Virus record (IMG/VR): IMGVR_UViG_3300023174_000534 | Location: 1 to 27,791 of that record | Length of the DNA: 27,791 nucleotides | Direction: 5' to 3' (one strand) | Source: a virus | In this document: positions 1 to 27,791 of the stretch, piece by piece | Numbering within the stretch: the first letter of the stretch is position 1 | Layout: each line of letters begins with the position of its first letter | Translations under genes and position numbers: made by a program | The notes under the pieces: model-generated | What the model was told of the DNA's origin: nothing | The model's input: only the letters and a program-made list of their open reading frames with translations | The model's database searches: none

Positions 1-1
1 A

Positions 2-844
2 GAACCAGGTGGTGGCAGTCCTGGACAAGAGCATGGACCAGGTAAAGCGTTGCAGCCTGGAGCACAGCCCATTGATCAACATATTCAAGATGAAGGAACA
101 ATGACTCAGCAAGAAGCGCAGGAACATGCTGAGCGTATTCGTCGTATGGTAGATGAGGCTAGAAAAGAAGCTGCTCAAATTTCTAATGTCAAAGATCCAT
201 TGCTTGATGAAATTCTTAACAAGTATCCACCACCTCCCATTGATTGGAAGAGACTCATCAACGCAGTTGCAGCGTCTCCTGAATATACAACAACTCAAGC
301 TAGACCAGCACGTTCTACTTATGGTACAGGAGCATGGGTAGGCAGAATCGTTAACGTGCAAGATATGCCTACAGTATATTTCTTGATTGATAGTTCTGGC
401 TCAATGTACAGTGAAATTCCAAGCTTAGTGAGTGCAATCACTGATTTCATCAGAAAAATTCCTAATGCAAGCATCAGAATTATATTTTGGGATGGTGAAG
501 TATCTTTTGATTCTGGCAACATCAAATATTCATCCAGTTCTGCAACAGCCATCAATAAAGTATTTGACTCATTCAAAAATGCTGGCACAGGCGGAACAGT
601 CATATCTTGTGTACGTGGCTATATTGATGGCAAGCACATCAAAATCAAGTCAAGTGATACAGTCATTTACATTACAGATGCTGATGTAGCAGATCCTAAT
701 GATCCGCAAATGATTACAGGAGGAAAGAAATCTGTTATCATTACTAAAACAAAAGATGAAATGGAAAATCAAAACAAAACTTTTATCAAATCAGTCAAAA
801 GACTTGGTTATAATGTTGTTGCCGCTAAGATTAGCCGTATCTAA
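2..844 (+). CDS. VWA-like MIDAS protein, 5' end outside window
   Basis: The frame is open to the left edge, so the true start lies upstream and only the C-terminal part is seen. The centre carries a von Willebrand A type metal site: a hydrophobic strand (VYFLID) runs into DSSGSM, the DxSxS MIDAS signature, and ITDAD further on fits a later metal-site loop. The leading part is rich in G, P, Q and E and probably flexible. It lies 30 bases before a MoxR-type AAA+ ATPase. VWA plus MoxR pairs are known as chaperone-like partners that remodel or load metals into target proteins. Its role in this phage is unknown. The family call is firm, the function is inferred from the pairing. Confidence 0.8.
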   Translation, partial: EPGGGSPGQEHGPGKALQPGAQPIDQHIQDEGTMTQQEAQEHAERIRRMVDEARKEAAQISNVKDPLLDEILNKYPPPPIDWKRLINAVAASPEYTTTQARPARSTYGTGAWVGRIVNVQDMPTVYFLIDSSGSMYSEIPSLVSAITDFIRKIPNASIRIIFWDGEVSFDSGNIKYSSSSATAINKVFDSFKNAGTGGTVISCVRGYIDGKHIKIKSSDTVIYITDADVADPNDPQMITGGKKSVIITKTKDEMENQNKTFIKSVKRLGYNVVAAKISRI

Positions 845-862
845 AATGATGTCTCTAAATAA

Positions 863-869
863 ATAAATA
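863..869 (+). promoter_or_regulatory. late promoter box ATAAATA, 5 nt before ATG 875
   Basis: The heptamer lies in an A/T-rich run, with the spacer acaat before the start codon. It matches the T4 late -10 consensus TATAAATA except at the first base. No Shine-Dalgarno sequence is visible. Confidence 0.6.
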
Positions 870-874
870 ACAAT

Positions 875-2665
875 ATGTCCTTTAATAAGCATTACTCTAA
901 TTTTAGAAAAGCGGAAAAATATTCTCAAGAAGAAGCTGAACAGCCTGGTGTTTCTTTAACAGACATAGATCCATACCAAATTTCAGCGCCTGGCTCTTTT
1001 GTAAATCCATCACAGAGACGCGCTGGCGGCAAGTCAACATTTGTTAATACAGCATCAGAATTGCCTGCAACAGTAGGATTCAAAGATTACAATCTACCTG
1101 CTTCTAATTCAAAGATGCTAGTAACATTACTCAATGTTAGCATTCTCACCAAACAGCCAATGTTGGTATATGGTGATGCTGGTATTGGTAAATCTGATAT
1201 CATCAGACAAACTGCCAAAGCTTCAACACCTTCAAATCGCAAGTTTGTTATGTGGAAGGATATTGTTGGTAACATGGAAGCATTTTTATCTGGTCCAGAT
1301 GTTAAAAATTCTTATGTGTTATTTGATATGCGTGCTTCTGAGTATCTTCCAGAAGATATTCGAGGTATTCCTGACATCAACGCTACTGTCGATTTTTTGA
1401 GATATAAAGCGCCAGCATGGGTTATGTGGTGTACACATCCAGATGCTGCAGGTATTCTTTTCTTTGATGAATTGAATCGTGGTATTACACCAACTCTCAA
1501 CTCATTGCTTCAGATTACATTGGACCGCGTCATTGTTGAAAAACCTGTTGCTGCAGGCGTTGCAATGATTGCAGCTGCTAACTTGGGTTCTGAATTCAAT
1601 GGTACATCTGAACTTGATCCAGCTCTCCGCAACAGATTTGCGCAAGGTGCATTTGTTGCTGATCCTGAATCTTGGATTGAATATGCACAAAAAAATGGCG
1701 TTCATCAAGATGTCATTGACTTTGTTAAAGTTAATGCAACTGGTGAACAAAAAAATGGTGAATTCAATGCATTTTATCAAGTACCAAGTGGTCCAGAAGA
1801 TCAAGCGTTTGTATCTCCTCGTGCACTTGTATTGTTTTCCAATACCTATAAAAAGATCCATGAGCTGTATGACAAAGCTGTAGAAAGTGGTGAAGAGCCT
1901 GATGCAAATCATTATTTAGCAATGACAGAAACTAACGCTGCACAATACTGTGGCAGACCTTGGGGTGTAGCATTTGCAACATTTGTACGTAACATGGCAT
2001 TGTTTGATTTGGATGATCTTGCATACAAAACCGAGACGCAATCCATTGAAGATTTATCCAAAGATCCAAAAACAGGTACCATCAGCATCTCTACAACCAA
2101 CAGTTACATCAGCTTTGTAGGACGTGCATTGTTATACAATCTAAGACCAGATGTAAGATATACACCTGAAGGTATCAAAAATTTAATGAATCTCAGCAGA
2201 ATTTTGCCTAAATTCAGACAAGAGGGCATTGGACAGATTCGTAGCACTCTCAAGATGGCTCATCCAGGTGGTATGCTTCAAGGTAAGATCATTGCTGAAG
2301 GTGGTGATTTCATGAGCAAGTTCTTGGTAGATGAAGAGAAGAGATACAAAGGACTTGTGTCTGCTGCTTCACAGCTCAAAATGAATGATGAAGTACAAAT
2401 TGATGCATTCATCAAAGGCATGTATGCCAATGCTAAATTGGACGCGCGGGAGTTGGACAAAGCTCTTGATACATTTAAAAATCTTTTGAGTCGCAATAAA
2501 GGAGATGGTGCCAAGTCATTTGAAGATCTTAATGTAGTTATACCTGGTGTATTGCCTGCAGATGCTTGTACAAATATCAAGAGTACCATTATTAAAAGCC
2601 TCAGTGGAGCAGCAAGCAAGGATAAAGCACGCCGCGCAGCAACAAAATTTAGTACATTTGGCTGA
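875..2665 (+). CDS. MoxR-type AAA+ ATPase
   Basis: A 596-residue P-loop ATPase. Walker A is GDAGIGKSD near residues 100-108, Walker B is ILFFDELNRG near 194-203, and RNRFAQG near 250 suits the arginine-finger/sensor region of MoxR/RavA-like proteins. These ATPases form hexamers that remodel partners, often VWA proteins such as the one just upstream. The C-terminal ~300 residues are an extra, mostly helical region that I do not recognise. The ATG at 875 is set five bases after an ATAAATA box. The two genes probably work as a pair. Whether they act in head assembly, host takeover or cofactor insertion is not visible. Confidence 0.85.
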   Translation: MSFNKHYSNFRKAEKYSQEEAEQPGVSLTDIDPYQISAPGSFVNPSQRRAGGKSTFVNTASELPATVGFKDYNLPASNSKMLVTLLNVSILTKQPMLVYGDAGIGKSDIIRQTAKASTPSNRKFVMWKDIVGNMEAFLSGPDVKNSYVLFDMRASEYLPEDIRGIPDINATVDFLRYKAPAWVMWCTHPDAAGILFFDELNRGITPTLNSLLQITLDRVIVEKPVAAGVAMIAAANLGSEFNGTSELDPALRNRFAQGAFVADPESWIEYAQKNGVHQDVIDFVKVNATGEQKNGEFNAFYQVPSGPEDQAFVSPRALVLFSNTYKKIHELYDKAVESGEEPDANHYLAMTETNAAQYCGRPWGVAFATFVRNMALFDLDDLAYKTETQSIEDLSKDPKTGTISISTTNSYISFVGRALLYNLRPDVRYTPEGIKNLMNLSRILPKFRQEGIGQIRSTLKMAHPGGMLQGKIIAEGGDFMSKFLVDEEKRYKGLVSAASQLKMNDEVQIDAFIKGMYANAKLDARELDKALDTFKNLLSRNKGDGAKSFEDLNVVIPGVLPADACTNIKSTIIKSLSGAASKDKARRAATKFSTFG

Positions 2666-2672
2666 TAAAAAC

Positions 2673-2680
2673 TATAAATA
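2673..2680 (+). promoter_or_regulatory. late promoter box TATAAATA, 5 nt before ATG 2686
   Basis: A perfect match to the T4 late -10 octamer, spacer aacat, then ATG. A start site 6-7 bases after the box would fall at the start codon. Confidence 0.75.
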
Positions 2681-2685
2681 AACAT

Positions 2686-3177
2686 ATGATATCCCTACGT
2701 CGCATTTTTGAAGAGTACAAATACAATAATACTCTACCATCAACTGATCAAAAGATTGCACTGCGCAATTCTCCTTTCTCTAATGCTTTTAATGCACTGT
2801 ATGAAGAGCGTGAAATCAAGACTTTTGTTTTTGATAAGCTACTCAAAGAAGCATATAGCAAACAAGGCTCTAACAAGAAAAAGAAACAATCAACAGAATC
2901 CAACTATCTCGGAATCAGTTCGCCTTTTTCTACCAAAGACAAGCAATTCATTGGTAAACTATACCGTGGTACCATTGCTTACTTTAACTTGGATGCCAGC
3001 AAAAACAAGAAAGCTGTTACAGACACAAGCACTATCAAACAAAGATTACTCAGCATCATTACACGAGCAGGTCCAAAGAAGCTTTCACCAATTGCCAAGG
3101 CACATTTATCTACTGTTGTATCAGACAGTGTTAATTTAGGTCAAATGATTTTCTTGCTGGGCATGGCAGCTAGTTGA
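2686..3177 (+). CDS. hypothetical protein, 163 aa
   Basis: Not recognised. It is basic, with a Lys/Asn-rich stretch (residues ~63-72) between two helical-looking parts. The N-terminus (SLRRIFEEY) resembles the short amphipathic openings of several neighbours. Its own perfect TATAAATA box implies late expression, so a virion or assembly role is likely. Its 3' end overlaps the convergent minus-strand gene by 37 bases. Confidence 0.65.
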   Translation: MISLRRIFEEYKYNNTLPSTDQKIALRNSPFSNAFNALYEEREIKTFVFDKLLKEAYSKQGSNKKKKQSTESNYLGISSPFSTKDKQFIGKLYRGTIAYFNLDASKNKKAVTDTSTIKQRLLSIITRAGPKKLSPIAKAHLSTVVSDSVNLGQMIFLLGMAAS

Positions 3178-3524
3178 TAAAAAGATTCAAAGCTAGTAAA
3201 AGCTTTTCTGGCATGCTTGTCATCATATGGCGGCATGCCATTTTCTTGTCTTAATTTTGCAAAGAATGCAGCATTATCACCAGGGATTTCTTTGTCATAC
3301 TCTGACTTGATTTGTTTCAAGTGAATTTTATCAACTGGTATCCAATTGTCTACATCATTGTAGTGATATAATACTTCCTCAATTTCGTCAGGTGAAACAG
3401 ATGTAAGTTTCAGTTGTAGAGGCTTATATACTAGTGTTGGACTGCCACTTGTATACAACACTTCAAATTCAGGCAAGTAATACAATGCATCATCATCTGG
3501 TTTTTTTCTTGCGTATTTGCTCAT
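3141..3524 (-). CDS. hypothetical protein, 127 aa
   Basis: Last gene of a four-gene minus-strand operon. The start chosen is the ATG at 3524, whose ATGA overlaps the stop of the preceding gene; an in-frame GTG at 3533 is possible but less likely. The protein (opening MSKYARKKPDD) is charged, with no membrane segment or motif I recognise. The C-terminal part contains FTSFESFYQLA, similar to the amphipathic FxxFF segments at the N-termini of neighbours. Confidence 0.65.
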   Translation of the reverse strand: MSKYARKKPDDDALYYLPEFEVLYTSGSPTLVYKPLQLKLTSVSPDEIEEVLYHYNDVDNWIPVDKIHLKQIKSEYDKEIPGDNAAFFAKLRQENGMPPYDDKHARKAFTSFESFYQLAAMPSKKII

Positions 3525-3763
3525 TTTTTCCACTGCACTCTGGCAGACCCTTTCTTTTTATACATTTTGGATTTAATTTTTTTGCACTGCTGGTGTGTGG
3601 GTCTGCATGCAGGGTATGATCCTTTGGAAGTATTGTCTCTGCCACATGGTCCACCAGTCTTGCAGTTGATCCAGCCTTTGAATTTTTTGCCAGTCTTGGC
3701 ATCGCGATGACCTTTGAACCAATCGCGTAGATTTTCAGTGAAGAATTCTTCAAAGGTTTTCAT
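3521..3763 (-). CDS. DUF5872-like small basic phage protein, 80 aa
   Basis: The ATG at 3763 overlaps the previous stop (ATGA); a longer in-frame reading from 3790 would run back into the upstream gene. It opens MKTFEEFFTEN, then WFKGH, then a Gly/Cys-rich core (WINCKTGGPCGR, YPACRPT) and a Lys-rich tail. This pattern (KGWxNCxTGGPCGR...YPACRP) belongs to a small family common in large phages that I recall as DUF5872. Its function is unknown. Co-transcription with a related 50-residue gene suggests they serve together, probably in the virion. Confidence 0.7.
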   Translation of the reverse strand: MKTFEEFFTENLRDWFKGHRDAKTGKKFKGWINCKTGGPCGRDNTSKGSYPACRPTHQQCKKIKSKMYKKKGSARVQWKK

Positions 3764-3912
3764 TTGATTTTGCCTTTGCGTTTGCGGCATCGTGCAATGT
3801 ACCCACTGGCATATGCACTAGGAAATACACTGTATTTGGCTTTTGCTTTCTTGTAGCAAGCATCTTTCTTTTCTAAGATGATTTCTTGATACAATTGTTC
3901 AAAAGTTTTCAT
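3760..3912 (-). CDS. small DUF5872-like protein, 50 aa
   Basis: A short gene with ATGA overlaps at both ends (3909-3912 and 3760-3763), strong support for translation in this operon. The product opens MKTFEQLYQEIILEK and continues with ACYKKAKAKY and FPSAYASGYIARC, a pattern found in small phage and algal-virus proteins of the type C-Y-x-K-x-K...P-S-A-Y-A-S-G...C-R-K. It shares its first eight-residue style with the next gene (MKTFEEFF), which suggests an old duplication or a common targeting sequence. Confidence 0.7.
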   Translation of the reverse strand: MKTFEQLYQEIILEKKDACYKKAKAKYSVFPSAYASGYIARCRKRKGKIK

Positions 3913-4415
3913 TTTTTAGCTGCAGCTACCTTTTCACCTACTTTTCTTTCCCAGCCAGAAACCTTGCCATCTTTGTTGCGATCAGCTTTTTTGGCATTGA
4001 ATTCTTCATCTTCTGTTTTTTTGACAACAACCTTTTTCTTTTTGGATTCAGTGAGTTCAACAACTTTACGACCCAAATGACGTAAAATGGTCATAGCTTT
4101 GTCGCGAGTGTAGGGATCCTTTAGATGCTCACATACATATGACATTTTATCAGCAATGTCATTGATTGTTGTTTCAACAATGGGCTCCGCATTCTCTGCA
4201 AGCAATGCCATGTAGATATCATGGAATGTAGACTCTTTAGCAACCTTCTTGGGTGCACCTGGCTTGGCTTTGCCCATTTTCTTGAGCTCAGATGTTGACA
4301 TACCCTTGGCCATTTCTTTGGATGCTCCTTTGAGTTTATTCATAGGAAGTTTACCTTGTTTGGCTGCTTTGGCAATGCGTGCTGCTGTTGCTTGATTTTT
4401 AGATTCTGCGGGCAT
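3909..4415 (-). CDS. DUF3008-like protein with EF-hand-like loop
   Basis: 168 residues from the ATG at 4415; an upstream in-frame ATG at 4532 is rejected because that stretch looks non-coding and overlaps the divergent gene at 4454. The N-terminus has the DUF3008 pattern: MPAESKNQ, then an Ala/Lys-rich helix, LKGASKEMAKGMS, and SELKKMG. The middle is helical (FHDIYMALLAE). The C-terminus has one EF-hand-like calcium loop, DRNKDGKVSGWE, inside a Lys-rich tail. It is first of four overlapping genes, with an ATAAATA box upstream. Calcium binding is inferred from the loop only. Confidence 0.7.
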   Translation of the reverse strand: MPAESKNQATAARIAKAAKQGKLPMNKLKGASKEMAKGMSTSELKKMGKAKPGAPKKVAKESTFHDIYMALLAENAEPIVETTINDIADKMSYVCEHLKDPYTRDKAMTILRHLGRKVVELTESKKKKVVVKKTEDEEFNAKKADRNKDGKVSGWERKVGEKVAAAKK

Positions 4416-4423
4416 AATGTTTA

Positions 4424-4430
4424 TATTTAT
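4424..4430 (-). promoter_or_regulatory. late promoter box ATAAATA upstream of 4415
   Basis: Reads ATAAATA on the minus strand with 8 bases to the ATG, the longest spacing among the boxes here. Confidence 0.5.
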
Positions 4431-4440
4431 GTTGCAGACG

Positions 4441-4448
4441 CTTAAATA
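4441..4448 (+). promoter_or_regulatory. late promoter box CTTAAATA, 5 nt before ATG 4454
   Basis: Variant box, spacer cgcat. It is divergent from the box at 4424-4430, so two late units start back to back here. Confidence 0.5.
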
Positions 4449-4453
4449 CGCAT

Positions 4454-4753
4454 ATGACAACACAATTCGATGCACTTTTTGAGCAGCTGATGAACAATGC
4501 TGATGACCTCTTGGAAGAAGGCAAAGGTGCAAGGTGTACCAAAGTAACTGGCCAGCAGTCTTCTACTCGCAGTGACAAAAAATACATGCGTTGTGCACGT
4601 GTGGATGGCAAGTTGAAGCGTGTACACTATGGTGATCCAAATTTAAGGATCAAAAAATCCAATGCCAAAAAGCGCAAATCATTCAGAGCACGTCACAAAT
4701 GCTCCAGTGCCAAGCCTGGTACTAGCAGATATTTTTCCTGCAAGAATTGGTGA
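4454..4753 (+). CDS. small basic conserved phage protein, 99 aa
   Basis: Two parts. An acidic amphipathic N-terminus (FDALFEQLMNNADDLLEEG) is followed by a Cys/Lys/Arg-rich C-terminus with RVHYGDPNLRIKKSN, KRKSFRARHKC and RYFSCKNW. The phrase VHYGDPxxRIKK...RKSFRARHxC...ARYxSCKxW recurs in many large phage genomes, sometimes as a domain of longer proteins, without a known function. Basic charge and late control suggest a nucleic-acid-associated or virion protein. It lies next to the DUF5872-like genes, which share the Cys/Lys-rich style. Confidence 0.7.
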   Translation: MTTQFDALFEQLMNNADDLLEEGKGARCTKVTGQQSSTRSDKKYMRCARVDGKLKRVHYGDPNLRIKKSNAKKRKSFRARHKCSSAKPGTSRYFSCKNW

Positions 4754-4780
4754 CTATTGTAATTATGCAACATGCATTGA

Positions 4781-4787
4781 ATAAATA
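4781..4787 (+). promoter_or_regulatory. late promoter box ATAAATA, 5 nt before ATG 4793
   Basis: Spacer ataac; same geometry as the other late genes. Confidence 0.6.
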
Positions 4788-4792
4788 ATAAC

Positions 4793-5185
4793 ATGGCAAA
4801 CAATTTTACATTCGAACTTCGTGACTCAACAGCATACAATCCACGTTTGCTAGGCACATCTCTCTCTGCAACAGACAATTCCATTGATGTCCGTTCATTT
4901 GGTACAGTAGGTGGTAAACAAGTTGTTGCAGTTTTATATAATACCATTACAAGCCCTGCTGCTAGCAAAGCTGTTCTGTCAGCAGGCAATGGATTCAGCA
5001 TCCGCACCAGCACCAGCTACAATGCTCGTCAAATTGCATTGGAATATGCTGACCGTTCAACATCACTGGTAACACTGACAACTGCATTTGGTACTACAAC
5101 AGTTCAAAATGTAACTGCTGCAACATTCGTAAATGCAGAAGTTAGCCCACGCACTCGTCGTTTGCTATTGCTTGGATACGTTTAA
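4793..5185 (+). CDS. hypothetical, probable structural protein, 130 aa
   Basis: Not recognised. It is rich in Ser, Thr, Ala and Val with alternating beta-strand patterns and no Cys, the look of a small virion or decoration protein. It has its own late box. Its last 44 bases overlap the convergent UvdE-like gene, so both strands code there. Confidence 0.6.
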   Translation: MANNFTFELRDSTAYNPRLLGTSLSATDNSIDVRSFGTVGGKQVVAVLYNTITSPAASKAVLSAGNGFSIRTSTSYNARQIALEYADRSTSLVTLTTAFGTTTVQNVTAATFVNAEVSPRTRRLLLLGYV

Positions 5186-6074
5186 GCATTGGTACAATGG
5201 CCAAGTCTTTGGCTTTTAATTCTACTTCATAATCTACAGGCTTGCCATAATCAACTGGCAAGCCTGTTGCATAATCAGCATGTGACCTGGTACCATTGAT
5301 GCCTTCACTGTAATGAAATACAGGACGAGTAGGCCATGTTGAATAAGCCATTTCAAATGCTTCTGCATGTGTCATTGCATCTCTTATCATAGTATGATGC
5401 AAATTGTCATATGTCACTGGAATTTTAGCTGCTTTGTAGAAGTATTTGTAAAGATTGCTGATGGTCCACAATCCATTTTTATTGTCATTGACTTCTAATA
5501 CCAGTCGCTTTTTGACAGAGTCAGAGCACTTGTCAAGGTTAGCAAGAAATACATCTGCAAGTTGTTGTGCATCACCTTGCTTGCGAACATGAATGTTGAG
5601 CTGAGATTCATAAGTTTGAGGCAGTTCAAGCAAATCAAACACCATGGCGTGCATTTCCAAATCACGAATGCTGTTAGCAATGATTTGCTCATTGTCACTG
5701 GTCAAAGAGATAAACTCTGGAGGATGTGAACCAGTTCGCATGTTGGTGGTTTTAATAGCTTGCTTGGCAGCATTGATGCTACTGTATATGTCAGCTGCAT
5801 CTACAAAATCATTGATGTTGAGTTTAACATCAGGATGATTGATGACGGGTATTAAATCAGAAGATAGTCTGTATCTTTTGATGCCCAATGCAGCGCAATG
5901 ATGCACAGTAGCTGCAACAACATTGAAGTTGTTTTGAATGCGTTTGCTCAAAGTTTGCATGGCTTGTTGACGCGGCAGTTTAGCAAACTGTGTATATGTC
6001 ATAGTTTGAAACTGAATGCCTCGCTCTTTGAGCATCAGTGAAATGCAGCACAAACCTAAATCGTAATTCATCAT
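5142..6074 (-). CDS. UV-damage endonuclease, UvdE/UvsE-like
   Basis: About 310 residues, the usual size for this TIM-barrel nuclease, which nicks 5' of UV photoproducts in a manganese-dependent repair route. Seen in order: YDLGLCCIS at the start, KRYRLSSDLIPV, SHPPEF, LVLEVNDN, YDNLHH and VFHYSEG followed by SHADY, matching the metal-binding His, Glu and Asp strands of the family. ATG codons at 6074 and 6071 both fit; 6071 lies exactly five bases after a TATTATATT box. A third in-frame ATG at 6104 lies upstream of that box. It lies downstream of the terminator of the QueF operon and so is a separate unit. Confidence 0.85.
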   Translation of the reverse strand: MMNYDLGLCCISLMLKERGIQFQTMTYTQFAKLPRQQAMQTLSKRIQNNFNVVAATVHHCAALGIKRYRLSSDLIPVINHPDVKLNINDFVDAADIYSSINAAKQAIKTTNMRTGSHPPEFISLTSDNEQIIANSIRDLEMHAMVFDLLELPQTYESQLNIHVRKQGDAQQLADVFLANLDKCSDSVKKRLVLEVNDNKNGLWTISNLYKYFYKAAKIPVTYDNLHHTMIRDAMTHAEAFEMAYSTWPTRPVFHYSEGINGTRSHADYATGLPVDYGKPVDYEVELKAKDLAIVPMLKRIQAIANDECVG

Positions 6075-6076
6075 AC

Positions 6077-6085
6077 AATATAATA
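6077..6085 (-). promoter_or_regulatory. possible promoter box TATTATATT before the UvdE-like gene
   Basis: Same nonamer as before the gene at 8959, 2 or 5 bases before the two candidate ATGs. It may be a different promoter class from the ATAAATA boxes. Confidence 0.4.
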
Positions 6086-6109
6086 CATTGTTTCCTACCA
6101 ACAATCAAC

Positions 6110-6139
6110 AAAAAAGGAGCCAGTATTTCTACTGGCTCC
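6110..6139 (-). terminator. intrinsic terminator of the QueF operon
   Basis: On the minus strand a perfect 10-bp stem (GGAGCCAGTA with TACTGGCTCC) closes a GAAA tetraloop and is followed by a run of six T. A weaker GTTGC/GCAAC hairpin precedes it. It ends transcription coming from 8959-6174. Confidence 0.92.
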
Positions 6140-6173
6140 AACCTGGTTTCGTGTTGCTAAGCGGCGCAACAAA

Positions 6174-7085
6174 TTATTGCTTGGGCATCTTGATGTGACA
6201 ATATTCAATGTTGCTCAATGAACCATGCAGCAATGTCTCACATGAAACACGTTCAGGATTGATATCAATGCCACCACGACGAGCATACAAGCAAAACACA
6301 CTCAATTCTTCTGGTGCAAGAGCATCATGGAGTCTCTTGTAAAGAGTTTCGCAAATTTCTTCATGAAAGTGACATTCATCGCGGAATGAGATGATGTACC
6401 TCAATAGAGATTCAGGAGTAACTGTCTTCTTGCCTTTGTAGTAGATGAATACATCGCCCCAGTCAGGTTGAGAGGTAACACGACAATTGCTTTTGAGCAA
6501 TGCACTATGATATTTGAATGCTGTTGATGCATCAATGTTTGCAACTGTAAGAAGCTCTGGAGTCTCTTGATAAACTGTTACTTCACCTGGATTGCATTCA
6601 TCTTCAAGAGTCATAACATCTTTGCCAAAATATTCATCATGAATATTACTCTGCTCTGCAACAACACTTGCATTGGCATGAATTGCAACTTCTACTTGTG
6701 TCTCCAAAAGTTCACTCAGATCTTTTTCTGCAAGATCTGCAATCTTCTGACGAACTTCATCTTGAGTTGCACCCAGCTTGGTCATATTGAAAGAGTTGAA
6801 GTACAGCTTCAATGACTTGGATTCAACAATGTATTTGCTGAAGCAAGAGTATACAATCTTACCAATGCCAACAACAGGAATGCCGTTGTCAGTTAGAGCA
6901 GACACCTCATATGCATTCCAAGTATCATTGCCATAAAAAGGCAATGCATCATCTTGAATGTTGAGATGTTTGCGGTTGTTGCTGCGTGGTTCTCTCACCA
7001 ATAATGATGCATCATATTGGGATTTATATTCTGAGGTCTTGCCCAGATGAACTGTGATGTTGCTGTTGTCTAGTTTTTGTGCCAT
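6174..7085 (-). CDS. queF: QueF, NADPH-dependent preQ0 reductase, long form
   Basis: 303 residues, similar to the bimodular E. coli type enzyme (282). It reduces the nitrile 7-cyano-7-deazaguanine (preQ0) to the amine preQ1. Seen: LGKTSEYKSQYDASLL at the N-terminus; ESKSLKLYFNSFN (88-100), the NADPH-binding motif; LLKSNC with Cys201 as the thioimide-forming nucleophile and Asp208 in QPDWG; FHEE with His241-Glu242; and RRGGIDINP near the C-terminus. All key residues are present. It is last in a four-gene operon with a TGT-like transglycosylase, so its product most likely goes to modify phage DNA rather than tRNA. Confidence 0.95.
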   Translation of the reverse strand: MAQKLDNSNITVHLGKTSEYKSQYDASLLVREPRSNNRKHLNIQDDALPFYGNDTWNAYEVSALTDNGIPVVGIGKIVYSCFSKYIVESKSLKLYFNSFNMTKLGATQDEVRQKIADLAEKDLSELLETQVEVAIHANASVVAEQSNIHDEYFGKDVMTLEDECNPGEVTVYQETPELLTVANIDASTAFKYHSALLKSNCRVTSQPDWGDVFIYYKGKKTVTPESLLRYIISFRDECHFHEEICETLYKRLHDALAPEELSVFCLYARRGGIDINPERVSCETLLHGSLSNIEYCHIKMPKQ

Positions 7086-7088
7086 AAT

Positions 7089-7625
7089 TTATTTGATTGT
7101 ATCTTTGATAATCTGCATGCGTTGTTCAATATTGCCATGCAATTTTATAACTTTATTTTTGAATGTATCTGTTGATAAGATTGCATTCATCATGTTGTTA
7201 ATTTCATTTCTGAAATCATTGTCATCTGATCTCTCACCATCACTCACCAATTCAAAGTCAGGAACGCATTGAAATATCAAATCAATTTTAGGTACCAACA
7301 TTTTGCCTACATTGAAAGAATAATCACATACCCATGAACTAACTTGACCTTTGCTGGCCAACCAATTGGTATAAACAATGCCATCAACGATGCACCTATC
7401 CATGATTACGTTCTTCTTGTATTTAGTTGCATTGATGATGTGTTGATTGACAATCAAGCACTGCGTTGTATCATTGCCATATTCATTGATGGGAACTTTG
7501 TATTTGCGTTTGACTAGTCTGGTAACTTCTTCAACATATTTGAATCTGTTGCCATAATGTTGTTGACACTGTGCAAGCAAAGTGCTCTTGCCAGTGGACT
7601 GTGCACCTGTGAAACTAATGATCAT
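7089..7625 (-). CDS. NadR-like P-loop ATPase/kinase
   Basis: 178 residues. Walker A GAQSTGKST lies at 7-15 directly after the first strand, as in the AAA_28/NadR kinase family of nucleoside or nucleotide kinases. An acidic YVEEVTR and the strand-ending NVIMDRCIVDG suit the substrate and Walker B-like sites. Three bases separate it from the genes on either side, so it is part of the modification operon. Its substrate is not visible; a nucleoside kinase for salvage or activation is one option. Confidence 0.75.
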   Translation of the reverse strand: MIISFTGAQSTGKSTLLAQCQQHYGNRFKYVEEVTRLVKRKYKVPINEYGNDTTQCLIVNQHIINATKYKKNVIMDRCIVDGIVYTNWLASKGQVSSWVCDYSFNVGKMLVPKIDLIFQCVPDFELVSDGERSDDNDFRNEINNMMNAILSTDTFKNKVIKLHGNIEQRMQIIKDTIK

Positions 7626-7628
7626 GAA

Positions 7629-8165
7629 TTATAGTAATGTATTTAGCAGTTTAATCCACTGCTTTATTGATTGCTTTTTGAGTTTGTCAATGACTTGATC
7701 CACTGTCTTGCACTCAACTATCTTGACTGCATCATGCATCACAATGGGACCTGCATCCACTTGTGCAGTGACGCGATGAATGACAGTGCCTGAATGAGTC
7801 AATTTCATGTCAAATGCTTTTTGTTGTGGATCTTTGCCTTTGAGTTCTGGATACTTGACAATGTCACCAGGATGTCCATTGTAAATCTGATATTTGAGAC
7901 ATGTAGCAGCAGGAATAATTTTGAGCCAACCGTGACAAGTCACAATGCAATCTTGTGATGCAATGTTGTATGCATCCAGAATGTCACTGTAGAACTTGTC
8001 ATTGTTTTTGAATCCCCTGGCTTTGACATAATTTTTGCAATCAAATTGATTGAAATCAATGTCTTGACTGCTGTTGGTAATGATTAAGTCAGGAGATCTT
8101 TTGAGTTGCTGACAAATGGCCCGCAACTCACTTCCTGATTGTGAAAATAATGCTACCCATTTCAT
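7629..8165 (-). CDS. PurN-like formyltransferase
   Basis: 178 residues with the folate-dependent formyltransferase core. An N-terminal SQSGSEL replaces the SGxGSNL loop of PurN, then CHGWLKIIP, then NGHPG, where Asn96 and His98 match the catalytic NxHPS, and VDAGP, where Asp137 matches the catalytic Asp. All three catalytic residues are present. Its start overlaps the upstream transglycosylase by four bases. PurN acts in purine synthesis, but the operon with QueF and a DpdA-like protein points to another amine acceptor: N-formylation of preQ1 is plausible. I recall that formylated preQ1 has been reported in phage DNA. The family is firm, the substrate is inferred. Confidence 0.85.
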   Translation of the reverse strand: MKWVALFSQSGSELRAICQQLKRSPDLIITNSSQDIDFNQFDCKNYVKARGFKNNDKFYSDILDAYNIASQDCIVTCHGWLKIIPAATCLKYQIYNGHPGDIVKYPELKGKDPQQKAFDMKLTHSGTVIHRVTAQVDAGPIVMHDAVKIVECKTVDQVIDKLKKQSIKQWIKLLNTLL

Positions 8166-8959
8166 GCGTTAGAGACAATTTTACCAAACTGTTCAACATT
8201 ATAAATCATATCATCATACTGATCAACGTGCAAGTTGTATTCAATGAGTTCATGCAACTTTTGTTGCGGCTTGAAGTTGAGTCCAAACTCACCACTGTAT
8301 CTGTAGCCTTTGATGGCAGCAACAACAGGATTGCTGGTATCACAAGAGTAAATGCTCTTGATGTTGTTTTGTGTGTAGAATTTAAACTCCCTAGCTAGAG
8401 AACAACCCAACAAATGATGAGGTTTACTATGATTCCAAAAGCCATCAACAATGAGCTGTTTCACCAGACGCTGACGTCCAGTGCACTGTCTCTCAAGTTT
8501 TGTAGCACCTGTGCCAGTGTATTCATAGTATGACAAGTCAAAACTCAATGCTAAATAATCAGCTTTGCTGCTCATATATTTGTAACACTCAGACAATTCA
8601 TTGTATGTCTTGCCTTGAACAACGCCAATGCGTACACCAGGCGGTACAATCATCTGCAAAAAGTCATCAAACATCGAGCATGTGGCATAACCATCTTCAA
8701 GCTTGTCTGGTACAACATAATATGTTGGTTGCAGTTTCTCAATCCATTGGATAAATGACTCAGCATTGTATGCAGTTCCTAGTTCAAAGATGCTGTTATC
8801 CAACAACACATCTTTGCCACGCAACAGTGCCATTTTATAAAAGTCTAGATATTCTGGATATTTGTCCAGTAAATGAACTAAACAATATTCATAATCATTG
8901 TATTTGTACAATGTATTGAGTTGACTTATAGGTGCTTCATGAGCTCTTCTGATTATCAT
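8162..8959 (-). CDS. dpdA: DpdA-like 7-deazaguanine DNA transglycosylase (TGT fold)
   Basis: 265 residues with the tRNA-guanine transglycosylase barrel but no zinc-binding Cys cluster, typical of phage DpdA enzymes that exchange guanine for a 7-deazaguanine base in DNA. Landmarks: LLDNSIFELG with Asp54 where TGT has DSGGFQ; IGVVQGKTYNEL (111-122) matching GIVQG; YLALSFD; HHLLGCS (181-187) matching the LMGVG loop; and SCDTSNP with Asp207 at the TGT nucleophile position. It is first gene of the operon with the formyltransferase and QueF, with a TATTATATT box five bases before its ATG. DNA rather than tRNA as substrate is inferred from the missing zinc site and the phage setting. Confidence 0.85.
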   Translation of the reverse strand: MIIRRAHEAPISQLNTLYKYNDYEYCLVHLLDKYPEYLDFYKMALLRGKDVLLDNSIFELGTAYNAESFIQWIEKLQPTYYVVPDKLEDGYATCSMFDDFLQMIVPPGVRIGVVQGKTYNELSECYKYMSSKADYLALSFDLSYYEYTGTGATKLERQCTGRQRLVKQLIVDGFWNHSKPHHLLGCSLAREFKFYTQNNIKSIYSCDTSNPVVAAIKGYRYSGEFGLNFKPQQKLHELIEYNLHVDQYDDMIYNVEQFGKIVSNA

Positions 8960-8964
8960 ACTCT

Positions 8965-8973
8965 AATATAATA
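8965..8973 (-). promoter_or_regulatory. possible promoter box TATTATATT, 5 nt before ATG 8959
   Basis: Nonamer on the minus strand with spacer agagt. It is divergent from the late box at 8997-9003. Confidence 0.4.
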
Positions 8974-8996
8974 CTACTCTGTATTGTTTCAACAAC

Positions 8997-9003
8997 ATAA
9001 ATA
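8997..9003 (+). promoter_or_regulatory. late promoter box ATAAATA, 5 nt before ATG 9009
   Basis: Spacer aaaat. Drives the spike/baseplate pair. Confidence 0.65.
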
Positions 9004-9008
9004 AAAAT

Positions 9009-9635
9009 ATGTTACCATTCAGAACCAAAGTCGGAGGATTGCTGGCTGCAGCAAGTGACACATTTGATCGCATCACTAGTGTTGCCAAAGGCATCATGTG
9101 TATTCCTTCATTGTTTAGTAGTTTTGCATCCACAGTTGCAACTACCAATTTGTTGGGTGTGGCAGCACAAGCTGCAGCTCAGTTGGCCAGTGCAGTAGCA
9201 GGCATGGTTATTTCTGCTGTTCAAGATGCAGTCAATCAAGTGTTGGGTGCAGCAGCTGCACTCATCAATCAACAACTCAAGTTGATTCAAGAATTGTTTG
9301 CAACTCTAAATGATATCAAACAGTTCTTAACCAGCATTGATGACAAAGCCGCAGAAGCATTGGACTACATCAAGAATCAAGAAAACTGTAAATTTGCAGC
9401 AGGTAATCTTTTGTCATGCGTCATCAACAGCGTAGCAAATCTGAGTCCCAAAAATCTTGGCAGTCAGTTATCATCGTTGAACAATGTGACTGGCAAAATA
9501 AATAGCATTGCAGATGACATAACTAGCAAAATAACACAAGTTGGTAGCAAAGCCAATGTTGTAACCAATTTCATTGACAGCAATCTCAATGCATTGGATA
9601 AAGCCAGAAAGTCAATTGCAATTCAAAACATGTAA
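9009..9635 (+). CDS. baseplate/tail hub-associated protein, 208 aa
   Basis: Family not recognised. The first half is very Ala-rich and hydrophobic (TTNLLGVAAQAAAQLA, AVAGMVISAV), the second half a helical, Ser/Asn/Lys-rich region with coiled-coil character. It is not a typical membrane protein because the hydrophobic stretches are interrupted. It ends one base before the gp5-like spike gene, with which it shares the late promoter, so a tail or baseplate role is the best inference. Confidence 0.65.
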   Translation: MLPFRTKVGGLLAAASDTFDRITSVAKGIMCIPSLFSSFASTVATTNLLGVAAQAAAQLASAVAGMVISAVQDAVNQVLGAAAALINQQLKLIQELFATLNDIKQFLTSIDDKAAEALDYIKNQENCKFAAGNLLSCVINSVANLSPKNLGSQLSSLNNVTGKINSIADDITSKITQVGSKANVVTNFIDSNLNALDKARKSIAIQNM

Positions 9636-9636
9636 T

Positions 9637-11955
9637 ATGGAAGCACTTCAAAACCCTCATGCAGAAAAATACTTTGGACTGACACGTGGTGTTGTTGTTC
9701 AAAACAATGATCCACAACGTCGTGGATGTGTTAAAATTTTAACACAAGCTTCATACCCAAATATGTACAGCTTGTTTGCAGACAAATCAGCGCCACAGAA
9801 TGAATCCATCATTGTAAACTTTCCTGCAACAGCTGGTGGTAGCAACATCACCAGAGAACAATTTGAAGAAATCAAAAAGAAACTGCCATGGGGCGAACAA
9901 GCATCTCCTTTGATTGGTCCTGGTTCAGCAGGTTCATTGCAACACGGCAATGATGCTTCTACTTCCAGTGGTCAGTTCAATGATGCCAAATATGGTGGTG
10001 CTGGCAGTACATCTGATGTCAAAACCAATGCGGATGATGTAGGTCAAAAAACCAGCAGCATTTTGGCCAAGCAAAATCCTGACAGTGAATATCAAGTGGT
10101 TGACTATTTTGAAGCAGCACAAGGTGCACGTGGGCAACCCATTCGCAAAGTCAATGCATTTGGTCGCATGTATTATCCCAACCCACATGGCAACTCTGCT
10201 GGTGGCACTATGAGCGTTCCCAATGTTGGTGCACATGTGTGGTGCAGTTTTGAAGGTGGTGACATGCAGAGACCTGTTTACTTTGCATTCAGTTTTGGTG
10301 CAGCAGATTGGTCTTCTGTGTCTACAGACTATGGTTTGACACCTGGTGTGGATTATCCTGGTGCATATGAAAACAATGAAGCAGAAGATGTAGACAAAAT
10401 CAAACGTGGTGGATACACTGTTGCTAGCCCTGGAGGCAGCATCAGCATCAGCGATACAGATCATTTTCGCAAAGTCAATATCACTCATCACGGTGGCTCA
10501 TTTTTGGAATTCAACAATGATGTAACATCTCTGTTCAGCAACACTCATCAACAAATTCTTGTCAATGGTGATCAATATGAATCTGTAAACTTTGCAAAAA
10601 ATACAGGCATTAAAAAAGACTACAACTTGTATGTGGATGAAACACATTACTTGCGTGTTGGACTAGGCAGTGGTGTTGCTGATGCACTCAAAGAATGGAA
10701 AGACAAATATGCACCAACAGCATATGCACGTGCTGGTTTTAGTACACAACGTGTTACACCTCCAGAACAGTCTGATTCATTAGCACCAGGTACTTCCAAC
10801 AAAAAAGCCAAAGGAACAGCTGCAGCATATCCTGCTCTAGGCTCTAACCCCACTGCACTCAACTATGGTGCTGCAACACCTCCTGGACCTCTTGTAGTCA
10901 ACAACAGCACCAACAATGTAACCAACAATTCTTATGCTGCTGGAGCAGCTGCAGCTGCTGCAAGTGCCAAGCCAGAACCTGTGGAGTTGACTCCAGAGAC
11001 CATTGTCAATGCTGCAGGTGCCAATGGTTCTGGCAACTACAGTGGCAATGGCGAATCATCACCATCATCACAAGGTGGTGATTGGGAGCCAAATGATGCA
11101 TACAGCAATGCTGCCAACATGGAAAAAAACATTGCAACTGACTTGGCAAAAATAGAGAAAAAGTTGGGCATGGGTGGCGACTACATTGTAGAAGTTACCA
11201 GACACAAAATAGAAGTCATCGGTCAATCATTCAACAACTTTCCAGGTGTTCGCATTGATGATGCAGGTCGTGTCAGTCAAAATGAAATGCTCATCTCCAG
11301 TGGTGCTCCATTTGAAGGATACAAACAACACAAACATGTAGAACCCGTACAATCAGCTTTCCCTTGTGGCAATTACAATCTTACCATTGGTAATCAATTC
11401 AGCGTAACAGTGGGGAGCGGGGGAGTAAACATGCAGACTACAGGACAATGCAACATTGGTGGTGCCATGGTCACAGTTGCAGGTGCTCATCAAACAGTCA
11501 TTGGCAGTGGTGGTGATTTGAAACTCACTGCAGCTGGAGCATTGGAAATTTCAGCAAGTGTTTTGACTTTGAGACAAAGCAACAACAAACAAGTATTCAT
11601 TGGTGGCAGCATGGGTGTTAAAAACAATCTCATTGTTGGTGGCGGAGCACACATTGAAGGCGAGTTGTATGTCAATCACATTACAGCACCACTTGAGATG
11701 CAACAAACACAATTGACATCATGTTTTGGTCAATTGGTTGCAGGCACCATCATTGGCAAAGACTCTAACGGAGGCAATGTTGTTGCACTTGCTACACCCA
11801 ATGCAGTTCAGTTGTATGATCACAGCCATGTATTCGTCAATGTGCCTCTCACATTGGTAGGAAACCCAGCCGCAGTCAGAAGTGCCGCAGCTGGGTTGAA
11901 CAAAGGTGATGTACCAGCATCTGCTAGTGCACCGACACATGGTAGCAAAGCTTAA
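9637..11955 (+). CDS. gp5-like baseplate central spike protein
   Basis: 772 residues from the ATG at 9637, one base after the previous stop; a longer reading from 9574 overlaps coding sequence and is rejected. The N-terminal half has gp5-type OB-fold phrases: RGVVVQNNDPQRRGCVKIL, then SVPNVGAHVWCSFEGGD followed by QRPVYF. The middle is Ala/Asn-rich and low in complexity (near 420-460). The C-terminal part is a repetitive beta-prism/helix (SGGDLKLTAAGALEIS, VGGGAHIEGELYVN). DHSHVF near residue 728 is an HxH motif like those that bind iron at spike tips. No lysozyme domain is evident, unlike T4 gp5. The protein would form the trimeric membrane-piercing spike. Confidence 0.85.
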   Translation: MEALQNPHAEKYFGLTRGVVVQNNDPQRRGCVKILTQASYPNMYSLFADKSAPQNESIIVNFPATAGGSNITREQFEEIKKKLPWGEQASPLIGPGSAGSLQHGNDASTSSGQFNDAKYGGAGSTSDVKTNADDVGQKTSSILAKQNPDSEYQVVDYFEAAQGARGQPIRKVNAFGRMYYPNPHGNSAGGTMSVPNVGAHVWCSFEGGDMQRPVYFAFSFGAADWSSVSTDYGLTPGVDYPGAYENNEAEDVDKIKRGGYTVASPGGSISISDTDHFRKVNITHHGGSFLEFNNDVTSLFSNTHQQILVNGDQYESVNFAKNTGIKKDYNLYVDETHYLRVGLGSGVADALKEWKDKYAPTAYARAGFSTQRVTPPEQSDSLAPGTSNKKAKGTAAAYPALGSNPTALNYGAATPPGPLVVNNSTNNVTNNSYAAGAAAAAASAKPEPVELTPETIVNAAGANGSGNYSGNGESSPSSQGGDWEPNDAYSNAANMEKNIATDLAKIEKKLGMGGDYIVEVTRHKIEVIGQSFNNFPGVRIDDAGRVSQNEMLISSGAPFEGYKQHKHVEPVQSAFPCGNYNLTIGNQFSVTVGSGGVNMQTTGQCNIGGAMVTVAGAHQTVIGSGGDLKLTAAGALEISASVLTLRQSNNKQVFIGGSMGVKNNLIVGGGAHIEGELYVNHITAPLEMQQTQLTSCFGQLVAGTIIGKDSNGGNVVALATPNAVQLYDHSHVFVNVPLTLVGNPAAVRSAAAGLNKGDVPASASAPTHGSKA

Positions 11956-12527
11956 ATGATGGCGTCTACTAAGCCATACTCCAAGCACTGATCAGCACTC
12001 AACCAAATATCACTCTTGAGAATTTCATCAATTTTCTTGGTGTTGATTTTGCTGAACTTTTTGTAGACATTGCGAATGACTTCCATGAACTGACGAGCAT
12101 TCTTGATGTCATCTTCCATCTCCACCATTTTGCCTCCAGCTTCTGCACTCAATTGATGAATCAACATGAATGAGTATTTGCCCATGCTGCGTTGTTTGCA
12201 CATGCAAGAAATGAGTGTAGCTGCACTGGCTGCACTGCCTTCTACAATGGAGTGAACATTGCACTTGAGATCTCTGATGGTATCAATGACTGCAAATGCA
12301 GCAAGCACTGAACCACCAAAGGAATTGATGCGCAAGTTGATGGTGGGTGTACCAGCACCAGAGTGTGCTGATAACAACTGCTTGTCCAGCTTCCTCAGCT
12401 CAACATTGAGGGCCAAGCATGGCTCAAAATCAATGTCACTGTAAAACCAAACGTTGTTGTCAACCACTCTTAGAAATTCGCTGTCAGAATCTTCTGATGC
12501 GCCCAACGGTGTACTGTTTTTAAGCAT
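11952..12527 (-). CDS. ClpP-like serine protease
   Basis: 191 residues, ClpP size. The triad is visible: Ser101 in EGSAASAATLI, His124 in MLIHQ and Asp174 in SDIWLSADQC, followed by the family ending YGLVD. INSFGGSVLAAFAVIDTI matches the ClpP handle/oxyanion region. Phage ClpP-like enzymes serve as prohead proteases or as regulatory proteases. Here it lies beside spike and nucleotide genes, not capsid genes, so its role is open. No ClpX-type partner is in the window, unless the MoxR ATPase serves. It overlaps the convergent spike gene by four bases. Confidence 0.88.
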   Translation of the reverse strand: MLKNSTPLGASEDSDSEFLRVVDNNVWFYSDIDFEPCLALNVELRKLDKQLLSAHSGAGTPTINLRINSFGGSVLAAFAVIDTIRDLKCNVHSIVEGSAASAATLISCMCKQRSMGKYSFMLIHQLSAEAGGKMVEMEDDIKNARQFMEVIRNVYKKFSKINTKKIDEILKSDIWLSADQCLEYGLVDAII

Positions 12528-12561
12528 GTATTATATTATTTAGATTGTTGCTGAAATCAAC

Positions 12562-13557
12562 TCAGAAGTCATCTTCCAGTGCGCCTGCAGACTGGTAGTC
12601 AATGACTCTGCTCTCAAAAAAGTTTTTGGCTTTGATGAGATCTTGTACTTCAGACAAGAAGTCAAAAGGATTTTTATCATTGGCAAATCTAAACTTCATG
12701 CCAACGTTCTCCAGACGTCTGTTGCCAATGTATTGCATGTAATCAATGAACATATCAGCATTGAGACCCAATACACCTTGAGACAATACATCTTTGGCAT
12801 ATGCAATTTCAAGTTCTACAGCTTCTTTGAGATAAGCAGTCAACTCTTGCTCAAACTCATCATCCCATACATCTGGATATTGCTCTCTGACTTTGTTGAT
12901 GAGTGCTGTACCAAACTGAATGTGCAAAGATTCATCACGCAAAGTGTATTCAATTTGTTCACCAATGCCTGGAATTTTGTGCTTGAGAGCCAACATCATG
13001 GCAAAGCCGCTGAAGAAGAATGTACCTTCACATACAACCCAATACAAGAATGCAGCTTTGGTAATGGCTTTGCGACCTTGTGTTGTTGATGCATCAACAT
13101 CTTTGTTGATGGTTTTTGTTACTCTCATCAAGAAGTCATCTTTGGCTTTGATGCTGGGAATGTTGTTGTGAGCCTCATACACTTCATTGAGATCCAACTT
13201 GAGACTGTCACAAATGTAAACTACAGTATCATTGTGCAAACACTCTTCCCAAATTTGACGTGCCATGTATTGACGACACTCTGGATCTGTAATATGCTTG
13301 AACATGGTAACCAAGTTGTTGCCTACCAGTGATTCAGAACCAGCAAAGAACCCCAAACAACGTTTGATGACTTGCTTTTCAGCTTCAGACAATACATTGG
13401 ATTTCCAGTTCATGATGTCTCTGGTCATTGGAATGTCTTCTGGATTCCAATGATTGTTTTTGCCCTTGCGGTACAATTCCCATGCCCACAAGTTTTTGTG
13501 AGGAAGAATTTGATTGACACCTTCTGAATTTTTACCAAAGATTTCGCCTGTTTTCAT
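12562..13557 (-). CDS. nrdB: class I ribonucleotide reductase small subunit, tyrosine-less R2
   Basis: 331 residues. Metal ligands: Glu75 (GSESL), Glu105 and His108 (WEECLH), Glu177 (CEGTFF), Glu209 and His212 (RDESLH). Residue 112, seven after Glu105, is Val where E. coli R2 has the radical Tyr122, and the first ligand is Glu rather than Asp84. Both features are those of class Ic-type R2 proteins, which use a Mn/Fe centre instead of a tyrosyl radical. The C-terminus (SAGALEDDF) would bind NrdA. It lies next to nrdA, separated by one small gene. The family is certain, the metal type is inferred. Confidence 0.93.
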   Translation of the reverse strand: MKTGEIFGKNSEGVNQILPHKNLWAWELYRKGKNNHWNPEDIPMTRDIMNWKSNVLSEAEKQVIKRCLGFFAGSESLVGNNLVTMFKHITDPECRQYMARQIWEECLHNDTVVYICDSLKLDLNEVYEAHNNIPSIKAKDDFLMRVTKTINKDVDASTTQGRKAITKAAFLYWVVCEGTFFFSGFAMMLALKHKIPGIGEQIEYTLRDESLHIQFGTALINKVREQYPDVWDDEFEQELTAYLKEAVELEIAYAKDVLSQGVLGLNADMFIDYMQYIGNRRLENVGMKFRFANDKNPFDFLSEVQDLIKAKNFFESRVIDYQSAGALEDDF

Positions 13558-13580
13558 ATTGTATTGTATTTAACCAGATG

Positions 13581-13844
13581 TTAAATGCTATTGTTGCAGA
13601 AACCACTTATTTTTTTGCATAAGTTTTCATAGTCTTCTTTGCATTGTTGATCAACTTTATTAGCATTGATTTGCAACAATGCTAATAGTGATACAGGCAC
13701 CATGCATTGAATTACATCCAAACAATCCAAGTTACTGTTTATACCTTTGATGATGGTGATGAGTTGGTGCTGCTCACCTGTTGTCAAGTGAGCTTGCATC
13801 CATTGTTTACTCATGCGAGGCATTTTCCAGGCTGGGTTTTTCAT
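13581..13844 (-). CDS. hypothetical protein between nrdA and nrdB, 87 aa
   Basis: The ATG at 13844 overlaps the nrdA stop (ATGA). The product (opening MKNPAWKMPRMSKQ) is helical, with four Cys in the C-terminal half and no recognised domain. It sits where many phages carry a glutaredoxin or thioredoxin, but no CxxC active site is present: the Cys spacing is wider. Tight coupling suggests a role linked to nucleotide reduction. Confidence 0.6.
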   Translation of the reverse strand: MKNPAWKMPRMSKQWMQAHLTTGEQHQLITIIKGINSNLDCLDVIQCMVPVSLLALLQINANKVDQQCKEDYENLCKKISGFCNNSI

Positions 13845-16339
13845 TGGCAACTTTCACATGTTGGATCATTGACTAAGCAAGCTTTGAGCCCTTGCGTCTC
13901 CCCAATATCTTCTATGGAGCTGATGTTTGTTTCAGCAGCCTTGGTGGATACTGAAGCTTTCTCAACATCACTGGCTCCCTTGTTTCTCAGGTAGTATGTG
14001 GTTTTCATTCCCAAAGCCCAAGCATGCATATACAAATCATGCAAGTGTTTGAGACTGGTCTTGTCATTGAACAAATTGACTGACATTGCTTGGTCAATCC
14101 ATTTGCCACGCATTGCAGCTGCAGTCAGCAATTTGAACTGATCTACTTGGAATGCAGTCTTGTATTTTTCCTGCAACACCAGCTTTTCAGCAAATGGAAT
14201 ATTGTTGAGTTGAGTGACATCACCATTGACACGTTTGACTTCATTGAGCATTTCATAGTTCCACAAGCCCAACTTTTTGAGATCATTGACAAAGGCTTCA
14301 TTGATGATGGTAAAGTCACCACTCAAAGATGAACCAACATAGATGTTGCTGAAATAAGGCTCTGTACAACTGCTGCATCCTACAATGTTGCTGATGGTAG
14401 CAGTGGGTGCAATGGCCATGACATTGCTGTTGCGCATGCCATGATTAGCAACATGCTCACGTACTTCAGCCCACTGTGGCAATGTTTCTTTGCCCAGTGG
14501 CATGGATGCATCACCATTGCCACGAGTCTCTGCAAGATTGTTGTAAGAATCAACAGGGAAGATGTTTTGACTCCACAATGAACCTTGATATGTGCTGTAT
14601 GCACCACGCTCTTGAGCCAATTTGGAACTGGACCAAATGGCATGCATAGACATGAACTCATACAGTTTATCACTCATATCCACTGCTGCATCACTGTCAT
14701 AGTTGATGTCAAGAGCATAAAACAAGTCATGCCAGCCCATGCTGCCCAGTCCAACAGGACGATGCTTGACATTGGAGTTTTTAGCTTCTTGTGTCGGATA
14801 AAAATTGATGTCGATGACATTGTCGAGCATGCGAGTTGCAACACGAATGGTATCTGCAAGCAAGGGCCAGTCAATTTCAACTTTGTCATCAACAATTTTT
14901 GTGTGTCTGCCAACATTGACTGAACCCAAGTTGCATACAGCAGTTTCACCATATGTCTTGATTTGCCTGTCATTGTTGTTTTCAAACAGTGTAGGTTTGT
15001 TGTGCAGGGTAATTTCTGTGCAAAGATTGCTGCTGTGAACAACACCTTCATGCTGATTGGTGTATCGAATGTTGCATGCATCTTTCCATGTCATCCAAGG
15101 ATGGCCAGTCTCAAACAACATCTTGAGCATCTTCTTCCAAAGTTCTTTGGCAGATACTTCTTTGAATAAACGCATTTCTCCACGTTTGCCTTTTTCAACA
15201 TACTCCCAATACTTTTGTTCAAATGCTTGACCAAACAATTCATGCAACTCTGGTGCTTCATCAGGGCTCATGAGATACCAAGGTGCATCATTGCGAACTT
15301 GATTCATGAACAGGTCTGGAATCCAGTTGGCTGTATTCAAGTCATGGCAGCGGCGACGTTCATCACCTGTATTCTTTTTGAGCTCCAAAAAGTCTTCAAC
15401 ATCATAATGCCATGTTTCAAGGTAGCCGCATCCTGCACCACGACGTTTGCCGCTCTGATTGATGGCCACCAGCATGTCATTGAACATCTTCCAAATGTAA
15501 ACAGATCCTTGAGTTCTGCCTCCTGTAGAAGCAATGAGTGCATTGCCTGCTCGGAATGGAGTAAAGTCCATGCCCAGTCCACCTGCAAATTTGCTCTTTT
15601 GTGCTTCTTGATGCAAGCCATCAAAAATGCCTTCCAATGAATCTTCAAATGTATTCAAGAAGCAGCTGCTCAACTGATTGCGAACACCACCTGCATTGAA
15701 CAGTGTTGGTGTACTGGTCATGTATCGGAACGAGCTCAAAACTTTGTAAAACTCAATGGAGCTCTTGGTACGATCTTCTGGCTTTTCAGCCAATGCAAGT
15801 CCCATGGCCACACGCATGAGCCAAGACTGAGGTGACTCAACAATGGCACCATCAATGCGGTAAAAATAACGGTCATTGACAGTCTGCAAACCTCTGTAAG
15901 GGAACAAGTAGTCATTGTCCAGCTGCAATGCATTGCTCAATGCCTTCAAGTCATATTTGAGCAGTTCTTTGTTGACAATGCCTGCTTTGGTCAGTTTCTT
16001 CAAGTTGGTGATGAATGATTTGCGGTACTGCAATTCAAATGCATCACTATCAACACCTTCTCCAAACACTTCTTTGTATACATTGCCCAACAAAAGTCTA
16101 GCAGCTACATAGTTGTATTGTGGTTCTTGCTCAATGAGGGCTCGTGCAGACTTGATGAGTGCTTCATCAATTTCTTTGGATTTGATGCCGTCATACAGTT
16201 TGAGTGTTGCATTGTATACAACTTGTTTAGGATCTGTATTATCCAATCCTTTGCATGCACGCTTGGCGCAATTGAGGACTTTCTTATCGCTAAATTCTTC
16301 TGTTTTACCGCTTCTTTTTTGGACTTTGGTTACGCTCAT
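13841..16339 (-). CDS. nrdA: class I ribonucleotide reductase large subunit
   Basis: 832 residues. The N-terminal ~90 residues look like an ATP-cone (VTKVQKRSGKTEEFS), the allosteric activity site. The catalytic barrel has Cys226 (QLSSCFL), Asn438-Cys440-Glu442 (SSNLCTEI) and Cys469 (AVCNLGSVNV), nearly the same spacing as E. coli C225, N437, C439, E441 and C462. The C-terminus ends CESCQ, the flexible CxxC that passes electrons. All catalytic residues are present. It makes dNDPs for phage DNA with NrdB, and ThyX nearby supplies dTMP. Confidence 0.96.
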   Translation of the reverse strand: MSVTKVQKRSGKTEEFSDKKVLNCAKRACKGLDNTDPKQVVYNATLKLYDGIKSKEIDEALIKSARALIEQEPQYNYVAARLLLGNVYKEVFGEGVDSDAFELQYRKSFITNLKKLTKAGIVNKELLKYDLKALSNALQLDNDYLFPYRGLQTVNDRYFYRIDGAIVESPQSWLMRVAMGLALAEKPEDRTKSSIEFYKVLSSFRYMTSTPTLFNAGGVRNQLSSCFLNTFEDSLEGIFDGLHQEAQKSKFAGGLGMDFTPFRAGNALIASTGGRTQGSVYIWKMFNDMLVAINQSGKRRGAGCGYLETWHYDVEDFLELKKNTGDERRRCHDLNTANWIPDLFMNQVRNDAPWYLMSPDEAPELHELFGQAFEQKYWEYVEKGKRGEMRLFKEVSAKELWKKMLKMLFETGHPWMTWKDACNIRYTNQHEGVVHSSNLCTEITLHNKPTLFENNNDRQIKTYGETAVCNLGSVNVGRHTKIVDDKVEIDWPLLADTIRVATRMLDNVIDINFYPTQEAKNSNVKHRPVGLGSMGWHDLFYALDINYDSDAAVDMSDKLYEFMSMHAIWSSSKLAQERGAYSTYQGSLWSQNIFPVDSYNNLAETRGNGDASMPLGKETLPQWAEVREHVANHGMRNSNVMAIAPTATISNIVGCSSCTEPYFSNIYVGSSLSGDFTIINEAFVNDLKKLGLWNYEMLNEVKRVNGDVTQLNNIPFAEKLVLQEKYKTAFQVDQFKLLTAAAMRGKWIDQAMSVNLFNDKTSLKHLHDLYMHAWALGMKTTYYLRNKGASDVEKASVSTKAAETNISSIEDIGETQGLKACLVNDPTCESCQ

Positions 16340-16374
16340 GTTTAAAATATAATGGGGAAAATTTATTAATCAAG

Positions 16375-16608
16375 TTAGTTTACTGCAATTGTGCAAATTA
16401 ATGCACCAGACGGAACGCGATATGTTGACATATGCATGCGCCCTTGCGTATCCTTGATTGATACTGTTACAATGTCTTGCGAAATGTTGGGAGAACCTAC
16501 TATGTCTCCTTTGCATGTTATAGTGGTGATGCTGGCCATGCTTTGCGCATTGTATACAGTGAATTTGTTGCTACCTGTGATAGCTGCAGTGTATTGTTTG
16601 TTATTCAT
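16375..16608 (-). CDS. hypothetical protein, 77 aa
   Basis: Last gene of the holin-led operon. Its ATG overlaps the stop of the preceding gene by eight bases (ATGAATAA). The product is Thr/Ser/Val-rich with regular beta-strand alternation and no Lys-rich tail, like a small beta-sandwich structural protein. Not recognised. Confidence 0.6.
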   Translation of the reverse strand: MNNKQYTAAITGSNKFTVYNAQSMASITTITCKGDIVGSPNISQDIVTVSIKDTQGRMHMSTYRVPSGALICTIAVN

Positions 16609-16972
16609 GCTGTTTGAGCATATTTATGTATGATTTTACATCATCATCAGTTTGAATTGCAGAAAATGCACCTACATTTTCTAGTGAGTCAATGGGACTA
16701 TCTTTGTTGTTGCTCAAAATTTTTCTGATGGTGGATTCTGAAACTAGTGTTTCAATGTGAGTCGCATTTAATAATTTTCTGATCTCATTGATGCTGTATC
16801 CACGTTTGAGTAGGCTTTTGGCTTGTTTGCATGTATATGTCTCATGCAAAGTAGCTTCATCTCCTGCTTCTGATACTTTCTTTTCGTAATAATCTTTGTT
16901 AATTACTACCGTTTTGCCTGTGATGATGCACGCAAGCTTGAACGTGTTTTTTTCTTTTTCTTTGTTGGCCAT
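16601..16972 (-). CDS. hypothetical helical protein, 123 aa
   Basis: Opens MANKEKEKNTF and is charged. The centre has KSLLKRGYSINEIRKLLN, which resembles a short helix-turn-helix of the type that follows a GYS-I-x-EI-x-K-LL pattern. Its start overlaps the upstream gene by 67 bases in another frame, longer than usual here. DNA binding is possible but not shown. Confidence 0.6.
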   Translation of the reverse strand: MANKEKEKNTFKLACIITGKTVVINKDYYEKKVSEAGDEATLHETYTCKQAKSLLKRGYSINEIRKLLNATHIETLVSESTIRKILSNNKDSPIDSLENVGAFSAIQTDDDVKSYINMLKQHE

Positions 16973-17151
16973 GCTACAGATGTTTCTATAGGTGCATTAT
17001 AACCGTTGTTACCAAGAAATCTACTGCCTTGTGGCATTTTTGGTTTGGTAGAAATGGATTGCGGTTGATTGTACAGTGGTCCACGTCCTCTGCGCGCATA
17101 CTCTGAATCTTGCATGTAAAATGTTTCAAAGAATGTAGCAAAATTAATCAT
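16906..17151 (-). CDS. hypothetical basic protein, 81 aa
   Basis: The ATG at 17151 overlaps the holin stop by eight bases; an in-frame ATG further upstream (17205) would overlap the holin much more. It opens MINFATFFETFYMQD, the FxxFF amphipathic start seen in other late genes here, then a Tyr/Pro/Gly-rich part and a strongly basic tail (PTKKKKKTRSSLRAS). Function unknown; late, possibly packaged. Confidence 0.6.
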   Translation of the reverse strand: MINFATFFETFYMQDSEYARRGRGPLYNQPQSISTKPKMPQGSRFLGNNGYNAPIETSVAWPTKKKKKTRSSLRASSQAKR

Positions 17152-17485
17152 TTTTGGTTTGATCCTTTTCATTGCCAGGCATATAATTGTGAGGATTTTT
17201 AGCAAATCCTTTGGCTATCTTGACAATGCCTGTCAAAAGTTCAGGACTCACAACACCTACTACACCATACACAACTGCTTTGGTCAAACTGGCCATCTCT
17301 ACTTGTTCTAATACAAACCAAGATATGCCTGAACAAATGGATGCAGCTGCAATGTTTCTAAAAAATTCTATGATGCTGATTTTTTTACCACTTGCGAGAA
17401 TACGGGCGGTCATTCCAAGTGTGCCTACGAGGCTCACAATCCAGCCACCGCTGAGAAATTCACGCAAAAGATTTTTATCATCCAT
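17144..17485 (-). CDS. LydA-type phage holin
   Basis: 113 residues with three hydrophobic segments: about 15-31 (WIVSLVGTLGMTARIL), 41-59 (NIAAASICSGISWFVL) and 71-89 (VVYGVVGVVSPELLTGIV). The first segment and the GMxARIL-SGKK turn match the phage holin family 3 (LydA-like). A charged C-terminus follows. Holins open the inner membrane at lysis time. It is first in the operon, with an ATAAATA box exactly five bases before its ATG, fitting late timing. No endolysin is in the window. Confidence 0.8.
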   Translation of the reverse strand: MDDKNLLREFLSGGWIVSLVGTLGMTARILASGKKISIIEFFRNIAAASICSGISWFVLEQVEMASLTKAVVYGVVGVVSPELLTGIVKIAKGFAKNPHNYMPGNEKDQTKND

Positions 17486-17490
17486 GCGGA

Positions 17491-17497
17491 TATTTAT
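17491..17497 (-). promoter_or_regulatory. late promoter box ATAAATA, 5 nt before holin ATG
   Basis: Minus-strand box, spacer tccgc. Confidence 0.65.
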
Positions 17498-17545
17498 TCA
17501 GAGCCAAAAGCAGCCGCACACAAAAATAATATTTTTGATAAAATA

Positions 17546-18253
17546 CTAATGTCCAAAAGCTGCAATGGTGTGCTCAAAGGGATTGCCTTCAATGCTCTTC
17601 ACCAAGTCAAGCATAGTAGCAGCAATGTCTCGAATTTCCTTCTGAGCATCTGGCTTGTTGCGAAGTTCTAGGAAGTGATGAAAGCTACGCCAATTGAACA
17701 TTACATCAGCCTGAATTTGACTGTTGTATGTTTTGAAGAAACGCGCACTTTCTTTGGCACGTTTGCGACCAACAACAGGTTCAAGGTCTTTGAGGCATTG
17801 GTGGTAAAGATCATTACCTAATTTTGTGTACCTTTCTATCACTTTTTGCCAATCCTCACCTTCAGCAGCAAAGGTAAAATCTTCATAACACTCAGAATAA
17901 ACGCCATTTACCACTTTAATATCTTTCCAATCATCAGGAATATAAAACTTATCTTCTTTTAGTTCTTTATACCGAGCGCTCTCACCATTGATTGCAACAC
18001 CAATGCGGCTTTTTAGTAAATGAATATGGCTTGCAATATCTGTATTTACTAAAAAGTGCAGCGTTGACTTTTCGAAAGGTGTATGGTGCCCCTGATCTGC
18101 TAACATCTTTAAAAGACTAGGTACTCTTTTAAGCTTATCCTCACTTAAATCTCTAATAGTTGATGTCCATGCAGATTGGGCATGTGATAAATCAGATCCG
18201 TAAAATCCTAAAAGAATAACGCTGTTGCTATGTTCGCTCTGTGAGTTTGTCAT
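17546..18253 (-). CDS. thyX: FAD-dependent thymidylate synthase ThyX
   Basis: 235 residues, ThyX size. It makes dTMP from dUMP with FAD and methylene-folate. GHHTPFE (55-61) is the family GHxSPFEH segment. The signature RHRxxSxNExSxRY is degenerate here, read as SRIGVAINGESARY (82-95): Asn and the final SARY are kept, the RHR part is not. The later WRSFHHFLELRNKPDAQKEI segment is typical. The start ATG lies inside the end of the GIY-YIG gene (26-base overlap). It supplies dTMP beside NrdA/NrdB. Confidence 0.9.
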   Translation of the reverse strand: MTNSQSEHSNSVILLGFYGSDLSHAQSAWTSTIRDLSEDKLKRVPSLLKMLADQGHHTPFEKSTLHFLVNTDIASHIHLLKSRIGVAINGESARYKELKEDKFYIPDDWKDIKVVNGVYSECYEDFTFAAEGEDWQKVIERYTKLGNDLYHQCLKDLEPVVGRKRAKESARFFKTYNSQIQADVMFNWRSFHHFLELRNKPDAQKEIRDIAATMLDLVKSIEGNPFEHTIAAFGH

Positions 18254-19082
18254 ATTTTTTTCTATCTATTACTTTAAAGTCTTTGAAGTGAGATTCAACT
18301 CCATTTAAATGCTTTTGCAGTTTTGTGTGGTTAAGAGTACCATATGTTTCTTTTAAGAATTTTTTGAAATCAGATACAGTATCAAAAACAATTATTTCGT
18401 CTGTGTAAATATTAATGACTTTGCATTTTTCAGCATTAGCAGGTATCTTGCCTTTTCTATATTCACTAATATTTTTCAATATTGATGAATTTTCCTTTGT
18501 AAGACCTTTATTCCATCGTGGAACAGATAAAGCGTTAGCCATTCTCTGTTGCTTTTGTTCTACAGTCTCACTCTTTATGTATTTAGCTAAAGGGTTATCT
18601 TCACCCAAATCTTTTTGAGCCTTAGAACGCTGCTGCTTCCACTCTTTACATTCTTCAGATTTTAACCACTTCTGTCGACTTTCAATAACTGTTTTCACAA
18701 TACTTTCAGATCTATTTTTACCTCGTCGACTATCACCCATCTGCTTACAAATTTCTTTATATCTAGGGTGATTGGTCAAACAATCGCCGCCTATTCCACC
18801 TGGTGAAATATTGCATAGATTTTCTAGACCTATTTCAGATATTATTTGCTTTTCTTTTTCTAAAGCTATAACCTCTGTCAAGTCTGTGTGTATTTTTTCG
18901 CAAATAATATCACCACCATTTTTTAAAATCTTTAATATTTTTCGTTCTAGTTTTTTGTTATCATGTTTATTACAGAGTGCAAATTGTTTATGTTTAAACA
19001 TGCGCTCACCCTTGCCTTTACCGATATATATTATTGAATTATCAATTGTAGATATAAGCTTGTATACATAAAAAGTTTTCAT
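18228..19082 (-). CDS. GIY-YIG homing endonuclease
   Basis: 284 residues. The N-terminal nuclease domain starts FYVYKLIST and continues SIIYIGKGKGERMFKH, i.e. the paired Y-Y-x-x-x-YIGKG strands of the family with a catalytic Arg/Glu region after. The rest is Lys/Glu-rich with NUMOD-like DNA-binding repeats (SPGGIGGD, MGDSRRGK, PRWNKGLT). It is free-standing, not within an intron. Its last 26 bases overlap the thyX start, and it has its own perfect TATAAATA box. Base composition is more A/T-rich than its neighbours, a sign of mobility. T4 has a GIY-YIG enzyme in its thymidylate synthase intron. Confidence 0.88.
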   Translation of the reverse strand: MKTFYVYKLISTIDNSIIYIGKGKGERMFKHKQFALCNKHDNKKLERKILKILKNGGDIICEKIHTDLTEVIALEKEKQIISEIGLENLCNISPGGIGGDCLTNHPRYKEICKQMGDSRRGKNRSESIVKTVIESRQKWLKSEECKEWKQQRSKAQKDLGEDNPLAKYIKSETVEQKQQRMANALSVPRWNKGLTKENSSILKNISEYRKGKIPANAEKCKVINIYTDEIIVFDTVSDFKKFLKETYGTLNHTKLQKHLNGVESHFKDFKVIDRKKYDKLTERT

Positions 19083-19087
19083 GTATA

Positions 19088-19095
19088 TATTTATA
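19088..19095 (-). promoter_or_regulatory. late promoter box TATAAATA, 5 nt before ATG 19082
   Basis: Perfect octamer on the minus strand, spacer tatac. Confidence 0.75.
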
Positions 19096-19124
19096 GATAT
19101 AGCTACACATATTCATTATCTTTA

Positions 19125-19742
19125 TTATTTTGTTTCATAAATGTAGTGATCTGATGTTTCAAGCTTGCGACTATTTTCTACTGAATATATAGTACTGTCA
19201 ATCAAATATCCAGGATTTTTTTCAATTCGGTCTTTGGTCCAAGCATCATCGCACCAAATGATTCTGTTGTTGGGATATGCAAAATAGTTGCCTTCATCCA
19301 TTTTAAACACATGTGCACATTTGTGTTCTGGTGTTTCTGAGAAATTTAAATCAGCAATTGCTTTGTTTTCCCATGACCAATCCAGGGTAAACATATAAAT
19401 GCCCTCATGCTTATCACCCTTGGGAGCTATCAATTGTGCACGCAGTCCAGATAATCTGTGTCTAGTCTGAACATCTATGTAAGGCGAAAAACAATCCCAA
19501 TACATATGCTCATTCAAAGGTCTAACTGGCGCATCTTTTTTCCAACAAAAAGCACTGATGGGTCTGCGAGTCCAATTGACACCATTCTCTAAAAATGCTT
19601 CAAACAATGGTGTTCGCTTTTCAATGGATGCAACACTATGTACATCACACAATGTAAACTCGTTGTATCCTTTTGTATGATTATACATGTATTCATTACG
19701 GATGAAACATGTAATTGTTGGAATATTATGATTTAGATACAT
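19125..19742 (-). CDS. conserved hypothetical phage protein, 205 aa
   Basis: Rich in Trp, Tyr and His (for example NEHMYWDCFSPYID, YFAYPNNRIIWCDDAW) with no membrane segment or nucleotide-binding loop. I recall similar proteins in T4-like phages but no function. The aromatic-rich acidic composition suggests a compact soluble enzyme or binding protein. A TATTATAT box lies two bases before the ATG. Confidence 0.65.
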   Translation of the reverse strand: MYLNHNIPTITCFIRNEYMYNHTKGYNEFTLCDVHSVASIEKRTPLFEAFLENGVNWTRRPISAFCWKKDAPVRPLNEHMYWDCFSPYIDVQTRHRLSGLRAQLIAPKGDKHEGIYMFTLDWSWENKAIADLNFSETPEHKCAHVFKMDEGNYFAYPNNRIIWCDDAWTKDRIEKNPGYLIDSTIYSVENSRKLETSDHYIYETK

Positions 19743-19777
19743 CCATATAATAAAGATGCAATTCTCTATTTATCAAC

Positions 19778-20149
19778 TCAAACAATTTTGTTGTATTCTT
19801 CATGAGTCATAACCAACAAAACATGATAATCATTTTTATCATCAATGTAGCCTAGAGCTCTGTTGTGATTTTCACCACCAACATCAAAAGCTACAATTTT
19901 AGCAGATGGATCCATGTTGAGATTTTGGTATGCATATTTGCTTCTGATGACTTCCCATGATCTACCATGTCTTTTTTGTTCCCAATTTTTCATTGCTTTA
20001 ACAAAAGCAGCGCGAAGAGTGTGATTTGATTTTAATTCCTTGGCGGCTTTTTTACCAATGATTGCATTGTTAGGTGGGTTTGGTAGAATGGCCCATCTTG
20101 ATCCTGATTCAAGCATCAAGACTCTTTCACATAGTGTATTAAAGTTCAT
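19778..20149 (-). CDS. small protein with HigB-toxin-like C-terminus
   Basis: 123 residues from the second ATG (20149), which is six bases after an ATAAATA box; the ATG at 20155 directly abuts the box. The C-terminal half, SWEVIRSKY followed by KIVAFDVGGENHNRALGYI and LLVMTHEEYNKIV, resembles HigB (RelE-superfamily mRNA interferase): W, strand with F-x-[IV]-x-G-x-x-x-R, and a final THxEY-x-K-I. The N-terminal half is unlike HigB and no antitoxin gene is adjacent. The likeness is from memory of the family pattern and is tentative. Confidence 0.5.
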   Translation of the reverse strand: MNFNTLCERVLMLESGSRWAILPNPPNNAIIGKKAAKELKSNHTLRAAFVKAMKNWEQKRHGRSWEVIRSKYAYQNLNMDPSAKIVAFDVGGENHNRALGYIDDKNDYHVLLVMTHEEYNKIV

Positions 20150-20155
20150 GTGCAT

Positions 20156-20162
20156 TATTTAT
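20156..20162 (-). promoter_or_regulatory. late promoter box ATAAATA, 6 nt before ATG 20149
   Basis: Minus-strand box just downstream of the CCA end of the first tRNA. Confidence 0.5.
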
Positions 20163-20169
20163 GCACAAA

Positions 20170-20245
20170 TGGTGGCCAAGGTGGGATTTGAACCCACAAC
20201 ACACGGTTTTTGAAACCGTTGCCTCTGCCGTTGGGCTACTTGGCC
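20170..20245 (-). tRNA. tRNA-Leu(CAA), short variable arm
   Basis: Acceptor GGCCAAG/CTTGGCC, A73, encoded CCA. D-loop has GG. Anticodon stem ACGGT/ACCGT with loop TTCAAAA gives CAA. T-stem GTGGG/CCCAC with normal TTCAAAT loop. The variable region is only five bases, unlike bacterial tRNA-Leu. Confidence 0.88.
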
Positions 20246-20248
20246 ATT

Positions 20249-20341
20249 TGGTACTCCAGGAGAGATTTGAACTCTCATCGGCGCGTTATCTACGACTTAC
20301 CCCTTATAAGGAGGCTGCTTTAACCATTAAGCTACTGGAGC
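20249..20341 (-). tRNA. tRNA with UAU anticodon (Ile-type) and 22-nt variable arm
   Basis: Acceptor GCTCCAG/CTGGAGT, A73, CCA. D-arm GCTT/AAGC with GG. Anticodon stem GCCTC/GGGGT, loop CTTATAA, anticodon TAT. A 22-base region precedes the T-stem GAGAG/CTCTC, a class II feature not expected for an Ile anticodon. The charged amino acid is uncertain. Confidence 0.8.
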
Positions 20342-20365
20342 ATTTGAAAATTGCTGGTGTTTAAT

Positions 20366-20384
20366 GTGGTTATCCAGCAACCAC
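20366..20384. repeat. stem-loop copy 1 of a repeated 3' element
   Basis: GTGGTT/AACCAC hairpin with a 7-base loop, flanked on the plus strand by ggtgtttaat and tttgactt. A second copy with the same flanks is at 21193-21211. Both lie just past the stop codons of minus-strand genes; on the plus strand they are followed by T-rich tails. Confidence 0.6.
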
Positions 20385-20391
20385 TTTGACT

Positions 20392-20607
20392 TTATTTGCT
20401 CTCTACGAATGCGTACAATTCGTCTGCATAAGCAATGATGTCTTGTATTTTTGGTTTGAGTTCATCAATGAGCTCAACATCAAACTGCTTGTTGCTACGA
20501 ACTGCATTATCGCGATGCGCACCCAGCTTTTCGTGATACTGATTCATGAGTGTACCATGAGCCATACCAAGAACTTCCAAGCGAATTTCATATGCGTTTT
20601 TATTCAT
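20392..20607 (-). CDS. hypothetical helical protein, 71 aa
   Basis: Opens MNKNAYEIRLEVLGMAHG and is helical and charged (DELKPKIQDIIAYADELYAF), with no recognised domain. Its upstream sequence (minus strand, ACATACACACAC just before the ATG) resembles that of the DUF932 gene at 22252, and both genes end in the same stem-loop element, so they may share regulation. Confidence 0.65.
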   Translation of the reverse strand: MNKNAYEIRLEVLGMAHGTLMNQYHEKLGAHRDNAVRSNKQFDVELIDELKPKIQDIIAYADELYAFVESK

Positions 20608-20624
20608 GTGTGTGTATGTTTCCT

Positions 20625-21215
20625 TTCTATCTCTTGTGAGAGAAAATGACTGAAGGTTTCAACGACTCCTACAAACGTATTCTGTATTTTCTAGAATGCC
20701 TATTCGACAACGGCATACAGAATTGGTGGCCGAAATGGGCGGTCTGTTTTCTCCTCTATCGAAGTCGATAATCACTTCATGGAACCAAGGACTGACTCGC
20801 AATATCGAAATTAGTGTGGGTGAGATTACTGAATACTCACAAGTCTACAGTTGCGTCGGATTATTCAGCCAGCATCCAATGAGTCAATTACTCTCATTGT
20901 TAATGATGCAAAGGAATGGTTACCTCTAAGACAATACAGCCATCAGTATATAAACGATTTGTTGTCTTCTTACGTCACCAAGATTAGGCCAATCTTGGAT
21001 ATTTCAGCTTTATCCGGCACAACATACTCAACCTACTTGGCGTCTTTCCAGACGTTGCATAGTGCATTATGGACTGGCGGTCCATTGTTCTGCCACCACG
21101 GAATTTTTCAAAGATCAATGAGCTTCTTGCTGCTCTGTGTTATTAACTTAACTGCTTTTAGTGCAAAAGCAACTAAAATGTAGGTGTTTAATGTGGTTAT
21201 CCTACAACCGCTTTG
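20625..21215. ncRNA. candidate large ornate non-coding RNA (ROOL/GOLLD-like setting)
   Basis: About 590 bases without a credible gene on either strand but packed with perfect local hairpins: ATTCTGT 20679-20685 with 20717-20723, enclosing ATGCC/GGCAT; TATCGA 20757/20765; GTGAG 20820/20836; GCATC plus CAATGAG 20872-20883 with 20893-20899 and 20905-20909; AAGACAA 20928/20962; CCAAGATT 20978/20991; CGTCT 21041/21050; ATGGAC 21069/21080; TGCTTTT 21153/21165; end hairpin 21193/21206. Giant ROOL and GOLLD RNAs of 500-800 nt are known beside phage tRNAs. I cannot match it to either by sequence. Strand unresolved: G-U extensions at two stems and a T-rich tail favour plus, neighbouring genes are minus. 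Confidence 0.6.
21193..21211. repeat. stem-loop copy 2 of a repeated 3' element
   Basis: GTGGTT with AACCGC: relative to copy 1 one base differs so that the plus-strand RNA keeps a U-G pair, while the minus-strand RNA would have an A-C mismatch. Flanks match copy 1. A T-rich tail (tttgacttagttttt) follows on the plus strand. Confidence 0.6.
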
Positions 21216-21217
21216 AC

Positions 21218-22252
21218 TTAGTTTTTGTAGATGTCTACAATGTTGAAGTTGAGATTTGGACCTTTGACAAACATATCAGATGCAACTTTGTTGAGCCTTG
21301 TTGCAGCACCTGCACCCAGCACATCGCGTTTGTGAGTTGCAGCAGCAGTTGCTACATTGAAGATGTCATACAAATTGTGGTTGGTAGCAACCAGTTTCTT
21401 CTGATTGGCATTGAAGCCTTTGTTGAGATTGATGCCTTTGCGAGCATAATCAGCAATGGTGTCAGTGTATTGCGGAAATTCATCCAACAAGTTGAGACCA
21501 CGTGATGACTCTTCTTGTGAACCAAACGCATTTGCTACAGCTTGCAACTCAGCAAAGCTGGCTCGCGCATCTTTGAGAGCATCAACACGAGGCTTGATGC
21601 CCCGCGCAAAAGCATCATTGGCACTGAATTTGAGATATTGCTTGCCAACATCACCAATGGTATTGAGACGATAACCAACAGCTTCTTTGGTGGTCATGCC
21701 ATTGGTACAAATGAGACGCAAAAAGAAGTTGCTGAATTGATTGGCAGAACGGCCAATGTTGATGCTGGTACCAAACTTCCAGTCATCTCCTGCTCCCAAT
21801 TGCACATCATGTGCATGAGACGTTTCAACAATGACTTGACAGCGGTCACCATTGAACCAAATGTTGTGAAATTCATTGTTGCTGCTGTTGATGGCATCAA
21901 CAAGTTTATCAATGTCTTTGTCAAAGTTGAGCTGTTCAACTGCAAGAGCATCTTTGGTGAGCGTAGCAACTGTATTATCAGCGCGAACAATGCAACCAAA
22001 CTTTTTCTGCTGACTGATGCTGTCCAATGCCTGACGAATGGTATTCCAATTTTCAGTTGGATTCTGCATGATTTCGTTGGACAAGTTGTGACGAATACCC
22101 AGAGTATTCATGATGTCTTCAACTTTGTTGAAACGGTATTCATTGTTGATGACCAGACTGTTGCCTTGCGCTTCAACATTGCTAGTTGTAAAAGGAACAA
22201 TGCGATGACTCTTAACGACGTTTTTGACTTGTTCAATGGCTTGTGTATTCAT
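21218..22252 (-). CDS. DUF932 family protein
   Basis: 344 residues. FSNFFLRLICTNGMTTKEA near residue 180 is the hallmark of DUF932 (phage/plasmid-like TIGR03299 proteins: R-x-x-C-x-NGM). The N-terminal part (FTTSNVEAQGNSLVI, IDKLVDAINSS) and the helical C-terminus fit the family length. Its function is unknown; relatives occur on phages and plasmids. It is followed by the repeated stem-loop, then by the candidate large RNA. Confidence 0.8.
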   Translation of the reverse strand: MNTQAIEQVKNVVKSHRIVPFTTSNVEAQGNSLVINNEYRFNKVEDIMNTLGIRHNLSNEIMQNPTENWNTIRQALDSISQQKKFGCIVRADNTVATLTKDALAVEQLNFDKDIDKLVDAINSSNNEFHNIWFNGDRCQVIVETSHAHDVQLGAGDDWKFGTSINIGRSANQFSNFFLRLICTNGMTTKEAVGYRLNTIGDVGKQYLKFSANDAFARGIKPRVDALKDARASFAELQAVANAFGSQEESSRGLNLLDEFPQYTDTIADYARKGINLNKGFNANQKKLVATNHNLYDIFNVATAAATHKRDVLGAGAATRLNKVASDMFVKGPNLNFNIVDIYKN

Positions 22253-22336
22253 ATGTATGTGTGTTTTTCTTGATTACCCTTTACAATACGCTCTTTTTTG
22301 AATTGTGCAACTAAAAATAAAGTTTCCGGAACTGCA

Positions 22337-22410
22337 TGGTGAGGAGTGAAGGTAACGCTCCTTCTTCTCTGGCGTGTCATGCCAGTGCATTGCTTCTATA
22401 CTAACTCCTC
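22337..22410 (-). tRNA. tRNA-Val(GAC), G55-type elbow
   Basis: Acceptor GAGGAGT/ACTCCTC, A73, CCA. D-stem GTAT/ATGC with loop AGAAGCA (no GG). Anticodon stem CTGGC/GCCAG, loop ATGACAC, anticodon GAC. T-stem GAAGG/CCTTC with loop AGCGTTA. The upstream small gene ends inside its acceptor region. Confidence 0.85.
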
Positions 22411-22571
22411 ATTTTATTGTTTTGCTCCGTTATTGCTTTTCTAATGCCCTCCACAAGAGCGTCAATATGTACATCAGATAGTTTTTTAACTATCTTACCG
22501 TGAAGTTTAAAATCTGCTTCTGCATCTGGTAGATTAATAGATGCTGTTACAAGTGTGCGAATTGGTTTCAT
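22401..22571 (-). CDS. small hypothetical protein, 56 aa
   Basis: Opens MKPIRTLVTASINLPD and ends NNKMRS. It is amphipathic, with a helical C-terminal half (HIDALVEGIRKAI). The stop codon TAG is made of tRNA-Val bases T8, A9 and G10, and the last two codons lie in the acceptor stem, a 10-base overlap. Same MKP-type start as the gene at 23225. Not recognised. Confidence 0.65.
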   Translation of the reverse strand: MKPIRTLVTASINLPDAEADFKLHGKIVKKLSDVHIDALVEGIRKAITEQNNKMRS

Positions 22572-22591
22572 AAAATAGATCAGGTGTTATA

Positions 22592-23032
22592 TTAACTCCT
22601 CATGTTCTTAATTGCGAAAACTGTTCTAAGAGTTTCATCTTTGCTTTTGAGCCAACCAGGAATGCTAATTTTGCATAAATCTGCAATGCCTGTTACAGCA
22701 AACTCATCTGCAAAGTCAACATCAGTTGCACTAAACTCACTGATGTGAGTGCTGCTTATCTCACTGTTGGGAAGCCATTTTTCTGGACCCAGTGCATATT
22801 CGTATTTGTAACTGAATCCGTCTTTCTTCTTTTTGACAACCAATTGATACAAAGTAGCTTTTTTTGTCTTTTGAAGCTCTACTCCATATACATCATAAGT
22901 TGTTTTAACTCCATTATAGTATCTAGGATTTGGTGCTGTGGATCCACAATTGCTATACAGTGGTTCATCTTCTGGATTTTCAGAATATAAATCAAAGCCG
23001 TTAATATGGTCGCAGAAAAATGAATCAAACAT
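22592..23032 (-). CDS. hypothetical protein, 146 aa
   Basis: Opens MFDSFFCDHINGFDLYS. Rich in Tyr and Lys with beta-strand alternation in the middle, no recognised domain. Its ATG overlaps the stop of the Cys-rich gene by eight bases, and the next small gene starts 20 bases on, so three genes (23225-22401) form one unit leading into tRNA-Val. Confidence 0.65.
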   Translation of the reverse strand: MFDSFFCDHINGFDLYSENPEDEPLYSNCGSTAPNPRYYNGVKTTYDVYGVELQKTKKATLYQLVVKKKKDGFSYKYEYALGPEKWLPNSEISSTHISEFSATDVDFADEFAVTGIADLCKISIPGWLKSKDETLRTVFAIKNMRS

Positions 23033-23225
23033 TGTTTTTAATTTTGCTGTAGATTGATTGAAGATCTTTTATACTTGTTATAACTTCAGGAGGTGTATTG
23101 TAATATTCTACTTTAAGTACTTTACCTGCAGCTGTAGAAGGTGTAGATTCATAGCAGCTGCAATATCCGCTTAGGTGTTGTGTTGTCCTTTTGCAAAAAT
23201 TGCAATACTCGTATGTTGGTTTCAT
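23025..23225 (-). CDS. small zinc-ribbon-like protein, 66 aa
   Basis: The N-terminal third is Cys/His-rich: YEYCNFCKRTTQHLSGYCSC, i.e. CxxC followed by H and CxC, a likely single zinc site. The remainder is an ordinary soluble tail. It may bind nucleic acid or protein. First of three overlapping genes. Confidence 0.65.
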   Translation of the reverse strand: MKPTYEYCNFCKRTTQHLSGYCSCYESTPSTAAGKVLKVEYYNTPPEVITSIKDLQSIYSKIKNNV

Positions 23226-23245
23226 AAAATGATCTTTTATTTAGA

Positions 23246-23253
23246 TATAAATA
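23246..23253 (+). promoter_or_regulatory. late promoter box TATAAATA, 5 nt before ATG 23259
   Basis: Perfect octamer on the plus strand, spacer atgat. It points into two tiny membrane-peptide genes in an otherwise minus-strand region. Confidence 0.7.
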
Positions 23254-23258
23254 ATGAT

Positions 23259-23345
23259 ATGAACTTTCTTGAAATGCTCCACATGTTTCTAGGATTTTTT
23301 TGCATTGCTGCAATCTTCATAGCTATAGCAAAGTTTTTGCCTTAG
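23259..23345 (+). CDS. tiny single-span membrane peptide, 28 aa
   Basis: MNFLEMLHM followed by one hydrophobic span, FLGFFCIAAIFIAIAKFL. Below usual gene-finding limits, but it has a perfect late box at the standard five-base spacing. Possible lysis accessory or membrane effector. Only composition and promoter support it. Confidence 0.5.
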   Translation: MNFLEMLHMFLGFFCIAAIFIAIAKFLP

Positions 23346-23362
23346 TTTTGAATGCAGCTCCT

Positions 23363-23437
23363 ATGGACTACTTACTTATAATTTCTGGAATTTTTGGCAT
23401 TGCGTTAGGTCTTTACCTCATTGCAACAGCCAGATAA
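23363..23437 (+). CDS. tiny single-span membrane peptide, 24 aa
   Basis: MDYLLIISGIFGIALGLYLI plus a short ATAR tail, a single transmembrane helix with a GxxxAxG pattern. It starts 18 bases after the first peptide and its stop abuts the stop of the minus-strand gene at 23438. Probably co-transcribed with the first peptide. Confidence 0.45.
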   Translation: MDYLLIISGIFGIALGLYLIATAR

Positions 23438-23680
23438 TCATATATCGAGGAAACCTTCAGCCTTGAGATATTTTTCAACTTTCATAAAGAAATCAACGTC
23501 TTGCAATGAGGGGTAATCCACACACTCTTTAGAAATATCACTACCCTCAAAATCTAAGGATGCAATGTATTGTAGTGTTAAATTTAAATTTGCTCTACAT
23601 TTTCGTCCATGAAAATCAAACACTATGATTCTTCGCAAACATTTGTTGAGCATTTGTTGTAATGTTTCTTCTTGTTTCAT
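23438..23680 (-). CDS. hypothetical protein, 80 aa
   Basis: The ATG at 23680 is chosen because the longer in-frame start at 23722 lies inside tRNA-Leu. Opens MKQEETLQQMLNKCLRR and is charged, with FDFHGRKCRANLNL in the middle and a helical, acidic C-terminus. Not recognised. Confidence 0.65.
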   Translation of the reverse strand: MKQEETLQQMLNKCLRRIIVFDFHGRKCRANLNLTLQYIASLDFEGSDISKECVDYPSLQDVDFFMKVEKYLKAEGFLDI

Positions 23681-23689
23681 GTGGTAAAT

Positions 23690-23766
23690 TGGTACCCTGA
23701 GTCGGATTCGAACCGACAACACACGGATCTTAAATCCGATGCATCTACCAATTGTGCTACCAGGGC
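23690..23766 (-). tRNA. tRNA-Leu(UAA), short variable arm
   Basis: Acceptor GCCCTGG/TCAGGGT, A73, CCA. D-loop with GG. Anticodon loop TTTAAGA gives TAA. The variable region GTGTT is identical to that of tRNA-Leu(CAA) at 20170, so the two are paralogues. T-loop TTCGAAT. Confidence 0.88.
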
Positions 23767-23772
23767 ATTAAA

Positions 23773-23847
23773 TGGTTCTCTTGGATGGTAATGCTCCATC
23801 TTAGATCGCTTCACAGGCGATGACATTACTTTTATGATACGAAGAGA
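23773..23847 (-). tRNA. tRNA-His(GUG), G55-type elbow
   Basis: Acceptor TCTCTT/AAGAGA with a C-C mismatch at the seventh pair, A73, CCA. Anticodon stem ATCGC/GCGAT, loop CTGTGAA, anticodon GTG. D-arm CAT/ATG with AAAAGTA. T-stem GATGG/CCATC, loop AGCATTA. The base at -1 is A rather than G. Confidence 0.8.
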
Positions 23848-23856
23848 TTTTGAAAG

Positions 23857-23946
23857 TGGTACTGCTGATAGGACTCGAACCTACATAGACTATTTCCATT
23901 ACACTGATTTAAGTCACTGCTTAGAAGGCAGTTGTGTTACAGCAGC
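23857..23946 (-). tRNA. atypical tRNA, probably Arg(UCU), with rearranged D-arm/variable region
   Basis: Acceptor GCTGCTG/CAGCAGT, A73, CCA. A perfect anticodon arm ACTGC/GCAGT with loop CTTCTAA (TCT) begins only seven bases after the acceptor, leaving no D-arm. A 31-base stretch with a D-loop-like aatgg follows before the T-stem GTAGG/CCTAT. ACAC before the anticodon arm can pair with GTGT after it. Confidence 0.65.
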
Positions 23947-24000
23947 TTTTATTAACAAATACAATATAGATGATGTATATTAAGCAATCAACTGAAATTT

Positions 24001-24075
24001 TGGAGGCCATTGTGAGAATTGAACTCACCTAAAGAGTTTTGCAGACTCCTGTCCACGCCAGCTGACTCAATGGCC
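24001..24075 (-). tRNA. tRNA-Cys(GCA)
   Basis: Acceptor GGCCATT/AATGGCC, T73 (the Cys discriminator), CCA. Anticodon stem GGAGT/ACTCT, loop CTGCAAA. T-stem GTGAG/CTCAC, loop TTCAATT. D-loop with GG. Confidence 0.92.
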
Positions 24076-24089
24076 ATTTGAAAATTATT

Positions 24090-24123
24090 GGCACTCTACT
24101 GAGTAGCAAATTCAGTGAGTGCC
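24090..24123. other. 12-bp bulged hairpin beside tRNA-Cys
   Basis: GGCACTC plus ACTGA pairs with TCAGT plus GAGTGCC, one bulged base, 9-base loop. No T-run follows directly, so a terminator is doubtful. It may be a processing signal or part of the adjacent structured element. Confidence 0.5.
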
Positions 24124-24228
24124 TCAGAAACCATTCAATGAGATTGTGCAAGCGCTCTCATCCCAGAGCCGTCAAAGGTACTCGGCTTGCAAGATCGACC
24201 TTTGTGTTGCGGTTAGTTGAATGTTCTG
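24124..24228. ncRNA. candidate pseudoknotted structured RNA
   Basis: No gene fits. An outer helix (CAGAA + CATTCAA with TTGAATG + TTCTG, 12 bp with a 2-base bulge) encloses two 7-bp helices that cross: TGCAAGC 24147-24153 with 24185-24191, and CAAAGGT 24173-24179 with 24198-24204. A GCTCT/AGAGC hairpin (24154-24158, 24165-24169) sits directly beside the first. The strand is not determined; neighbours are minus. It does not follow the HDV-like order of helices. Confidence 0.6.
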
Positions 24229-24234
24229 AAATTG

Positions 24235-24531
24235 TTAATACAGCTCAGGAAAGAATCCGTAACCATATGTGCTAAGATTGTCAAAGAGCTTCTCTAGCAC
24301 AGCAGCCTCTTCATTAGTGATTTCTGATGCCTTAAAATCACTAATGAATTCGTCAAAATCACTGTACTCAATTTCTTCATTGGTACCTACATAATAGCTG
24401 TAGCATTCTTCCTTGAAATGCTTCTTGAAATCCTGTTGGTATTTTTCCCATTGTTCATTGGTAAGCACTTTGAAGCCGTCAATGTCCATTTCATCTGCCC
24501 AATTGCTGTCGTATTTTACTAGTAGTTTCAT
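24235..24531 (-). CDS. hypothetical acidic protein, 98 aa
   Basis: Opens MKLLVKYDSNWADEMDIDGF and is very acidic (NEEIEYSDFDEFISDF), the composition of phage DNA-mimic or inhibitor proteins, though no specific family is recognised. Its start region overlaps the end of the zinc-finger endonuclease by 41 bases. It stops a few bases before the structured element. Confidence 0.65.
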   Translation of the reverse strand: MKLLVKYDSNWADEMDIDGFKVLTNEQWEKYQQDFKKHFKEECYSYYVGTNEEIEYSDFDEFISDFKASEITNEEAAVLEKLFDNLSTYGYGFFPELY

Positions 24532-25369
24532 GTTTGATGTTTAAAATTTGTTGTTTACATTCATTTACGTTACCTACAATTAATATAACTGATTGTTTAA
24601 TAAAATCAAGTTTTTCTTTATCTTGTTTCTGCTTATAAGGATTTTTAGGATCAACGTAAATATTGAGATCTTCGAGAAAAAAGTCCGGATAATATCTTCT
24701 TTGTTTACCATTTGAATCAATCCAATGCAGTAGATGCTTTCTTGATCTTGACCATTTGATTTGATGTTCATCTAAAAACTTTGCAATTTCTACTTCCCAA
24801 GAAGAGTCAAAACTCACATCATTATAAGTATATCTTTTGTAATTTGTTTCACCACCACAGTTTGGGTTTTGTGTTGAGAGTTTGGAGAGTAACTTTGATG
24901 TACATTTTTTGCTACATGTTTTAACATATCTACAATGATGTATAAATTTGTTTTCACACACTACACATTTTAACTCAACTGGTTTTGATCTACTTGATTT
25001 TATTGCACGGCTTTTATAGCAAGTTGTGCAGAATTTTTTTGTGCATGTAGTAGATGTTATGTTTACACCACATTGTAAGCATAATGATGTTTTTAATTTT
25101 AATTGTCTGTTTACATTGTTAGTTTTAGCACTGCATGAGCTGCTGCAAAAAAGCTCCTGTATTTTTGTTAAAGGTGTACCACAACCAATACAAAATCTTA
25201 AATTAATTGGATTTAAATGGCACAATGCTTCATGTTCTTCTACATGACAAGCAAGTGGCTTGTTACAAAACTTGCATTCTTTTATAGATGCTTTATGTTT
25301 CCATCTAACGTGATTAGAATATACTCTACCATTTTCAAATTGTTCACCACAAATACTACATTGTTTCAT
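24491..25369 (-). CDS. zinc-finger PD-(D/E)XK homing endonuclease
   Basis: 292 residues from the ATG at 25369, set five bases after an ATAAATA box; a longer reading would run through two tRNAs. The N-terminal ~190 residues hold about five Cys/His zinc modules (CSICGEQF...H...H, CKFCNKPL, CIGCGTPL, CLQCGVNI, CVVCENKF). The C-terminal nuclease has SFDSSWEVEIAKFL, RSRKHLLHW, RRYYPDFFLEDLNIYVDPKN, i.e. the YPDF...DxK pattern of Vsr/PD-(D/E)XK-like phage homing enzymes. It is A/T-rich and sits inside the tRNA array, like an invader. Confidence 0.82.
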   Translation of the reverse strand: MKQCSICGEQFENGRVYSNHVRWKHKASIKECKFCNKPLACHVEEHEALCHLNPINLRFCIGCGTPLTKIQELFCSSSCSAKTNNVNRQLKLKTSLCLQCGVNITSTTCTKKFCTTCYKSRAIKSSRSKPVELKCVVCENKFIHHCRYVKTCSKKCTSKLLSKLSTQNPNCGGETNYKRYTYNDVSFDSSWEVEIAKFLDEHQIKWSRSRKHLLHWIDSNGKQRRYYPDFFLEDLNIYVDPKNPYKQKQDKEKLDFIKQSVILIVGNVNECKQQILNIKHETTSKIRQQLGR

Positions 25370-25374
25370 ACATA

Positions 25375-25381
25375 TATTTAT
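25375..25381 (-). promoter_or_regulatory. late promoter box ATAAATA, 5 nt before ATG 25369
   Basis: Minus-strand box, spacer tatgt. It overlaps the last base of tRNA-Ala. Confidence 0.6.
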
Positions 25382-25460
25382 GGTGGAGCATATCGGATTC
25401 GAACCGATCTGTTTTTCCGGTTTGCAAAACCAGCGACCACGCCAAGCAGTCCTATGCCCC
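25381..25460 (-). tRNA. tRNA-Ala(UGC)
   Basis: Acceptor GGGGCAT/ATGCTCC contains the G3-U70 pair that marks alanine tRNAs; A73, CCA. Anticodon stem CTGGT/ACCGG, loop TTTGCAA. T-loop TTCGAAT, D-loop with GG, 8-base variable region. Confidence 0.92.
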
Positions 25461-25466
25461 ATGAAA

Positions 25467-25541
25467 TGGTACCCGAAGTAGGATTCAAACCTACAACAAT
25501 CCGCGTGTAGGGCGGGCGCTCTATCGTTGAGCTATTCGGGC
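25467..25541 (-). tRNA. tRNA-Val(UAC), C33 and A19-U56 variant
   Basis: Acceptor GCCCGAA/TTCGGGT, A73, CCA. D-arm GCTC/GAGC with loop AACGATA. Anticodon loop CCTACAC: TAC, with C instead of T33. T-stem GTAGG/CCTAC, loop TTTGAAT, so 56 is T while D-loop 19 is A. Confidence 0.88.
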
Positions 25542-25549
25542 ATTGAAAT

Positions 25550-25625
25550 TGATGCAGAGGTGGGATTTGCACCGCACGATCTCTTGGTTATGAGCCAAGC
25601 GACTTAACTTCTTGTCCACTCTGCA
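25550..25625 (-). tRNA. tRNA with CAU anticodon, CCA altered to TCA
   Basis: Acceptor TGCAGAG/CTCTGCA. Anticodon stem CTTGG/CCAAG, loop CTCATAA. D-arm GAC/GTC with loop AAGAAGTTAA. T-arm GTG(C)GG with CCCAC and a bulged C, loop TGCAAAT. The 3' end reads TCA instead of CCA. Met, or Ile after lysidine modification. Possibly degenerating. Confidence 0.75.
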
Positions 25626-25634
25626 ATTTGAAAT

Positions 25635-25723
25635 TGGCTCCCCCTCGACGTTACGATCGTCGCTGTACCTTACAAGGGCCTCCTGGTTAACAGCCAAGCG
25701 CTCTACCACTGAGCTAAGGGGGA
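25635..25723 (-). tRNA. tRNA-Asn(GUU) with expanded variable region
   Basis: Acceptor TCCCCCT/AGGGGGA, G73, CCA. Anticodon stem CTTGG/CCAGG, loop CTGTTAA. About 19 bases with a CCTT/AAGG mini-hairpin precede the T-stem CGACG/CGTCG, whose loop is ATCGTAA. The upstream gene ends inside its 5' end. Confidence 0.85.
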
Positions 25724-26061
25724 TTTTTATCTGCAACAATATATATTCTGTCTAATTGTTGTTCAACTAAAATTTTGTTTAAATCTTCTCTGTATATTTT
25801 ACACAATGCAAAAACTCTATCGAGCATTCTATTTGCATTGGTAATCATCTTATGTGACTCAAAGCTGTAGATGCAATCATGAACTCGATGCATTCTAATA
25901 CACCCAAATTCAGTTGCCTCGTTATCGAGTTTTTCAAAAAGTTCTTCAATTGATTTAAGACGACCCCAATCTAGAGAATAAGGAATTCCTGTAAACTTAC
26001 ACTGATGCTCAACTATCTCTTTGATTTTACTTTTATTGATAACGAAGATTGGTTGTTTCAT
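25714..26061 (-). CDS. hypothetical protein, 115 aa
   Basis: Opens MKQPIFVINKSKIKEIVEH and is a mixed alpha/beta soluble protein with no recognised domain (FGCIRMHRVHDCIYSF in the centre). Its final codons AAT-CCC-CCT-TAG lie in tRNA-Asn, and the stop is tRNA bases T8, A9 and G10. Located between two tRNA genes. Confidence 0.65.
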   Translation of the reverse strand: MKQPIFVINKSKIKEIVEHQCKFTGIPYSLDWGRLKSIEELFEKLDNEATEFGCIRMHRVHDCIYSFESHKMITNANRMLDRVFALCKIYREDLNKILVEQQLDRIYIVADKNPP

Positions 26062-26066
26062 AAAAT

Positions 26067-26140
26067 TGGACGCAGGTCGGGGATTGCACCGCGCTCTCCG
26101 GGTTATGAGCCCAGAATGGTCACTAGACCACTTACCTGCA
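26067..26140 (-). tRNA. tRNA with CAU anticodon, initiator-like anticodon stem
   Basis: Acceptor TGCAGGT/ACCTGCG with a weak T1-G72 pair, T73, CCA. Anticodon stem CTGGG/CCCGG has three G-C pairs next to the loop CTCATAA, as in initiator tRNAs. D-arm loop has TAGT, no GG. T-loop TGCAATC with a bulged C in the stem. Confidence 0.8.
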
Positions 26141-26149
26141 ATTTGAAAT

Positions 26150-26227
26150 TGGCAGAGCCGATGGGTGCTGCCCCCACTCTATATCTCGCTCGACAGGCGA
26201 GTGTCAATGCTGTTTGACTTCGGCTCT
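26150..26227 (-). tRNA. tRNA-Asp(GUC), unusual elbow
   Basis: Acceptor AGAGCCG/CGGCTCT, G73, CCA. D-stem GTCA/TGAC, loop AACAGCAT. Anticodon stem CTCGC/GCGAG, loop CTGTCGA. T-stem GTGGG/CCCAT with loop GGCAGCA. Confidence 0.87.
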
Positions 26228-26236
26228 ATTTGAAAT

Positions 26237-26315
26237 TGGCATCCCCACCCGGGGTCGAACCGGGTATACAACCTTGAAAGAGTTGTGTGATAACCTACCG
26301 TTCACTACAGGGACG
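26237..26315 (-). tRNA. tRNA-Glu(UUC)
   Basis: Acceptor CGTCCCT/GGGGATG, G73, CCA. Anticodon stem CAACT/GGTTG, loop CTTTCAA. D-loop with GG. T-stem CCCGG/CCGGG, loop TTCGACC. Confidence 0.92.
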
Positions 26316-26416
26316 TTTAAATTTTACTATCAAAGATCTTTGTTGTTTCTTATCAACACCAACACTATGGCGTCTTCTATGAAACAATCAACTGTGTTTC
26401 CTACTTTTTTTGAAAT

Positions 26417-26490
26417 TGGTCGCTCCCGTGGGGATTGCACCCACTTAACACCGCTTATGAAACGGTCCGAGATCCTTACCTCCCGAGAGC
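26417..26490 (-). tRNA. third tRNA with CAU anticodon
   Basis: Acceptor GCTCTCG/CGGGAGC, A73, CCA. Anticodon stem ACCGT/GCGGT, loop TTCATAA. D-arm GAG/CTC with GTAAGGAT. T-stem GTGGG/CCCAC, loop TGCAATC. Positions 8-9 read GG rather than T8. Confidence 0.83.
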
Positions 26491-26501
26491 ATTTTGAAAA
26501 T

Positions 26502-26576
26502 TGGCTACCCTCCCTGGATTCGAACCAGGACTACCTGAGTCAAAGTCAGGTGTGTTAACCATTACACTAGAGGGTA
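26502..26576 (-). tRNA. tRNA-Gln(UUG)
   Basis: Acceptor TACCCTC/GAGGGTA with the U1-A72 pair typical for Gln, G73, CCA. Anticodon stem CCTGA/TCAGG, loop CTTTGAC. D-loop with GG, T-loop TTCGAAT. Confidence 0.93.
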
Positions 26577-26582
26577 ATAAAA

Positions 26583-26658
26583 TGGAGCTCCGTGAGGGAC
26601 TTGCACCCCCTGTCTGCTCTTTACAAGAGAGCCGCATCACTATATCTGCTTACGGAGC
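26583..26658 (-). tRNA. tRNA-Thr(UGU), G55-type elbow
   Basis: Acceptor GCTCCGT/ACGGAGC, T73, CCA. D-arm GCA/TGC with GATATAGTGA. Anticodon stem GCTCT/AGAGC, loop CTTGTAA. T-stem GGGGG/CCCTC, loop TGCAAGT. Confidence 0.88.
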
Positions 26659-26665
26659 ATTAAAT

Positions 26666-26744
26666 TGGTGCTTCAGGTGGTAGTTGCAACCACACGAATA
26701 TTCTGGTTAAGAGCCAGCTGCCCGTCTACTGTAGCTTCTGAAGC
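26666..26744 (-). tRNA. tRNA-Lys(CUU), G55-type elbow
   Basis: Acceptor GCTTCAG/CTGAAGC, A73, CCA. Anticodon loop CTCTTAA. D-loop ACAGTAGACG. T-stem GTGGT/ACCAC, loop TGCAACT. Close paralogue of tRNA-Lys(UUU) at 27274. Confidence 0.88.
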
Positions 26745-26754
26745 ATGTTGAAAT

Positions 26755-27010
26755 TGGCTGTGACAGCACGACTCGAACGTGCGATTCCGGCTTCAAAACG
26801 CATATGCTGGGTGCCGATGTGTTTCCAATGAACCCCTTCATTGCTATCTTCTAATCTATCTCAATGTTTCAATCAATTCAGCCTTGTCCGGCACTACCCC
26901 GGCTCGATGTTGGTTTTAAAGCCTATGCGTTTGATACCTACTATGATCTACTAAAATGCCTTCAATTAGCCCTTTGCAACTATCTCATTTACTATCTACA
27001 CTATATCACA
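26755..27010 (-). other. tRNA-like 3' end with distant 5' partner; intron-bearing tRNA or tmRNA-like RNA
   Basis: The 3' end (26755-26782) is a full T-arm GCACG/CGTGC with TTCGAGT, acceptor strand TGTCACA, G73 and CCA. No contiguous 5' half fits. A 7-bp partner TGTGATA lies at 27004-27010 with one G-U pair. Between them are a 10-bp long-range helix (26793-26803 with 26925-26934, one bulge), a CAATGAA/TTCATTG hairpin (26826-26843) and a CCGG/CCGG hairpin (26888-26902). No gene is seen here. Anticodon not identified; no tmRNA tag frame recognised. Confidence 0.45.
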
Positions 27011-27019
27011 ATCTAAAAA

Positions 27020-27093
27020 TGGCACGGAGTAAAGGAATCGAACCCTTGTATGCGATTTTGGAGACCGCCGTTCTACCATTGAACTAACTCCGT
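27020..27093 (-). tRNA. tRNA-Trp(CCA)
   Basis: Acceptor ACGGAGT/ACTCCGT, G73, CCA. D-arm GTTC/GAAC with GG. Anticodon stem GCGGT/ATCGC, loop CTCCAAA. T-loop TTCGATT. Confidence 0.93.
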
Positions 27094-27102
27094 ATTTGAA
27101 AA

Positions 27103-27178
27103 TGGTACCCTATGGAGGAATTGAACCTACCACCTCTCAGTTCGTAGCCGAGTGTTCTGTCCGTTATACTAATAGGGC
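27103..27178 (-). tRNA. tRNA-Arg(ACG)
   Basis: Acceptor GCCCTAT/ATAGGGT, A73, CCA. Anticodon stem CTCGG/CTGAG, loop CTACGAA; A34 would need conversion to inosine by host TadA. D-loop with GG. T-loop TTCAATT, with one mismatch in the T-stem. Confidence 0.9.
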
Positions 27179-27187
27179 ATTTGAAAT

Positions 27188-27264
27188 TGGTACCTCGAGA
27201 GGGATTCGAACCCTCAATCTTCAGAGTCTAAATCTGACACAATTACCAGTTATGCTACCGAGGC
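27188..27264 (-). tRNA. tRNA-Leu(UAG), short variable arm
   Basis: Acceptor GCCTCGG/TCGAGGT, A73, CCA. Anticodon stem TCAGA/TCTGA, loop TTTAGAC. Five-base variable region. D-loop with GG, T-loop TTCGAAT. Reads CUA codons, not stop codons. Confidence 0.88.
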
Positions 27265-27273
27265 ATTTGAAAT

Positions 27274-27352
27274 TGGTACTCCAGGAGGTAGTTGCAACCT
27301 CACGTATCATCCGCTTAAAAGGCGGCTACCCGTCTACTGTGGCTTCTGGAGT
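27274..27352 (-). tRNA. tRNA-Lys(UUU), G55-type elbow
   Basis: Acceptor ACTCCAG/CTGGAGT, A73, CCA. Anticodon CCGC/GCGG, loop CTTTTAA. D-loop ACAGTAGACG. T-stem GAGGT/ACCTC, loop TGCAACT. The upstream gene runs 27 bases into it. Confidence 0.88.
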
Positions 27353-27583
27353 ATTTAAATTATTTGGCCAGGGCTTTTTCGCCCATGCATGATAATAAGC
27401 TGTGTGCTCTCTAGCTTCAACTATTATCTTTTGAATTTCTTCATCTTGTGGATTCCAATCGCCACTCTCTTCTGACAAGAGTGCAATTGCATAATCCAAA
27501 TGACTTTGTGCTGAACAAGGAGCATCATCTTGCTTGAGGCAAAAATTTGCAATGTGAACTAATGCTTGTTGTTGTTTAGTCAT
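27326..27583 (-). CDS. hypothetical protein, 85 aa, ending inside tRNA-Lys
   Basis: Opens MTKQQQALVHIANFCLKQ, helical, with SEESGDWNPQDEEIQKII and a final NTPEATVDG encoded by the 5' part of tRNA-Lys. The stop TAG lies in the tRNA D-arm region. Length and composition suggest a real gene that lost its own stop when the tRNA was placed behind it. Not recognised. Confidence 0.6.
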   Translation of the reverse strand: MTKQQQALVHIANFCLKQDDAPCSAQSHLDYAIALLSEESGDWNPQDEEIQKIIVEAREHTAYYHAWAKKPWPNNLNTPEATVDG

Positions 27584-27594
27584 GTTATTGAAAT

Positions 27595-27678
27595 TGGTAG
27601 CTCAGAAGGGAGTTGCACCCTCAAGGATCACCGATTTTAAGTCGGGCCATTCTGCTGTTTCTGGTTATCCACTGAGCC
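27595..27678 (-). tRNA. tRNA-Leu(UAA), second type, enlarged D region
   Basis: Acceptor GGCTCAG/CTGAGCT, A73, CCA. Anticodon loop CTTAAAA on stem CCGA/TCGG. About 25 bases replace the usual 19 before the anticodon stem. Variable region GATCCTT, whose ATCC can pair with GGAT of the D region. T-loop TGCAACT. Confidence 0.85.
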
Positions 27679-27681
27679 ATT

Positions 27682-27765
27682 TGGTAGCCTCGGAGGGAGT
27701 TGCACCCTCAAGGATCATCGCTTTTGAGGCGAGCCGTTCTGCTGTTTCCGGTTATCCACAAGGCC
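27682..27765 (-). tRNA. tRNA-Leu(CAA), second type, enlarged D region
   Basis: Near-identical in design to the preceding gene: acceptor GGCCTTG/CGAGGCT, A73, CCA; anticodon stem CTCGC/GCGAT, loop CTCAAAA; variable GATCCTT; T-loop TGCAACT. A tandem duplicate with a changed anticodon. Confidence 0.85.
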
Positions 27766-27774
27766 ATTTGAAAT

Positions 27775-27791
27775 TGGTGCAGGCGATGGGA
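27775..27791 (-). tRNA. partial tRNA, 3' end only
   Basis: Encoded CCA, A73 and an acceptor strand CGCCTGC preceded by CCCAT of a T-stem. The rest lies beyond the window, so the identity is unknown. Confidence 0.75.

Follow-up and report, generated by a model that had tools for sequence, protein, structure and literature searches.

To our knowledge, few natural RNAs self-assemble, and the functions of those that do are poorly understood. ROOL, which is multimeric, is a large and ornate RNA that is found in phages, near tRNA islands. GOLLD is found in phage tRNA arrays, and it has a conserved core, a variable appended region, and a self-complementary loop that covaries. A role in the translation apparatus has been proposed for both GOLLD and ROOL, but it is unproven. 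OLE is found in extremophilic bacteria and has Oap proteins. One of its loops is a symmetric kissing loop whose sequence changes from one palindrome to another, GGCC among them (PMC12286853). Another RNA, manA, is phage-borne and is filed in Rfam (RF01745) as cis-regulatory, having been placed in what may be 5' UTRs of genes for metabolism (PMC2864571).

We analyzed 27,791 nucleotides of viral DNA from IMG/VR (record IMGVR_UViG_3300023174_000534), which we will call the window. A reading of the sequence alone had proposed that positions 20625-21215 might encode a member or an unrelated analogue of ROOL and GOLLD, or possibly a new class of RNA. The RNA that we found there resembles these families in its size class, its place in phage tRNA arrays, its ornate and pseudoknotted fold, and its predicted self-association. 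Like GOLLD, it has a variable region appended to its core, and like OLE, it has a putative symmetric kissing loop whose palindrome varies from sequence to sequence. Nevertheless, it is very improbable that this is a divergent ROOL or GOLLD. The ROOL model (RF03087) had no matches in 16 records at E ≤ 10, yet it found our positive control, the plasmid pMP118, at E = 1e-29. Conversely, our own covariance model of the RNA (R1, described below) did not match this ROOL plasmid. As neither model finds the other RNA, by sequence or by structure, the ROOL reading is already largely refuted. The GOLLD model (RF02032) found nothing significant at the locus, by a model search only (the positive control was run for ROOL alone). 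A single weak GOLLD match elsewhere (G003:9743) is far from the RNA. OLE did not match the locus when we scanned the window with all Rfam families. We also considered the abundant lncRNAs of phage K and ICP1 (PMC9241854, PMC7567579), but R1 finds nothing in either genome. By these model searches, membership in ROOL or GOLLD falls away. We did not find a description of this RNA in the open PubMed Central papers that we searched, and it is not catalogued in its present form.

A conserved, pseudoknotted RNA in phage genomes

Rather than a gap, the block at 20625-21215 is an RNA gene, and it lies between the phage's tRNA genes. It is flanked by minus-strand ORFs at 21218-22252 and 20392-20607, and tRNA-Ile and tRNA-Leu are just past these. 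Neither ORF has a match in Pfam or PHROG, and tblastn found no phage relative of the neighboring 344-aa protein. The block had been described as hairpin-dense, and it is: if we count perfect stems with loops of up to 40 nt, there are 8 stems of at least 7 bp, versus an average of 1.3 (standard deviation 1.1) in 100 dinucleotide shuffles, none of which had as many. For stems of at least 6 bp, there are 11, versus an average of 4.7 (standard deviation 2.2), with one shuffle having as many. (The global folding energy of the block is unexceptional, with z = -1.4 for the minus strand and -1.7 for the plus strand, which is too weak to serve as evidence for an RNA.) The block had also been described as gene-free, and this too is correct for proteins. 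Across 31 homologues, no reading frame is conserved on either strand, and all six frames carry stops (mean of 3.6 to 8.9 stops per frame).

Two other kinds of elements in the window are worth describing. First, a 43-nt element immediately follows the stop codon of each of two neighboring ORFs (21175-21217 and 20348-20390, both on the minus strand), and related copies occur in L004-L007 and L019. (L numbers refer to loci.) The element reads GGUU-GNNGG-AU-AACC-ACAUUAAACA-CCNNC, which is an H-type pseudoknot, and its second stem covaries between copies (GUAGG/CCUAC versus GCUGG/CCAGC). Second, 85-nt tRNA-like repeats are found on the minus strand at 26409-26490, 26662-26746, 27270-27354, 27594-27680, and 27681-27767. 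These units have anticodon-like hairpins and an encoded CCA, but their D-arm is odd, as is their T-loop (UUGCAAC or GUGCAAC), and they were missed by both ARAGORN and the Rfam tRNA model.

The RNA is widespread in phages. Using blastn, we found a 68% identical stretch, with visibly compensated stems, in the 735-kb uncultured phage LR756501, as well as weaker matches in 15 records of Prevotella Lak megaphages. (We read four of these, which the profile confirmed.) A degenerate-pattern search of IMG/VR identified about 30 further loci, most of which the profile recognized at E < 1e-28. A final pattern, placed differently, gave no new members, so our sample from that collection looks nearly complete. 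The core is common to the IMG/VR phage contigs, the Lak megaphages, and the 735-kb phage. In the 10 RNA-bearing records that were searched whole, there is one copy per record. Plasmids had no match to the RNA. Both of the pattern matches in bacterial genomes (L021 and L022) are due to chance, and we excluded L008-L011, L015, L020, L033, L040, L056, L106, L107, and other pattern matches, which are coding or chance.

The conserved core comprises 291 nt on the minus strand (20811..21102), with support from nhmmer, R1, and covariation. With nhmmer, the core of the window is found at E = 9e-66, with the window itself in the training set. R1 represents the central 118 positions, and neither the window nor its nearest relatives were used to build it; it finds the held-out window at E = 3.8e-17. 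Covariation among homologues, which the sequence-only reading had proposed as a check, is overwhelming. When 31 diverse sequences are aligned, 16 Watson-Crick column pairs exceed the scores from all 40 tree-based null simulations. In our 63-pair model, which includes a pseudoknot, 93.7% of cells are paired, versus 67.8% when shuffled and 34-47% when slid. Double changes are seen for 55 of the 63 pairs (481 cells; 0 of 500 shuffles were as good). P2 is under-counted in this tally because that alignment shifts it by one column. The tool counts 13 helices in the model, and we refer to P0, P1, P2, P2b, a two-part long-range P7, P3, P4, P5, P6, P6b, P8, and the P2-loop pseudoknot.

The core is closed by P0, which pairs GUGG (21096..21099) with CCAC (20816-20819); the corresponding alignment columns (9-394, 10-393, and 11-392) show several types of pairs and are paired in 71, 90, and 97% of cells. 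Next is the P1-P2 domain (21063..21095), which reads UGGC-AGAACAA, then P2 (AUGGAC/GUCCAU), and then UAAUGCA. The P2 loop, GCCA (21075..21078), forms a pseudoknot with UGGC at 20939-20942. The pseudoknot is 97% paired, with double changes at all four positions, and columns 31-226 score above every null simulation. The 5' strand of P7 (GGA.UAA.AGC, 21007..21015) pairs, across an internal loop, with 20858-20869, and columns 105-345, 106-344, and 112-335, which are 94-100% paired, exceed every null simulation. P4 (AAGACAA/UUGUCUU, 20928..20968) encloses both the invariant CAAAUCG and the pseudoknot strand; it is 100% paired and is among the top covarying pairs. The P5 hairpin (20910..20927) has the conserved loop UAACCAUU and is 94-100% paired, while the P6/P6b hairpin (20872..20909) includes the pair with the strongest covariation anywhere in the alignment (259-331). 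At the 3' end, the P8 hairpin (GUGAG-UAUUCAGUAAU-CUCAC, 20820..20840) is 100% paired, with double changes in 4 of 5 pairs. All of these helices are on the minus strand, as is an optional 3' accessory module (20642..20736), which is apparent from the alignment and includes a 9-bp stem (AUUCUGUAU/AUACAGAAU) and more. This module is conserved in close relatives but is absent from L005.

Overall, our computations establish the existence of the RNA, its strand, its fold, its pseudoknot, its limits, and its wide spread, and we consider it nearly certain that the block encodes a structured RNA. The earlier suggestion that a large and ornate RNA accompanies the phage tRNAs was right.

Relationship to manA

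When we scanned the window with the entire Rfam library, there was one sub-threshold match in the core: manA, at its 3' end. The match to RF01745 is just 18.2 bits (E = 0.03), which does not reach Rfam's gathering cutoff of 55.2 bits. RF01745 matches 10 of 17 records, nearly always on the core, with best E values of 5.2e-8 and 8.5e-8, and a library-wide scan of L031 found manA at E = 1.1e-5. Even the best score among the relatives (28.7 bits) is below the cutoff, while true cyanophage manA loci score 146-188 bits.

The phage-borne manA and this RNA have several elements in common: a 5' start of GUGACUGAAUAA, a hairpin (P2), and UAAGG; a 3' GGUAnnCAnnAAUCC hairpin (UUGUnGGUAnnCAnnAAUCCnACC), whose counterpart here is P8; and a closing stem. 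In the window, the manA-like elements are GUGGCAGAACAA..UAAUG and UAUUCAGUAAUC. On the other hand, manA is about 190 nt, versus about 290 nt for the core of this RNA, whose middle (P2b, the P3 kissing hairpin, P4, P5, and P6) differs from manA or is added. As for the middle stems P3 to P5 of the manA consensus, cmscan aligns the 3' stems of manA to P4/P5, with many non-standard pairs. Given the RF01745 matches and the common start, 3' hairpin, and closing stem, we assigned the RNA to a manA superfamily rather than to the Rfam family as defined. Judging from these resemblances, we are quite confident of the link to manA: this RNA is probably a distant and larger relative. It would represent a large branch in tRNA arrays, and Rfam's manA would be a compact branch in cyanophages. 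The sequence-only interpretation is partly supported: by our model searches, the RNA belongs to neither ROOL nor GOLLD, but given its distant tie to manA, it is not a new class that is wholly isolated.

Some loci yield two manA matches. In L031 and its relatives, the core contains two copies of GUGnCUGAAUAA, each followed by a UUG hairpin (P5 or P8) with a GGUAnnCA..AAUCC-like loop, which suggests the internal duplication of a manA-like unit.

If the RNA functioned as Rfam's classification of manA implies, then it would be a cis-regulatory leader or a riboswitch-like element of the downstream gene, and in the window, a 71-aa ORF (20392-20607) does come next. We consider this unlikely. Unlike manA, this RNA occurs in tRNA arrays: for most loci, there are tRNAs on the same strand no more than about 1 kb away (roughly 26 of 35 by our tally; there is no tRNA in the stretch examined for L001, L013, L053, L030, L035, L048, L052, or L055). 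The RNA often directly abuts a tRNA, and in L012, L014, L016, L018, L019, and L046, a tRNA is the next gene downstream. The known manA loci do not fit a leader well either. We read eight cyanophage manA loci, and each has its own promoter (11-12/12). The genes downstream are unrelated (purL, small hypothetical ORFs after gp23, gp32, talC, and an unknown gene after ferredoxin), and in P-SSM7, there is a terminator directly 3' of manA. Because of these promoters, the differing neighbors, and the terminator in P-SSM7, we question whether manA is a riboswitch; a stand-alone RNA fits better. (In several of the cyanophage manA loci L098-L105, the -35 box of the manA promoter, TTGACA, is part of a hairpin that belongs to the upstream gene and resembles an intrinsic terminator, GAGGGTGCTTGACACCCTC TTTTTTT, which is followed by TATGCTATAAT.)

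The self-complementary loop of P3

P3 is a hairpin, CCAAGAUU-GGCCU-AAUCUUGG (20978..20998, minus strand), that is predicted to form a symmetric kissing loop. In the window, the loop tetranucleotide is GGCC (20987-20990, minus strand), which is self-complementary. If G-U pairs are allowed, the tetranucleotide is self-complementary in 31 of 31 sequences, versus an average of 15.9 in permutations, and none of 20,000 permutations was as high. The variants are GGCC (13 sequences), GUAC (11), GGUC (4), GGCU (2), and GCGC (1), and the central dinucleotide changes 9 times on the tree. For example, L032 and L034 are closely similar in this region except for a change from GUAC to GCGC. The two middle bases of the loop, which are in adjacent columns (131-132), covary with a score of 41.5 (null maximum of 34.6), and neither of them has another significant covarying partner. 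Adjacent bases cannot pair within one molecule, so the pairing should be intermolecular. Kretsch et al. made the same argument for the symmetric kissing loops L9.3 of OLE and L21a of GOLLD (PMC12286853). These patterns strongly suggest that two copies of the RNA pair via P3, either as a dimer or within a larger homo-oligomer.

A self-complementary loop could also serve another partner. The conserved RNA might act on its own, as a monomer, or together with a protein, and the P3 loop might bind a palindromic site elsewhere or a dimeric protein. Dimerization here is a prediction from sequence, and raiA, which is another large RNA, is monomeric (PMC12286853). However, a fixed external partner would not explain why the loop switches between GGCC, GUAC, GCGC, and other tetranucleotides while always being self-complementary, and we find this alternative rather doubtful. 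We lean towards self-association.

Upstream signals and possible function

Just upstream of the core is the boxA-like sequence GAUCUUUGAAA (21106..21116, minus strand), which is preceded by a boxB-like hairpin, GAGC-AGCAAGAA-GCUC (21120..21135, minus strand). A similar hairpin is at the same position in L005, L006, L014, and L027. In the window's relatives, the hairpin and GAUCUUUGAAA are in the boxB-boxA order of rRNA leaders, in which boxB-boxA serves antitermination (PMC10250234). By analogy, we infer that these may be boxB/boxA-like signals. The motif CTTT[AG]A[AT], in the forms CTTTGAA, CTTTGAT, and CTTTAAA, is upstream in 15 of 33 loci, several of which are close relatives, versus a background of 0.066 per 100 nt. 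In place of boxB and boxA, L031 has a perfect promoter (TTGACA-17-TATAAT) that ends about 25 nt before the core.

Some loci contain other unusual RNAs. About 1.6 kb downstream of the RNA in L012 is a phage-borne tmRNA (1709-2150, minus strand; 97.6 bits for RF00023). In L029 (3716-3788) and L050 (3180-3252), ARAGORN identified tRNA-Pyl with a CUA anticodon, and these are possibly suppressor tRNAs for recoded TAG.

We propose that the core (21102-20811, minus strand) would be transcribed in the same direction as the phage tRNAs, and that the RNA would probably be freed in part by the processing of neighboring tRNAs. Two copies would join via the P3 kissing loop, as a dimer or a larger homo-oligomer, and would serve as a scaffold during infection, most likely through an effect on the translation apparatus (tRNAs or ribosomes). 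This role in translation is suggested by analogy, and we hold it with low confidence. Taken as a whole, it seems fairly probable from the sequence comparisons that this is a stand-alone and self-pairing noncoding RNA of phages, from the large tRNA-array branch of the manA superfamily, that may act as a scaffold in infection.

More broadly, there may be an unrecognized superfamily of self-associating phage RNAs that spans Lak phages, other huge phages, and the compact manA branch, in which case manA would be a free-standing scaffold instead of a riboswitch; our own judgment of this is evenly balanced. At about 290 nt, the RNA is a compact new candidate for self-assembly that is also widely spread, and the prediction about a single loop is testable in vitro. 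Our analysis also ties this RNA to an Rfam family that has long been filed as a riboswitch candidate, and the cultured cyanophages P-SSM2, P-SSM7, and P-HM2 are systems for studying its function.

Follow-up and report, generated by a model that had tools for sequence, protein, structure and literature searches.

Introduction

U55 of tRNA is the pseudouridine site of TruB, which is among the most widespread RNA-modifying enzymes. The resulting pseudouridine-55 of the elbow has been described as universally conserved (PMC4810234). A natural, concerted change in elbow tertiary pairs is known from eukaryotic tRNA-Ala, in which A54/A58 is combined with R15/A48; this variant affects Ala only and has not been seen in bacteria or archaea (PMC7566577). 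The non-proteinogenic tRNA-Gly of Staphylococcus aureus is a natural bacterial tRNA without G18-G19, having UU or CU at these positions (PMC4052509), and has weak EF-Tu pairs in the T-stem (49-65 and 51-63). Phage tRNAs with altered anticodon loops differ from those of the host at a functional site, and these changes are proposed to evade anticodon nucleases (PMC10264068). In riboswitches and rRNA, the T-loop motif known as the UGNRA (type R1) lonepair triloop commonly recruits an outside A that completes a composite GNRA loop (PMC2258182).

Here, we describe tRNA genes from a viral DNA stretch of 27,791 nucleotides (the window) and from further, nearly all viral, loci that resemble canonical bacterial elongator tRNAs in their cloverleaf, U33, purine 37, G19-C56, CCA and isotype discriminator base, but have A18-G55 in place of the near-universal G18-U55 in the joint that maintains the L shape, and often A-U or G-G in place of U54-A58. 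With G instead of U at position 55, they cannot be modified there by TruB, and many cannot carry T54. In contrast to the systems above, the change is at 18-55 rather than at 54-58 and 15-48, leaves A18-G19 rather than UU or CU, spans many amino acids, and lies in the elbow rather than in the anticodon loop. The T-loop of the staphylococcal tRNA-Gly also contains UGC. The first-pass annotation of the window knew of no described class of this kind, and this agrees with the accessible literature, subscription work on selected suppressor tRNAs excepted.

Results

The tRNA array of the window

Inspection of the sequence showed G55-C56 in the T-loop of all eleven tRNA-like genes for which it had been claimed, located between positions 22337 and 27765 on the minus strand. 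The D-loops of all eleven have AG at the place normally occupied by GG (AGG in the CAT gene at 26417), which confirms the observation. The T-loops are of three kinds, U54..A58, A54..U58 and G54..G58.

tRNA-Val(GAC) (22337..22410) has the T-loop AGCGTTA and the D-loop AGAAGCA, corresponding to A18-G19. It is kept in a related contig, where the neighboring protein is 95% identical, with pair-preserving changes and identical D- and T-loops. tRNA-His(GTG) (23773..23847; T-loop AGCATTA, AAGTA in the D-loop) has A73 and lacks G-1/C73. Three genes have the anticodon CAT: that at 25551..25625 (TGCAAAT; AAGTTA in the D-loop) has a C-C mismatch in the T-stem and the 3' end TCA; that at 26067..26140 has a short T-loop, TGCAAT, and the D-loop CTAGTG, and is inferred to be initiator-like from its GGG/CCC anticodon stem and T1-G72; and that at 26417..26491 has TGCAATC, with AAGGA in the D-loop. 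tRNA-Asp(GTC) (26150..26227) has the T-loop GGCAGCA, i.e., G54-G55-C56 and G58, the D-loop AACAGCAT and G73, and is missed by both ARAGORN and Rfam. tRNA-Thr(TGT) (26583..26658) has TGCAAGT and the D-loop ATATAGTGA. The T-loop TGCAACT is found in tRNA-Lys(CTT) (26666..26744) and tRNA-Lys(TTT) (27274..27352), both with CAGTA in the D-loop and distinguished from each other by paired changes, and in the two Leu genes of the second type, tRNA-Leu(TAA) (27595..27678) and tRNA-Leu(CAA) (27682..27765). The D-hairpins of the latter two covary, reading CCA-GAAACAGCAGAA-TGG in Leu(TAA), which also has an unusual core, and CCG-GAAACAGCAGAA-CGG in Leu(CAA).

The remaining tRNAs of the window were said to keep GG with TTC. 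U55 is indeed kept in all of them and GG in nearly all, with exceptions: tRNA-Val(TAC) (25467..25541, minus strand) has G18-A19 opposite U55-U56, so that its 19-56 pair is compensated, a coupling that recurs in other loci, and in tRNA-Arg(TCT) (23857-23946) no D-arm could be recognized. tRNA-Asn(GTT) (25635..25723, minus strand) keeps U55 in a T-loop of the A54..U58 kind, ATCGTAA; G55 is therefore not required for the 54-58 swap. Several window tRNAs have further oddities (a mismatched T-stem, an altered 3' end, unusual D-arms), which could mean weak function.

Protein searches linked the phage closely to one contig only, and weakly to Synechococcus phage DSL-LC02. When the array was compared with named phages by BLAST, alignments were confined to short tRNA stretches, and no phage-encoded TruB was found in 20 phage records, some of which are fragments.

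Detection and distribution of G55 genes

Only four of the eleven window genes were called by ARAGORN, the misses including His, the CAT gene at 26417 and both Lys genes, and only three scored above the cut-off of Rfam RF00005, with Leu(TAA) slightly below it at 28.3 bits; standard annotation would therefore miss most of these genes. Among CCA-bearing genes, ARAGORN missed 98 of 201 with G55, including every member of the G54 subtype (23/23), against 13 of 745 with U55.

Across about 375 loci, nearly all viral and chosen for the G55 pattern, G55-C56 tRNA genes numbered 225 after removal of duplicates and covered 34 anticodons; ordinary U55-C56 genes in these loci numbered 885. The detector required acceptor, anticodon and T stems together with U33, and shuffling showed that chance does not satisfy these requirements: on shuffled copies of 359 loci the identical detector returned 23 candidates, and GC at 55-56 occurred in none of them, compared to 227 in the real loci. 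The stems and U33 are accompanied by a purine at position 37 in the G55 genes. A search of IMG/VR with the pattern GGGTGCAANYCCC..CCA proved too loose, as chance matches made up most of its 120 rows; two real arrays were gained from it.

Judged by the two patterns tested, cellular genomes nearly lack the G55 elbow; one subtype pattern matched more than 119 viral stretches, but only three among bacteria and archaea, in 257 Gb of genome sequence. Genuine G55 genes were few in the named phages examined, and phage T4 has no G55 tRNA. Named phages that do carry them include Erwinia phage Cronus, with a CAT tRNA at 66331-66405 of NC_055743, Vibrio phage 2.275.O, with a Cys tRNA, and Pelagibacter phage HTVC008M. 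In almost every array, U55 tRNAs outnumber those with G55. Leu, Ser and Arg are under-represented among the G55 genes (8/236 vs. 97/744, p = 6e-6); leucylation in E. coli has been reported to depend on G18:U55 (PMC9976931).

Covariation of positions 18 and 55

The first-pass annotation had proposed that positions 18 and 55 change jointly and that mutual information between the D-loop and base 55 would reveal this in a larger set, absence of a correlation counting as refutation. For this analysis, position 18 was fixed by D-loop length, using tRNAs with a 7-nt D-loop and removing genes obtained with search patterns that impose the D-loop. In the resulting 326 genes, G18 accompanied U55 in 231 of 232 cases and A18 accompanied G55 in 92 of 94, and mutual information reached 0.816 of a possible 0.867 bits. 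Intermediates were very rare (two G18/G55 and no A18/U55 among the 326 clear cases). The wholly seed-free set gave 153/154 for G18-U55 and 38/38 for A18-G55, and genes from D-loop-free patterns, mostly CAT, had A18-G19 in 44 of the 45 with a 7-nt loop. The association persisted after clustering at 70% identity within anticodons (Fisher p = 2e-46), and the predicted correlation is thus present. It also supports the suggested alternative A18-G55 contact, although the pair itself is inferred from covariation, without a solved structure.

The G19-C56 pair, expected to be kept, is retained. Elsewhere the 19-56 pair also varies in step, as A-U, U-A or C-G, and so does the 54-58 pair, as A-U, G-G or C-A. 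U54 is present in 42 of 107 seed-free G55 genes, compared to 831 of 882 U55 genes, so that U54 and U55 are lost together, and both U54 and A58 are replaced in two of the three G55 subtypes. A54 with A58, the combination in eukaryotic tRNA-Ala, occurred in 2/107 seed-free genes. All 107 have a purine at position 57.

Function and origin of the G55 genes

The discriminator base agrees with the canonical majority for the anticodon in 81% of G55 genes and 85% of canonical genes, compared to a mean of 50% and a maximum of 60% upon permutation. The bodies of the G55 genes are also more similar to U55 tRNAs of equal anticodon (identity 0.480) than after permutation (0.421, maximum 0.430), which argues for descent from canonical tRNAs with the matching anticodon and for many independent origins of the swap; a single-origin G55 family was rejected, since bodies track the anticodon and not the elbow. 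Within arrays, G55 genes provide anticodons for which there is no canonical gene: in 31 loci, four anticodons were common to G55 and U55 genes, where 26.6 would be expected, and none of 2000 shuffles gave so low a number. By discriminator match, canonical-like bodies and the filling of anticodon gaps, the genes look functional, aminoacylation and ribosomal use being inferences from these features. The elbow swap thus arose repeatedly in tRNAs for different amino acids, and the tRNAs apparently still work.

Discussion

Taken as a whole, the best explanation is that these are working, decoding tRNAs of a phage with an A18-G55 elbow that may bring a benefit of its own, an account that we consider reasonably probable in the absence of expression, charging or structural data. 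The interior elbow pair of G18 with U or pseudouridine at 55 would be exchanged for A18 with G55, and the exposed 19-56 Watson-Crick pair, which is read by the ribosome, RNase P and RNase Z, would be retained. Known motifs suggest that A18 may insert between 57 and 58 and so close a GNR turn made by G55-C56-R57; the product would be a composite loop, GNRA-like and containing a sheared G-A pair. The UGCAA subtype fits the UGNRA consensus of the type R1 triloop, in which an outside A likewise completes the loop, although the joint here would be that between the D- and T-loops of a tRNA; the invariant purine 57 meets the GNRA need. However, only the U54..A58 subtype, which accounts for 41 of the 107 seed-free genes, has the strict UGNRA core. 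The A54..U58 and G54..G58 loops lie outside the consensus and need another closing pair, which limits this reading.

The least certain part is the benefit. A18 and G55 are bases unable to receive Gm18 and psi55, and the elbow might fold without T54, psi55 and Gm18, or might go unrecognized by host factors and tRNases that need U54-U55 or G18. Our favored guess for the purpose is accordingly that phages gain an elbow that does without modification or that evades host factors reading it, with relaxed constraint as the main rival.

Under relaxed constraint, phage tRNAs would have fewer host enzymes to satisfy and would drift neutrally over structurally equivalent elbows at 18-55, 19-56 and 54-58, A18-G55 being merely the commonest isofunctional neighbor; the structural part of our explanation would be kept and the adaptive part dropped. 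This could well be correct, even if we do not favor it. The stepwise variation of 19-56 and 54-58, the mixing of G55 with canonical genes in each array and the many independent origins are all in its favor. On the other hand, the direct path requires two changes, and the intermediates are very rare. A18-G55 is also far commoner than the 19-56 swaps, but the loci were chosen for it, and the joint loss of U54 and U55 could reflect either selection or structural coupling.

A more specific adaptive purpose, evasion of defense, seems unlikely, but has precedents. With altered T- and D-loops, phage tRNAs might be poorly recognized by tRNases or sensors of T54-psi55 or of the D-loop, much as changes in the anticodon loop of phage tRNAs are proposed to defeat anticodon nucleases (PMC10264068): the CdiA-CT E479 tRNase cleaves between T and pseudouridine in the T-loop (PMC9086364), and AriB, the nuclease of PARIS, has a predicted contact with U16 of the D-loop, a change of which impairs cleavage (PMC12409363). 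Yet canonical tRNAs remain in the very arrays that contain G55 genes, and with U55 in the majority in almost every array, a factor that targets elbows in general would be evaded only in part. Nor are known nuclease targets evidently preferred among the 34 anticodons, and there is no linked defense gene.

That the altered elbow bars translation and serves another purpose, as in the staphylococcal cell-wall tRNA-Gly that also lacks G18-G19 (PMC4052509), is very improbable: the range of anticodons, U33 (albeit a detector requirement), purine 37, the preserved G19-C56 pair, the fit of discriminator base to anticodon and the filling of anticodon gaps all point to decoding. Decayed pseudogenes or chance folds, suggested by stem mismatches or an altered 3' end in a few members, can be rejected with near certainty from the shuffle control, the discriminator agreement, the complementarity with U55 genes and the near-perfect 18-55 coupling.

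Returning to the preferred reading, we suggest, as a conjecture that may well prove wrong, that a second natural elbow has evolved in phages many times over and across most isoacceptors. This composite GNRA joint of A18 and G55, often accompanied by a new 54-58 pair, would fold and decode without host elbow modifications, be unreadable to factors inspecting G18, U54 or U55, and be essentially missing from cellular genomes. The ARAGORN losses expose an annotation blind spot through which G55 genes are under-counted in phage tRNA repertoires. Phage tRNAs are able to follow rules unlike those of host tRNAs, and the stepwise-matched 18-55 swap in many isoacceptors offers a ready natural experiment on the purpose of the pair and of its modifications.

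The window array and its eleven G55 tRNAs

The window, a 27.8-kb IMG/VR virus record, contains genes for ribonucleotide reductase, ThyX, QueF, a head maturation protease and a baseplate-type protein, and it therefore belongs to a tailed phage. Its tRNA array lies at the right end, on the minus strand. Reading of the stems by hand and by script bore out the first-pass annotation that eleven tRNAs (Val(GAC), His, three CAT, Asp, Thr, two Lys and two second-type Leu; 22337-27765) have G55-C56 in the T-loop instead of the canonical U55-C56, and the AG described in their D-loops was seen in every one. Three kinds of T-loop occur among them: U54..A58 (TGCAANN), A54..U58 (AGCRTTA) and G54..G58 (GGCAGCA). 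That the remaining tRNAs keep U55 with GG is true of the rest, but not of Val(TAC), which has G18-A19 with U55-U56, or of the D-armless Arg(TCT). Most of the eleven are missed by standard tools: ARAGORN detects four, and three are above the Rfam cut-off.

The array has other unusual members on the minus strand. In tRNA-Arg(TCT) (23857-23946), missed by ARAGORN, seven bases without a D-arm lead from the acceptor to the anticodon stem, followed by a long variable arm and U55. Short Leu tRNAs of 76-77 nt (20170-20245, 23690-23766 and 27188-27264) have no long variable arm, although a bacterial tRNA-Leu would be expected to carry one; in phage phi63_307, annotated Leu tRNAs are just as short. The anticodons of the two second-type Leu genes (27595-27765) repeat those of U55 Leu genes located at 23690 and 20170; in the second-type genes, an additional GGAT/ATCC helix may surround the D and anticodon arms. 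A 256-nt RNA-like element (26755-27010) has a tRNA-type acceptor (TGTGATA/TGTCACA), a GCCA end and a T-arm (GCACG TTCGAGT CGTGC), and encloses a long GGCTTTAAAAC/GTTTTGAAGCC helix. ARAGORN found no tmRNA and Rfam no match there; it is possibly an intron-bearing tRNA or a tmRNA-like RNA. The stretch that separates the Cys tRNA from the following ORF (24140-24230) contains nested inverted repeats but no recognisable tRNA.

Occurrence of G55 tRNAs

IMG/VR was scanned with three degenerate patterns: the T-arm only (pattern 1), an AG D-loop with an AGCRTWA T-loop (pattern 2), and a CAT anticodon with a TGCAA T-loop and a free D-loop (pattern 3). Pattern 1 gave noise for the most part, and yielded two unrelated arrays whose G55 tRNAs all have A18-G19. 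Patterns 2 and 3 each matched at least about 120 stretches; every match listed for pattern 2 spans 51 bases. In bacterial and archaeal genomes pattern 2 had three matches in 257 Gb, all in metagenome-assembled genomes, and in 798 bacterial genomes pattern 3 had one. Since cellular matches were so few, the G55 variant is mainly viral as far as shown, for the only two subtypes scanned in cells.

Named phages with G55 tRNAs include Erwinia phage Cronus and Campylobacter phage CP81 (both CAT, unannotated in the CP81 record) and Vibrio phage 2.275.O (Cys). Pelagibacter phage HTVC008M has an unannotated A18-G55 tRNA-Gly(ACC) directly before the S21 gene (L197:1992-2065; about 91140-91213 of the record), with no second tRNA detected within the 9.6-kb stretch examined. 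Because loci were picked for containing G55 genes, the frequencies below do not represent prevalence.

Covariation of the elbow positions

A detector that used the acceptor, anticodon, T and D stems and ignored the bases of the elbow, where D- and T-loops join, was run on all loci. GC at 55-56 occurred in none of the 23 candidates from shuffled sequence and in 227 from the real loci. After removal of duplicates and a slight relaxation of the cut-off there were 885 UC and 225 GC genes, the latter spanning 34 anticodons. Decayed members are under-sampled because the scores require good stems, and clustered and permuted figures are given because kinship among phages inflates raw counts. Loop length fixes positions 18 and 19 in 7-nt D-loops; in longer loops position 18 was assigned by motif, and the main statistics were therefore restricted to the former.

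With genes from the AG-imposing pattern excluded, G18 was found in 231 of 232 U55 genes and A18 in 92 of 94 G55 genes. The suggested correlation between D-loop and base 55 was thus upheld in a larger set, at a mutual information of 0.816 of 0.867 bits between positions 18 and 55. Genes not found through any search pattern (seed-free) gave the same picture (G18 with U55, 153/154; A18 with G55, 38/38), and the link persisted when genes of the same anticodon were clustered at 70% identity and reduced to representatives (Fisher p 2e-46). G55 genes from the D-loop-free patterns, mostly CAT, had A18-G19 in 44 of 45 cases; canonical CAT genes with a 7-nt D-loop had GG in 13 of 14.

Positions 19 and 56 also covary (A19 with U56, U19 with A56), and position pair 54-58 was found as U-A, A-U, G-G and C-A. 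Both elbow pairs are altered together in an unannotated tRNA-Cys of Enterobacter phage phi63_307 (L368:8587-8663), with A18-C19 and G55-G56. An unannotated CAT tRNA of Escherichia phage JohannJBalmer (L367:259-334) combines G18-A19 with U55-U56 and A54..U58.

Inferred structure of the altered elbow

In the normal elbow, residue 18 lies between 57 and 58 and contacts U55, and the 19-56 pair gives a flat face for the ribosome and other partners (PMC4810234). In UGNRA loops of other RNAs the second base is G, and an A from outside often completes them as composite GNRA loops (PMC2258182). Residue 57 is a purine in all 107 seed-free G55 genes, and G55-C56-R57 with A18 would form a composite GNRA-like loop, with inferred geometry. 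This fit suggests that the interior 18-55 contact has probably been swapped and the exterior 19-56 face retained. Of the A18-G55 contact with 19-56 kept that was originally proposed, the 18-55 covariation gives support, and the contact geometry itself is inference only. The A54..U58 and G54..G58 subtypes would need another closing pair; G54-G58 has reportedly been selected in artificial suppressor tRNAs.

No description of A18-G55 tRNAs was found in the literature searched. Among natural tRNAs, the closest precedents are the cell-wall tRNA-Gly of staphylococci, with UU or CU in place of G18-G19 (PMC4052509), and eukaryotic tRNA-Ala with A54/A58 (PMC7566577), but the concerted 18-55 swap of the phage tRNAs is undescribed for either.

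Probable function and possible advantage

Four results favour functional G55 tRNAs, a judgement made on sequence without evidence of expression. The discriminator base of G55 genes is the one that prevails among canonical tRNAs with their anticodon in 81% of cases, versus 85% for canonical genes and a permuted mean of 50% (maximum 60%). Outside the elbow, the bodies of G55 tRNAs are closer to canonical tRNAs with the same anticodon than to G55 tRNAs with other anticodons, and the swap therefore appears to have arisen many times. In 31 arrays, only 4 anticodons were common to G55 and U55 genes, versus 26.6 expected, which argues that G55 genes replace absent canonical ones. Leu, Ser and Arg are rare among G55 genes (8/236 versus 97/744), a scarcity that fits reports that leucylation reads G18:U55 (PMC9976931).

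As the first-pass annotation had reasoned, no pseudouridine is possible at position 55 of these tRNAs, the base being G; likewise, Gm18 could not be formed on A18. U54 is absent from 65 of 107 seed-free G55 genes versus 51 of 882 U55 genes, and TruB was found in none of 20 phage records, some of them fragments. The lost U54, U55 and G18 and the lack of TruB in these records would suit an elbow independent of host modification. The same losses would also suit an elbow overlooked by elbow-reading tRNases; a tRNase cutting the T-loop is known (PMC9086364), and D-loop contacts have been proposed for AriB (PMC12409363). Canonical tRNAs are nevertheless the majority in nearly every array, and drift under relaxed constraint accounts for the broader variation of the 19-56 and 54-58 pairs. 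While no result separates them, we rate the adaptive readings, an elbow that may dispense with host modification or evade tRNases, together slightly above drift.
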